Shown here in pieces: positions 1-64,000 of a stretch of DNA of 64,000 bases. The translations under genes and the position numbers were made by a program. The stretch is from Hydractinia symbiolongicarpus (taxonomy: Eukaryota > Cnidaria > Hydrozoa > Anthoathecata > Hydractiniidae): contig NC_079884.1 of assembly GCF_029227915.1 (NCBI RefSeq), positions 7,316,001-7,380,000 on the forward strand. The letters run 5' to 3'. The notes beneath the pieces are model-generated. The model was not told the origin of the DNA, searched no databases, and worked only from the letters and a program-made list of their open reading frames with translations. Position 1 is the stretch's first letter; each line of letters starts with the position of its first letter.

Positions 1-1190
1 TTCTCGAAAGATGATCGTAACTTTGAAATTTGCTCGTGTAGTTTTGACACCTATAGTAATTTAGCAAGAATTCCTGTGGTTTATAATTCATGAGGAATAG
101 ATTGAATTGTAGAACAACTTCTAGTTCTTTTTTGTTTAATAATACCAATACAAAAAAATTTATAACATCAACCTGAGTATGAAAATTTTTATAACAATTA
201 TTATAACTTATAATAAATTATTCAAAACTTGTCACATTTTTCTTGTGACCTGCTATGTCGCTGTTTTGCTAATCATCTATTTATCAAAAACCTTGAATAT
301 CAGTTTCCTTAAAATTGTATTACAAAATGTAACGATTCAATAGCGGTTAAAAATAACATCTTTTAATCAATAAGAATAATTGAACATAGGAATGGAACAC
401 TAGTTTGTGTAGAAAAAAAGTTCTCATAATTAAAAATGGAGTAAGGAACAACTTCAAAAAAAAGGATATCAGAAGCGATATATTTTTTTTATTAATGTCC
501 AGAAAGATTAGTAAAAAATCTGGAACCAACTTATAATGAAGATGGTACATTTTTGATTCACGCAAAGTGTAAAAAATGTGGACAGAGAGAGGCATAAAAA
601 AATGTAACTAAATATGGATTACAGGGTTCCAGTTGAATGCTTAAGTTTCATTTCCAATGTAGAGATAGACACTGCTGTATTTGGTATCTGGTCTCATAGC
701 AGTATTGATATTTCTTTTGAAACATTGAGGTAATGTGGGTTGAAGGCTGTACAGCTCTTCATATTGGTAGGAAAGAAAACCTTTTACCAAGTTCGCAGAT
801 TTAATAGAACTGAATAACAAAAATGGAGCGCATATAACAATAACAATTGCAGTTGGCGCTTATCCATTTTGAATGTGTGAAGTACGAATTCCATACGGAA
901 GTTAGCACATGTGTTAACTTATTTTTACGTGTGGGTTTTAGACTGAGCAGACTCGCACAATGTAATTGACACAATTCTAAAAAGACTGGCCTGAAATAGC
1001 GTTGCATTTGAAGCCCTGTTATTGTAGTTAAAGACATTTTAAAAAAAAAAGTTATGTGGAGAATTTTCTTATTTTTTTAAAACCTGATCGTTGACCAAGT
1101 TAAAAAAGGAGCGTTTCTAAAATTTTAATGTAGAATTGATAGCAATCTTGGTAGTGAGGTGTCTTAAGGAATTAAGATAGAAATACTTAC
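1..1190. other. No gene recognised
   Basis: AT-rich sequence with only short shadow reading frames. If the coiled-coil gene just to the right is real, its downstream minus-strand exons would lie here or beyond the window edge. I could not identify one with a convincing acceptor and open frame. Confidence 0.4.
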
Positions 1191-2478
1191 ATCATTGTTG
1201 TGTACACTATTTTTCTGTGCCAGAGAAAGTTCCAAATCAGACAACCTTTGTCTCAATGCAATCTTTTCTATGAAAAGTATCAACATCACATTAAAACTTT
1301 TTGCAAAAAAGTTTTTTTAAAAAAGTTACATATATTTAAGTCTTAATAAGCCTACAACTCACACTGAGATAAATTTTGCGTAGGAAAACATTCCCTTGTA
1401 AGTAAAAAATGATTTTATATGTTTAATATTCATAAAACATTTCCTGCTGAGACAAAAGGAAAGCGAAGGAATAATTTTTTTTACATTAAAGTAGTCACTG
1501 CATCAGGTGCTATAAAATGACAATGAGCAAACTTTAACCCTATTTCTCTTCAACTATTTGGTGACTCTTCAATGTTGAGGGGTGGGCTGATTTTCCCACC
1601 CCACAACTCCACACCTTCCTGCTTTCGTTTTGTAATTTCTAAAGTTGTTGTTCATAAATATGAAACCCCCCACATGTGTTGTCCAGGCTTAAGTAACAAC
1701 TTGGTCATGAATAGGGTTATTTATAAGCATTGTTTACTGATTTACACACTACTTACTCACCATTGTGTTCAAGATCATCTTCTGGAGGATTTGACCCCTT
1801 CTCAGACTTTTTACTCACAGACTAAGGTAAAAGAGTATTAAAGTCAACTTTAGCAAACATCTTTAAATACATACTTAATCCTATTATATACTCCGCAAAC
1901 TGCTTTTCCTAACATAATTTATTTTTATGGTAAAGAAAACAAATTCTGTTTCTTTTCTATATTTGGTTTCCATCATAATATTCTGGAATTTCAGAGAAAG
2001 TCAAATTTGTGGTAAAATTAACATTTTTTATTTTATGACAAAAGAAAAATTATAGTACAGTAATGCATACATATAAACTTAGCCAGCAACATAAAACTTG
2101 TGTATTGATGAAGATAAGAATAAAAACACTTTAATATTCTTGTATTCTTGTCATTAAAATCTACCAATGCAAAATGCCATATTATCCAAACAGGGGCCTA
2201 CATTTGCAATTATTTGAAGACTTCTCAAAATTTAAAAAGGGTGCCATGTTATTTTTTAAATTGAATTCGAAATTGCCTAAATGAAACTACTTTTGGTTAG
2301 CATTTCATAATAACAAAAACTTAAATTTGGATTTGCATGTTATTTTTTTATGTAGATAACCTTTAGAATTTAGTAGGTAAAAAGTAAAAGAAGGTTTAGA
2401 TCATAAAGAGTTCTTGAGAAAAACTTTACATACTTTTCTTTGATTATTTTCTTCTGTCAGCAGATCTTCATAATTCAT
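1191..2478 (-). CDS. Candidate three-exon coiled-coil protein, 3' end not found
   Basis: I do not recognise this protein. Three minus-strand segments splice in a consistent frame: 2478-2434 (starts at ATG, 15 codons, ends phase 0 at donor GTATGT), 1821-1761 (acceptor after a TTTTACCTTAG tract, ends phase 1 at donor GTGAGTAAG) and 1267-1191 (acceptor CATAG, ends phase 0 at donor GTAAGT). The joined peptide starts MNYEDLLTEENNQRK. Its third exon reads EKIALRQRLSDLELSLAQKN, with leucines at heptad-like spacing that suggest a coiled coil. Two strong donors and matching phases are the support. No stop codon or last exon was found, so the gene is incomplete here. It could be a short structural or centrosomal-type protein, or a chance set of splice signals. 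Confidence 0.38.
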
Positions 2479-4238
2479 AATTCAGAACGTCCTGCATCAG
2501 TGTAAAAAATCTGATTATTTTTATTACTGAAATATACATGTAATGATCTTCAGAATTTTCTGAAAATAACTTTGCAATTCACTCAGAAAGTGCACTTCTT
2601 ACAGAAACCAATTTACAGTTTATCAAAAAATTTAAATGCAAGATATTACAAAGAGGCTGTACAGATAGGTACACCTAGCAATAACCATTAGCAAAGCCAG
2701 CTTACTAAAAAATATAAATATAAATATAAATAAATATATAAATATAAAAGAATGAAAAGACTGAACCACTAGCTTGTTTTATAATGATATTTTTTATTTA
2801 GTTGCTTAGATTTCGTTAAATTTACCATCTTTCTTAACAATATAGCATTCCGTACAAAAACACAAGTATTAAATATGGGAAATGATAGCATACAGTGTCG
2901 TAAAACATTACAAAAAGCTCTTTTAATTAAGTTTTTCAAATATTTTTGTATACCTAAATTTATTTGAAGTTCCGACTATATATAAATGCAACGTTTAAAA
3001 CTTCATTTTGTTAAAAACATCTTTTTTAAAAGTGATGTTTAAAATTCATCAAGTTAAGTATAATTTGATTTGCAACATTTCATGAAGTTAAAAACATTCA
3101 AATGAAAATTTGAAAACTTGCCTCCTCTGCTGGTCAATGTTGTCATAAAATAAAGCTGATAGGACGAAATACTGTTTAAGAAAAACAGTTACATAAATGT
3201 AAAAACTGTTTTATTGGCTTAAAAAAAGAGATAAAAATCTAGAAACATTGGGAGATTGAGGTCACTAAAATTAACTGGTAATGAGAGGATTTATGATGAA
3301 AAGGACCTCGCATAAAAAAGTTGTTACAGAAAATAAAAAGTTATTTAACTTTTACAATTTTTTAAAAACCTTTTTTAGTTTTTAAGATATGTAATACTTA
3401 ATGTTGGAAATATGGAAAATTGTGATGTCATAAATAATGGCTTTGAGAAAATGCTGACATTGCAATTTTTCCTCCAATTAAAGATAAGATCAATAATAAA
3501 CATCCAAATTTTTCTAATGTCTAAATATCAATGGTAGTCCACGCTGCAAAAATATTACATGTGTACCTTCCCAAGATATTATAAAATATATATGCCAACC
3601 AACTTATTCATACATCATCAATAAAGAAAACATGGGATGCGAAAATAGAATCTTTAAAGCTAAATTATCTTAAGAGCAAAAAGAGAACTTAAAATACCAA
3701 GGCTTGATAAGTAACTTTTTATTCTCTAACATTTTAAAAAAAACAATTCTTTGTGTTTGTACTTTGTACTTTTAACACAAAAATTTTCGGGTATAATGCT
3801 CAGTTAGCAAGATATACATAAAATTTACATTATTCCAATACAAACTATTAAAAACTTTCCATGATGGAAGGGACTGGTGTTTAGCTTTTTTTATCAAAGG
3901 CAAGGCTGTAAAAATGATGGAGAATATATGTGAGCAAAGCCAGAAAAAAAAGTTCCAAAAATCCTATTATTAATTGAACAACATCTCTCTTTTTTGTAAG
4001 CTAGTGCATCATCAAATCCTAAAACTAAACAATCACCATAGTAGTATATATCGAAAAATGTAACTTAAAGTTTCAAATTGACTCATCACATATTTAAAAT
4101 TACAGCATTTTTTAATGTCTGGTGTAAGTATATTTTTTGTCATATATAATACACTTGTATACGTTGTTATGTCACAGATAAAGTTATAAGCAACTTGAAG
4201 CATATATCAAACAAGGTCCAAGTAGGATGAAAAACTTC
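2479..4238. other. AT-rich non-coding stretch with an AT microsatellite
   Basis: No open frame of note. Positions about 2706-2748 are a simple ATAA/TATAAA-type microsatellite. On the minus strand near 3120-3165 there is a short segment with an AG|GCAAGT site that could be a rare GC donor, but its frame does not join the downstream exons. Confidence 0.5.
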
Positions 4239-4299
4239 AGATTCAATTAGTTTTTAATCAGTACTCATGACAGTACTGGATTAAAAACTAATTGAATCT
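4239..4299. repeat. Long near-perfect inverted repeat (hairpin)
   Basis: The 21-bp arms 4239-4259 and 4279-4299 are perfectly complementary. Inside them, a second arm pair AGTACT/AGTACT encloses a six-base loop with one bulged G. The transcript of either strand would fold to a stem of about 27 pairs. It lies just beyond the hexosaminidase poly(A) signal. It could be a microRNA-type precursor (cnidarian microRNA hairpins are often nearly perfect), a snap-back DNA element or a 3'-end structure. The sequence does not decide between these. Confidence 0.75.
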
Positions 4300-4312
4300 T
4301 TAACATCAGGGT

Positions 4313-4318
4313 TTTATT
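4313..4318 (-). terminator. Poly(A) signal of the hexosaminidase gene
   Basis: AATAAA on the minus strand, about 200 bases past the stop codon of the hexosaminidase D gene. It is the best-placed canonical signal there. Confidence 0.5.
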
Positions 4319-4519
4319 GACAGTAGACTTCGTTTTGTTCATTATAATATTTTACTTTTCCATTGAAGAAATAAATTAATTTACGATGCCCTGGCTTATA
4401 CAGAAGCATTAACAGTGTATAAAATAATACAGACTTTCCTAACTTTAATACCCTGTCATGTTAGTTTAAAAAACAGAATGCACAATAAATTTACTTAAGA
4501 GTAAAGGCTATAAAAAATT

Positions 4520-5965
4520 CTATTGACTACAACATACACTTTCGACAGACTGAACTTTTGTTAAGAGATCCATTGCTTTTTTTAATTTAGAATCCACTTT
4601 AACTTTGACAAATTCCTGAATGGTTTCTTCATAAAAATGATATGATAAGCATTCAAGCAAGGGACTTCGAATTGCTTCATAACTGCTTATTGATCGGTTG
4701 AGAAGAGAGGATATGTACTCCAAATGTCCATAATTTATCTTTTTAACTACATCAACATGCCATGAATCAATCCACCCATCAAGACGCTCCTGAGCTGCCA
4801 TGATTTGATGCTTCACAAGTTCTAGCTGAGACATGTAAATAACCAGTTCAGACCCTGGAAAATTACCACAAGTAATGTCATAACGAGTGTTTATATTATT
4901 GAATGGGATTAGACTTAAATACCCGATTTGTTTAGACACATTTTCGTGCAGTTGTTTTGTAAAACGCTTTTCTTTAAAAATCTGCAAACACAATGCAAGA
5001 CAGGGAAGAGCAATAGGAAGAATTTCACATAAGGTAGCAAAATGATCATAACGGGACCAGCCAGTGACTGCAAGGCCTTTAATTTTGTTTTTAATGTTCG
5101 AGTCTAAGCTTTCAATTAAAGATAACCATGATAGATGGTTGTTAACATGATGTTGTATGGGAACCATATCACACACAGGCCCAGATGAGCCTTTGAATGA
5201 GCTAGCAATCCATATTTCATCAAAAACATCACCGTAGCGACCCCACATGTTTGATGGAAATTGGTTGGTCAAGTCATCAACATAAGACCAAACCATTGGA
5301 ATAACGGTAGGTCCTAACATTTCTAAGTCTGGTACAGAAAATTCGCGAAACATATCATCCCAAATAATTATTTTTATTGCAGGGTACTTTGCCTCAATCA
5401 CTTTTATTAATGGCATCATGTGGCTCAAAAACAGTTTTGCATTTGATTGTTGAGTTTCCAAGCATTCTTTACAGAGCCCCAAACAGAATACTTCATCCCC
5501 ACCTATATGTAAATATTCCAAGTCATTGTGTTCCTGCATGTATTGATCAACAATTTTTTCAATTAATGGCAAAGAATCTTTATGTGTGGGACAAAGTGAC
5601 ATTGGATTCATAGTTGCCTCACGTAAATATCGAAATTCCTGGTGCTTCAAGATAAATTCCACATGGCCAAACGATTGCAATAAAGGTACATACACCATCC
5701 CTTCTGCTTTGGTCACTTCCTGTAGTGATCTCAAATCATCAGTTGTATAAGCGTAAGGCTTAGAAAGCATCGATAAGGACTCACGGAATGGAAACATATC
5801 TTCATATTCTATTAGTATGCCAGTAGCACCCCATTGTCGAAATAGCGGTATCAATTTCAGCAGGTAACTTATTTTTGGTGGTGCACCTTTTAAATCTATG
5901 TGCACAATCCGATGTGTTACTGCTGCTGTTTCTTCAATTTTTTCATCTATATTTTCTGCATCCAT
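4520..5965 (-). CDS. HEXD: Hexosaminidase D (GH20 beta-N-acetylhexosaminidase)
   Basis: A complete 481-residue single-exon reading frame. The family removes terminal beta-linked GalNAc or GlcNAc and in mammals is mainly nucleo-cytoplasmic. No signal peptide is visible here, which agrees. The N-terminal HIDLKGAPPK block (about residues 22-31), LIEYEDMFPF (51-60), QSFGHVEFILKH (97-108) and HIGGDEV (153-159) are the conserved blocks of the TIM barrel. D157-E158 are the expected catalytic pair, in which the acid/base Glu and the preceding Asp hold the substrate N-acetyl group. Later blocks such as VWSY, ASSFKG and VTGWSRYDH also fit hexosaminidase D. Length is close to the human protein (about 480-490). 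The ATG is the first of the frame and is preceded closely by a TATCAATAT-rich leader. No intron is visible in the coding part. Confidence 0.93.
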   Translation of the reverse strand: MDAENIDEKIEETAAVTHRIVHIDLKGAPPKISYLLKLIPLFRQWGATGILIEYEDMFPFRESLSMLSKPYAYTTDDLRSLQEVTKAEGMVYVPLLQSFGHVEFILKHQEFRYLREATMNPMSLCPTHKDSLPLIEKIVDQYMQEHNDLEYLHIGGDEVFCLGLCKECLETQQSNAKLFLSHMMPLIKVIEAKYPAIKIIIWDDMFREFSVPDLEMLGPTVIPMVWSYVDDLTNQFPSNMWGRYGDVFDEIWIASSFKGSSGPVCDMVPIQHHVNNHLSWLSLIESLDSNIKNKIKGLAVTGWSRYDHFATLCEILPIALPCLALCLQIFKEKRFTKQLHENVSKQIGYLSLIPFNNINTRYDITCGNFPGSELVIYMSQLELVKHQIMAAQERLDGWIDSWHVDVVKKINYGHLEYISSLLNRSISSYEAIRSPLLECLSYHFYEETIQEFVKVKVDSKLKKAMDLLTKVQSVESVCCSQ

Positions 5966-6271
5966 CCTATCAATATCATAAGGTTAAATTTGTAAGACTG
6001 TAATCAGGATTTTTGTGCCATCATTCAAGGGAATATTTCCTTGTCACTTAAGAGTTAAATTTTAAAGTTCCAACTGCTACATTTCTCACTTATTTGATAA
6101 TTCAGGGCTGTCAGAGTAAAAAAAACATGCAATTTTGAGGTGCAAAGTAAAGCAAACAATAATTTGTTCTTTTTAAAAACAAGAAATTAACGATTGGCTT
6201 TGTTAAACTGCCAATTCATAAGTTATAGGTTTTATTTAGTGTTCATGGAGTCTCTTTGATGGTGTGTATAC

Positions 6272-6580
6272 ATATAGGTGAATATTTATCATAGCACATC
6301 CGTATTTCATTCTCAACACCATCCGGAAAAACTATCTGAGTTCATCACTAACATATTGCTGCACGTAGTGTAGTGGGTTCTTCTGCGGCTCCCAGTTCTG
6401 GGGACCACGGATCGAATCCTGCTCACTGCTTGGCAGATGTTAGTGATGAACAAAGTAGTTCTTCTTCAATATGACTTACACGCATTCTAATCGCCCGTCA
6501 TGATCAGAGGTCTGATCAGGGTAAAACATTCTCTGTTGAGAATGAAATACTGATGTGCTATGATAAATATTCACCTATAT
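6272..6580. mobile_element. MITE with 47-bp terminal inverted repeats and a tRNA-like core
   Basis: The ends 6272-6318 and 6534-6580 are inverted copies of each other over 47 bp with one mismatch. Nested inside is a second inverted repeat of 14 bp (6341-6354 and 6437-6450, TTCATCACTAACAT). Between the inner arms, 6361-6432 looks tRNA-derived: GTAGTGTAGTGGG resembles an A box, and GGATCGAATCC matches a B box closely. No transposase is encoded. The most likely reading is a non-autonomous DNA transposon that has captured, or been entered by, a tRNA or SINE fragment with its own inverted repeat. Confidence 0.8.
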
Positions 6581-6585
6581 ATAAA

Positions 6586-7674
6586 AATATTCGATTCACA
6601 ATTTTATCATTTTCTTTGCAAAGTGATTCGCAAAAATAACATTTAGATTCGCAAATTGCGAACTGCTAATTCGAACTCTGTTTATGTTTAAAACAATGGA
6701 CATGTTCATGCATTTTAGTATTAAACTGCTAATAACACCTAAACAACAGATGTAAAGTAAAATCAAAGAATTTTGTTCAAAACAAAAAAAAATATTAATA
6801 TCACCTATTTGAAAAATCGCAGGGAAAATCCAGTTGACTGACCCATTTTTGTGAAGACTTCAGGACCCAATATGACATATTTTCAATGGTGGTCAGTAGA
6901 TATCTAGCCAGTCAGAGTAAATATCTAATTATTTTACAGCACCTTAATTAGTTAAATTAGGTCATTTATGGTTTAGCTAGGCAATTAAAAACTTACCAAT
7001 GTAATTATGCTGAAATTACTGTAAATCACAGAACAGCAACATGGATCAAATGCACCTTCGTCATAAATTGCCTGACCAAATATTGTTAATATATTTGAAC
7101 TACATATTCACAACTTATCAGCCAACCCAAATGGGTGGTTTTGTTGCTTCAAATAATGGAACTTAGCACAGAAATTATTAAATTGTGTAATCTAAATACA
7201 TGATTGTGAAGGCCACAATTGTTAAAAAAATAAGTATCGTGGGCTATCGTGGTTTGTGCATAACATGGAATAAACACGAACCAAGATGTTAACAAACCTT
7301 TCCACAGTACTGTAGGTAGATGACCTATATAGGACACCACAGCCTAATTATTTGCTTACTCTGACTGTCACCATCCTGTTATGGCTTATTTTAAACATAA
7401 TAAAACTAACTCCTACCTGTGCACATATCACAGTTACCCTGGATCAATGGGATCCAGGTAGAATTTTATTAGTGAAGGTACAATTTCTCTACTACACTGG
7501 TCAATATTTTTATGTTTCATTATGCAAATGTTTGGCTTGAAAATTGTCCGTCTGAATTTAAGCCGATCTATTATAAGGTGATATGTTGATGATATATTTG
7601 TTGTATTTGAATCACGTGAGCATGTTCAAAATTTTTATCTATATATTAATACGCCTTGTGTGTGTGTGCGCACG
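6586..7674. other. No gene recognised
   Basis: AT-rich sequence with only short frames. It lies upstream of the hexosaminidase start and may hold its promoter, but I see no definite TATA box or upstream exon. Confidence 0.4.
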
Positions 7675-9077
7675 ATGAGGCCAACTGAGAAAGCCAAAGA
7701 AAGGTAGGTGTGTTGTTTAGTTTATCTGGTAAAGAGATAAGTTTAGGTGTGTAACGATTTTTTAACCGTTTTAACTTTCAGAGCTCAACTTTTCCTTTAA
7801 ATTTTTAGTTCCTTGTTGCATTTTGAGCTTAAACGCGTTTTCTTTAGACACAATTTTTATAAGAATCTATAATGTAAATAACAAAACTGTTGTTGTAGAG
7901 TGACTTCCAGCTAAACTTTCCCTTAAATATGAAGTTAAAGGTTTCCTCCCGAGCAAAAACAAGCTGTGCTTAATAGGTAAGTAAAATATAGTTAATAAAG
8001 AAAAAAACATTCCTTTTTACTAAAAATGTTGTTTTTGAAAGATATAGCTAAGGAATTAAAAAATACCACACTTCCACATAACCATGGGCTTCGCGTCCGC
8101 CATTGCTGAGTGTTTTGAAACGAAAAAGCAAATGCGATATATCTTGTGTCGTCATCACGAGATTTAACACAGACCAGATTGTCACACGGAAAGTGAAGAA
8201 AATTTAATTTAAAGACTGCCGAACTAAACTAAGTAAAAAAATTATTTTTCCCCCGCTGCAAACGAGCAGACACGTCGGTTAATCTAGGGAAAAAGCACCG
8301 CTCTTCCTTTTACCACATCAACTTGTTTTAAGAAAAAGTCAAAAACTTAAAATAAATTGCTCAGTTTGGGGTTGTGAGTGACAACTCCATCCAAGAAGAA
8401 GACACCCCCCCCCCACCTAATCTTTTTTAATATCCCCAAAAGACAACACAATAGCAAACGCGTAGATTGTAAGACTGCAAAGAGTAATCCTTGTATTTGC
8501 ATAATATATCAGATTTTAGGTGTAATAAAAAGATTCCCTAAAAATTAGTTGAAGGCTAAATGCCCATGAAATACAAAGATAAAAAAATTGAAGAAACGCC
8601 GACTACGCGTGTTAAACTGGAAAGAAAGAAGGTATGTAGTAGTTTTATACTAACCACATAGCTTTTTTGTCATGAGTCGCGAAACCACTGTTTCAGGTTG
8701 TTCGCGAACTTTTATCGAGTAGCTCACATATTGTCAACGGTTGTGAATTAGAAAATGTGGATATATATCTGGAGTTATTGAGAATAATATCTCGATGCAA
8801 GCTGATGCGACAGATAAAAGTATACAAACGTTGAAATCCGTTATTATAAATACCCAAATTGCTGGCAGTTAGTAACACAACATCACAACAACAACATAAA
8901 TCGCGATCAAGTGTTTACTTTCATTTCTATTTTTGTCTTTCTGCTCAGTTCTCTAAAAAGTTATTAATACCTCCTTTTACTTTTAGGCCAAGAAGAAGAC
9001 AAAGGAAGGTTAATACGTCCCTTGTTATAAAACTTCTTTTTCGCGCTACTCGAAAAGATTTGTTGCAGAAAAAGTGA
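7675..9077 (+). CDS. Candidate small basic protein gene (low support)
   Basis: I do not recognise this protein. The clearest part is 8560-8631. It has an ATG directly preceded by an in-frame TAA, then 24 codons rich in Lys and Arg, ending phase 0 at donor GTATGT. Two acceptors follow. One comes after a strong pyrimidine tract ending CTGCTCAG (exon from 8950, 42 codons, stop at 9077). The other is CTTTTAG at 8986 (exon 8987-9013, 8 codons). The two give very basic proteins of about 66 or 32 residues. A further short ATG exon, 7675-7703, ends at donor GTAGGT but its phase does not fit directly, so it may belong to a leader. Splice sites are good, yet no domain is visible and this may not be coding. 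Confidence 0.25.
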
Positions 9078-11223
9078 AAAAGTACAAATGTTATGAATTT
9101 TTTACGGAACATCGCTATTGCATCGTATTAACGAGCTTTGACAAAAATGTAGTAGAGGACAAAATGGCGAGGGGAAGTAGAAAATGAAAGGAATTCTTAG
9201 CACCAACAGAACGACCTGAGAGAAGTTAAACTATAGAACGTTCCTTAAAGTATTCGCGAATGTAAATATAGTTAAGCATGTACACATTTGTTATAGTAAT
9301 ATGTTTTATAAAAATATTAGAGTTGGATTTCAGGTTAAAATTAGTAGATCTATTGTGTCTATTAAAAAAGAATGATGACCAGCCTAGAATTTAGTATTCT
9401 TGTAAAAAGCTTGTAAGTTGTATGTTGTAGTTCATTTGTAAATATTCCTATTCGCCGTCGGTATTAATTTCGTGCACCCATGTGAAATTCCTTTTATTTA
9501 CGTAATCTCCGTCTTTGTATCCGGTGTAACTACCGTCTAGAGAAGGAAATTCTTCTCTTATTCGCTTGACAACACAAGCTGGAATCACACGAAGCAAAAA
9601 GCAAATGTCAAAGTATAACTACTATTAATCGTCTCCCGAAGAAGGAAGGCCGATTTTCCCTGTCGTACATTCCCACTAATGCCGTTTATTTCGTTAGGAC
9701 GATAGGAAGAAAACGATCGTGCTCCGTTATGCACCGTTTATTTAAGATAGTAAAAATAAATATTATTTCACAAAATAAGTCACAATAAGACACTAATCAC
9801 TAACTGAATGTATTTACCGCCTAATTCCCATAACACGGTTGTATCCATTCCTCTACAGCATTTACACTCCTTACAAGTACTCATTTTGATGCAAACACCA
9901 CATTCGTACCAGATACAATTAATTTTGTTCTGTCAGTGACTCACTCGATTCCGTTTCCGGCTCGTCCATATGGTGTGAAGTACTTGAACAGAGTTGTCTT
10001 TCATATTGAAAACCCAAAAATGTATTTTTATCCATACTCATGCTCGTGTTGATATACTTATTAATTTCCTTAAAAATTGGTTTTGCTTCTGCATGCTTTT
10101 AGAATTCACTTTATAATACAGGGAAAGGTGGGTGGGGTAAGTGAAAAGTCTGCATAATCTTTACTACAATTTTCGTTCTGGTCAGTAGCTTATCTCGTGA
10201 TGACGTTTATTGCTGATGTGAGCATTTTTTGCCGTTTTCATAATGCCCGCCTGACTAGGGTTTGGAGAGGGAGCTAAACAGCAGTACTAAGTCAATTTCT
10301 TTTCCAATGGTACTTCTTTAATCTGTAAGTATAGTGAAAAACATTGTTATTTTGTCGAATTACATGTTGTTGTGGATTATTTTAGGGCAACTTATTTTTG
10401 CTCGGGAGGTAACCTTTAAATATGTTTTGTCTTTAGCCTGAACATACTTAACATTTTTTTGTAAGAATATACTCTAAACAATGCGTCAGAATATCCTAAG
10501 AATATGTCTAAGCTTGGTTGTTTGTTTTAATATAAAAATTTGTATGACTGAACCTTTTTCTCTCCAAAGCAATGGGCAAGTACACCAGGGAAAGTTAAGA
10601 ACATGAAGGCCAAAACGAAAAAAACAAACACTATTCTTATAAAATACAGCGTGTATATAATAGAGAAGAGTTTATATTAAAAAGAGAAAGTATTTTTTTG
10701 TTGTTACTGTTTTTAATGCTACAAAGTGGTTGATGTCGTTATAATAAACCTTAATGTAAACAAAGTTAAATCAGTGTTTACATCTGTTACGTTACCGTTT
10801 AAAATAATATTTGATTCTTCAATTCGAAAACACTGTATTGTTATCATGCACTGCACGTTTGCGCATTGGAAAGGTTGCTGTATGCAATAGACTAAATAGC
10901 TAATTTGCAATGATGCATTAGAATCTGTATGTTGTGGAAACTTTGCAATAACCTTATTTGTGTGACCTAACAATTTTTTCTGATGTCTGGTATACCATTT
11001 TCCCTGGTGTATTTCGGGCATGGCAAAGCAAGTATATATTTCTAGCAGATTTGTTAGCCAGCTTCGATTTTGTTAAACCTTTTGCATTTTTATTTGTTGC
11101 TGGACCTGCTTTTATTTTTAAGCGTTCTGTTTCAGCGGGTACAAATATAATGCAGATTGCGAGCAACTTTAATCCCAGGGCTTTTTCTTCTCTTTTTTTT
11201 ATTATTATTTTTTTAATGCTGCA
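9078..11223. other. No gene recognised
   Basis: Only short overlapping frames on both strands (for example 10719-11254) with no domain, signal peptide or convincing splice sites. Nothing identifiable apart from mixed low-complexity tracts. Confidence 0.45.
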
Positions 11224-11341
11224 GGAAGTTGAGTTTAGATCTAACACAGTCTAGATCAGATTGGAAGAGGGTCATTAATATACCCCGTCCAACCCATGCT
11301 AGCATGGAAAACGGACGTTAAGCCGAGAATGATGATGATGA
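11224..11341 (+). mobile_element. Orphan 3' tail of a non-LTR retrotransposon
   Basis: About 118 bases that match the 3' end of the retrotransposon fragment lying 1.1 kb downstream almost base for base. The match includes CCAACCCATGCTAGCATGG, CGGACGTTAAGCCG and a terminal run of ATG/TGA triplets. It carries no coding sequence, so it is a severely 5'-truncated insertion of the same family, or the tail of an element that was itself interrupted. Confidence 0.8.
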
Positions 11342-11479
11342 CTGCACATGTTTTTTTTTTGGACGTTTTGTTCAAGTGGTTATAAACAAGAATAATACAA
11401 ATTGTGACTTTTAAAAATTCATTTTACTGTGTTGTATGTTTTTGTTTGGTATCCCTTACATTGGTTTAATGAGAGATTT

Positions 11480-12497
11480 AGTGGATTCTCCCACGGGTAT
11501 TGTATGCAGATGATTTGGTTCTCATAGCAGAGTCGATGGAAGAATTAGTTGAAAAGTTTGAGAAGTGGAAGAAAGGACTAGAAGAGAAAGGGCTGAAGGT
11601 AAACACAGCAAAGTCTAAAGTCATGATAAGTAGCATTGCAGCCAAGTGTGACCTTGTAGTTGGAAAGTGGCCTTGTGGAGTTTGCAGGAAAGGGGTTGGT
11701 AGTAACTCAATTTTTTGTCAGACTTGCAAGCATTGGGTACATAAGAAGTGCGCTAGTATTAGTGGAAGGTTAACAGCTGACATACAGTTTGTATGCAAGC
11801 GTTGCAAAGGTGAGATTATAGAGAATGAAGTATTTCCAGCTTTAATGATGTACAACAGTGGCTCGTTAGAGATAGTTAAGAACTTCTGTTACTTAGGTGA
11901 TATGTTGGGCAGTGAAGGGGGTGTTGGAAGAAGTGTTACTTGCAGGATAGGTTCTGCTTGGAAAAAGTTTAGAGAGTTACTTCCTTTATTGACTAGCAGA
12001 GTCCTGTCAATTGAGGTAAAAGGTAGGTTGTATGAGGCCTGTGTAAGAAGTGTTATGTTGTACGGTAGTGAGACATGGGCAGTGAAGCAGGAAGATCTTA
12101 CCGTTTAGAAAGGAACGATATGAGAATGGTTAGGTGGATGTGTAATGCCAGTCTGAGAGACAGAAAGAGTTCAGATGAGCTAAGAAGCAGGCTAAGTCTC
12201 CGTAGAATTAAAGATGTTATCCAGATAAGAAGATTGAATTGGCTGGGGCACTTGGAAAGAATGGAGGAGGATAATTGGGTAAGAAAGTGTAGAGACTTGA
12301 TAGTTCCTGGGGTAAAGCCCAGAGGCAGACCGAGAAAGACTTGCAGGAGGTTATAAGGACAGACTTGATAGAGAGGAAGTAAAGTTTAGATCTAACACAG
12401 TCTAGATCAGATTGGAAGAGGGTCATTAATATACCCCGTCCAACCCATGCTAGCATGGAAAACGGACGTTAAGCCGAGAATGATGATGATGATGATG
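11480..12497 (+). mobile_element. 5'-truncated non-LTR retrotransposon with RT domain and a zinc-finger insertion
   Basis: The reading frame opens within the reverse transcriptase catalytic motif (YADDLVLIAES, from about 11500) and runs through the thumb-like region to GRPRKT near 12345. Between YADD and the FCYLGDMLG block sits a Cys/His cluster (C-x2-C ... C-x2-C ... H-x2-C ... C-x2-C, 11674-11810) that resembles a PHD-type finger. The element is dead. A one-base deletion near 12100 shifts the frame, a second shift lies near 12345, and everything upstream of YADD (endonuclease, RT fingers and palm) is missing. The 3' untranslated part ends in a TGA/ATG triplet tail at 12480-12497. The same 3' part also occurs at 11224-11341. 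The clade is not certain (L2/CR1-like tail habit). Confidence 0.88.
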
Positions 12498-12787
12498 GGC
12501 ACGAGAGGCTTGAGGTTGACTCAATACTTTCCTTTATTCTCTACAAAATAGCTTATTATAACTGCGCGTAACTATTGTTAAATAGTGTTAACATAACTAT
12601 TCCCAATAGCATAATTGCAAATGTTATCAACTCTATCAATGTGACACGAAGAGCCATTGTTTAATATTTTTATTAAACAAAGGTTTTGCGTGGAAACTAA
12701 ATAGACTAGCGAGAAGGCATTGTTGGTTGCGCGGGTTAAATAAAGCCTTTACGCGATAGAAATTATTTTATTTTAACAAAGATTGAA

Positions 12788-13500
12788 AAATTTTTTAGAT
12801 TGCATTTTAAAAGTTTTAAAACGAAAAACGGCGATAGAAATGTAATTTTAGATCGCATTATAAAAGTTTTAAAACGGAAAACGGCGATAGATATTTTTTT
12901 TTTAGATCGCATTTTAAAAGTTTTAAAACGAAAAACGGCGATAGAAATGTTTTTTAGATCGCATTTTAAAAGTTTTAAAACGGAAAACGGCGATAGAAAT
13001 GTAATTTTAGATCGCATTATAAAAGTTTTAAAACGGAAAACGGCGATAGATATTTTTTTTTTAGATCGCATTTTAAATGTTTAAAAACGAAAAACGGCGA
13101 TAGAAATGTTTTTTTAAATCGCATTTTAAAAGTTTTAAAACGGAAAACGGCGATAGATATTTTTTTAGATCGCATTTTAAAAGTTTTAAAACGAAAAACG
13201 GCGATAGAAATGTTTTTTTAGATCGCATTTTAAAAGTTTAAAAACGAAAAACGGCGATAGAAATGTTTTTTTAGATCGCATTTTAAATGTTTAAAAACGA
13301 AAAACAGCTATAGAAAAGCTTTTTTAGATCGCATTTTAAAAGTTTTAAAACAAAAAACGGTGATAGAAATTTTTTTTTAGATCGCATTTTAAAAGTTTTA
13401 AAACAAAAAACGGCGATAGAAATTTTTTTTTAGATCGCATTTTAAAAGTTTAAAAACGAAAAACTGCAATAGAAATGTTTTTTTAGATCGCATTTTGAAA
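12788..13500. repeat. 53-bp minisatellite, about 13 units
   Basis: Roughly thirteen head-to-tail units of 51-54 bp. Each unit has a TTTTAAAAGTTTTAAAAC block, then a CGAAAAACGGCGATAG block and a T-run followed by AGATCGCA. The last four units are more diverged (CAGCTATAG, CGGTGATAG, CTGCAATAG). Unit lengths near multiples of three keep frames open by chance on both strands, so the apparent reading frames here (12763-13084) are not genes. Confidence 0.92.
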
Positions 13501-13995
13501 GTAAGAGCTTGTGATTTTAAATATATCAGATTAAAATCGCGTTACTATAATTAGTTTCGTTGTTAAAAAAAATTAAAATTCAATGGCCGTCGCGTTTAAT
13601 TTATTGTCGCGCAGAGTATTGTTTTTAAACAATGTTTCTCGCTATGCTTTTGTTTTTAACACGAAGCAATTATTTTCGCGCAATTTGAAAGGAACTCGCT
13701 ATCCTATTGTTTTTTTTAATGAAAGCAATTATTTTTGCAAGTTGAGCGTACGCGTACGCTTACATCTGGACTGTACTGTAGGATATAAACATAAGTCTTG
13801 ATCCTTAACTCTTCTGGTTTCTTATCTGTGGTGTCAACGTTATTTTTATTAAGAATATTTTAAAAGAATGTACAAATCAGTTAAAAACTGTTATCAATCT
13901 GTGTCCTTTATATAAAAATGAAAACCTAAAAATATATATATAGATATATTTAAAACATAAAATGTACACAAAAATATTAATAAATAAAAAGATGT
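13501..13995. other. No gene recognised
   Basis: Short frames only. A weak AT microsatellite lies near 13930-13960. Confidence 0.45.
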
Positions 13996-16900
13996 TTAGA
14001 CTTCAAAATATTTGAGTTTCCTTGTTAAAGTCCATCTCGGCCAATCGTATCTCTCTAGGTAACAAGTTATAAAGCTTTGCTCCCAAGAAGAAAAAGCCTG
14101 ACTTCACAAACTCCAGCTTCACCTTAGCCACAACAAGTAGGATATCTTTGTTTCTTGTCGTTTTCCTATGACGTTTTACTTTAAAATAATCAATGCATTT
14201 CTTACAAGCTTGATTGCATACCTATAAAGTCATTTTGTATAAAAACTATTTTTAGCCCCATGGTCTTATCGGCTTGTCTTTCAAAATTTTTCACTTTTTC
14301 TTTCTGAGTCGATGTCAAGCTCAATTGAACAATAATATCTTAATGCTGATAAAATTATGCTCGTGTAGATTGCAACAGTAGCTTCTGGTGTTAATAACTG
14401 TCTCAACCTCTTCAGAAGCTAAAGTTTAGATGTGGTTTTTTAGTTTAACATCAAAGTTCGTTCCAAGGTTAAGGTTTTGGTCGATACAAGTACCGAAATA
14501 CTTGTATGAATCTGTGCAGTTAATTTTATTTCTGTTGTAAAAAATATCAAGTTTCTTAGGCCCACTAGCGATACGTTTTGCAGTTCCAAGGAGCATGCAT
14601 TCTGATTTATTCTTCTTTAAATTTATAACTTATTCGTTTGCTTGGAAGTATGATGCAATTCCTTCTAGATCTTCGTTTAACAGTTTCTGCACTTCTTCTG
14701 TCGTTTTTGCAGAAACAAACACCACAGTATCATCAGCAAATTCAATAACATTGCAATTGATCAGGCAGTCTTCAAAGTCATTAAAAAATATAAGGAATAA
14801 AGTCGGTCCCAGAATTGATCCTTGCAGAATGCCGCATAACAGTGGCTACTGGTCTGATATTTCATTTTGAAATTTTATTACTTGATGACATTCAAAAAGG
14901 TATAGCTATAGTTAGCAAACCATTTTTTTTAATTTCCATAATAAGTTGTCATGACCCAACGTATGAAATGCCATGGATAAATCAATAAAAACAGCACCTG
15001 ATAATAGTCCTTTGTCGCCTGCTTTTCTGATTGTGTCAAAAAGTAAAGTCACTCCATACAAATTCTTTCAACGGAAACGCGATTTTCTTTAGTTTGCCTG
15101 CTACTGTGGCAAAAAACATGCAAAAAAGTGTTCCAGTTAGAAGTAGTAGCTATTTTCCTTGACGTGTTCTCCTGTTATAAAAGGAACAAGACGTATGATA
15201 TACGCAAACAACCTCGCGAATAAAGTTTACAAAAAGCTGTCTATCAAATTGGGATTTTTGTTACGAAGTTAGACACGACATATTTTACTATTCAGATACC
15301 AAATAATATTTGTTACACACTTATTTTTCAAAATTGATTTGTGAGACCTTCCTGAACGGAAAATTCCTCGAACTTTTAATTTTCGATGGGTCCGTCTTGG
15401 GTGAACCGACTCAAAATTTGCGAAATTCATTAATTCAGTTAATTCAGTTAATTCTGCCTACATTCACTTTTAAAAAGTTTGGTGGAAACACCTTTATTTA
15501 CTAGTTAGTTAAACAAGTGTTTTGAACACTTGTCTTATCTTTTTAAAAAAGAAAAAAGAAAAAAAAAGTAAAAATAGTTACCAAGATGAGATTCGAACAC
15601 ACGACGACTCCCGTGTCGGTGCTCAGAGAGGCAAAAATTTCCATTCTTGTAGGACACATTTGCGTTTTAATACAAGCTCACGAGCTTGTATTAAATAAAT
15701 CAGGTATACAAGTACTCTTTCCCGGAAATATATTTTTTGATAGTTTTCCAATATTTCTGTGGGTTGTTCCTGTTTCCGGTTAAAAATTTTTAATGGTAAT
15801 CATTTCTCGCTTTTCGTATTTGGTATGCACAAGTGTTTCTTAGCTGTTTGTAAGAATCCCAACCGCTACAACTTTTCGATTTCCGGAATTTACAAAGAAG
15901 TTGACACGTCATTCATATTCTTCTTAATATCAGCTGACAATCAGGGCATAAAGAACCCTTGACTCGCTTTGTTATAGTGTGTGTTTGTTGAATAACGTTG
16001 TCAAAATGGTTCTCAAATACTTCCAAGCGTTGTTTGCATCTTTTGTTTGATAAAACGGTTCGAAATTGCATGACGAAAGATCTGCTTTTAGTGCATTTGG
16101 ATCATACAGTCTATAATTTCAGCATATTATGGTTCTAGGGCTGATTATGATTTAGTTTTCGTATACAACCAATAAGATCATGATCACTCATTCTTAAAGC
16201 AGCTGTTATAGTTTTTGAAATGTTTTTATCGTTACTAGATAAAACTACATCTATCAAAGTACTTGAGTTATTCGTAACCCTTGTAGGACTCGTTATTGTT
16301 TTAAACCATTTCTAGCAATGACATTCCTCAATTGCCTGATTTAACAACAAAATTAACGTTTATATCCCCAAGGAGAGTTATCTCTTGACAACATTTGCTT
16401 GCCGTATTTAGAACCTTCTCAATATTTTCGTTAAGATCTTTGTGTAGATATTTTGAGGTATCCGGGGGTCTATACACAGTGCTACAATGAAGTTTTTGAT
16501 ACAAATTTCCATCCAAATTGTTTCCAGTTTGTCACTGTCGATTTCTAACTGTTTTCATTTCAAATTGTTTAAAATATACATTCCTACGCCACAACCCACT
16601 CCCATTTTTTTGACATCTTTGAACAAATGTATAACCCGGAATATCATAAAGTTTACAATTATCATTCCATCTGTCTAGAGTTATGTGCGTTTCTGACAGC
16701 GTAACTATGTCGATATTTTTACAAAATTAGCGATAAACTTCCAATGTTGTTTAATAACCCTCCTTTATTTTGGTGACCATTCATGTTACTAAATTCTGCC
16801 ACAGCATCAGGTCCAGGACATGTTTTCACATCTCCACACAAAATAGCAGCATAAAAACTAAACATTTCCAGGACATGTGAGTTGTAACAATTGAATTATT
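13996..16900 (-). mobile_element. Degenerate non-LTR retrotransposon (endonuclease and RT remnants)
   Basis: Minus-strand remnants in several frames. Near 16500-16330 a stretch with YRPPDTSKYL and LLGDINVNF is typical of an APE-type endonuclease, and the following LIDVVLSSND and MSDHDLIG words continue it to about 16150. RT pieces follow further along: GAVFIDLSMAFHTLGHDNLL (about 15030-14935), then QGSILGPTLFLIFFNDF and a FADDTVVF catalytic motif (about 14850-14720), then YKYFGTCID (about 14490). Many stops and frameshifts show that the copy is dead. The 15160-15960 segment between the two parts is not recognisable and may be linker or an insertion. Gene order endonuclease-RT fits CR1/Jockey-like elements. 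Confidence 0.82.
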
Positions 16901-16989
16901 TAAACCACTAACAGATTGATATAAAATAAAAAAACACACAAGAGAAACACATAACACGTCCGTCTTGTGTGCCGCCATCTTGAATCTAG

Positions 16990-17090
16990 TTTGAATTGAT
17001 GACAGATTTTAGGTCATCAATATACAAAAGAAAAAGGAGGGGCCCTAGCACAGATCTCTACGGCGCTCAGCTGGGTGTCACAGTTAATTT
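16990..17090 (-). mobile_element. Short RT fragment of another non-LTR retrotransposon
   Basis: On the minus strand this segment translates with RSVLGPLLFLLYIDDLKSV, the conserved RT block usually written PQGSVLGPLLF..YINDL. It is isolated from other RT blocks in its order, so it is a separate, very short relic. Confidence 0.7.
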
Positions 17091-17600
17091 CTAAACTTGC
17101 AAGGCAACTTGCAAGTTGCATGATTGTTTATGCTTTTAACAGAGGAAGATCAGGTTTTAAACTGTGTTTTTATTCTTATTATCGGATGTTTGACACGGTA
17201 AACCTGTACTAAGCACTTAGCCCAATGTTACGAAGGCCTAAGTTTATTTTTGGAAAAGGGTATTTATACCTATGTGGATGTGCGACTTTGTTTACCTGTA
17301 CTTTCACAGGGAACATTTTCTGAAAAATAAAAAAAGCTTGGCAAGCTGTTTTTGCTATGGCGTGGTAACAGTGTGTTGTACACTGTTTTTTTTATTTCCG
17401 CCAGCGAAGGCCGAAGGAGCCTAAAGCATCGTTTTGACAGATTTTTTTCTGAGAACGATGCTAAAAAGAGTTTTAAGCCAATAAGAATCCTAACAGTGCA
17501 ACAAATTGTTTTATTATCCAATGAACAACACTTTATTTTAAAGTTTATATGCTATCGAAAGTTAAAGCACGTGCAGTGTAGCATATTGAAGATCGTCTTA
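17090..17600. repeat. Copy of a dispersed repeat family also found at 18.4 and 47.8-49.8 kb
   Basis: Contains phrases such as CTGTACTAAGCACTTAGCCCA, GCTATGGCGTGGTAACAG and the AAACTGTGTTTTTAT block that recur, diverged, at 18400-18620 and repeatedly at 47750-49770. No transposase is seen. The family may be internal sequence of a non-autonomous Helitron. Confidence 0.6.
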
Positions 17601-17742
17601 TAATGTTATTAACGTTAGCCTTTAATAATTACGTCATTTTCTTTTGTACAATTTTGCAAGCACGTAGACTAAAGCTGTATGTAGCAGAACGAATTAATTA
17701 TTCATGAATTTTAATTTAAAGAGGAATTTGTTCCACTGTTAT

Positions 17743-18006
17743 GTAGCGCGTAGCCTTGTGGTTATGGAGTTCGCTTAGTAATCGCAAGGTTCGTGGTTGG
17801 GTCCACAGCGCGGGCATGTTTAGCAAGTGTCTTTACTACAGCTACGGGCCAACCCATGCCATGTGAGGGAAATTGGGTGGGTAATGCCGATGTATACCTA
17901 ATGTATACATCCCGAACACAGGACCCACATTGATAACAGTGTTTCAAACACTGAAGTGGTTATATCCTGCATAAATATTCGGAATAATAATAATAATAAT
18001 AATAAT
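17743..18006 (+). mobile_element. tRNA-derived SINE with AAT tail
   Basis: The head, GCGCGTAGCCTTGTGGTTA, resembles a tRNA 5' half with an A box. It is followed by a degenerate B-box region (AAGGTTCGTGGTTGGGTCC). A body with GCCAACCCATGCCATGTGAGG follows, and the element ends in a clean (AAT)n tail at about 17984-18006. Head, body and simple tail are the classic SINE order. It has no coding potential. Confidence 0.78.
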
Positions 18007-18399
18007 TTTTAAATCGTGAATCGTGACAAGTGTGAAATAAGAATTTGTAGTCTGAAAATAACCTTTCGTAACTGATTATGTAAAAAAAATTTGCTGCCAC
18101 CTTCAAAGGTATTTTCCAAGTTGTGAGAAAATCGATAAATTTTCAGCCTTGCCGTTGTTTTCATTTTGTTTTTGTTGTTTTCATTTTGTTTTTGTTGTTC
18201 ATCAATTTTCAAGTTTTTTATTTCTCTTTTAAAATTGTTCTCATAGAAAAATGAAGTTTTAAGTTAAAGTTACAATAAGAATAAATTGAATTTTGAAATT
18301 TTATAATATTCAATAATTTTGTTCCCCCATATTACTCAGTCCAAGCTCAGTACTTTTTCAGATTATTGCAATGGCGGAAATCTTTAAGCCACGGGGCTT

Positions 18400-18620
18400 C
18401 TTGTTATACTTGAAACATTATAATGTTGTTTGTGTTCACTCAACTTACAACATACTGTATACTTGTACTAGGCGATCCACCTGAATGTGTGGCGCAGTTT
18501 ACGGTTCTCATTAATTGCTCCACTGGTGTTCAACGCTGGGTAACACTTTTACTTGTGGCCTAACTAGCCGATTTGTGGCCAAACTCAGCGATTTGTGGCC
18601 AGTTTCCATGCTAGCCCTTT
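18400..18620. repeat. Second copy of the 17.1/47.8-kb dispersed repeat
   Basis: ACATTATAATGTTGTTTGTG, TTACAACATACTGTATAC and the CTCCACTGGTGTTCAACGC words match the tandem copies at 49260-49760. The copy ends in two CGATTTGTGGCC repeats. Confidence 0.6.
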
Positions 18621-20452
18621 TAAATAATTATTGATGTGCTTGACAAATCATAACATGCAGATTGCACAAGCTGCAAGGTGTCAACCAGCACTGCATTTTC
18701 TAAAAATAAAAATGCGCTGAATCTCCTGGTTAAAAGTGCCATTATTAAACCTATAATAGTTATCGTTCCTAGGCACTTTCTAATATGATCGCATGCAAAA
18801 AAAATCGAGAAAGCCTTTTTCAAACTCAGTTTTGTCAACAACCGGTCCCTAGATTCTCAGACTCAGGTCTGGTGTGGTCATGAGTAAAGTGACTGGCGTG
18901 TTATAGGTCACACTCCTAAAATTGTGATGGCGTGCAACAAACATCGCACGTCTGAGTTCTATTTAGGAGTGTGATGAAAAATAGTAGGCGTACGATTCCT
19001 AAAGACTTTTTAGGAGACAGTCCTCGAAATAATTTTTGGAGAGTCGTGAGTCAAAATGTCCGCAATATTTCCAGTTTGGTCGGTTATGTCCCTAGCTCGT
19101 TTCGAACTTTCGTCGCACAAAACGTCCTGGTCCTTATAATCCATGAGGAAGCCTATTTATAGCCAACCTGGCCATCCTAACTAATTCAACGACTCCTGAC
19201 TTAGTTAAAAGAACTACGTAGACATAAATCTCCATTGCTGAGACCCTTCTTCGTTGGTAACCAGGTCTTACACAAGAAATCCAGCCACGTGGCTCTTAAC
19301 TAATGTGGAGGTGAACGCCGACGAAAAACAGATGAAGCAAGTCTTCAAAACTGAACTTACAAGCGTAAAAGACATTATATCATGGATTTAATTGTAGATA
19401 AAACCTGTTGCGGGTGCTTTCTGTCACGGGGGCTCGATAATGGGGATTTCACTGGTCAGGTAAATCATTTATTTAGTAAGTTACTAATGGTAAAATTTTT
19501 ATGGCAAAATGGGGAGTTCGCTTCGACAAGCCAACATTCATTCATTTGTGTAACATGCATACCTGAAAATGGTACAAATTCAAATTCTTATTAACTGCAA
19601 ATAATTTTCATTTTAACATCAAAAGTCAAACTGTTGATTTTCTATTTTGTGCATCGCTGAGAATGGCTGCAATGTTTTCTGCTCTGATATTTTATGCTGC
19701 GTCAAGTATTGAGGGATTCCTAAAAAAAGATCTTGTACCCTTTCATTTAGATAGAAGTTTTTATTAGAAGTTAGTATGATTAGAAGCTTTCCCAGAAAAT
19801 TTTATTCCCAATAATCAGCAAAATATTAAAGTGTCATTTTGGCAAAAAAATTATGTTTATCAATTTACTTTCATATTATCTATGCATTAATATGTTTGAA
19901 TGCAACTTCCATAACAGGTATAAAATTACTGATGACAGAAAATGTCAACTTTGCTATTACTTAAATATGACATTATAATTTATGCAGCATTGTTAAATCT
20001 GAAATTGTGAATGTCTTGACAACAAAAAAAGCTTTTAAAAAGTTTAAAAAGACTTCTTAACCAACTTTTAAACCTCTATATATATATAAGTTCAAAATCT
20101 TTTATACCTAGGGTTTTCTTAACTTTTGTATTTTGTTTTTATTTTTTTGGTGAACAACTGGAAATATGTGTTATTACACTCATACCACTTTCTACAACAG
20201 CTATGTTTGTGTTGTTATAGCTTTTAGGTTGAATCTAATTAGTTTTAAAAACTCTGTTTCTTTGTTCTAATAATAATAAATATTAACTACCACTATCAAT
20301 TTGCCATATTCCCAATAGTGAATCGAAATAGAAATATAAAACGCATTCCCCCGGACAATATTGTATATGCAAATACTGCTGTCCATTTATCTTTCATCGT
20401 ATTTGTGAAGATCTTTCATTGACCGAATTTTGTTATTTTTGTTTCAGTAATA
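18621..20452. other. Upstream region of the first sulfotransferase
   Basis: No coding exon recognised. The coding exon downstream is preceded directly by a splice acceptor (TTTTTGTTTCAG ending at 20447), so a non-coding first exon and an intron should lie in this stretch. A TATATATATATA tract at about 20079-20090 is a possible promoter element. Confidence 0.4.
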
Positions 20453-21331
20453 ATGATTTCAGTAAAACCTTGCACTGACGAATTTCCAAAGGTAAAAGAC
20501 CAACAAATTGTAACAGATGGAGTTAACTGTATGATAGCCGGTAATTATTTGTCTCCCATCTATTTGGAAGAAATACGTAATATGGAGTTAAAAGAAACAG
20601 ACATCTTGTTGGCCACTTATACAAGGTCAGGAACAACAATAACAAGGAGATTGTTGTTGGTAATGATGTATGGACCTGATCGAGTGCTTAACACTGAGAA
20701 AAATGAAATGGACGAAATATCTCCTTTTCTAGAATTTCAAGACTTTCAAACAGGATATTTTGGCTACCATTGTGCGAAGAAATTGCAAGATGCTCCACAG
20801 CGTTTATTAAAAACGCATTTACCAATTTGGCTAGCACCAAAATCTGAAAAGGCAAAAAAGGTTATTGTTGCACGAGATGTGAAAGATACCTTGGTATCTA
20901 CGTATTACTTCTATAAGAATGATAGCAACAACCCAAAAGAAATATATAATTCCCTCGAGTTTGAAACATTTTACAAAATGTTTATGTCAGGTGCAATTCT
21001 TTACGGAGATTGGTATCAATGGTATAGAGGGTGGCTAGATGCCTCTGATGAAAATACTCTTTTGTTACATTACGAGGATTTCATCAGAAATTTTGAGGAA
21101 ACAGTTACAAAACTTGCAAAATTTGTTGGTGTAGAAATGACATCTGAATTGATGTCTAAATTAAAAGAAGCAGTTGATTTTAAACGCATGAAAAAAGAAT
21201 TGAGTGTTCCATCAATGAAAGATTTTGTGCGCAAAGGAGTCATTGGTGACCATCAGAATTACTTAGATGAAGAACAAATCAAGTTTTTGAATGAAAAATG
21301 CCAAGAAATTGTTCCTGAACTTTTAAAATGA
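20453..21331 (+). CDS. Cytosolic sulfotransferase (SULT-like), tandem copy 1
   Basis: A complete 292-residue protein in one coding exon. The family moves a sulfonate group from PAPS to hydroxyl or amine groups of small molecules in the cytosol. Visible motifs are the 5'-phosphosulfate loop TYTRSGTT (residues 55-62; the usual Lys is Arg and the usual Pro is Thr), catalytic His122 in KTHLP, the PAPS 3'-phosphate residues in RDVKDTLVS (Arg141, Ser149), YEDFIRNFEETV (207-218) and RKGVIGDHQN (260-269, the RKGxxGD signature). Length matches SULT1/2-type enzymes (285-300). No signal peptide. The ATG sits six bases after a strong acceptor, so the 5' leader is spliced. A poly(A) signal AATAAA lies at 21442-21447. 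The second copy starts 3.0 kb downstream with the same length and layout, indicating tandem duplication. The acceptor substrate cannot be told. Confidence 0.93.
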   Translation: MISVKPCTDEFPKVKDQQIVTDGVNCMIAGNYLSPIYLEEIRNMELKETDILLATYTRSGTTITRRLLLVMMYGPDRVLNTEKNEMDEISPFLEFQDFQTGYFGYHCAKKLQDAPQRLLKTHLPIWLAPKSEKAKKVIVARDVKDTLVSTYYFYKNDSNNPKEIYNSLEFETFYKMFMSGAILYGDWYQWYRGWLDASDENTLLLHYEDFIRNFEETVTKLAKFVGVEMTSELMSKLKEAVDFKRMKKELSVPSMKDFVRKGVIGDHQNYLDEEQIKFLNEKCQEIVPELLK

Positions 21332-21659
21332 TTATTTTTTATAGAGATTGCTTAATATCCTCTATTAAACATTTTCAAGTGCAATGCTAATTAAATTTGT
21401 GCTTGAGAAACAAAGCTGGTTTCTTTCGAAAGAGCTCTCGAAATAAAAAAAATTACAGTTTTTTCAAAGCTAACTGATTGTCCGATTTATACGTAAAATG
21501 TACGAGGATGTAAACTGGATATATTTCCAAAAGAGCCTAAGTTGTAAGCATATATGCCATGTCTATAAAATGCTGACGATGCATAATAAAAATACCTCGT
21601 TCATCTTATGTTAATTCCTTAGCATGTACATAAAGTTAATAGAATTGTTTAACCAAAAG

Positions 21660-23145
21660 CTACGAATTTTGACTAAATTCGCGAAAATAAGTACTCGCGA
21701 AAAGTTTAAAGAAGCTCAATTCGCGAAATTTAATCCTCGTAAAAAATTTTGAAAAGGGCTTATTCGCGAAAATAAATCCACGCGAAAATTTTAAGTGCAA
21801 AATTTTTTTCTTTATCTTCTTTTTCTTTTTTCATAGAATTCTGTAAATCATGTAGAAGTTTTATCTTTTTGTTTTTGCCTCATGCTTGCAGTATACATAA
21901 ATTAATATTTACAGTCTCTGAAAGAAAGATCGAATGTTTTCGCATTCTGCGGGGGTTTTGAGCAGGATCCGTTTTCCTTTTTTTTTCGGCTGTACATCAA
22001 ACTGAACGTTGGCATTAACATTCTTTTTAACAAAACTACCTGTTATGACTTAATCTTTCGGTTCACAATAGAGTTCTTGTACCATTTCTTTATAGCGTTG
22101 CAACGGCAAATGGCCTTTAATACTGGAATGGTGACCGTCACTTCAGACATTTATTTATTTATTTTCGCGAGGAGAAATTTTTGCGAATTTTGCCCAAATT
22201 CGCGAAATTAAATCCTCGCGAAATATTTTCAAATGGGGAATTTGCAAAAATAAATCCTCGCGAAATTTTTGAAAAGCCTTGATTCGCAAAAATCAATCCT
22301 CGCGGATTTTCCTTAAAAATCATTTTTTTTTTTTGTTTTTCACCATTTTTTCCAAAGTATAATATCAAAATAGTTAAAAAAAAAACACATTTACCACATA
22401 TTTTCATAAATAATGCTTCTTTAAAGATTTCATTGCTATTAAAATTTAGTTTCAAGTTGAACAAATAACTTGTAACTTGGTTTGAACTCAAAAAACAAAA
22501 TCAAGCACTGAAAACATCAACAGTCAAGATCCATCGTCCTCGCCGTGTACACGTAAAGAACGAGGACTCGATCAAATTGTTTTTTCTGGGCTGAAATTTT
22601 GTAAAATCAAGACAATTAATTATTTACAGTAACAAATATACTGTTCCAGGGTTTTGTTAAGCAGTCAAAATAAGCGCCAGCGGCTTTGATAGGCAAGAAG
22701 CCCCTGCGACGAGGATGAGTTTCATTCATTCCAGGCGCATTTGACATTTATTTGATACCATATTTTGCCTGTTAGGTGAAAGTAAATCCTCGCGAAAGTT
22801 TCGAAAACCATTGATTCGCGAAAATAAATCCTCGCGAAATGCAATTTTTTTTAGCTCGCGAAAATACATCCTCGCGAAAATTTGTACACTTAAGATACTA
22901 CAGCGAATGCATGGTCTTTACAGAAGCCATTTATTACTTCTGACGGTAACCCCACAGTCAATAAAAATTATTTTCTAAATGTTTGTGATTCGCGAAAATA
23001 AACCCTCGCGAAAGATAGAGAATGGTCAATTCGCGAAAATATGGCCATGCGAAATACTTGGAAACGACCGATTTGCGAAAATTAATCCTCACGAAATGTA
23101 CTTTTTTGACCTCGCGAAAATTACTCCTCGCGAAATTTTATCCAC
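21660..23145. repeat. Clusters of CGCGAAA-type repeats (decayed MITE array)
   Basis: Four clusters (about 21667-21800, 22160-22315, 22785-22890, 22985-23145) each contain several copies of a 25-30-bp word of the form ATTCGCGAAAATAAATCC followed by TCGCGAAA. Spacer bits such as GAAAAGCCTTGATT are also shared. Copies are imperfect, and both direct and inverted arrangements occur. CpG is strongly enriched against the AT-rich background. No reading frame in it looks real. The whole sits between the two intact sulfotransferase genes. Confidence 0.8.
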
Positions 23146-24290
23146 TTCAGGTAGTTTACCTATTTGTTACTGTTTGGCCAGAATTTGCAACTCTCTGCAC
23201 AAAATGCCTAAATTGTGAAACTCACAAGCGTAGCAAATACAAAGGTATATTTATGTTAATTTCATCAGGCCACACCAATACATCACATAAATTAATTACC
23301 TTTCTCTTTACCCGGGTTATTGCACTTTAGATTCTCAGGAAATAGGACATGGAAAGCACAAACATGACTAATAGCTGTGACATTTCGAATTTTTTTATTA
23401 TTTCTAAATAAGTATATAAATATGCTTTTTTCATATTATCTCCAACATCAAATAATTTTAGCACCCAACATTATTCAACAATCTAGCGTTAATTCAACTT
23501 GTGTTTAAATTGTATTCTCGTTTAATTTTTACAATTTTTTTTCTTTATAAGGTCCCCCATTATCAAAGCAACAACCATCAGTATTCCTTAAATTATTGAG
23601 GGAGGAAGTTTAAATAAAACAGAAAACGAACAAAAGAAAACAAAAACTCCAAGAAACAATTAAAATACAGTGGCCAAGATTAGACGCATGTTCCAAACAT
23701 CTAAAAGCTAAGACACTCAAATGCTAACATTTAATTTCTAAACTAATGGAATATTAAACTACTTGGTTCATTGAACTTTTAAGAAGTTGATATTGATTTG
23801 AATTATGAAACGTTCTACATCAAGGCGGTTTAAGTGCTTACTATATTTAGAATACCACATGTGAAAGCCTTTCCTAGCTTTTGTTGGGTCCGGGTCTTAG
23901 GTCCTCCTGTGGGGTCTTAGGTCCTTATTTAGGGTGTTAAGGTCACAGATTTCCGACTACCTTGTTGATCACGATTTTCTAGCCAGTTAAAATTGTAAAC
24001 AAAAGTTTATATATTGTGTTATGTGACCTTATAAGAAAATTTTAAAAACTATAATCTACATTGCTTGCCATAGACAGACGAAATTGGCGAATTAGTATAT
24101 AAGACCAGTTATGTAACGTATAAAAATCCACTTGTAGTCAGTAATAAAAATCGATTTTTATATTCTTAGCATGTCAAAAATGCTGCAAATATTTTACGAT
24201 GTATTCGACTACTCTTTTTCATTATTGTGTTTTTCTGCGAACAGCCAATGTTAATGAAATTTGGAACCTCTTGTTTTGATTTCAGTTATA
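23146..24290. other. Upstream region of the second sulfotransferase
   Basis: No coding exon recognised. A short direct repeat with GGGTCTTAGGTCC occurs near 23890-23925. As with copy 1, a splice acceptor (TTTTGATTTCAG, ending 24285) precedes the ATG, so a leader exon is expected upstream. Confidence 0.4.
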
Positions 24291-25169
24291 ATGATTTCAG
24301 TAGAGCCTTGCACTGACGAGTTTCCAAAGGTGAAAGACCAACAAGTTGTAACAGATGGAGTTAACTGTATGACAGTTGGTAATTATTTGTCTCCCACCTA
24401 TTTAGAACGAATACGTAATATGGAATTGAAGGAAACAGACATCCTATTGGCCACATTTCCTAGATCAGGGACAACAATAACACGGATATTGTTATTGACA
24501 ATGATGTATGGACCTGATCAAGTGCTTAAGAGTGATAATAGAAAAATGAACGAAATGTCTCCTTTTATAGAACTGAACGAAGATGAGACAGGATACTATG
24601 GCTACGATATTGCAATGGCTTTTCAGGATGTTCCTCAACGCCTATTAAAAACGCATTTACCAATTTGGCTGGCACCTAAGGCAGTCAAGGCAAAAAAGAT
24701 TATTGTTGCACGAGACGTAAAAGATACCTTGATATCTTACTATCACTTTTATAAGAATGATAGCTCTAATCCAAAGGAAATATACAACACACTTGAGTTT
24801 GAAACATTTTACAAAATGTTTGTATCGGGTTCTATCCTTTGGGGAGATTGGTATCAATGGTATAGAGGTTGGTTAGATGCTTCTGATGAGAATACTCTTT
24901 TGTTACATTACGAGGATTTAATTAGAAATTTTGAGGTGACAGTTACAAAACTCGCAAAATTTGTTGATGTAGAAATGACGTCTGAATTGATGTCTACATT
25001 AAAAGAAGCAGCTGATTTTAAACGCATGAAAAAATATTTGATTAGTTTACATGTTAAGGGTTTTGTTCGTAAAGGAGTCATTGGTGACCATCAGAATTAC
25101 TTGGACAACGAAAAAATCAAGTTTTTGAATGAAAGATGCCAAGAAATTGTTCCTGAACTTTTAAAATGA
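24291..25169 (+). CDS. Cytosolic sulfotransferase (SULT-like), tandem copy 2
   Basis: Again 292 residues, roughly 80 percent identical to copy 1 by eye. The ATG at 24291 is chosen because it aligns with the start of copy 1 and lies six bases after the acceptor. Codons further upstream in the frame would include the intron end. The PAPS loop reads TFPRSGTT (closer to the consensus than copy 1, with Pro kept and Lys again Arg), then KTHLP with the catalytic His, RDVKDTLIS, YEDLIRNFEVTV and RKGVIGDHQN. The region after GYYGYDIAMAFQD and the loop before RKG (KKYLISLHVKGF against KKELSVPSMKDF) differ most. These are areas near the substrate and dimer surfaces in the family, so substrate preference may differ. 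A poly(A) signal is at 25412-25417. Confidence 0.93.
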   Translation: MISVEPCTDEFPKVKDQQVVTDGVNCMTVGNYLSPTYLERIRNMELKETDILLATFPRSGTTITRILLLTMMYGPDQVLKSDNRKMNEMSPFIELNEDETGYYGYDIAMAFQDVPQRLLKTHLPIWLAPKAVKAKKIIVARDVKDTLISYYHFYKNDSSNPKEIYNTLEFETFYKMFVSGSILWGDWYQWYRGWLDASDENTLLLHYEDLIRNFEVTVTKLAKFVDVEMTSELMSTLKEAADFKRMKKYLISLHVKGFVRKGVIGDHQNYLDNEKIKFLNERCQEIVPELLK

Positions 25170-28040
25170 TTCAGTAAGAAAAACTGAAACGTGTGATTTG
25201 TAATAACTTTAGCCGGGAGGTTGCTAATTATTTAAACTAAATTTTTTATACATAATTTATTTTAAGGCCTGTCAAATTAATATTGCTCCATAACAAAATT
25301 TTGTTTATGTTGTTTCGTACGTGACTTTAGTTTTAATTGAAAAATCGAGAAACAATTTGTTCTATATTTCTATACATTTAAGAGGAGAAGTATGCGTGGG
25401 CACTTTTGGCAAATAAACAGATTTGTTTATATCAAACATGATTTTTGTTTTTTCTTCTTCAGAAAATTATGAAAAGCCAATAATATTGATTTAAACTGAT
25501 ATAATACTTGTGTTGTCAAAAGAAAAATACGTGAAAAAAACATGAAATTTTCTTCTTAAAGTAGAGGCGCACAAAAAACTTTTTTGTGGCAGCCATAAAA
25601 TAAATTTTAAGCGAGAAAGCAAAAATTAAGGGACTTCTAAATGTTAAAATCTAATAACTATGTGTCATAACTGAATATCCATATTCCTTACAAGCAACAT
25701 TTTTACAAAGTTTTCATGGCTGTATATGGCAAGAAGATGCAATTTCAAGATGTACCTACCAATAAACATAAAAAAGATCTTTAACTGAAGATAAACCTAA
25801 ATATTTTACATACAATCGTAGTGCCAGCATTTTTTAACCTTCGTTAATACTTCTTGGAACTTTATAAACATTTGTCATGGCTAAAATGATATTTCTTTTT
25901 GTAATTTGGTTTGCTTCTTGACAACATACTTCCACCTTCGAACGATGAAGTTTGTTGTGATGAGATGGCGCCAAATTGAATAAATACACAGACTGGAAAC
26001 TTTAAACAACAAATCGAACGTGGAACGGTTTCAGCTTTGTTTACAAATCTTTTTTTTCTTTATATTTCCTCACGAATTAGTTCAATAATGGTGATATTCA
26101 ACTAATAGCATTTTTGATATTTTGATCTTTAATTTTTGCCTCGTTTATTTTTTATGATAAAACAAAGTGATCATGACGCGTTGCCATTGCAATACAGAGA
26201 AAGAACTAATATTATTTCTGGATATAACCACCAGTTTGTCAAATATGTAATAATACTGAACTATAAAATAACTCACATCCATAGATGGAAGAAATAATGG
26301 TATTTTGTAACATTCCTATGAACAGATGTTTCACGGAACATTTGCGTGGAATAAACTATCACGAATCTGCTTGTCAGTCTTTTTGCGGGAACTTAATTTC
26401 GCGGAAATGGCTAAAAAACGTGAGACTTACTCCCCGTAAAATATTTATATTAGTAATAATGTACAGTGTTTAGAATAGCCCACGTGTCGAGTCTACCAAT
26501 TGAAATGACCCAGTTTAAGAAGTGTGGAAACTTAGGTCATTTATGTTTTTCCGCCTTGCGTAAAATATTTTTGAACAATACATTTTCGGAGAATTTAACC
26601 CAATGTTTAGGCGAACACTTCTATTAAGGTCATAAAAATTATCAAAAATAGAAAACCGAAACACGTGACATAAAACAAGCAATTATCACAACATACAGTC
26701 ATTAGCGGGCGTCATTGGTGCATGTAAAAAATGTACATAACCAACGAGGAGGATTGTATTTTAGAAATCTAACAAAGACTAAATATTTAAACGGCCTCAT
26801 GGCATTTATGAAGTCAACGGTCAGTGCAATCCGCGGAAAAAAATGTCTAAAGACTTTACCAAACAGTGCAAAAGAATCTGTTCGCTAATTAGAAGCGTCC
26901 GACTTTTAAAAAGTTGGCATTAAATTGAATTCTCCAATTGTTTTTTAAGGTGTCCGCTAATTACTTTTTTTCTAGTATTTTTTTTCTTTAACACCTGACA
27001 AATATTGAAACACATCGACTTAAGGGATATGGTACAAAGTGTAAAAAGGTAAAAGATGGCTATGAATACATTTTTTCTATGACAATATCAGTGACAGTGC
27101 CAACTTTTAACATTGTTTTAATCTCTTCGCACACTTCTTTTGTCCAAATTTTTTAATTAATGTGTACGACTTATTTTCCGTCTAGGTAAAATTATAAGTC
27201 CAAAATTTGTTAGAATTCTTGAAAGTGGACAATACCAGCTGTTTCGGAACCGATAACGTCATCATTAAGGCTTCAATCAAACCCTGTAAACTACTAAACT
27301 CTTAACCGTAGTTGAAAAACATTATTTCATATACTTTTTGATCAGCGTTTTAAGCTCACAAAAGAAGCAATGACTAAACAGTTTTTATTACTTTTTGCAC
27401 AGGAATGAGTCATGGCTCAAGTCAAGAATTACCTAGGTGGATTTATACCAAGTTAATTTTTTTTTTAAATAAAAATGGAAATGAATGTTGATTTTTGTGT
27501 CAAATGAAGTATCATGAAGTAATTAGAGGAAAAAAATTAAAAAATTCATAATGGCGGCATTATAGACCGCTTTTGTCCATATATTCAGACAAGACCGGGT
27601 CGGGCTATAAATTTTGAACAAGAAATCCAATTCAGTTGAAACATAGATCCTTATTGTCTATGCATGAATTAGTACTTAATACAAAAAAAATTTTTAGAAA
27701 TCTTATTGTCGTTTTTTCATAATTTCAGCCTGCTTAAACTTAGAGAACTGGCCAATGATGAATGAAGTGAGCAAAAGTGGTTATTGGAGTTTAAGGGTCT
27801 CTAGTAAAAAGACTAATGAACATCCACTGAAAATTCGAAGTAAAACGGAGCAGCGGTTCTCTTTTTATAGCTCGACCGGTGTTGACAAATTTGGAAAAAT
27901 AGAAAAACGTAAAAAGGAGAAAAAATAATATTAAAAACTAAGTGTTAAAATCCTCCAACTTCATAAGTATCTCCTTTCTATGCAGTTATCCTGATGTGTT
28001 TTTTTTATCATATCTGAAAATTTTACGTCTCTTTTTGGTA
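25170..28040. other. No gene recognised
   Basis: A long AT-rich intergenic stretch with short frames only. A 62-codon frame at 26285 has no family features and no splice signals that convince. Confidence 0.45.
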
Positions 28041-28639
28041 CAGTGGAATCTCTCTAAAGCGGACAACATTGGTGCAAAAAAGTGTCCGTCTTATATTGGT
28101 GTCAGCCTTATAGAAATTGTATACAAAAATCACTTTCAGAGCAAAATTTTGCCGAAAACATGACTTTTTTTGTTTATACGCGTTTGTTCTATTCCTTTTA
28201 AATCAAGGAAATGAGACACATAATTTGATTAATGGGAACTTGCATTATTCATACGCTCTAATGTTATACAAACAAAAACAAATACGAACTAACAAACACA
28301 TTGTATTTTATAATCTACTTGAAGAAACCTTGGATTGAAGTTTGCTTTCTTTTTGTTAATTGGAGTTCCTCCACTTTTTTCGTAACTGATGACAGCATTC
28401 TTGATTTGCTCGTCAATAATAGTTTTTTTTTCATGCGTCCACATTACACAGAGCTTTTTACGGAAAAATGTCATTTGGTGCGAAAAAGAGTGCCCATTTT
28501 ATAAAGTGTCCGCTTTATGTCCATCTTATAGAGATTTTATTGTTAGAGTTTAACCTGAAATCAGTCCGTTCCAAAGAACAATGTTCGTTATATAGAGGTG
28601 TCTGCTTTAGACCATGTCCGCTTTAGAGAGATTCTACTG
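28041..28639. mobile_element. pogo/Tigger-like non-autonomous DNA transposon
   Basis: The left end, CAGTGGAATCTCTCTAAAGC, and the right end (inverse complement CAGTAGAATCTCTCTAAAGC) form terminal inverted repeats of about 25 bp with one difference. CAGT-type ends with TA at the left flank and related GTCCG/CTTTA words repeated inside fit the TcMar-Tigger (pogo) group. The 599-bp interior has no transposase. Confidence 0.85.
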
Positions 28640-28719
28640 CACTTTCAAGTAGTTTATACGCTTTTGGCGATTTCGGTTACAATCAGCGGTCATGCATTCA
28701 CCGTTAGTGTTCGTACCTG

Positions 28720-29600
28720 GAGCAATATTCAAAGTATGAAATACATCAATTGTTGCTTTTTGACGTAGTTAAAATGCGCTATAGCATCATAAACACCAAA
28801 AGACAAATTTGTTAAACCAACATGAGGATGTCTTGAAACTCTATTCCAAATCATTCCATTGAAGCTCTCATTAGCGTTCTTTGTCTTGCCGTAAAGACAT
28901 TTCGAGAACACTGCGTACTGCGATTCTTAAGAGGCTCGACATGTTATCGAATGCACGTATGTTCATAGGTTCAGCCATACTTTTCAAGCTGTTTATGTCC
29001 AGCACCAATTGCCCTCATCCCATAAACTGCACGAGCATTTACTTTCTTGTACTTATTACCGCCCTTGTTTTTGTCACCATCTCCCTTAATGAAAAAGTCA
29101 ATTTCTTTTGGTGTCAAAATTTTGGATTGATAAAGACAAGAGCCACAGTTCAATTGCAATATTCAACTAAGTCTACGTTGTCTGAAAGTTTTAATGATGC
29201 AATAGGTAAACAGCTAGGAGAAGCAGTAAAATTAAAAGCGGTACTCAATACCGACAAATCAATGAAACAGTAGCCAAATAGTTCTTCTCCTATCTTCTCA
29301 ACGGCGAAGGTGGTGGAAGTCTCTTCTGCTGTGGCAACATCAAATTCAATGTCTACAATGTTATCAATGGAGGAGTCTAAAGGTAAAGGTTCATGTGGCT
29401 CTTCAGTGTTCAAAGGAATTATATCGGTTGAATTTTCATTAACGCTAGATTGGTTTTGCGACTCAGCATGTCGACCAGGTGTTGTTTCAAGAGATTGTTT
29501 TGACTTAATTTTTTCATGCCATTCCTTTTTTTGCCATATCTTCTTTTGCTGTTGGTCTTTGTACACCTTCCTTTTGGTCTCTCCTGTAAATCTTTAGTCA
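28720..29600 (-). pseudogene. Mutator-like (MULE) transposase relic
   Basis: Minus-strand pieces in different frames. 29566-29150 is an acidic N-terminal segment preceded by a basic stretch. 29159-28971 contains NARAVYGMRAIGAGHKQLEK, and 28911-28729 contains CLYGKTKNANESFNGMIWNR. The RAVYG..IG.G and NESFN..IW words match, from memory, a Mutator-like transposase family common in cnidarian genomes. The middle catalytic region is missing and frames are broken, so the copy is an internally deleted dead relic. Confidence 0.65.
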
Positions 29601-30288
29601 TATTTTGAAAAGATAACTAATAGTTTTGAAATTTACAGGTAAAATTTTTGCATTGACTTTGTCTTTCACTCTTCTATCTGCCCTATTTGATTTCTCTCGC
29701 TGTAAATTCTGACGTCCTGAAATATACATTCCGTACTCCCGTACACGGAATAACGAACTACGTCATTTCGGAACAAGCCAATACAAGAGGGCGGTAGGGG
29801 GATGTTGATAAAACCTATGTTTTGAAAATGTCGATTTTTATTATCACCTGTGTTACTTATGATCCTTATATATTAAGAAGAATCGGAATTGGGTGAAAAC
29901 TAATCACATTTTCGAAATCTACTATAAATTTTAAATTAAGAACAGGTATTCAGAAAAATTATCATTTTTTTATATTACTTTATTTTTACCTCAAATCCTG
30001 GTATAAATACACCTTAAATCGATTACATCTATCACAAGTGTTCTACTTTTAAGCGAATTTTTTTACCATTTGAATGCGTAAAATTCACAATTTTTGATTG
30101 CGAAGTTCAACGTGTCCGGTTTTTTTCACGGAAAGTCATTGTATGTACTTAGCACACGGAAGGAAAAAGTTAAGATAGTGAGTGTTCCAAATAGGAAACA
30201 GGTGACATCACGGATGTTTATTGTATTTTAAATTTTTTTGAACAACTTATATTCATTGATATTTACACTTTTTCACATTTAGGCCACG
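29601..30288. other. No gene recognised
   Basis: A short palindrome near 29727-29751 (ATTCCGTACTCCCGTACACGGAAT) is the only structure seen. The sulfotransferase-like fragment downstream begins after an acceptor-like CACATTTAG. Confidence 0.45.
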
Positions 30289-30480
30289 ATGATTATAATA
30301 TCGCTCTGCACAATGTATTTCCAAAGGTAAGAAACCGGCAAATTTAACAGATGAAGTAAACTGTATGACAATTGGTAATTATTGTTTCCCACCTATTTGG
30401 AACAAATACATAGTATGGAATTGAAAGAAACAGACATCTTGCTGGCCACATTTCCAAGGTCAAGAACATCAATAAAACAG
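30289..30480 (+). pseudogene. Truncated third sulfotransferase copy
   Basis: The first 190 bases or so match the start of the two intact sulfotransferase genes. They keep the acceptor just before the ATG, the TTTCCAAAGGT, AACTGTATGAC and ATGGAATTGAAAGAAACAG words, and the beginning of the PAPS loop (CATTTCCAAGGTCAAGAAC). Small deletions break the frame within the first 20 codons. Similarity stops at about 30480, so the remaining 230 codons are absent. It marks an older or failed member of the tandem array. Confidence 0.85.
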
Positions 30481-32310
30481 AAGAATGTTTGAGCTGATGA
30501 AATGTTTTCCAATGCAAAAAATATCAAATGGACAGAATGTAACCTCCGTAGCAACAAAACAACGAATCCTTCTAGAGGTTCTTCAAGAAGGATTCCTTGC
30601 TTGGTTGTTACCTTGCTACTTTGCAGCGTTGCTACGTTGTGACATAACTAGACGCTCCCCAGCGTCTGCTAAATATTTAGTTACCCAGTTTAATTGCTAT
30701 AAAAAAATAAGGCTCCTAGAGAGTTTTTTAAATAAAACACGGCAATATGCTTGAATTTTTAAAACGAAACAGTGCGATGTGTGCGCTTTGTATGTTTTTT
30801 TTAATAATCCTTATCAAAATAATAGAATACTGTATAGGATATGCAGACAGAAACACAAGCTTGTTAATGTGAAGACTAACTTTTGTCTTATGGTAAAGCC
30901 ACTCAGGACATCAAAAATTATATGCCATAAAATTTCAAAAAAGAAACTTCACTTGACTTATATATTAGTTAACTCTTTTTTTCATAACAGGTTAAAGTAT
31001 CATTTGTCCATCCGTCACGAAAAAAGGGTTTCGTAATAGCCTCATTAATGTAGGTTTTAATTTTTGTGATTTCGTACATCTCCAATTTTATCTAATTTAT
31101 TATCAAAATAATTGACACATTATTAGAATCTCGAACGTCTTTCACACTAAAGTAGAACATAATGTTATACAGCCCGTTATCTTGTCGGTGTTAGTTCTAA
31201 TAATTATGTGTAACCTAGTACATATGATGTCATCCACATAATTGTAGCTTTTGTAAGAAGAATCAAATTGAAAATCAGAAAGAATGAACGAATTCGCTAT
31301 ATTTCAACAACGCAAAATCAATGAATCTAATTAATACCCATCTAATCTCACTACACTCGTCGCTAGTCATGTAAAAAATCAGGGAATTTCTCTGTCGCTA
31401 CCGCAGGTATTATAATAAATTTAAAGGCGGCTGCTAGGTGGAATCTATTTTTTAATTGGTTGGTCTTATAATAAAAGTTTCTACCTCCTAAGACTTACTG
31501 TATAAAAAATTACGAACTTAAAGAATTTTTTTAATAGATTATTGAGAGCAGCCATTGTGCAACATCTGTTTTGTATATAACGCACGCAATGCGAGTCATG
31601 CTTTCTGTCAATTTCCTTAACCTGAAATGATTCCAAATAGCTTAAATTATGTATGAAGACCGTTAGTATAGGCGAAAGAAAATTTAAAATCTAGTTTACT
31701 GATCATTTATGTCATAAGAAAACCCTTTTTTTTATTCCTCTATAATCACCATGTAAAGTAGAATTTTTACCGTAAACATAACGCTGCGCATTGCAACACT
31801 TCTTTATGATTTCAATGGTTAAATTATTTTTTGCACTTTCAAACAGTTGTTTTTTGCGAAAACAATTTTTTCGTATCAAACAAATAGTGCACATAATTTC
31901 CATACGCGCAGCTATTATTTTTATCCAATTAAGTCAACGTAATCACATTGGCACTAAAAAACGCGATTATAAGAATTTCAAGCTTCACACAATATTGATC
32001 AAACCATTTTCTACTTCCAATAAGGTAATGATATATGATATTAAACATAGGTTCCCACCAATTCAATAATTTATCAGGGTAAAAGCATACTGATAGCATT
32101 ATTGATATGGTTGGTTCTCCCATCGGAAAAAGATGGGAACAGTCAGGTTTAAGGTGTGTTTTTCAAAATTTATTTCACCAATAATTCAATACGCAACACA
32201 ATTTTATTTTAGTAAAGGAAAAATTTAAAAAACATAAAAAAAACATAACATAATAAAATAAATAAGATAATTAGTGAATATATGTCTGACAATAGAATTG
32301 TGTAGTACAA
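30481..32310. other. No gene recognised
   Basis: AT-rich, short frames only, no domain seen. Confidence 0.45.
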
Positions 32311-32370
32311 TAACTAGTCAAGTGTATTAATAACTAGTCAAGTGTATTAATAACTAGTCAAGTGTATTTA
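32311..32370. repeat. Three tandem copies of a 20-bp unit
   Basis: TAACTAGTCAAGTGTATTAA repeated three times head to tail, just past the stop codon of the secreted-protein gene A and therefore probably inside its 3' untranslated region. A minus-strand AATAAA at about 32364-32369 overlaps the last unit. Confidence 0.9.
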
Positions 32371-32375
32371 TTCAT

Positions 32376-34037
32376 TTACATTGTATAAGGCGTAATCAAC
32401 TTTTTTATGTCCCTTAGCTCAATTTTAACTGTCATTCTTCTCATAGTTACGTAGGCTTCATAAGTTAGTCCAAACTTTTGAACGTCTTTTGATGTTGGTT
32501 TGCTACCAGAGCAATCCTTTTTCATAGGAAACGTATGAAATGAGCCGCTTTTAATTTGAAACGCTGGTTTTGATAGTCCAGCCTTTTTCTTCAACGTCTA
32601 AAGTATTAAATAATAGCAATTAAGCCAAAATAAACAATCAGCAACAACAACAACAATAGCAATAACAACAACAAAAACAAACAATAACATTACCTTAATG
32701 GCACCAGAAAGGATGAGGTGAAGCTTAGAAAAACATGGAAAAATTGATTCTAATTTTGTTATCAGGGATGGCCGTTTAAACGAAAACTTTTCATCGCTAG
32801 TTACTGAAACTAAGCCAGGCATTAACATCTTTACAATAGCTAGAAATTGGCGCATCATGTCTAAATTCTAAAGATAAGAAGAAAAAACACGCAAGGAAAA
32901 TATAATAAACAATAAAACAAGGTTAAAGAAGTCGATGGAGAAAAATAACTCACAGTATCTGCATCCAAAGGCACATTAAATATGCTGCATAACTTTACTT
33001 GATTGCAACCGCGACCACTGATCACATTCCCCTAAGTACAAGAAAACAACATTTTGAAATACAACACAAACAAAAATAAAAACAATAGCCAAACACAATC
33101 TGTTGCATTAGAAAACACAATCAAACGCAAACAAGATCATAAAAACTTACATATTGGCAAGTTATATTTTTGAGAATTGAACTGCATCGATTTAATTGAG
33201 TTGTTACAGCATGTTTGATGTTTTTTATTGTCATCAACTCGTAAGGCTTCGTGTTTTTTCCCTCTCCTCTACTTGAAGTTAGAATCATCAAGAGAACTAG
33301 AAGAAGCAGAAATGTGAGAATATCAAAACACTCTTTATTTGCTATTAATGTTTGCATTACATTATTTATATATAAGAGTTTAGGATTAGTTTACAGTAGG
33401 CAAGGTCACTTCTAGTCATAAGAGTTTCAGTACTAAAAGTTTTTTAATAGTTCCTTAGTGAATTTGGATGAATTAAATCACATTGAGATCATTTTTGTAT
33501 ATGTTAAGAACCCAGTAAACACAAGGCGTTTTGAAAACGTCTTTAAGACGCCCTTTAAAGATGTTGTTGAGACGTTATCTTAAGTCAAAAGACGTCTGGA
33601 CGAGCTAATGACGAGAAAAGCTGTCCTTTAAGCGTCTTTGTGTTTACTGGGAATCTTGCTTGGTCATTGTACAATAATATTATGACATTATTTATCACAT
33701 ACAATACTTACAACGTTTGACAACTGTTACTAAAATGGAAATAACTTGCACAGAGACAGAAACAATACAAAGAATTACGAAGTACGGGTAGTTGCTGTAA
33801 TTTCACTGTGTGTTACTTACGCAAAATACTCACAGTCAAAATATACACGTTTAGAATAAAAGCAAAGAAAGAGAGTGAATTTAAACCAATAGGTCAAAAA
33901 TCATGAATTCGATAAGTTGAGTCTGACCATTAATTTTACATATTTGCTTTTTCAAAGCTCATTATTGCAAAATTTAATTTTTTTATAAAAGAGAGTAAGA
34001 AAAATATATAATACGAACCAATGAAGTATGTAAACAT
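32376..34037 (-). CDS. Gene A: secreted six-cysteine, four-helix-cytokine-like protein
   Basis: Five spliced exons: 34037-34019, 33296-33151, 33031-32954, 32867-32694 and 32597-32376, phases 1-0-0-0, 212 residues. Exon 1 (19 coding bases) plus exon 2 give the signal peptide MFTYFIVLLMILTSS. Its donor (GTTCGT) is weak, but a TATA box 77 bases upstream and the phase support it. Cysteines are at 44, 53, 64, 70, 126 and 168, almost the same spacing as genes B and C. The first helix segment ends in C-x8-C (LNRCSSILKNITC), with an N-glycosylation site NIT. Exon 3 starts GNVISGRGC and has C-x5-C. Exon 4 holds two helix-like segments split by a KRPS turn, with FPCF. Exon 5 holds TFPMKKDC and a basic C-terminal helix. 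A is the most diverged of the three paralogs. Function is inferred: a secreted signalling protein like long-chain class I cytokines. It could be another helical secreted family. Confidence 0.82.
33511..33651. mobile_element. Short MITE inside intron 1 of gene A
   Basis: The 141-bp element begins CCCAGTAAACACAAGGCG and ends with the inverse of CCCAGTAAACACAAAGACG, giving terminal inverted repeats of about 14-18 bp. GACGTC/AAGACG words repeat inside. Its presence in the long first intron may help explain why that intron (722 bp) is longer than in genes B and C. Confidence 0.82.
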
Positions 34038-34113
34038 GATGATTTCTCTAGTATCTTTCTGCTGTTCCGTTGTTCTTCAAAGCAAGTGTGCATATTTTGG
34101 TAAAGGAGTCCCG

Positions 34114-34121
34114 CTTTTATA
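34114..34121 (-). promoter_or_regulatory. TATA box of gene A
   Basis: TATAAAAG on the minus strand, 77 bases upstream of the ATG of exon 1. In the two paralogs a TATAAATA box lies 84-91 bases upstream of the ATG, so the position is conserved even though the sequence differs slightly. It supports the short first exon over an ATG further downstream. Confidence 0.6.
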
Positions 34122-35514
34122 CTTTTTTTATTTTCATGACTAATTTTGGTTGTTATGGGCGACTTATGAATATGAACTCATGCACCGAGGGTGATTTACA
34201 TGTAGTGAAATTTCAGTTCCTTTTCATTTCCTTCTTCTGCGTGCTTCCGTCAGAAGTTTTGTAAACTGTACCCATACAATGCATTTCATTGGGTTGCCAT
34301 AGAAACAAAGATAAACAGAAAGTGCATTGTGGATTTGTTCAACGCAGCGCTTTTGAGTTGATGTCAACAATGCAGTATTAACTTTTTTAGAATTGCCAAA
34401 AAATTCCTAGAATTTTAAAAATAGATCATTTCTGGAGAATTTCTTTATTCACATTAAAAATAGAAATGACGTACAATAGTGCATAGCCAGTTGCAAAAGA
34501 ACCCCCTTGCTTCTAAACATTTCGCAATGAAACAAGGCATAAGCTGATTCTATTAGAATAGATTTATCTTGAAATGGCGAAAAGGAGAAAAGAAGTTATA
34601 TGTCCGTTATTAGGTTTAATTATAAGAATAAAAACATTATTAAGTTTTCATGAGAGAAATTCTTCTACAATGTCTCACACACAATGAATTGACTTCCTTG
34701 AAACAAAATTCAATGAATTTCATTGAAAGTGCCAACAGCATATCGATTTGAAACAAGTAGGAGCAAACATAAGCTCCGATTACAAGTTATCCCACACTTA
34801 AGCAAGAATCATGAGTCATTCCTAAAAGTTATTAAAAATATGTCAACAAATATTTTAAGGTCATAAGTTATATTTATACATGCCCATTTCCAATTTTAAG
34901 AGGGGAAATTATTTGGTGACTAATAAAAATTCTGTTGGATTTTCTTAATTTTTTCTTTTCAATCATCCCGTTCAAAATATTAGTAGAAAAAATGAATCAA
35001 TTTTTTTTCAACCGGTAAGCAATCATTTAAATACTACTCGGTAGCCCGTGAATGAATCGACGGGTTCTTTATTTACCGCATTTCGTGTGCCTCAATACCA
35101 TTTACCATTTTGCATGACAGACAGACATATACGGGTTTTACAATACAGATTATAGTATTGGATACACGCATTCGAAACTTGTCAAACGTTTTAACCGGAC
35201 TTAAGATTAGGTTATTTGGTCAGATCAAAAATCTTAAACCATACTAACATTTTGCTTATATAGTTTCCTTCAATTTTAACGTTTTTTGTGCCGAGAAGAC
35301 TCCACTTACTATACAAAACAACAAAAGGTCAACATGATCACCAATATTGGAATATCAAAACTTAAAATGTCTAATGTTATTAGACAAATTATACACATAT
35401 TAAGAAAATAAAATCCATTTTTTGAACAAAAATTATTCTGGTCCGAAGGATTATCAAGAGAGAATCATCCTTGAATTTTATACAAGTAGTAAAATGACCA
35501 GCTTTTCTTAAAAG
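34122..35514. other. No gene recognised
   Basis: AT-rich, upstream of gene A. Nothing identifiable. Confidence 0.45.
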
Positions 35515-35700
35515 GAGACCTAAGATACTTAGCCATACCCTTATAATACCTACCTATCCCCTTAAAGTATGTACTTATCTCCCTAAATACCTCCCCATCC
35601 CCCTAAAATATCTACCCGTCCCTCCAAAAAATTACCTACCCATCCCTCTAAGATACCTACTTATCCCCTTAAAGTACCTATCCATTTCCCTGATAAATCT
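35515..35700. repeat. Degenerate minisatellite of ACCTACCTATCCCCTTAAAGT units
   Basis: About seven units of 20-27 bp in which TACCTAC, (C/T)ATCCC and CTTAAAGTA or CTAAAATA words alternate. Units are imperfect, and the strand is strongly pyrimidine-rich. Confidence 0.8.
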
Positions 35701-38181
35701 GATGAAATATTGTCACAAACATAACTATAGTTAAATATGGGATTAGGTTGCGATTATTCTGCAGTTAGTCATAAATTTTACGCTACACATTTTCAATGAA
35801 CAACAGTGTCTTAAACTATGCTCCATAAATTTTCTACTAAGTTAGTTCAGATCTAGTATATGACTAGTCATTTAGGAACGCAGCATTAGAACTGCCATGC
35901 CTATTATATATATATATATCAATACCTGGAGGAATCAAAGTAAAAAAGTTGATAGAACAAAGTCCTCTTTATTTCTTTATATGTCCACTGACATCTTTAT
36001 CCTGCAAAAGTAAAAAATGTTAAAGTTAATACATATCTTACCTAACTTAGCGTTACTTAGCAAACATGGAGGCAATTATTTGATACTAAAAATAACTTCT
36101 TCAGTCAACAGCACATATCAATTAATGAGAGATCTGCTACAAGACTGTCAGACAATTAGAGAAATCTGACACACATGTACGTGAGGATATGTAATTCATT
36201 TTTAAGCTTGTTCTAATAAACCGTGGCGGCTTAGCATTATTATTATCCCTCGCAACGCTGTCATGAAATACAATACCGCAAACAAAAAACAATACAAAAT
36301 AATTCCCTTCTTTTTATTGCTATAATGACAGAAACTCTTAATGAATTCGTAAATCCTTTCTCGAAGGTTATTATGTGACTGTGTGAGCAAAGTTCACGAA
36401 CTTATAATCATCTTTACTCTTGTATGCATGCAAATGCTTAAACTCTACATTAAAACCTCTATTACCCTATCTTATGACTTATATTGCAAATCATAGTGCT
36501 ATCTTGCGGACATAAAAGACGTCGTGCAAAAGTAAGAGTGATGAAAATCTTATGCGACGAATTAGTTATTTGAATACTCACTAAAGTTCAGAGTTGTTCA
36601 AGTGACATGTAACAGTCGGAGAGGAGAAAGAGCCAGACGTTAGGATGAAATCCCTAAGGATGTTAAATCTTCACCGTTAGTTATGTACTAAATTTGTATA
36701 TTAATTAATTTTAACTTTGTGTCAAATTTGCGAAGAAGTAACAAACTTTACTGCTAATATTAATATGCTAGATGTACATGTCATGCAAAAATTTACTTCA
36801 TCATCATCGTTTATTTTTAATCCGTACGCATCCTACTTTACATATGCTGGCCATCGAGGGCCTAAACAAGAGCGTAATTTCAAGCAAACTGTATGTTTGA
36901 GAACTAAAATTTTGTACCATCTTTGTTTTCAATGATGATGCCAGTCTACAAAGCATGTCATTGCATTATCGAAGATAAAACAATCACCTGGCGTTTGGAT
37001 TTTATGGTCATAATTATTGGAACGGCGGCAGTTTTTCTTTTTTGAAATATGACCGGAAGCGTCGAGTGCTTTGCAGCCGGGAGGTTAAAAGCTTGGCTGT
37101 TTTTCCAACACGAAGCCCATATGGATTACATTTAAATCCTTAGTTTCTAACACAACCCTATGATGGAATAGTCTACGTCAGAGTCCGAAGGCCTGAGAAT
37201 TCAAAAAAAGAGGCATGACCCTAACAAAAATTATTTCCTTTTAGGATTTTGTGCCTAATTAAAAAAGTTCCAAGATCCAATTTCTCTTTGAACATTGACA
37301 GGTGAAAGTTGACACATGAACAAAAAATATGTAAAAACATTACAGAAAAAGCCTCTATTATTAAGCCCTTGTTGTGACAAGCTTTATGTATTCTTACAAT
37401 ATATTCCAAGACTTCCAATACATTTAAACTTAAATCTATCTGATAACATTGTGGTGACATAGCTAAGTACCAAGGTTGCTCTGTTTGTTAGGTTTAGTTA
37501 GGTATAGTATAGTTAGGTGTTTATTACCTTTAACTAACAACTAACTAACTAACCAGCAACTATAGCTAAAAACATTGACCTAGAAGGTTGACAGTAGGAG
37601 TAACACTGCAGTAAATTGTCAAGCATGCATTTCTAGGAGGTGTACCTAGATTTCTTTTAAAAGGTAATACACAGGGGTCTCTTACTAAAAAATGTCTATT
37701 ATCACGTGTCAGCATAGCGGGGAATAAAAAAGTTAAACCTGGCGGAGTTGTATAAAAACGTTCAATTAATACAGAGCTTCGTTTAATCCGAAGTCACCTA
37801 AGAATAGCAATGCATCGCATGATCAACGTGTATGACTTTATAAATAGACCTCAAATTTTTATGGAATAGGCTTAAAGAAATAAATCGCCAGCTCTAATAT
37901 TTTGAAATATTTTTAGGTTCTACGAAAATATATTTAAGAACAAAACGTTGTAAGTAAAAGAGGTTGAGAACTGTTTAATAAACAGTCAGCAATGGATTCT
38001 GTAATGTTCGCTACAAACGCAAGACTGTGATTCCTGGTTTTTATCAGATCTAAAATTTTAAAGTCCTACAAACAATTATGTCAGCTAGTTGTAATTAGCT
38101 CAGCGCATTTCAAACTTTGTCAAATATTTGCAACGCGTAGTTTTAAACTCTCAAAAGGTATTAGTGTTAATGACGCCAGTG
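35701..38181. other. No complete gene recognised; possible last exon near 36003
   Basis: On the minus strand at about 36003-35971, a strong acceptor (TTTTTTACTTTTGCAG) is followed by ten codons (DKDVSGHIKK) and a stop, which could be a terminal exon. I found no confident partner exon upstream. Near 36590-36650 (minus) an open stretch ends at a GTGAGT donor and is only a weak candidate. Short TTAG/TAAC tetranucleotide repeats occur near 37490-37555. Confidence 0.3.
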
Positions 38182-38222
38182 TTACCATTTTCTGGAGCCT
38201 TCGTGGCTCTAGAAAATGGTAA
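38182..38222. repeat. Compact 18-bp stem hairpin
   Basis: Arms 38182-38199 and 38205-38222 pair along 18 bp with one G-T wobble (TTACCATTTTCTGGAGCC and GGCTCTAGAAAATGGTAA) around a five-base loop. It is isolated from any gene. It could be a palindromic mini-element or part of a small RNA precursor. Confidence 0.8.
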
Positions 38223-38317
38223 TAAAGTTTAAACAGAAAAATTAAAGAAAACTAAGTCTATTTCTGCATTAGCAAAATCTCAAGATAAGTCAAATTTTTC
38301 TTTCTACATTTCTAAGA

Positions 38318-38729
38318 ATAAAAATAAGTACGAGAAGTCTGATTGATGATGACATTTTATTTTATTTTAACAGTCACACGCTTAATGTACAGGAATCGTC
38401 TGTTCCGTTAAAATTGTTTTAAGATAAATATTATTTATAGTCAACAAGGGGAGGAGTGCATCTGTGCTCCGCGCGGTGGATGTTACCCTTACCAACGGTA
38501 TATAATTTAAATACCCTTGGGTTTGCCGTTATGTGTTATATGTTTTGTTAAGTATTGTTTTATACGTCCTCTGTGTATTATGTAGTTGTTGAAAATTATA
38601 TTTAAAAAACTTGTAAGATAATTGTAACAATTTACGTTGATAATGTCTTGTAGTAACAAGACGAAATATCCGTTAAAATAAAATAAAAACAATGTCATCA
38701 TCAATCAAACTTCTCGTACTTATTTTTAT
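38318..38729. mobile_element. MITE-like element with 39-bp terminal inverted repeats
   Basis: 38318-38356 and 38691-38729 are inverted copies over 39 bp with one mismatch (core AAGTACGAGAAGT, TGATTGATGATGACATT). The 330-bp interior has no transposase but includes a GC-rich patch (CTGTGCTCCGCGCGGTGG near 38463-38480) unusual for this region. It is probably a non-autonomous DNA transposon or foldback element. Confidence 0.78.
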
Positions 38730-38858
38730 CGTGAAGTCATATGCTCGAATTAATATATTTTACTTCAAATTATGCTAGCATCAATTTTTCTACAATTAAA
38801 GTATATTTAGAAAAGAAAAAATCGTGTTCATTGTCGTATATATTGATTGTCCTTGTTG

Positions 38859-39167
38859 TTATTTCTGCAACCTTTTACCATAGTTCAAGATTCTATTCCA
38901 TCTTAACATCGGAGAAGCAGTTTCATCTAAATGATGTACATCTGATAGACTTTCTTGACTTTTTTCGACGGGAACATTACCATTAAATCTACTATTAATT
39001 TTCATTTTAATAACATTCAGCAATTTCCTGGCGTATTTTAAGAGATTCTTTTCTGTTTCTGGGATATCTCCTTGCAGAGTTTCATCATTAGTGTAGCGTT
39101 GCGTATACACAGGCTGTGATGCTTGCACAATCGTTAAAAACAACACGATCAACACAAAACGAGTCAT
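38859..39167 (-). CDS. Small secreted protein, possible peptide precursor
   Basis: 102 residues starting with a clear signal peptide (MTRFVLIVLFLTIVQA, cleavage near SQP). I do not recognise the family. The mature part is hydrophilic, lacks cysteines, and contains a helix-like KNLLKYARKLLNVIKMKI segment. Near the C terminus is the motif NYGKR followed by LQK and the stop. Gly followed by a dibasic pair is the usual signal for peptide cleavage and C-terminal amidation, so a peptide ending in LNY-amide could be made. Only one copy of the motif is present, so this is weak. The gene is complete in one exon and lies head to head with the secreted protein at 40353, 1.2 kb away. Confidence 0.6.
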   Translation of the reverse strand: MTRFVLIVLFLTIVQASQPVYTQRYTNDETLQGDIPETEKNLLKYARKLLNVIKMKINSRFNGNVPVEKSQESLSDVHHLDETASPMLRWNRILNYGKRLQK

Positions 39168-40352
39168 TGTTGCAGTTAATTGGATTTGATCTGAAAGTTG
39201 TTTAAATAAGAACTAAACTGTGACCCCTGCTGTTTTATCAACATGCACCCGTGGTGACCGCATCATCAGCATTCTGGAGAAATTAATAAAAATAGGAACT
39301 GCGTAGATTTCCAGCTGCTGTTCAGAGCATAGCAACAAAGCTAATGATTATACTTTCGAAAGAATGCCCGCCTATCATGTCCTGTATTTCATCATTAAGA
39401 TTTTCGTTTTATAAAATTTTAATTTTTTATTTTATTTTTAATACAAGGTCAAACTAAATGGGGATGCTAACACGACAAATACGATCACATTAAAAACGCA
39501 GCTAACTTTCCATAATAAATGAGATGTTTGCCCTTTTCCTGACAAAATTTACATTTCTTTATTTGAGAGGTTTACGTAAAAATTTCAACATAAGTTACAA
39601 TCCTGGAATTAATATGTAGGAAAATGGCAATATTTAGCCATGTATGAAATCGCCAGACAATGCTTTGCTGGCTGCAGATGTTTAGGCCTGGTAATCACAT
39701 CACAGTTTCTGCGGTCTTAGCCTGACAAAAAAATTCATGCAAAAGCCAGAGAAGGTATGGAAAGTAGCCGTGAAAACACAGCAAATAGTACATTTAAGAA
39801 AAATTATTTTGGATAGTTTGGAGGGCGTGTGACTTCTTAAAATTTGTTGTTGTTTTTGCTATATTTTTGTTGTGCTTATACCTATTGTAATGAAAAGAGA
39901 GAGAGAAACAACATGTTTTTATGAAGTTCTTTTATTCAAAGTAAAATACACTTCTTTCATTACGGGAAATTTACAGCAGACGGCGCAGTCTGATGTGTAA
40001 ATAATACATTTCAAAGATTTACTTTCGGAAGAAAGCTGTAAGTAGAGCAAAAACAACAACAAAAACAATTTGAAGAAACTTAAAATTTTATTTTACTTTA
40101 GAAAGGAAAAAGATCATGATTTAATTAAATAAAACCACTATTGCATGAAACGGAAAATAGAGTATTCACAATCGAATCATTATCCATACGCCCCATGCAG
40201 CGAAATTTGAGTTCATACAAGAGAGTTTTAGTTCTTAATTTATTTAGATTTAAGGAACGTGTGGCGCAACAAGTGAATTAAACGAAATCTTCTTCATATT
40301 TTAGGCTTTAGTGAAAAGGTGATTGAAGAAGGAGGACGTTCTGCAAGTCAAA
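39168..40352. other. Shared upstream region of two divergent secreted-protein genes
   Basis: No coding sequence recognised. The plus-strand gene to the right is preceded by an acceptor (CTTCATATTTTAG, ending about 40303), so a leader exon probably lies here. A GA-rich stretch near 39895-39906 is simple sequence. Confidence 0.4.
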
Positions 40353-40916
40353 ATGGCATTGAAGATAACATTGTTCCTTGTCATCGTTGTGACAGTAGCT
40401 CATACCTTTTCATGGTCGATCAGAAATTATGACCGGTCTGATCAGCAGTTGAATAATATTGACGACTATTACAAGAGCAATTCTTTAAGAAAAAATGTCA
40501 TCACAAACTCATTGAGCCATATCAAAAATCTATTTCGAAAACACCACCATAAAGTGCCGCCAAGATCTAACGCATATGACGCTGCTATGGGTGCTACACA
40601 AGCAGATGTGAAGCAGTTTTATGGGGATAGCAACTATCAGCCTTCTCTAACAGAAAATGCAAATCGTGGCATTGGATATACATCAAGCAGATCGATGGAT
40701 TATAACACCAGATTCAACAGTGACAGAAGTACTTTCAAGAAACGAGCGCTAACCACGAATGGTATTTTTAATTACAAAGCTGCGTCAAAATTCAATCACA
40801 GGAATGACAACATAAACAAAAAGATGTTCCAGCAGCTACAAAATGATGAAAATCTGCTGCTTCATGAAGCTGGAAGAAATTATGATTATAATGACATTAA
40901 TATGCTACCTGTGTAA
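40353..40916 (+). CDS. Secreted protein of unknown family
   Basis: 187 residues from ATG 40353. This ATG gives a clean signal peptide (MALKITLFLVIVVTVAHTFS). An in-frame upstream extension has no ATG. The mature protein is polar and low in hydrophobic residues, rich in Asn, Tyr, Ser and Arg (NYDRSDQQLNNIDDYY, RSMDYNTRFNSDRS, NKKMFQQLQNDENLL). It has no cysteines and contains basic sites such as FKKR that could be cleaved. I recognise no domain. It could be a matrix or capsule protein or a precursor. The coding region is a single exon after a likely 5' leader intron. Confidence 0.6.
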   Translation: MALKITLFLVIVVTVAHTFSWSIRNYDRSDQQLNNIDDYYKSNSLRKNVITNSLSHIKNLFRKHHHKVPPRSNAYDAAMGATQADVKQFYGDSNYQPSLTENANRGIGYTSSRSMDYNTRFNSDRSTFKKRALTTNGIFNYKAASKFNHRNDNINKKMFQQLQNDENLLLHEAGRNYDYNDINMLPV

Positions 40917-43097
40917 GATTATAAAAAACTGTTGTACAGTTGATTAGCATAGGAATACATTTCATAGCACTTAGTGTTTTGCATCATCTAAAACTTATGT
41001 CCAAGTATTGGACATTTTAAATATATGTCCAGTACTTAGACATATGATATTTCTGACGTTTAATGGGGGGTTCAATAAGAGATGTTTAAAAGACGTTATA
41101 ACTAATGTACAAGAAAAGTATGCAAAATTAGGAGGGAAATTTCTTAAGATTATGGCCAAAATTAAACGAAACATATTTAAGATTGTTTTAACAGTTCAAA
41201 GCTACACTTCTTCGCAAGGATCGCACAGAGATCGTTTAACATTAAGTAATTATGTGTACTTTTAGCCATTAGGTGTAGTTGTGTCTTGGATGTTATTTTG
41301 CTTACTGCCAAAATAAGGCAATAAACACTGTTTCAATGCTGAAAGCAAATGCGTGTTTTGTAAATCAAGCTAGTTAATCTCATTGTATCACGCATCTACT
41401 CTCTTTCTCTTTTATCATTTTGAGCAGGGTGTATTAGACAAACGCAGACTTAAAAATTCCCAACCATCCTGTTTCTTTTGACTTCCCCCGCCCCCCCTTT
41501 GCACCGATTATTCCCGTCGAAAAAATATGTCCAGATTATATATGTACTTCATGGGGATTTTAGTTATAAATAGTTTTTGTCATTAAATGTTAAATGAAAT
41601 CCGAGTCATGCACAGCATGCCTGTGTTTAACTTTGCTGCCGACTGAATTTCCGGATATTTGTCAGATTTTCGAAATATCTACCAGATTCCGTAAGTTTCA
41701 TTTCAAAATTCATGACTGAATGGCAAATGATGAAAATAAGTTATATCACGATTTCAATACCAGATTCTTTGCTATGTTGCTACCATTTTTTGTTAAAATT
41801 ATTTCTTCATAAAGAGTCAGTTTTGCCTTCTTTGTGTGTCATTTACTTTATTACTTATTTATTTTCATATTCAGATTTTGTATTTTTTAACTCTTTTGTG
41901 ACTCATTTAAAACTTAGTTCAGTAGTCACGCTGTGCAAATTCTAGGCTATAAGGATGTGTTCACGTGAGAAAAAAGGCCCGGTTGATCAAGATCTCATCT
42001 ACTCTGATAAACATTTACTAAAAATAAAACGTGCCTGCCTTAGTTAGAAATTGGTTCTATTTGCAGAGAGAAATTGGCGGTAAGGCGGGATAAACTTTTC
42101 CTGGCAACACATCTACCGAGCCAATCTGCATAACCGAGATGTTTTATGCGCTTGCGCAGTCAATTTCTTTGTTATAGAAATAATTTTTAAGTGACCTAGC
42201 TCAATTTACCAAGCCATCCCGCCGTCATGTAAACGTCCCTTAAAAAGCGAAATGGTTACATTTCTACAGCGTAAAAAGAGACATTAAAGTGTTCATTGCA
42301 AGCCAACGTCACAAAAGAAGTAACAAAGATGATCACAGAAGTTCATCAGACGTCTGATGTTCCGTGTAAGGAATCATGCTGTTCATGACGATAAAATCTT
42401 GTAAGTGGGAAATAAATAGAAACGGAGGCGCAGATAGGGAAGATCGTGCCTGATATGACTCTCTGGCAAGTGGGTTGTTCATCCAAATTAATCGAATGAC
42501 GTTAGTGCGTATAATGATAAAATAAACAAAAAATAAATAACTCAGTAACAACCCACCGTTAAAATTCTTATCTTGCTCAACTATGTCAGGTAATTTATCC
42601 GAGAGAGACCAAGGTGAACATTTATAGGAGCTACTCAAGAATTGAATATTAGAATCCCAAAAACACCGTGCTCATATAAATGAGACCCCGATAGAGGAGA
42701 GCGCTCTCTATTTTAAAAAGTGAGCTTACTGAATAAAATAGTGCTTGTGTTGGAGAATGTGTTTTTATGTGCTGTAAGCCCGCAATGTTTGTTTTGGTTT
42801 CCTGTGCTTTGCTCACCAGTTGGGCTCTAGTTAAGACTATCCATTAGCTGTAGCTGGAGAACTCAGTTAGTTCACAAGAAACCTGCATCACGAGGAGCTA
42901 TTATATATATCTAAGTATATGTGTTCTTGTCCAATCCAGCGCCAACACTTGGAAGAAGTTAATCAATAAAGCTAAAAAAATACATGTAAATTAGATCATA
43001 GGACAATTTTTATTTTGTAGTGGTGTCATATTGTGACCACTGTTTATATTTTTATTTTCCCTTTAATTTTCGTACAAATGTTAAAATGCAATCACTA
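40917..43097. other. No gene recognised; possible MITE at about 41950-42241
   Basis: The segment 41950-42241 starts AAGGATGTGTTCACGTGA and ends with the inverse of AAGGGACGTTTACATGA. This is a weak inverted repeat typical of hAT/P-like MITEs whose interior is GC-richer than the flanks. The 42660-42970 stretch has an AATAAAGCT near its end and may be a decayed long terminal repeat or SINE, but I cannot support either. Confidence 0.35.
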
Positions 43098-43215
43098 TCT
43101 ATATTATAATACCCATATACGTCTGTCCGTTCGTCCGTTCGTCTTTTTGTCACGCAAAATGGTAGCTTAGCTGCGACGGACGAACCCGTGGATTTTTCCA
43201 CGGGCTAACGACTAG
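43098..43215 (+). mobile_element. Short non-autonomous Helitron
   Basis: The element starts TCTATATTATAATACC directly after an A and ends CTAG directly before a T. A perfect hairpin CCCGTGGATTTTTCCACGGG (43185-43204) lies seven bases inside the CTAG end. TC start, CTRR end, subterminal hairpin and insertion between A and T are the hallmarks of Helitrons. Only 118 bp and non-coding. A diverged relative is at 49776-49915. Confidence 0.85.
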
Positions 43216-44848
43216 TTCTTTCAAAATATCTAATGCGCCTAGCAAGAGTCTCATTCGACTGAATACATAGTCAAATTTAAAAATTAACAAAAATTTAAAT
43301 AATCATAACTTTCCCAGTCTTGCTCGAAATGTTCTCTGAAAGGCGCCGATTCAAATTTTTGGGCGCCCAAACCGGGCGATAGATATTGGACTAAATATAG
43401 ATTTTGGTACCAAATATATTATGTTTTGAACTTAAAAAGTTCGTAATGATGACTCATTGTATGAAAATATATATTTGCTAAAAAACGTCCTTTAAAAAAG
43501 AAAACACATTTTAATCAATTCTAATTCATCTGAATTATTAATAACTTTGAACTTTTAATAAAAAAACATGTGATAAACATATGAGGCAACAATAACGTCT
43601 GAACATGAATGAAAAATAACAACAATTAACAAAACAAACCAACCAAATAACAATAAAATGGCAAACACTTCTGTTTGTTTTGAAACAGAAAGATTAACAC
43701 TAAGATTAGTATAGGGGGGCAAAAGTAAGGCGGAATCTTAATGTTTTTTAATTTGAGATTGTTTATTAAATTATGTGAGCTTTTAAAAGCCCTTCTTTCT
43801 ATCTTTGTTTTTATTTGAGCAATTTTCCCTTGTAATTTTCGCTTATTTTTGGGTAAACTACTCGCTACAGCTTATATATGTCATAAGATTTTGGCTGACA
43901 AACACGTCAATATAGAAAAAAAAGGCTTACTTTACGACAATTTTATGTTTTAATTATTAAAATGCTTTGCTGAAATTAATATTTTATAAATATTCTCTCT
44001 GCTACGAGTGTTTTGCGCACTAACTGCTTTTGTTGATCTGTTTGCTGGAAAGTAGTTTTTAAACAACCTAAAACCCTTCTTGTATCTGGTTGAGTTGTTT
44101 TTGTTCCCCTTCTGCACTTCAAGTTTAAATGCACCAGGGTTTTTGCAGGACCGTTATCAGATAGAAACTATACAGGAATCTTGAATAATAGTAAAAACTA
44201 TAAACACAGATGTTACTTTATATTTTTTTCTATTATATTGTTATTTATTTGTCATTTTTAGTTCTACAATTATTTTCGTCTTTACATATTCCTGGAATCG
44301 AGTTATTATAATTCACTGCAAATGTTTCCATCATATCACCCGTCACTGTAAAAAAATATAAAATAAATAAAGAATTAAACTATATACATTGTTTATTTTT
44401 TATGCTTTGTTGCTCTTGCTCCCGAAATTTTACTATCTTCTTCTTTTTTTTTAAATAACATCTATTAACTTGAAGCAAGAAACACAAATAGTGATATATG
44501 AATACACGTGGAAAAAAATATAGACATAATGAATCTAGAATATTTAATACGACCCCCGGTAAATATCTAGATAGCATCTTTTCATTGAAATGAAATAAAC
44601 TTCGATAAAATGTTCAGTCGGCCCATTCACGTCGTATTCTTTTATTCGCGAGCAGGTGAAAATATTGTAAAGAAAAATATTAGAACACGTCGGTTGAGTC
44701 AAAACTTTAAAAATGTATATTTATTAAAATAAGGTGTGATATTCTTTTTCGTTTCTTTTGGCTAAGACATGGCGTTTGATACCACGATTTGAACTGTACA
44801 AATTTTTGTGTTTTAAAACGTGCATACCAGATTTTTTTTCAACACGAA
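43216..44848. other. No gene recognised
   Basis: AT-rich region upstream of the MYND-type gene. No certain promoter element. Confidence 0.4.
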
Positions 44849-45961
44849 ATGAAACGAAAAACAAAATGGCGAAAGAAAAGCAAGAGAAATATTTCTGAAC
44901 CATTTCCAGTAACGGAATGTGTAGACTATCAAAGACTGTTTTCGTTTCCGTTGCCAACCAACCATGGGACGGTAGCCGATATTAACAATAATTTTGGTAA
45001 TACTGTGTCATTTTTCAAGTCTTTACAACGAAGAAAGTCACTGCCAGCAAATTTTATAAGAAAGAAACCCACATTGCTATTTCGAGGTTTGGACCCTGTC
45101 TACGATAATAGAAAAAATTTTCAGCCCAGAGAAGAAAATGTACTGTTAACTCCGTCTACGGAGTCGCAAATATCTACACACAGCGAATGTTGGAATAGGA
45201 ACCCGGACGATGCATCTTTACAGTCAGTGTCATTACTAACGACTTCGCTCCCAGAAAAGCCTCCAAGGCGTTCAGAAAGAAAACAATTTACTTGTCAAAA
45301 TAAAGATTGTAGTAAAACCGAAGTTTTGCTCGGTAGAATACAAATGGAGTTTAAATCATGCAAGTATTGCTTCACGCATTACTGTTCGGTAAAATGCAAC
45401 TTACATAGTTACCATGGCCACCTGAATATTTGTTACTATGGAAAAATAAACTATTATTTAAATAAGACAGAAAGTATTTTAAGAGAGGATGAAAAATACA
45501 ATCACCATTATTATCAATACTCTTGGAATGGTTATAAAACATCAGATCGAGGGTGTCTATTTTTAGTATTTTTGTCGCCACAAAATCTTTTCGATTTTAT
45601 TGATCATGAAAAACACGTAAAGCCGTCGTATTCAAGCAGTGTGAAAATTTTGAAAACAACGACTAATTCAGAGTACCAAAGAAACATTTTAAAAGTTGTT
45701 AGCGGGTATGATCCGTTGAAAGAATTTTTAATCAATGTAGCTGTTGTTGTTGATAAAGTTATCCCTCTTGAACCTTTACCACGGCTAAGAGACAAATGCT
45801 TAAAGAGGTTACTAGTGATTCCAATTACTAGTCCTGCTGTTTCAACAAGTGGAATTTTATTTTCAGAATTGGCAGCTAAGCATGAAGATTTAGTTCAGTC
45901 AAGAAATACAAACAAGACAGTGAAGCTAAGCCGAAAATATAGTCGAAGCGAAACATTGTAA
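44849..45961 (+). CDS. MYND-type zinc-finger protein, possibly AJM1-like
   Basis: 370 residues from ATG 44849 in one exon (the frame extends 60 bases upstream without another ATG, so an upstream exon is possible). The N-terminal 140 residues are basic and low in structure. Residues 149-195 form a MYND-like zinc site: C149, C154, C171, C174, then YCS with C179, C183, H191 and C195. The C-x2-C-x4-YCS-x2-C-x7-H-x3-C spacing equals that of canonical MYND fingers, except that the usual Trp is Tyr. The C-terminal half (about 210-350) has alternating hydrophobic strands (CLFLVFLSPQNLFDF, FLINVAVVVDKVIPLEPL, RLLVIPIT), suggesting a folded alpha/beta domain. A basic region followed by Cys-rich and alpha/beta domains recalls the C-terminal part of apical junction component 1 (AJM1/C9orf172), but this is from memory and unverified. 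Confidence 0.7.
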   Translation: MKRKTKWRKKSKRNISEPFPVTECVDYQRLFSFPLPTNHGTVADINNNFGNTVSFFKSLQRRKSLPANFIRKKPTLLFRGLDPVYDNRKNFQPREENVLLTPSTESQISTHSECWNRNPDDASLQSVSLLTTSLPEKPPRRSERKQFTCQNKDCSKTEVLLGRIQMEFKSCKYCFTHYCSVKCNLHSYHGHLNICYYGKINYYLNKTESILREDEKYNHHYYQYSWNGYKTSDRGCLFLVFLSPQNLFDFIDHEKHVKPSYSSSVKILKTTTNSEYQRNILKVVSGYDPLKEFLINVAVVVDKVIPLEPLPRLRDKCLKRLLVIPITSPAVSTSGILFSELAAKHEDLVQSRNTNKTVKLSRKYSRSETL

Positions 45962-46998
45962 ATGAGGATTTTGTTGTTTCAATAACAGTCCCAGTGATAT
46001 TATGTGTACCAGAGTTGGCGAATATGATTTAAGAAATCAACATGTAAATGAAAACTACAAGCAACTCAAATACAGCTTATATGCAGTAGTTGATTTTATT
46101 TTTATAAGCAGTTAAAGCCGCCATTTAAGAATGTGTACATCATCTAACTATTCATACTCATGAAAAAAATAAAAAAATAACAAGAGTTAAAAGAATTGAA
46201 AAATAAGATTTTAGAAAAAAAAAGGATTCGGTTTGTATCGTTCTGGTTTGAAGTGCTTTCTCAAGTCTCACAGCGACTTTAACTTTTCATTTTGAGTTTT
46301 TAAAGATTATTTACAATCAAATTATTCGTTTACAACCAAATTATGCGAACATAATATTTTTCTCCTTTCAATAGAGTAACTTCGAATTATTGTATATATG
46401 GCAAATAATTATGTTGAGATAATGAACTTTATTTTCGTGAATGAGTAAGAATTCATTTATAAAATCATTGATAAAATTTAAACCAACATGAGAATTATAT
46501 TTCTTATCATGTTACTAAAGAAAAGAATGTTTCTGATATAACCCCTTTAATCACACGATGACCTATTTTTTCTTGTTTAGCGCTTCTTCTACAGTGCAAA
46601 ATATATCGTAATTGAACTCTGCTGAGTGCAATTATTTCTTAATTGCACTCTGTAAGGAGCGCCGATATTTAAAAAAAATATATTATGATGTTAGAAATTC
46701 GAACTCAACTCATTATGTTTTTTATTTTTTTTTAAATGGAACAACCTGTTATTGTTAATCATGATTATAAAAAAGCCCATAAAACAATAAGGTAATAAAA
46801 AGCTCATAAAACAATAAGGCTCATTAAATCTGAACAAGAGAAATAAAAACATTCGATATAGAAAAGTAATACTTTTGAATTCATACCCATAAATTTTTAT
46901 TTTCTCGCGTTTTATGATAAGTCAAAAAAAGATATCTTTACAATGAATTGCCGTCCGATTGATGCAATACCATAGGACAAAACCCTTGTTGACTTAAG
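45962..46998. other. No gene recognised
   Basis: AT-rich 3' flank of the MYND gene. A near-duplicate AAAACAATAAGG occurs twice at 46780-46820. Confidence 0.4.
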
Positions 46999-47362
46999 AG
47001 TCTTCTCGAGTAGAAGCTCCATATCAAGAAATACCTTTTTTACTAAATCGTAAGCGTTTTAAGGGCACTTTTTGCATTAGTGCAATTATTGATAACTTAT
47101 CACCTATAATAAGTAAGCTACTTCCGTGTGCTTGGCAAGGTGGAGATGTTTATTTTTCTTTCTTATGGCACGACGTGAATGCATTAACGGAGGTCTATAC
47201 CATCTCATTAATAGTAGTTGCATTCTGTCTGTTAAAAGGCTTGTGCGCAGCTTCATTATGGAAAATCTCCGCAGAATCCGATTTTTACAGACATTCGGAA
47301 TCACGGCTGAACCCGAAAAAAGGTCACGAAGGCTATTCTGATTTGGAATTGATGGCGTGAGG
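46999..47362 (+). CDS. Candidate last exon of a membrane protein
   Basis: An open stretch of about 120 codons that begins after an AG (GACTTAAG) and ends at a TGA. Near its end lies a strongly hydrophobic segment (VYTISLIVVAFCLLKGLCAA) preceded by PCAWQGGDVYFSFLWHDVNA and followed by a polar tail with GYSDLELMA at the C terminus. That order suits a single-span protein with a short cytoplasmic tail carrying a tyrosine-based sorting-like motif. I found no upstream exon, and the opposite strand is also open for 112 codons, so this may be chance. No family recognised. Confidence 0.28.
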
Positions 47363-47749
47363 TTTACAGATGTTATCTTTTGATTGTCTTTCTTTATGTT
47401 TCCACATGTTGAGACGAATATATCATTACGTTTTCTAGACATGTATAAATCTTAAACAAACCAAAGATTTTACATAGCTACAAACGTAGCCACATGAAGC
47501 CAGGCAGCTTTTATTTTTTATTTTTTGAAAGTCTTTATTTTTTTAGTATGTTATTATTTTTTATTTATTTTGGAGTTGTGGTTATCTAGCTAGCTCTTTA
47601 TCTTGCTCTGGCACAGATATGAAAGTTACAAAATGTTTAACAAAATTCTTATATCAATAATTCCTATGCTGAAATCAGTTAGCTGGAAAATGTAATGACA
47701 GGCTGTTTGCTATGTTTTAATTTAAACCAAAGTTGTGATAAAATTTTCT

Positions 47750-49775
47750 AAGAAGGATATTACTCCTAGGCGCTCACCCCGGTGTTACGATTAATTCTTG
47801 AACTTTCACGGGAACTTATTTTGCGAAATAAAGTTTTTTTGTCTATCAGTTTTCGCTATGACGGGGTAACAACAAGTTGTAAACTGTGTTTTTTATCCTC
47901 TAGAGTTACGAGAAAGTTATTTTTTTTAAAAAAATTATAAAACATGAAACATTATAATGCTATGTGCGTTTCACTCGATTTACGACATTCATTCTGTGTT
48001 GCTTCGAGTTATAGGAAAGAGTTTAATGTTGTTTACTTTATTTTAAAGGTTGGTGTTGGAATTTATGTTCTTGATTCAACTGTACTGGATACAAGGTCGA
48101 CAAAATCAAAACATGTATTTTGTTCTTTTTCTGTTATAATAGCCGTCGTCTATTCGTGCGTCAAAACCGACTTGTGTTAACCATGCACGATCAGGATCGG
48201 AGTTTTATATAAATGACCAATCAGAAACTAAAGCTCTTTATATTCCTTAGCAACGATTTTTACGTTCCCTTAATATCGGTCCGAAACTTGTCAAGCAGAT
48301 TGAACCAACTCATTGCTGAAGAAAGAAAATTTTCTTAACTGTTTGCTGTATTTTCTTCTATATGTTTTTACATGCTAAGATAAATATATTGTCACCCTTT
48401 TTTAGCTATGCACAAATTTTAAACGCATTATTTTTAGGTTTTTAGGCTAGGAACGAAGATTTTGAAGGCTAGATAGTTAGAGCCTTATTTATTACTATTC
48501 TGAATAATGTAAGAGTTTTTTATCGTAGCCAACATTTATTTTGGTGTTGAGGCTCTTGCCATTTATATATCTTTGGCTAAAAAGTGAAAGTATAAAAATG
48601 CACTTTGGCTACAACAATATTCTTAAGCAATAATTTTTATACTAAATGCAGTTACCTAGGTAGCTGTATATTCTATTATTTTTCTGCAAACTTTTTCTGC
48701 AAATGAAATGGCGGAGCGACTGTTTTAGCCGGACGGGTAACGACATGCAGTTTTCTGTGTTTTTATTTAAAGCGAAGTTGCAATGAAGATTTTTAGAAAA
48801 TGGTAAGACGCCTATACGCCTGTTTAACTATGTTTAACTTACTAAGCACTTAGCCCAGTGTTAACAACAGATTGTTTTTTTGGAAAAGGCTGTTACGCCT
48901 ATATGCATGTGAAATGTGCCCACCGTGGCAATTATTGTTTCAACTTTCTCGGTAATCACCTCTGTACGGATGTGCAACACTGTTTACGTGGACTAACCGC
49001 TCAGCCCTGTGTTAGCAATGGACTGTTTATTGTATTTTTATTTATACAGAGTCTACGAGAAAGTCTTTTTCAAAAGAGTATTATACCTATATGCCTGTAC
49101 TAAGCGGCAGCCCGGTGTCACGATTAACTCTTTGAACTTTTAAAAAAACTTATTCCACAAAAAAAAAAATATTAACCGATTGTTTTTGCTATGACAACGG
49201 TTTGTAATCACTATTTATATTTCAGCTATTGTTGAGGGAACGTTATTTTATGAAAAATATGTTACAGTTCCGATACTATAATGGTGTATTCGCTTCACTT
49301 GATTTACGACATACTGTATATCAGTACTAAAGCCCTTCACCTGATTGTGTGCAACAGTTTACGACTACTATTAATTGTTCCACCGGTGTGTTCAAAGCTG
49401 TTTACCTGTACTAGGCGTTCAACCTGGTTGCACAAATAATCTTGAGTTTACGCCGAAACTTATTCTGCGAAGTATAATAATATTGGCCGATTGTTTTTGT
49501 TATGACGGAGTAAAAACGGTTTGTAGAACTCTGTTTTTATTTCAGCTATTGTTGGGGGAAAGTTATTTTTAAAAAAATATGTTACAGCCGCAACACTGCA
49601 ATGGTGTATGCGCTGCACTTGATTTACGACATACTGCATACCCGACTAAAGTGCTTCACTTGTTTGTGTGACACAGTGTACGGCTCTTATCAAGCGCTCC
49701 ACAGAGTGTTTAACGTCGGGTCACACCTTGACTTGCGGCTTACCCCGGCGTTTCGACGCAGGATTTTCCGGCTAG
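47750..49775. repeat. Tandem and diverged copies of the 17-kb repeat, ending in a Helitron-like terminus
   Basis: At least four copies of a block with GCTATGACGG..TAACAA, AACTGTGTTTTTAT, GTTACAG and ACTTGATTTACGACATACTG words. The last two are head to tail with a period near 310 bp (about 49262-49570 and 49577-49760). The stretch ends TTTTCCGGCTAG at 49775, which looks like a Helitron 3' end, directly abutting the TC start of the next Helitron. No coding sequence. Confidence 0.7.
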
Positions 49776-49915
49776 TCTATATTATTATATCTGTCTGTCC
49801 GTCTTTCTGTCTGTCACGCAAAATGGTAGCTTAGCCGCGCAAGTAGCGAGACGCACGCAATGTGGTATAAAAAGGACAGGTGAGCCCGTGTATCTTTCCA
49901 CAAGAAAACGGCTAG
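49776..49915 (+). mobile_element. Second short Helitron, head-to-tail with the repeat array
   Basis: Starts TCTATATTATTATATC, shares GTCACGCAAAATGGTAGCTTAG with the Helitron at 43098, and ends CGGCTAG before T. The terminal hairpin is decayed (CCCGTGTATCTTTCCAC). It begins immediately after another CTAG terminus. Confidence 0.78.
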
Positions 49916-49919
49916 TACT

Positions 49920-51250
49920 CATCAAATATCCCATCTGCGATGAAGTGCTTTTTTATTTTACTGTTGATTATATTGCATGTTAATGATCGCAACACCGACA
50001 AGAGTCCCGATGGTGATATCAAGACACTGTAATGGAGTGAGTTCCGGCAAAGTGTGTAGAAAGTAAGACTTTCAAAATCAAGAATCGTGTACTACGCTAA
50101 CACAGTCAGCACCCTTCGTCTTATTGTATCTAATGACATTGAGCTGATTCCTTGGCCTACAACATCGAAAAAATAGGTCCAAATTTCCTTCTTGTGATAA
50201 AACTTTTAGATCTAACAGTAGAAGAATATCTTGTTCAGTCTGTCATGATTCGGTGCATTTGAGCTTGCTGGTTTTAAAACATTCATACGTTTACAACTTC
50301 CGAGTAGACACGCATTCCTCTGACGACATGACATGGTCACACTTCTGTCTGTTCAGTTGTCTTTAAGAATCGTCGTGATTTGAACTTATGAACCATTGCA
50401 TTTTTTATTTCATAGCACATATCCTCCTCCACTTCGTTGGTAAATCTCCGTAAAACGTAACATGGATAGATCCAGTATTATCATACATCACAGTTTTACG
50501 ATCTTTCAAATTTTTATCATTATGAGTAGCACTTTCTATTTCGGACATGTTTGCAACAACTCCTTTCAAATGAACTCATTTTATAGAGAGCGCATTTGTT
50601 AAGAATATCACTAATGGATTTGAAGGTATATTCCAGACTTGTTTTGTCAAACTTTAGTTCATTTTTTCTGACAGATGAATAGCCTGTTACAAGAATATCT
50701 TCATTGGAAAATTTAAATTTTTTTCATCACATACTCAGATGAATTTTCTTGAATGATTTTCAACAGTTAACGTTTTTCGGGACTGAAACATACAGCCTGG
50801 CGAACATCTTCTGCATGAAAAGTGAAATCAAAATACCTTCTCTTGTTCTTCGAGGTTTTGATGGGTGATAGCCCATTGTTTTAACCACTAACAGTAGACG
50901 CTTCTAAAGAAAAGGAATTTACGTTTAGGGGCAATGTTTCGGCAGCAGAGAGGAAGTCCAGACTATTTTGCTGTTTATACAACGTGTCACCTTGCTCCAA
51001 TTTATATTCTAAGTCGTTGCATGTCCATCGACTTACTGCTTTGAGCGTTGAAAAGCATATATTGAAGAGAGATATGCAAGAGCATTGTATTACCCTAGTA
51101 TTTCCAAACTTTTCGTGACCCTGGTGAAATGATGCCTTAATACATTTCATAATTGAATAAGACCTGGATTTAACTCTATGTCGCCAGAAGCAAACAGTAA
51201 GATTTTTAGCAAAGTATGACAAAAGATATAAAAGAGAAGGCATGTTCGCA
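49920..51250 (-). pseudogene. Relic of Helitron-type coding sequence (OB-fold and protease-like parts)
   Basis: Minus strand. 51243-50881 is an open frame of 120 codons containing KASFHQGHEKFG, IQCSCISLFNICFS and KLEQGDTLYKQ. These words resemble a cysteine-protease-like domain (C76/OTU-type) found next to Helitron helicases in animals. Further downstream (about 50530-50340), two frames joined by a frameshift carry DRKTVMYDNTGSIHVTFYGD and CYEIKNAMVHKFKSRRFLKT, typical of the RPA-like OB-fold proteins of Helitrons. The Rep/helicase part is not seen. Frames are broken, so it is a dead fragment. Family recognition is from memory of motif shape. Confidence 0.5.
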
Positions 51251-51837
51251 GCAACAGTGACATATGAATGCCAAGCAGAACTTCAAATAACAGGCAGTAG
51301 AATATATAAAACGTGTAATAATTAACTTACTTTACACACTGCACACAATCCTGGCAGATGCTTTGAAAGTCAGAAAATTCAAGATTGCTCGAGATTTGTG
51401 CAGAGCTTTTAAAAAACGTCTCTGAATAATCAGGCAATTATGGGTTAAAGAATGAGAAAATTCGCTATCGTGCGACGGTACTTAAAAAATGTCTTTTACA
51501 CCCGAACCAACTGCGTGTATGACGCGCATAGTAATAGGTACAGAATACTGAAAATATCAGGAGAGTTGTTAAAACTAAGCGGACATAGAATCTTGCACGC
51601 CGCTCATTTTAAAAACTGTGTGTTCCACAGTTAACAATTGAGCTTTTATCGATTGAAGTTCGTGAAAGAAACAAGAAGAGTCCTTATTTAGTTGTATTTT
51701 TCTATCAACTAAATCTGGTGGAATCGAATAAGCAGGATTGACACATTGCTGTATAAAATTTATGTCAAAAGGAGTGCAATAATAATTACTGCTGGTGACT
51801 TTACCATTGACTTGTTAAATAATAACAAAGATTCATC

Positions 51838-53970
51838 GTGTAGATATAAAGACATTCTTCTTCTTATTCCCTTTGTCAGCCACGAGAAAATTAAAAACTT
51901 TAATTGATTACAAAAGCAGTAACATATCCAAAAAACAATTTAACTTTTACTAAACGAAAAACAAATACATAGAATTTGAAGACCTTCCTTCAAACTTAAT
52001 TTACAGCTTTGATGATCCCAACAATCAAATTGATATCTTCAACCATTTGTTATGCGATTGCATCAACAATCATACACCTCTTCAAAACTAAGCTAACACG
52101 ATCAATATCACCCTGAATAAATGATCTACGAATCATCTCTTTGCATCGAGAGTCTGAGACGCTCCATATCCAATCGAACCAAAGTAAGTGTAAATCATAC
52201 CAGGAATCCAAAACATTTAAGACATGTATTAAAATACAAAAGGACCTTTTCTTCGTAAATCACTCTCATCGAAACATTCAAGTGTGGAATACAGTACATA
52301 AGATATTTAATCATCATAATGAATGACTAACATATGAACACTCTGATCTCAATAAGTGCTTTAGCACCCTAACTGCAGGTCTTACGAATAGCGAAAATAG
52401 CAGCACTGTTGTTCCTATTCATTGAGACTTCACCATGTAACAATGACGTGTCTTTCTCCCACAATATACGAACTATCACGATGTTAGAAAAGTCATTTTG
52501 GGTTTGAAGAATGATTATTTGACTGAAAAAGTTCTCATACCAGCAAATACTTGAAGTCAGTTGTGGAATAATATCACATCTCCACCTGTGAACATCATAA
52601 ACACTTCCATTAACTCAAATTGTGTTCCAGATGCATGGAGAGTAGCTATATCTAAGACACACCATCCTGTCAATATATCAGATTACCGATCAATCTCCGT
52701 ACTTCTGATTTTATCAAAGATGTTTGAATGTTTATTTATATACCAATAATGTGATAACATCGAAAACCGAGCGATCTATAAACCGAACACAGTCGGGTTA
52801 TCAGAAAGACCATTCAATTCTATTATTAAAACTCAGAGACCATATCCAGAAAGGTTTGAACAAAAGTGACTGTTTTAATTGACTATTTAAAGGCATCAGA
52901 CACGGTCAATCACGAGACATTATTACGAAAGTTGGGTCAGATAAAATATTTATGAAAAATGCAATTAAGTTGATACATACCCATTTATCAGATCGAAAAC
53001 AATTCGTCCAAGTGGATCATCGCATATATGATATTTCAGCATTTTTATTTAACGTATTATAAGGAGGCATTCTGGGGCTTATGTTTTTCAATTTATTATA
53101 GATTTGGTCCAAAATATGGTATGCAAGTCCATACAATATGCTAATAATACAACTCTGTACAATTATTGCAAAAATTTTAATTTGAAAAGTTGCGCACAAA
53201 GGTTATAAAATGATTTGTAAAACCTTTCCGAATGGTCAAATCAGCAAGATCTTTTCTTATTAACTTCAACTAAAATGATGCTATTCTCATTTTCTTCCTT
53301 GGGTCGACCACACCATCTTTATCGAACAACTGAATATAATGTGCAACATAACGAGTCTATGATAGAACGTGGAACAACGACCGTAATTTTAGGTTTGCAT
53401 TTCGATTAAATTTTAACCTGGAAAGAACATATCAGAAAGACTACGCAATTATCGCACTGTATGTTGAGAATATTGAAACAATGGAAACGCTTCACACCAT
53501 TATATGTAAGGAAAACCTTGGCTGAAAGTCTAGTATTGTCGAAATTGAACTTTAATAACGTTGTTTATGGTCAAATTACAAATTAACTTGATAATCAAAT
53601 GGAAAGAGTTCAAAATGTTGCTGCTTTCTATGTCACTAGGCGTTACGTGACTTTAAATAATGTCATCGATCTGGTTTGGTTACCTGCGCAAGAAAATATT
53701 GACTGTTCTACTGTAAAACTGGCACATCATGCAATAAATATTGGAAAAGTTATTTAACTTTACAAATGAAAAGAAAAACTAGAAGCTCACGAGCAGAAAA
53801 CATAACGAAACTGAAACTCGGTACAAAGAACATATTCGCCGATCAAGCTACAATCTTCAAGAATTATCTAAATAATATTAGAACATGGAGATATTTTCGA
53901 TGTTTTTGTAAAGAAGAAAATATCTTAGAGACAAATAAATCACTTTCAAAATGTTTAACGAATCAATAGT
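51838..53970 (+). mobile_element. Degenerate non-LTR retrotransposon RT region
   Basis: Plus-strand fragments in changing frames: DLPSNLIYSFDDPNNQIDIF (about 51980-52045), VPDAWRVAISKTHHPVNISD (about 52620-52685, the usual PKxxHPxxxxxYRPIS block), FLFNVL.GGILGLMFFNLL (about 53040-53100, the G-x-L-G-P block with changes) and ERVQNVAAFYVTRRY (about 53600-53650, the C-terminal RT-linked block). Several in-frame stops and changed key residues show that it is long dead. The catalytic YxDD box is not recognisable. Confidence 0.8.
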
Positions 53971-56900
53971 CTTTATGCAACGTATATATAGAATGTCTGG
54001 TATATAATTATTTTGCTCTCAGTGATGTTGGTTTATTTCCTATTTCTCGTCTCCCTTCTTTAACTTGAGGAATATCTCGATTTACTTTTTACAAGTTTGC
54101 ATTTCTTTTCTTTTTTTTTAACTACTTTCCAAATTTTTTATATTATTCCGTTATCACGTGTCCATGATTGTATTTTCAGTATATATATATACTATAATTT
54201 TTACTTTATTTTAACCTTCATGTTTAGGGGGGAGAACCATTTCCTGGAATACTGCAAACCAATTTTATAGTTAATAACAATATAACTAATAATAACGTAA
54301 AGTTATTTAAAATCGCAGCTCGATTTGCTAAAAAAGTTTATGGATCGATGTCATTTATCTGTGATGAAACAAAGAACTGCACTGTTGTCAAGGTGATGTT
54401 TTGATACTTTTTGTTGTTTCCACGAATTCAATTATATTTTCTTAGAACTCTGTCAAACAACCAACTAGTAAGAATTTTATGACATTCAGTCAGTGACAAT
54501 TTCTGAGGCATTTCGGACATTAAAATTCGCTTATTCAGGAATTTCAGCAATTCTTACTTAAAGGCATCTATAAATTCAGAATGATGTAGTTATTTGGTGA
54601 TAATTACGAACAAAGCTGTTGTTGTTAACTTTTTTAATCGCAACGGTGGTCAGTGCATCGAATGAAGGTAAAACATAAAAAAACAGCTGTTTCCAAATTA
54701 GGTTATGTTTGTGGAATTTTAAGATGATTCTACGACAAAGTGTTTGTATTCCATCGGCAAATCAGATCAAAAATCTCATAATAGGTTGCCACCTCGAAAA
54801 ATCTTTTGAAACAATGTGCTAAGATGTGATTTAAGGAAAACAGGCTTTTAACGTTGTTACCTTTTTGCAATGAAATCATGAAGTATTTATCATAGACACG
54901 CGATTAAAAATTCTACGATAGAATGAAACAGAAATCAGTCCGAGAGAAGAAACGCTGGAGACGGAAAGCGAGACTATTTCTATTCTTGATAGGCATATTC
55001 AAACTCGTTAGTGTCCAATATGGAGGATGGTGGCAAAAGACTGCCATATCTTAATACAACTCTTATTGTAAACTCTGGCATGCTTTTCGTTGGTGATTTT
55101 GTGTGACGTCTTTAATCGATAAACAGTTGTTGCGATATCATCGACACAACTGGTTTTAATGTCCATAAATTGACTCTCAAGATATTGACTTGGAGCTAGT
55201 GGCATTTTTTGAGTTCTTGTAATTTTATTTTGTTAATATTTTTTAAAACTCTTGCAGATGGTATTGGGTATAGAAGTAATTGAATAAAATTCATTTTATG
55301 GCTAACTGGGTCATTTTCTTTTTATTTTCTTTCCTTTGTGTTCGCGTTCTATTCTTTTAAATCTTCTCAAAATATTGCCCATCGATGTTTTCGATGGAAT
55401 CCTAAGCTCTAGACGGTTGCAAATTGCTGCTCGTGTTAGATTGCAATAAGCGCATGACAATTTACTATTTCTTTTTATACTTAAAAAAAAGCAAAAGTGG
55501 CATCAGAAAGTTTAAATTCATAAAAGAATTGAAACCAATTATTTTAATTCTTTTTCTGCTAGGATTTTTGAAATTCCTTACCTGGAATTTTAAAAAAAGC
55601 TTAAAGGGGTTTTAAACGGCTATTGTTTTTCAACTTTAAAGTTTTAAACAAAGGTCGAGGTTGCACCGGTAAAGAAGCTTATCAGGACTGAGAACAAACA
55701 CAACATCAAATGACTGAAAAGTTCCATATATGTACAAAACGTTGTGTTACATTAATTCTTCTAGCCAGACAGCAATAACTCTTTCAGATGTTTCTGGAAC
55801 GTTAAGAATATAAAATCAGTTTCTACATTGATTTTTTAAAGGTAAGTTTTGTAGAACGAGAGGTTGGTTGCCACGATGAAGTAACGTTTCTTTTCTTGTT
55901 TATTCCAATAACTTCGCTGCAGATTTTGATAGGATTTGTCTTTCCTTCCAAAGATAAGTATCGCTAGAATCATATATGAGGTTATAGCGGCTGTACGATA
56001 TGTATAAGCCGTTCTTTTCCTCATTGTAGCGTATTCTTGAGCATTCACATTGCGTCAAAATTCAAATGAAATTCGAAATACATAAAGGAAGAACCATGGA
56101 ATTACGGCTGTGTTTTTCAGTGTGTTTTGAACCCTTTGTGATTCTCTTATTTTGTTGTTAATGGAAATAAGGCTAAATTCTTTTCAACATTAAAGTCTGC
56201 TTCTCTAAAATGTTTTGATGATTTTTTAGCCACAAGCCGCTATTCACCCACCTCATGAATTGTAAAAACTCGATGATACTGTGGAAGCCAAAAAACGAGT
56301 ACGTTCCAACACTCATTCCGACGTCCAAAAACAAACAACACAAAACAAATTGAAAAGGTATTGGCAACTAATTGGAAGCAATTTTCCGTGTTTTTAACTA
56401 CACGAAACATATACTTTCCCAATCTAAAAGCAGAACAGATAAACGTTAGAGATTAGGGATAAAAATAAGAAACAAAAGTTAAAACTAATAATAGATTCTT
56501 TTATCGTTTGTTATTATGTTTGTTACATTTCGAAAGTAACGTTTCATAAAAGATGCATTACTTTCTAAATTATAAACGAAAAACTTGGAATTTAATACAA
56601 ATTCTAAGAAAATTGAAATTTTGATTTTAAGAGTATATAAATCTGTTCTTTCTTTGTTGGGATCGCCAGCTTACAACTCATAAATATTAAGTAGTGAAAA
56701 TTACCTTTCCTAACTTTTTTTACATTTAAGGTGTTTCAATATTATAATTTGGTATTCTATAATTCCTGTTTCTATCCCTTATCTTTGTTTTAGCTTGAAA
56801 TACAACATAGAAGGACTCTTGAAGGATTTTCATTACGCGTGCAAGTCTATCAATCTCCTTTTCTAAAATTACTCTAAAGGTGAACCGTCTAAAAGGATGC

Positions 56901-57590
56901 TAAGATCAATTTCCGTACGTGGAGATATCACCGTCGGTCACCTTTTAGGACGAATATCTCTGTACTATCAATACACGTATCTTGTCTGTGCCTGCGCAAA
57001 ATTTTCGATCTTTCTTAAATTTATTGAAGAATCTACGGGTTCGAATAATTTGAAAGTCCCAATATCTCAATACGCCAATTCAAATACGAATCCCGCATTG
57101 CGAGTCTTTCGTTCAATGAATACAGCCCGATACTCCAGCTTCAGCAGTATGTTGACTATTTCAGCAACACAGGGTAAAGTCAGGCTGTGTGTTGATTTAA
57201 AACGAAGTTATGTGTATGTGATTAATTTAGGAAATTCCTTCTGCAAAATAAAATGATTGAGTGATTGTTGTAGCTGGACGCAATAACAGAAGCTTCTGCT
57301 TTTAATTAAACCGGTTGCAAGTAAGTCATTATTGAAAAAACACATAATGCGGTAAAGGGCGCATTTCTATAATCACGCCGCATAAATATACGACAGAGTT
57401 TATCTTTACTACGCTTTCAACCTGCTGACATTCAAAATTAATTTTTAAACTTAAATAAATTGTAATTTAACTTCTAAAGAGATTCTTCAAGTTATAAAAA
57501 ATATGACATCGGGATGAAGAAAAAAATATTTTGACATGTTTAAACTAAATACATGTTTTTTTCCATATGCAAAAATAACAATAAAAAACG
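53971..57590. other. No gene recognised
   Basis: Short frames only. A 119-codon plus-strand frame at 56897-57256 and a 65-codon minus-strand frame at 55205-55008 have no recognisable domain or convincing splice support. Confidence 0.4.
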
Positions 57591-58595
57591 TTACAATATG
57601 TTTGTCATTTGCTTTCTCAGTTGCAAATAACCATACATTTTCTGCAGCAATACTTCAAAGTTCTTGAAGACCATATATATTTGATCATCATATGACAGTT
57701 TTCTCTCACATGGTGACTTTAATGGAAAGGTATACAACTGTATTTTGTCAGCTTTTGCCAAACCTTGGATACCTTTGTTTCCAGATTTCCCAAAATGCTA
57801 AATCATGGAAAATATATTAAATTTATTGAAACCCAGAAATTTATTAATTTTAATAAAACAGAGAAGACTTATGTTCCAACAACTTCTCACCTCAATGGCT
57901 CTATTCAGGTGTTTTATTGTTGTGTGAAAACATGGTGATAAGGCATTAACATCGATCTTAACAAAGCGTTTATTATTTTTTTCTTGCTTCCCGATGGTGG
58001 ATGTGGTAATAATGAAGCTTTGTAATATGGCTGTAAACTGATGCAATGATGTCGCAGTCTAGAGAAATATAAACGGAACGGACAAAGTGACATGTGTGAG
58101 AGAATGAATCTTAAGTACTTCTACATCTAAATTTGCCCACGCTTATTTAATAATTACTGGAAGAAAAACATTTAAAAAAACTTACGTCAATGCTTACAGA
58201 TGCATCATTAATGGGACATCTACTTTTATATTCGCATTCTCTTTTCGATATAATATTACCCTAAAATCAAAAACGTACATAGTGTTGGTGAAAAAATTTA
58301 ATAACAACAATAATTCTTTATTTTCATCTTACCATTTCGCAACGAATTGCTTTCACAAGTTCAGTGCAAGATTGTATGTTTTTTTGAATATTTCCGTACA
58401 ATTCATCAGAAGAAAGCTTTTTGTGCATAATTGCTTTCCTTCCCACAAACACTGGTTGTATCATCACGACGTAGGTAGTTAATCCTAAAATATAAGACAA
58501 GCTTTGGTCAAAACTGAATTGAAGCAGAAAAATGTAAATTTTTGATAAATCAATTAGGCATTACCTAAAATAACAGTAACAATGATTTTGTCCAT
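57591..58595 (-). CDS. Gene B: secreted six-cysteine, four-helix-cytokine-like protein
   Basis: Five exons: 58595-58565 (31 coding bases), 58484-58333, 58260-58186, 58058-57891 and 57797-57591, all GT-AG, phases 1-0-0-0, 210 residues. The signal peptide is MDKIIVTVILGLTTYVVMIQ. Cysteines are at 50, 59, 70, 76, 129 and 172. Predicted helix-like segments are DELYGNIQKNIQSCTELVKA (helix A, exon 2), LHQFTAILQSFIITTSTI (B) and FVKIDVNALSPCFHTTIKHL (C), both in exon 4, and DDQIYMVFKNFEVLLQKMYG (D, exon 5). The C3-C4 pair is ECEYKSRC (C-x5-C). Closest to gene C, with identical words DELYGNIQK, ISKR, SPCFH and LLQKMYG or FLQKMYG. It is transcribed away from C. The layout matches EPO, growth hormone, IL-6 and G-CSF genes. 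A cytokine-like ligand role is inferred, and no receptor gene is in the window. Confidence 0.9.
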
Positions 58596-58678
58596 TTTTT
58601 AACTCTCTGTCAATTAGAATCTTGTCTTCTGCCAGCAACTGGTAAGACGTGTGGTATAAACTTCACATTGAAGGGGTG

Positions 58679-58686
58679 TATTTATA
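58679..58686 (-). promoter_or_regulatory. TATA box of gene B
   Basis: CACTATAAATA on the minus strand, 84 bases upstream of the ATG. The same 11-base string occurs upstream of gene C at nearly the same distance. Confidence 0.72.
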
Positions 58687-61538
58687 GTGTCACATTTTGA
58701 GTTCATATAAACAAAATATGGTGTATTCTGAGAACTTTTGTGTTGTAGGTAGATGTGATACATTTTTATAATTTAGTTTCCCCTGTATAACCCTGCTGAG
58801 TGGGATTGTTTTCATTTTTTTTCATTTTCCTCTTTTTTGGTGATAAAAGCCATTGCTTAGAAATCAATTCAGTTTAATCCCTCTACGAAAAATCTTGCAC
58901 ACTTTTCACAGAAATTCCTTCTTGTATTTCCTGGGAAAATGCCCTGCCTCATTACATATATTTTGTTAATTGCTTTACTTAGTTTACAGAAAGCGGAAGA
59001 GAAATTACAAATTTTGAATTTACACTATAATGCACTTAATTAGTCAAGATTTAATGTTCTGCAACTTTCGTGATTTTACCTTCAAAAACATAAGTTCTGG
59101 CCGAGACATTGTTGTCCAGAACTCCACGAAATAACATGTAGTTCGTAAAAACTTAAAAATAAGTTAAGTTCGGTACATCTCAACAACAACAGAATGATGA
59201 TTTAAATAATCTTCGTAATAAAAAACTAAATTATGAGCGTTGGTATTTTGAAATATAATATAATATTAAGGTACAAACAACTGATATAAAAATGTTAGCA
59301 ATAATTCTAACGCATTTCAATTTTTCATGCAATGGTAAAAAACTCGAAAAAAACAAAATCAACGGCCGCAATGTGTGTCCAATTACTAGGATAAGCCTGC
59401 AATAACAAAATTAGTTTCCAAAATAAAACGCTTTGATTGTGTGACACATTCATGTCATATTGCATTCGTTTTCTTTAATTAGCTGTAAGTCAATTTACAA
59501 ACAATTGCGTTTATTGAAAAGTATAACCTACAGTAATACATTTTCTGATTTATTTTGTTTAAAATGTTGACATGCAACAATTTCTTCGAAAACAAAGAAA
59601 AGCTGATGAATTTCATGGGAAAATAAATTTATCCCACTCGAAAATAATTAAGGTCTGCAAATTCAAACTTTCGTCACAGTCCAAAAACAAAGAACTTAAT
59701 AATGTTGCTTAATACATGAGCAAGGGTTTTTTTCTACAGCATTTTAGGTTACTGCATTCGTAGGGAGGGGAAGAGTTATGTTGAATTTTCATTTAGAATT
59801 ATCCCATTCCCTGTTATTGTTTAATTTATCGTTCGCGTGTTACGTGTTTGATTTTCTACTGTCGTGTGTCATGTATGGTTTTGCAATTGTAATTAGTTGT
59901 ACTTTAAAGAAAATTAAAAATTGATTATTTCTATTATTTTAATAAAGTTATTGGAAGAATTGGATCGAGTTTTCATAATTCCAAAATATGAGTCAACAAT
60001 GCTACTCCATTTTATTGTTTTATTATCAAGTTAAACAAACGTTTGTGGTGCAACAGTCAGTGTTTTTGCGCATAAATGGCTCCTCAAATTAAGAGAAAAT
60101 ACTCCGCTCTCCACAAAAATTTCATCATAATAATTTACCCTAAATTGCCTCGATTTTTAAGAATATCTGGTGCATTAAAGAAACCCACAGTCACTGGCAC
60201 CGATAGCTTAATATTATATACCTTGTGGTGCATTTGTTTTATAACTTTAGAGATGATAAGCAGATATTAAAAGGTCTCTTGTAATGTTCGTCTTTATTTA
60301 GTGGGGTGTGTGAAATCTACCTTAGCGGAATATTTCTAACTGAATTTTATACTTAGCATCAGCGCAGCTTAAGAATTCTTAATTTGCTGCAAGCATTAAT
60401 ACGACAACTTTGACATGTTCTGCTTGTGAGAAAGGACTTTAAATTATGCAGTCTTGTTCCAATATTTTTTTGCTACGATTGCAGTTTTTAATTTTTTAAA
60501 AATTGCTTTATTATCTGCATTAGTTTCTTAATTTTTTTCTTATTTTTATTTAATGGAATAAAAAGTAAGAGATAAGATTTTAATTTATTTTTTGGATGTC
60601 TTTTCTTAGAATATTAAGGTAATATTCGGAAAAATGTATGCATACTGAATATCATACATATCTTTACATAATTGAATTTATATTGATTCTCATTGCGCTG
60701 TGTTCCGTTGCTTTTATTTTGCATATTGCCACTTTAAATCACGCGAATGTGAGTTAACTTCCACATAGTAGTAGCTACATCAGCAAACATCTTACATTTT
60801 ACTTCCCATGTCATACATAAGAATTGCAGTTGAAATCTTGCAGAGTTTTATTCAACTAATTTGGTTTTCATCATTTCATATTCTTCTTTGTTTTCCTGAC
60901 GAAATCTAGTGAAAATATATTTTTTTTAATTTTCACATAAGTTTATCTTGTTTGTTTAGTCTAATGTGGATATATCAACGTAACAAATACTACTATTTCT
61001 AATACAAGTTTAATTTTTGAGCTTCTGTGGCATATTGAAGAATTCTAGATGATAATATCCAAAAGAAAACCGAGGGCATGCATTACTTCTATCAATATAA
61101 GAAGTAGGGAGATCCTGAATCAGAATAAATGTAATAAAAATTGACTAAATACTGTTTGTCTTTCTTCCCTTCTTTGAACTTCCAATGTCACTTTTACTTT
61201 CTGTAAGGTAAAAAATAGAAACATTATAGGAAAATATAATTATTGGAGTTTTCTATCAACAATAACAACAACTAATTAACTCTTAAATACAGATTTCCTC
61301 TAAACACTACAAAGAAATCATCTCCACAGCGTATAAAGAGATTATTTCAAAAGGATTAGAAAGAATAGATACCTAAACAAACAAAAAACGTTTTTACAGA
61401 TAAGAAGAAAAGAAAAGTAAAAACGATGCATGACCATACCATAAAAATATTTTCTTTTTACTTATTGCAACCATCTAGTATGTCAGCATTCTTAGAAACA
61501 CTTCCAAAATAAATTCGGAGGAACTGAAACGGTAGCAC
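58687..61538. other. Divergent intergenic region between genes B and C
   Basis: No coding exon seen. This 2.9-kb region separates the two head-to-head TATA boxes and probably holds their shared or separate control elements. No repeat family recognised. Confidence 0.5.
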
Positions 61539-61546
61539 TATAAATA
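61539..61546 (+). promoter_or_regulatory. TATA box of gene C
   Basis: CACTATAAATA, 91 bases upstream of the ATG, the same string as in front of gene B. An ATG at 61560 opens a 15-codon frame ending at 61607. If transcription starts about 30 bases after the TATA box, this ATG would lie at or before the start site, so it may not be translated. Confidence 0.72.
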
Positions 61547-61636
61547 ATCAACTACCATCATGTTTCTTCATCACACATCTCAGCAAGCAGGAAAAGGAAG
61601 ACGATAATTTTTTATATAAGCAAATCTACGTTAAAA

Positions 61637-62659
61637 ATGCACAGAATAATCATTATTGTTACAGGTACCAACCATTAGCAATTTTTTTATATAAAATTAC
61701 GTTTTACAGCAACAACAATCATATTTTCATTTATTTTTAGCGGTAATTTATGGTGTATTTTTGGTAGAACCAGCAGCAGTGCTGAATAGACTAACTAATG
61801 ATGAATTGTATGGAAATATTCAGAAAAGCGTGCAATCTTGCTATAAATTGGTGAAAGAATTTCGTTGTCGCATGGTAAACAAATACGCTTGGATAATTCT
61901 TGTTACTAATAATTTGTACATCTCTACCATATTCTGGTTTTTTTTCACTTTCAGGGTGATATTATATCAAAGAGAGGATGCAAGTATGACATCAAATGTC
62001 CAATAACAGATTTTTCAATGGACACCATGGACGTAAGACAAGTTACACCCTTCTGTGATATAGTTGTTTGTAAAAGCTCCAGAGTTTCAGATTTCTGAAA
62101 ACATCAAAGATGGAGAAAAATGTAAAATCAAAGCACAAAGAAGAATAGGAAAACGTCAGATTTTTTTCATAATTGTCATTATTTCTTTTTTTAATTTTGT
62201 TCTCTTAGGGCAAGGAAGGACTAAATAAATTTTCTGCTAAATTACAAAGCTTTATTGAAACCATCTCTACAATGGAAAAGAATAAAATAAACAAGAAACG
62301 TTTTGTTGAGATCAACATGGATCTATTGTCTCCGTGTTTCCATGAGACAATGTCAAATTTGTACTCGGCCATGACGGTGAGAAATAGTTTTAAAATATCT
62401 TCTTCGGCTACATCGGTTATAACAATCACAAGTCTCTAGTACACTTAACAAAACTTTGTATTTTTAGCATCTTGAAATATCTGAAGTAAGAAATGTTGAG
62501 GGATTGACCAAAATTACAAAAGATATTTTACCTGATTTCCTTGGAAGTTCAGCATGTGGAAAAATGTCGGATGATGAGCAAGAATTTGCTGTTTTGAAGA
62601 GTTTCGAGATATTTCTACAAAAGATGTATGGCAAATTGCAATTGATGAAGATGTATTAA
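61637..62659 (+). CDS. Gene C: secreted six-cysteine, four-helix-cytokine-like protein
   Basis: Five exons: 61637-61664 (28 coding bases), 61741-61874, 61955-62032, 62209-62376 and 62468-62659, all GT-AG, phases 1-0-0-0, 199 residues. The signal peptide is MHRIIIIVTAVIYGVFLV. Cysteines are at 43, 52, 63, 69, 123 and 166, with gaps of 8, 10, 5, 53 and 42 residues (gene B 8, 10, 5, 52, 42; gene A 8, 10, 5, 55, 41). Helix-like segments are DELYGNIQKSVQSCYKLVKE, LNKFSAKLQSFIETISTM, VEINMDLLSPCFHETMSNL and a C-terminal FAVLKSFEIFLQKMYGKLQL. Exon 4 has the same length as in gene B (168 bases). The end LKSFEIFLQ resembles the helix D end of human IL-6 (LRSFKEFLQ, from memory). Short introns (76-176 bases) keep the gene within 1.0 kb. 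The cytokine-like role is inferred. Confidence 0.9.
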
Positions 62660-64000
62660 CAAGTTAACGTCATACTTGTAAAATTTTCTACCGCCTTTAT
62701 TGTTTAACAACATTAACTGTATTATAATTTAGAGAATGTATAAAATATTACCATGCTATGTTTTCCGTTATTACTGTGTATAGCTGCTTACCATTCATCG
62801 GTACCTCTCTCTTTCTATAGTAAACATTCTTTACACAATGTTATCAAAGTTATTTAAAAGAACTTGCATTTAGACACATTTTTCGCAATTCTAATGCTCT
62901 AATTTTTTTAAAATATATATTATGGTGTGTTAGATCCACCTCAGAGCATAAAAATTGGATTATTTCACATTGATCCACTTTGAAATCAGAAATTGCGCGG
63001 TTTTTTAAAGAATGCAATGATTATGCTAGAGATTATGATTTCGCTAGAGCGCATCATAATTTCTTTGTATGCCGGAAATGCCTAAGTTAGTGTCTTGTGG
63101 ATAAATAAACGTTAAGCAAGAAAGTAATCAATTTTAACAGTAAGAACGCTGAGAATAATATTTTTATAGACCTATTTTTTAAGAAAAAACAGCCGTAGCG
63201 TAGTTACTTGGTGTATACATATACCACCACCAATTCCTGACTGACGTGTTACTTACAAAATACTGCAGTAATCGTAATCTTGGAATTTATGATTAATCTA
63301 AATCTTGATAGTTAGCTGGGATTAGATGAGGATAGAACTCCAACTCTTCCCTCTACCATTGGCTTTGTTCTGTTGGACTCTTTGACATCGTCAACTGACT
63401 TCTTGAACACGTGACATTTTAATTTCCTTTGAATGCGAAATTTTTATAACTATAAATTGTGGCTTGATGTACAAATCAGAAATGTTTAATGGAAGATCCT
63501 AGCTGTAAACCGGTCTTTCATTATATATAGTTTCTTTTCAATTCTTGGCAAGTCGTTTTATTTGGAAGAACGAGAGTAAGCAATTTTTAATGTATTAAAT
63601 TTTAGATTTAGTTAAATTTTAGTTCAGTGTTGAGTTCGCCAATAATTTTGTTTCATCGTGCAATTATGTTCTATTTTTTGGTGAAGGGGAGATGAGGAAG
63701 TCAATATGCAATATACTGAAATATTTGATTTCGTATATTTTTATTCTGTGTAGATATACTACAAAATTGAATAATGAAATTTTGTGATAATTTTTCATGA
63801 AATTTTGAAGCATGTTGTTCACTATCATTTCCAGAAGATCTTTTTTGCCGAACAGATTGATGCGGATGAGTTGTTCCGAAATGGTTTATTTTCGAATATA
63901 GTTTAGTGGATGATTATTCCAAAACTCTTCCAAATAATGCATGCATTCCAAAATCTTAAAAAGTGTACACATAAACACTAAACAACTGTTTTACACTAAT
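62660..64000. other. No gene recognised
   Basis: 3' flank of gene C with AT-rich sequence and short frames. No classical AATAAA is placed close behind the stop codon, and variants such as TATAAAATATT near 62740 may serve. Confidence 0.4.

Follow-up and report, generated by a model that had tools for sequence, protein, structure and literature searches.

A Hydractinia family of six-cysteine proteins whose genes resemble class I helical cytokine genes in exon layout

Results

The window analyzed here, 64,000 nucleotides of the Hydractinia symbiolongicarpus genome (contig NC_079884.1, positions 7,316,001 to 7,380,000), contained three genes, A, B, and C, that a preliminary description had proposed to appear only through splicing. 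This proposal was borne out when five-exon models were re-derived from the sequence. Gene A (minus strand, 34037-32376) encodes 212 amino acids, gene B (minus strand, 58595-57591) encodes 210 amino acids, and gene C (plus strand, 61637-62659) encodes 199 amino acids. All 12 introns had GT..AG boundaries, and the spliced reading frames of A, B, and C each stayed open up to the final stop. In addition, a tblastn search of the window with protein B matched exons of C at E values of 6e-19 and 5e-14. The re-derived exons, with the predicted protein segments that they encode, and the TATA boxes are listed below.

34019..34037, minus strand: gene A exon 1, 19 nt, phase 1, start of the putative signal peptide
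33151..33296, minus strand: gene A exon 2, 146 nt, remainder of the putative signal peptide and predicted helix A
32954..33031, minus strand: gene A exon 3, 78 nt, predicted AB loop with C-x5-C
32694..32867, minus strand: gene A exon 4, 174 nt, predicted helices B and C
32376..32597, minus strand: gene A exon 5, 222 nt including the stop, predicted CD loop and helix D
34116..34121, minus strand: gene A TATA box, 84 nt 5' of the ATG
58565..58595, minus strand: gene B exon 1, 31 nt, phase 1
58333..58484, minus strand: gene B exon 2, 152 nt, putative signal peptide and predicted helix A
58186..58260, minus strand: gene B exon 3, 75 nt, predicted AB loop
57891..58058, minus strand: gene B exon 4, 168 nt, predicted helices B and C
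57591..57797, minus strand: gene B exon 5, 207 nt including the stop, predicted CD loop and helix D
58681..58686, minus strand: gene B TATA box, 91 nt 5' of the ATG
61637..61664, plus strand: gene C exon 1, 28 nt, phase 1
61741..61874, plus strand: gene C exon 2, 134 nt, putative signal peptide and predicted helix A
61955..62032, plus strand: gene C exon 3, 78 nt, predicted AB loop
62209..62376, plus strand: gene C exon 4, 168 nt, predicted helices B and C
62468..62659, plus strand: gene C exon 5, 192 nt including the stop, predicted CD loop and helix D
61539..61544, plus strand: gene C TATA box, 98 nt 5' of the ATG

A genome search located nine loci of the family, and a single chromosome carried them all; further loci shared the exon pattern of A, B, and C. 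Seven loci were intact, one (D) was broken, and one (H) lacked exon 1. TATA boxes were located at -78 to -98 in six of the seven intact genes; gene I had no TATA box within 150 nt upstream. Two weak matches in the same genome, on genome sequences C3 and C8, had E values above 6.

Searches of 5.8 billion proteins, which see relatives sharing short exact words, returned only two relatives, P0001 and P0002, each encoded by an intron-less contig. P0001 matched spliced A at 93%, with the tiny exon 1 included (MYTNFIVLL in P0001, MFTYFIVLL in spliced A), and P0002 matched E and F at 85-88%. Thus, intron-less contigs encoded the spliced forms of the A and E/F types, which supported the splicing. No contig of their own was found for B and C in these searches, and the predicted splicing of these two genes rests on the family pattern. 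The dN/dS of the E/F pair was 0.25, showing purifying selection. The dS values of the A/G and A/I pairs (2.8 and 2.0, respectively) were near saturation and were set aside, and D and H were excluded from the alignment, the tree, and the dN/dS analysis.

The inter-cysteine gaps were 8, 10, 5, 55, 41 in A, 8, 10, 5, 52, 42 in B, and 8, 10, 5, 53, 42 in C, identical to those first described, and the six cysteines were invariant across all nine aligned rows. None of the nine rows reached a curated Pfam cut-off, toxin and antimicrobial families included, in agreement with the earlier view of an undescribed six-cysteine family. The best Pfam score was that of Filo_VP35 in E (E value of 0.0035; 16.9 bits versus a cut-off of 27), which was taken as chance. 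The N-terminus, previously read as a signal peptide, was hydrophobic and signal-like in all seven intact genes, with a hydrophobic core within the first 30 residues (maximum 8-residue KD of 2.2-3.7). This core exceeded every later hydrophobic stretch in six of the seven, but in G one internal stretch was slightly higher.

When a profile of the nine rows (A8) was compared via hhalign with nine typed cytokines and three controls, no match was significant (best E value of 0.13). G-CSF alone scored better than each of 30 shuffles, and helix A and the AB loop were in register; this likeness was discounted because nine cytokines had been tried. A likeness of helix D to IL-6 was seen by eye and after the fact, and it was not used. 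Such searches have little power: human EPO, when compared with the PDB, reached its paralogue thrombopoietin only at an E value of 0.26 and found no other cytokine, so missing sequence similarity would be expected either way.

The preliminary description had also noted four helix-like segments and had suggested AlphaFold and Foldseek as a check. Two AlphaFold2 models of P0002 agreed on four helical regions, but with low confidence (pLDDT of 56 and 55). Alignment A7 was used for folding; fragment alignments A4-A6, partly misplaced by MAFFT, were left out. The predicted helices were separated by 21 (AB), 1-5 (BC), and 29-30 (CD) residues in these two low-confidence models; long, short, and long loops are expected in up-up-down-down bundles. 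Foldseek returned no match at an E value of ≤0.001 for either model against the PDB or for model 2 against viral proteins. The top rows for model 1 were the heme enzyme MarE, not a cytokine (E values of 0.014-0.03, probability of 0.94-0.98, TM of about 0.3, and rmsd of 19-20 Å). For model 2, prolactin chains ranked 5, 10, 22, and 31 among the 50 matches listed (E values of 0.84-3.6 and rmsd of 16-17 Å), interspersed with unrelated helical proteins.

All seven intact genes had five exons with intron phases 1,0,0,0 and exon sizes of 19-31/134-164/75-78/168-177/192-222 nt, and the last three exon boundaries fell at identical alignment columns (61/87/143) in every one of them. Exons 2 to 5 appear to encode, in turn, helix A, the AB loop, helices B and C, and the CD loop with helix D, a match that we infer because the helices and loops come from low-confidence models. 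The shared phases and the predicted helix-splitting exons are a new feature that was absent from the preliminary description.

The order A / AB loop / B+C / CD loop+D is that of the long-chain class I cytokine genes of vertebrates (EPO, GH, IL-6). The human coding exons, in phases 1,0,0,0, are 13/146/87/180/156 for EPO, 10/161/120/165/198 for GH1, and 19/191/114/147/168 for IL6, and each sum fits the coding sequence length. The family boundaries lay near the predicted end of helix A, start of helix B, and end of helix C, with deviations of -5, -1, and -6; those of EPO from its helix limits are 0, 0, and +3. Three random cuts would all fall ≤6 residues from helix landmarks with P = 0.0018. When the helix boundaries were combined with assumed phase frequencies, the value was about 5-7e-5, uncorrected for other families open to comparison and obtained for a class I comparison picked after the layout was seen. 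Chance is unlikely to bring both the phases and the helix boundaries into line with those of class I cytokine genes. Phase-1 introns located within a signal peptide are found outside cytokines too, as are introns at the ends of helices.

A CRLF3 orthologue, with a degenerate WSXWS motif (CGAWS), and two STAT_alpha matches above the cut-off were present in the genome, and no IL6Ra-bind domain was found there above the cut-off. An IL6Ra-bind match on genome sequence C12 was rejected as a 373-bp tandem repeat rather than a receptor. CRLF3 is described as an orphan class I-type receptor, reported in cnidarians, whose native ligand is not known and in which no signal peptide has been identified (PMC12026705). 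Insect CRLF3 is reported to respond to human EPO and EV-3 (PMC12409108), and JAK and STAT have been reported from cnidarians (PMC13203501). CRLF3 would be a possible partner of the family proteins, not a relative.

Discussion

We propose that these genes code for small secreted ligands with a four-helix-bundle fold, acting like class I helical cytokines, a proposal to which we give an even chance. Secretion, the topology of the bundle, and disulphides are inferred, as are regulated expression, a receptor, a pathway, and any common descent with vertebrate cytokines. In the proposed mechanism, the signal peptide would be cut off in the secretory pathway, leaving about 180 residues as the mature protein. 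Its four helices, A to D, would be joined by long AB and CD loops and a short BC turn. Three disulphides would pin the folded protein, and the TATA-box promoters may drive its synthesis, perhaps on demand. The protein would then bind a surface receptor of neighboring cells and signal most likely via the JAK-STAT pathway of the animal. The small secreted ligand of the preliminary description is strengthened by the class I-like layout, but both models of the fold had low confidence and neither gave a significant Foldseek match. The CRLF3 orthologue and the STAT matches favor the proposal. Counting against it are the cytokine comparisons by hhalign, in which no match was significant, helix D, which was not amphipathic on average, the genome search in which no IL6Ra-bind domain passed the cut-off, the degenerate WSXWS and the lack of an identified signal peptide in CRLF3, the published surveys of invertebrates, and the intron features that also occur outside cytokines.

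The likeness to long-chain class I cytokines (EPO, GH/prolactin, IL-6/G-CSF) includes a signal-like N-terminus, the mature length, long AB and CD loops between four predicted helices, and five exons in the same phases, with exons 3, 4, and 5 corresponding to the AB loop, B+C, and CD+D. The C-x5-C at the start of the predicted AB loop (exon 3, past helix A) also has a counterpart after helix A in IL-6 and G-CSF. The differences are that the family is cnidarian, has no detectable sequence similarity to these cytokines and a six-cysteine pattern of its own, and has a fold predicted in low-confidence models.

Class II cytokines (the IL-10 family and type III interferons) resemble the predicted family proteins as secreted helical proteins with helices divided by introns, but their exon-to-helix order differs. 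In the portion of one study cited here, IFNL2/3 have a tiny first exon (1') followed by a phase-1 intron, and the six IL-10-family genes, IL3, IL21, and IFNL1 have five exons and codons never split by introns (PMC2654155). Unlike in the IL-10 family and IFNL1, intron 1 was in phase 1 in all seven intact genes. Insect odorant-binding proteins have C2-x3-C3 and C5-x8-C6 spacing; this identity was dropped in view of the C2-x10-C3 and C5-x41..47-C6 spacing of all seven genes. Drosophila Unpaired resembles the proposed ligands in being invertebrate and secreted (presumed for the family), and no Pfam family of any name was above the cut-off in the nine rows. Unpaired and Domeless are described as a case of invertebrate secreted ligands activating JAK/STAT (PMC6996930, PMC8226699).

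A stronger form of our proposal is that the family and the vertebrate class I helical cytokines are truly homologous, with a layout kept since before the cnidarian-bilaterian split, and that the genes include one or more of the long-sought invertebrate ligands of CRLF3 or of an unrecognised cnidarian cytokine receptor; we regard this form as possible but doubtful. The layout might instead have arisen by convergence in a secreted helical protein that is specific to this lineage and unrelated in origin, a ligand or binding protein such as a carrier or a gamete/self-recognition protein. The sequence and fold searches without a significant match to a known family, and the two relatives among the proteins searched by short exact words, fit this idea, but the phases and helix boundaries match class I genes in a way that chance is unlikely to produce, albeit in a comparison picked post hoc, and we consider convergence rather unlikely. 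It is very improbable that these models reflect artefacts of splicing or the decay of copies of other genes: the exons are short, and D and H are damaged, but splice positions and frame were kept in seven loci, spliced proteins of the A and E/F types were encoded by intron-less contigs, and the E/F dN/dS was low.

The proteins could also serve in defence as secreted cationic helical bundles with antimicrobial or membrane activity, or they could be nematocyst cargo; the family would then have grown through tandem duplication, and its members would target microbes or prey directly, without a receptor. The mature proteins, taken from residue 23, were basic in six of the seven intact genes (net +11 to +19, pI 9.5-9.9), and the family forms a diverging cluster in which one copy is broken and another truncated. 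Amphipathicity, read from the mean hydrophobicity profile, was present in helices A, B, and C (p of 0.004, 0.046, and 0.002) but not in helix D (p of 0.71). All of this except the result for helix D would suit such a role, but mature C was nearly neutral (net +2, pI 8.2), so charge is not a conserved property of the family, and no toxin or antimicrobial Pfam family reached its cut-off. Purifying selection on E/F does not discriminate between defence proteins and ligands. Overall, we judge a defence or nematocyst role unlikely.

In the portions of two sources cited here, IL-6 is vertebrate-only, and no IL-6-type or IL-6-superfamily cytokine is reported from invertebrates (PMC13203501, PMC8226699). 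A family of cnidarian ligands built on the class I gene plan would go some way toward closing this gap in invertebrate helical cytokines and, if related to the vertebrate cytokines, would date helical-cytokine signaling to before Bilateria, far earlier than thought. Because sequence search barely joins EPO to thrombopoietin, exon layout may be a way to find such genes; a precedent is the interferon-lambda assignment, which is described as backed by exon structure (PMC2654155). Hydractinia is a laboratory cnidarian, and the question is directly testable there.

Genes A, B, and C and their spliced relatives

The preliminary description proposed that genes A, B, and C of the window are spliced genes whose products carry six cysteines at fixed gaps, and this was confirmed when we rebuilt the exons from the DNA (window coordinates):

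34037-34019, 33296-33151, 33031-32954, 32867-32694, 32597-32376, minus strand, gene A, five exons
58595-58565, 58484-58333, 58260-58186, 58058-57891, 57797-57591, minus strand, gene B, five exons
61637-61664, 61741-61874, 61955-62032, 62209-62376, 62468-62659, plus strand, gene C, five exons

The introns in all three genes were of the GT..AG type, and every CDS was open as far as its stop codon. The predicted proteins (A, 212 residues; B, 210 residues; C, 199 residues) had hydrophobic N-termini and six cysteines each, with gaps of 8, 10, 5, 52-55, and 41-42 residues. A direct repeat of about 20 bp (ataactagtcaagtgtatta) was present in three copies at 32310-32369, a few bases past the gene A stop codon.

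When a profile of A, B, and C was searched against 5.8 billion proteins, two proteins were found: P0001 (212 aa, E 8e-77, 927-nt contig) and P0002 (208 aa, E 4e-58, 1012-nt contig). P0001 was 93% identical to the product of spliced gene A, including the 19-nt exon 1, and P0002 was 85% and 88% identical to the products of E and F, respectively, two further genes of the family. Both contigs read through all four junctions without introns, from which we infer that they derive from spliced RNA. Their source tag, "lgn," presumably denotes the Logan assembly of public reads, and the identities below 100% suggest a related species or strain as the source. Two more searches of the same protein set yielded no new relatives, and neither B nor C was matched by a contig.

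Genomic distribution of the family

The window was placed at G000:C10:7316001-7380000 within the 480.9-Mb genome. With C, P0001, and I (a family gene listed below) as protein queries, at least nine family loci were located, every one on contig C10; two further matches, one on C3 and one on C8, were weak (E>6).

C10 7.348-7.396 Mb, A, B, C, D, E, and F
C10 9.565-9.570 Mb, G and H
C10 11.650-11.654 Mb, I
G000:C10:7382.8-7383.7 kb, locus D (L009), broken sister copy of gene B
C10 about 9568.9-9569.9 kb, locus H (L021), near-identical repeat of gene G exons 2-5

Seven of the nine loci (A, B, C, E, F, G, and I) were intact. Read by eye, D was without a start codon and an exon-1 donor, and its exon 5 was frameshifted relative to that of B. 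No repeat of exon 1 and the TATA box of G was found in the stretch read upstream of H. Intron 4 of gene I (locus L022) contained a minisatellite with units of about 20 bp (AAATCGGGGCAATATAGATTA-like).

The six cysteines were invariant in all nine aligned sequences (the seven intact genes, P0001, and P0002), and one additional cysteine was located near the N-terminus in E (residue 15) and I (residue 9). A tree set A, P0001, G, and I apart from B, C, E, F, and P0002, with long branches that leave the branching details unsure. The dN/dS ratio was 0.25 for E versus F (dN 0.067, dS 0.269) and 0.36 for B versus C, and both values indicate purifying selection.

Other features of the window

20423-21331 and 24258-25169, plus strand, tandem pair of open frames, each about 300 aa long, with sulfotransferase domains (E 1e-45 and 3e-43 in Pfam)
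4520-5983, minus strand, 487-aa open frame that matches glycosyl hydrolase family 20 over the cut-off (E 3e-7)
11482-12108, plus strand, reverse transcriptase fragment with an adjoining PHD finger, likely a LINE-type element remnant
38859-39212, minus strand, and 40323-40916, plus strand, two open frames, each containing a start that by eye resembles a signal peptide and neither matched in Pfam at E 0.01, candidates for more secreted products near gene A

Exon layout

In all seven intact genes, intron 1 was in phase 1 and introns 2 to 4 were in phase 0, with exons of 19-31, 134-164, 75-78, 168-177, and 192-222 nt. The final three exon boundaries fell at identical alignment columns (P0002 residues 61, 87, and 143). 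When the exons were set against low-confidence models of P0002, the signal peptide and almost the whole of helix A fell in exon 2, the AB loop in exon 3, helix B with the greater part of helix C in exon 4, and the CD loop with helix D in exon 5. This shared five-exon layout is a new observation of our analysis.

Long-chain class I cytokine genes have the same five-exon layout with phases 1,0,0,0: EPO (13/146/87/180/156), GH1 (10/161/120/165/198), and IL6 (19/191/114/147/168). The totals of these sizes agree with the CDS lengths; paper searches found no intron-phase figures in text for such genes. The probability that three random cuts all fall within six residues of three helix landmarks was 0.0018. 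Adding assumed phase frequencies gave a joint P of 5-7e-5, which has to be discounted on three grounds: the comparison was picked after the layout was seen, helices may be places that introns avoid, and the limits of the helices rest on weak models.

No cytokine was matched in a PDB search with the nine-sequence profile, none of the nine sequences reached a Pfam cut-off, and hhalign against nine typed cytokines gave nothing significant. These results were not decisive because human EPO alone, in the same PDB search, barely matched its paralogue thrombopoietin (E 0.26) and returned none of the other cytokines at E 10 or below.

Candidate receptor and pathway

The genome contained two STAT_alpha matches over the curated cut-off and an orthologue of CRLF3, an orphan class I-type cytokine receptor:

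G000:C7:7910238-7913371, CRLF3 orthologue (locus L037), sequence matches to CRLF3 parts

Its SPRY part was conserved (E 3.7e-16), the 10-kb locus gave FN3 pieces at E 7e-4 and 0.007 and a coiled-coil piece at E 0.075, and the WSXWS motif was degenerate (CGAWS). The sole IL6Ra-bind match in the genome (E 1.9) was a tandem repeat and not a receptor:

G000:C12:25.503-25.519 Mb, 373-bp units in a long tandem array (loci L034-L035), imitating a weak IL6Ra-bind match

According to one source (PMC13203501), JAK and STAT are found together in cnidarians. Another names the native ligand of CRLF3 as a gap to be identified and states that no signal peptide was identified in CRLF3 (PMC12026705); because of the latter, we name CRLF3 as a candidate partner only.

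Interpretation

The basic charge found in six of the seven proteins favors a cationic defence or nematocyst protein, one of the two main alternatives and a reading that we consider unlikely. The other, about equally improbable, is that the family is an unrelated secreted helical protein whose exon layout is convergent with that of the cytokine genes. The boldest reading, in which the family shares its ancestry with the class I cytokines of vertebrates, is also improbable. Among the papers listed from a set of 5.39 million open papers, with most subscription journals and preprints outside its scope, none described such ligands in cnidarians in its title or the start of its abstract. The reading that we favor, with about an even chance, is one in which the family proteins would be secreted as helical-bundle ligands that act on a cell-surface receptor, with signaling probably via STAT.
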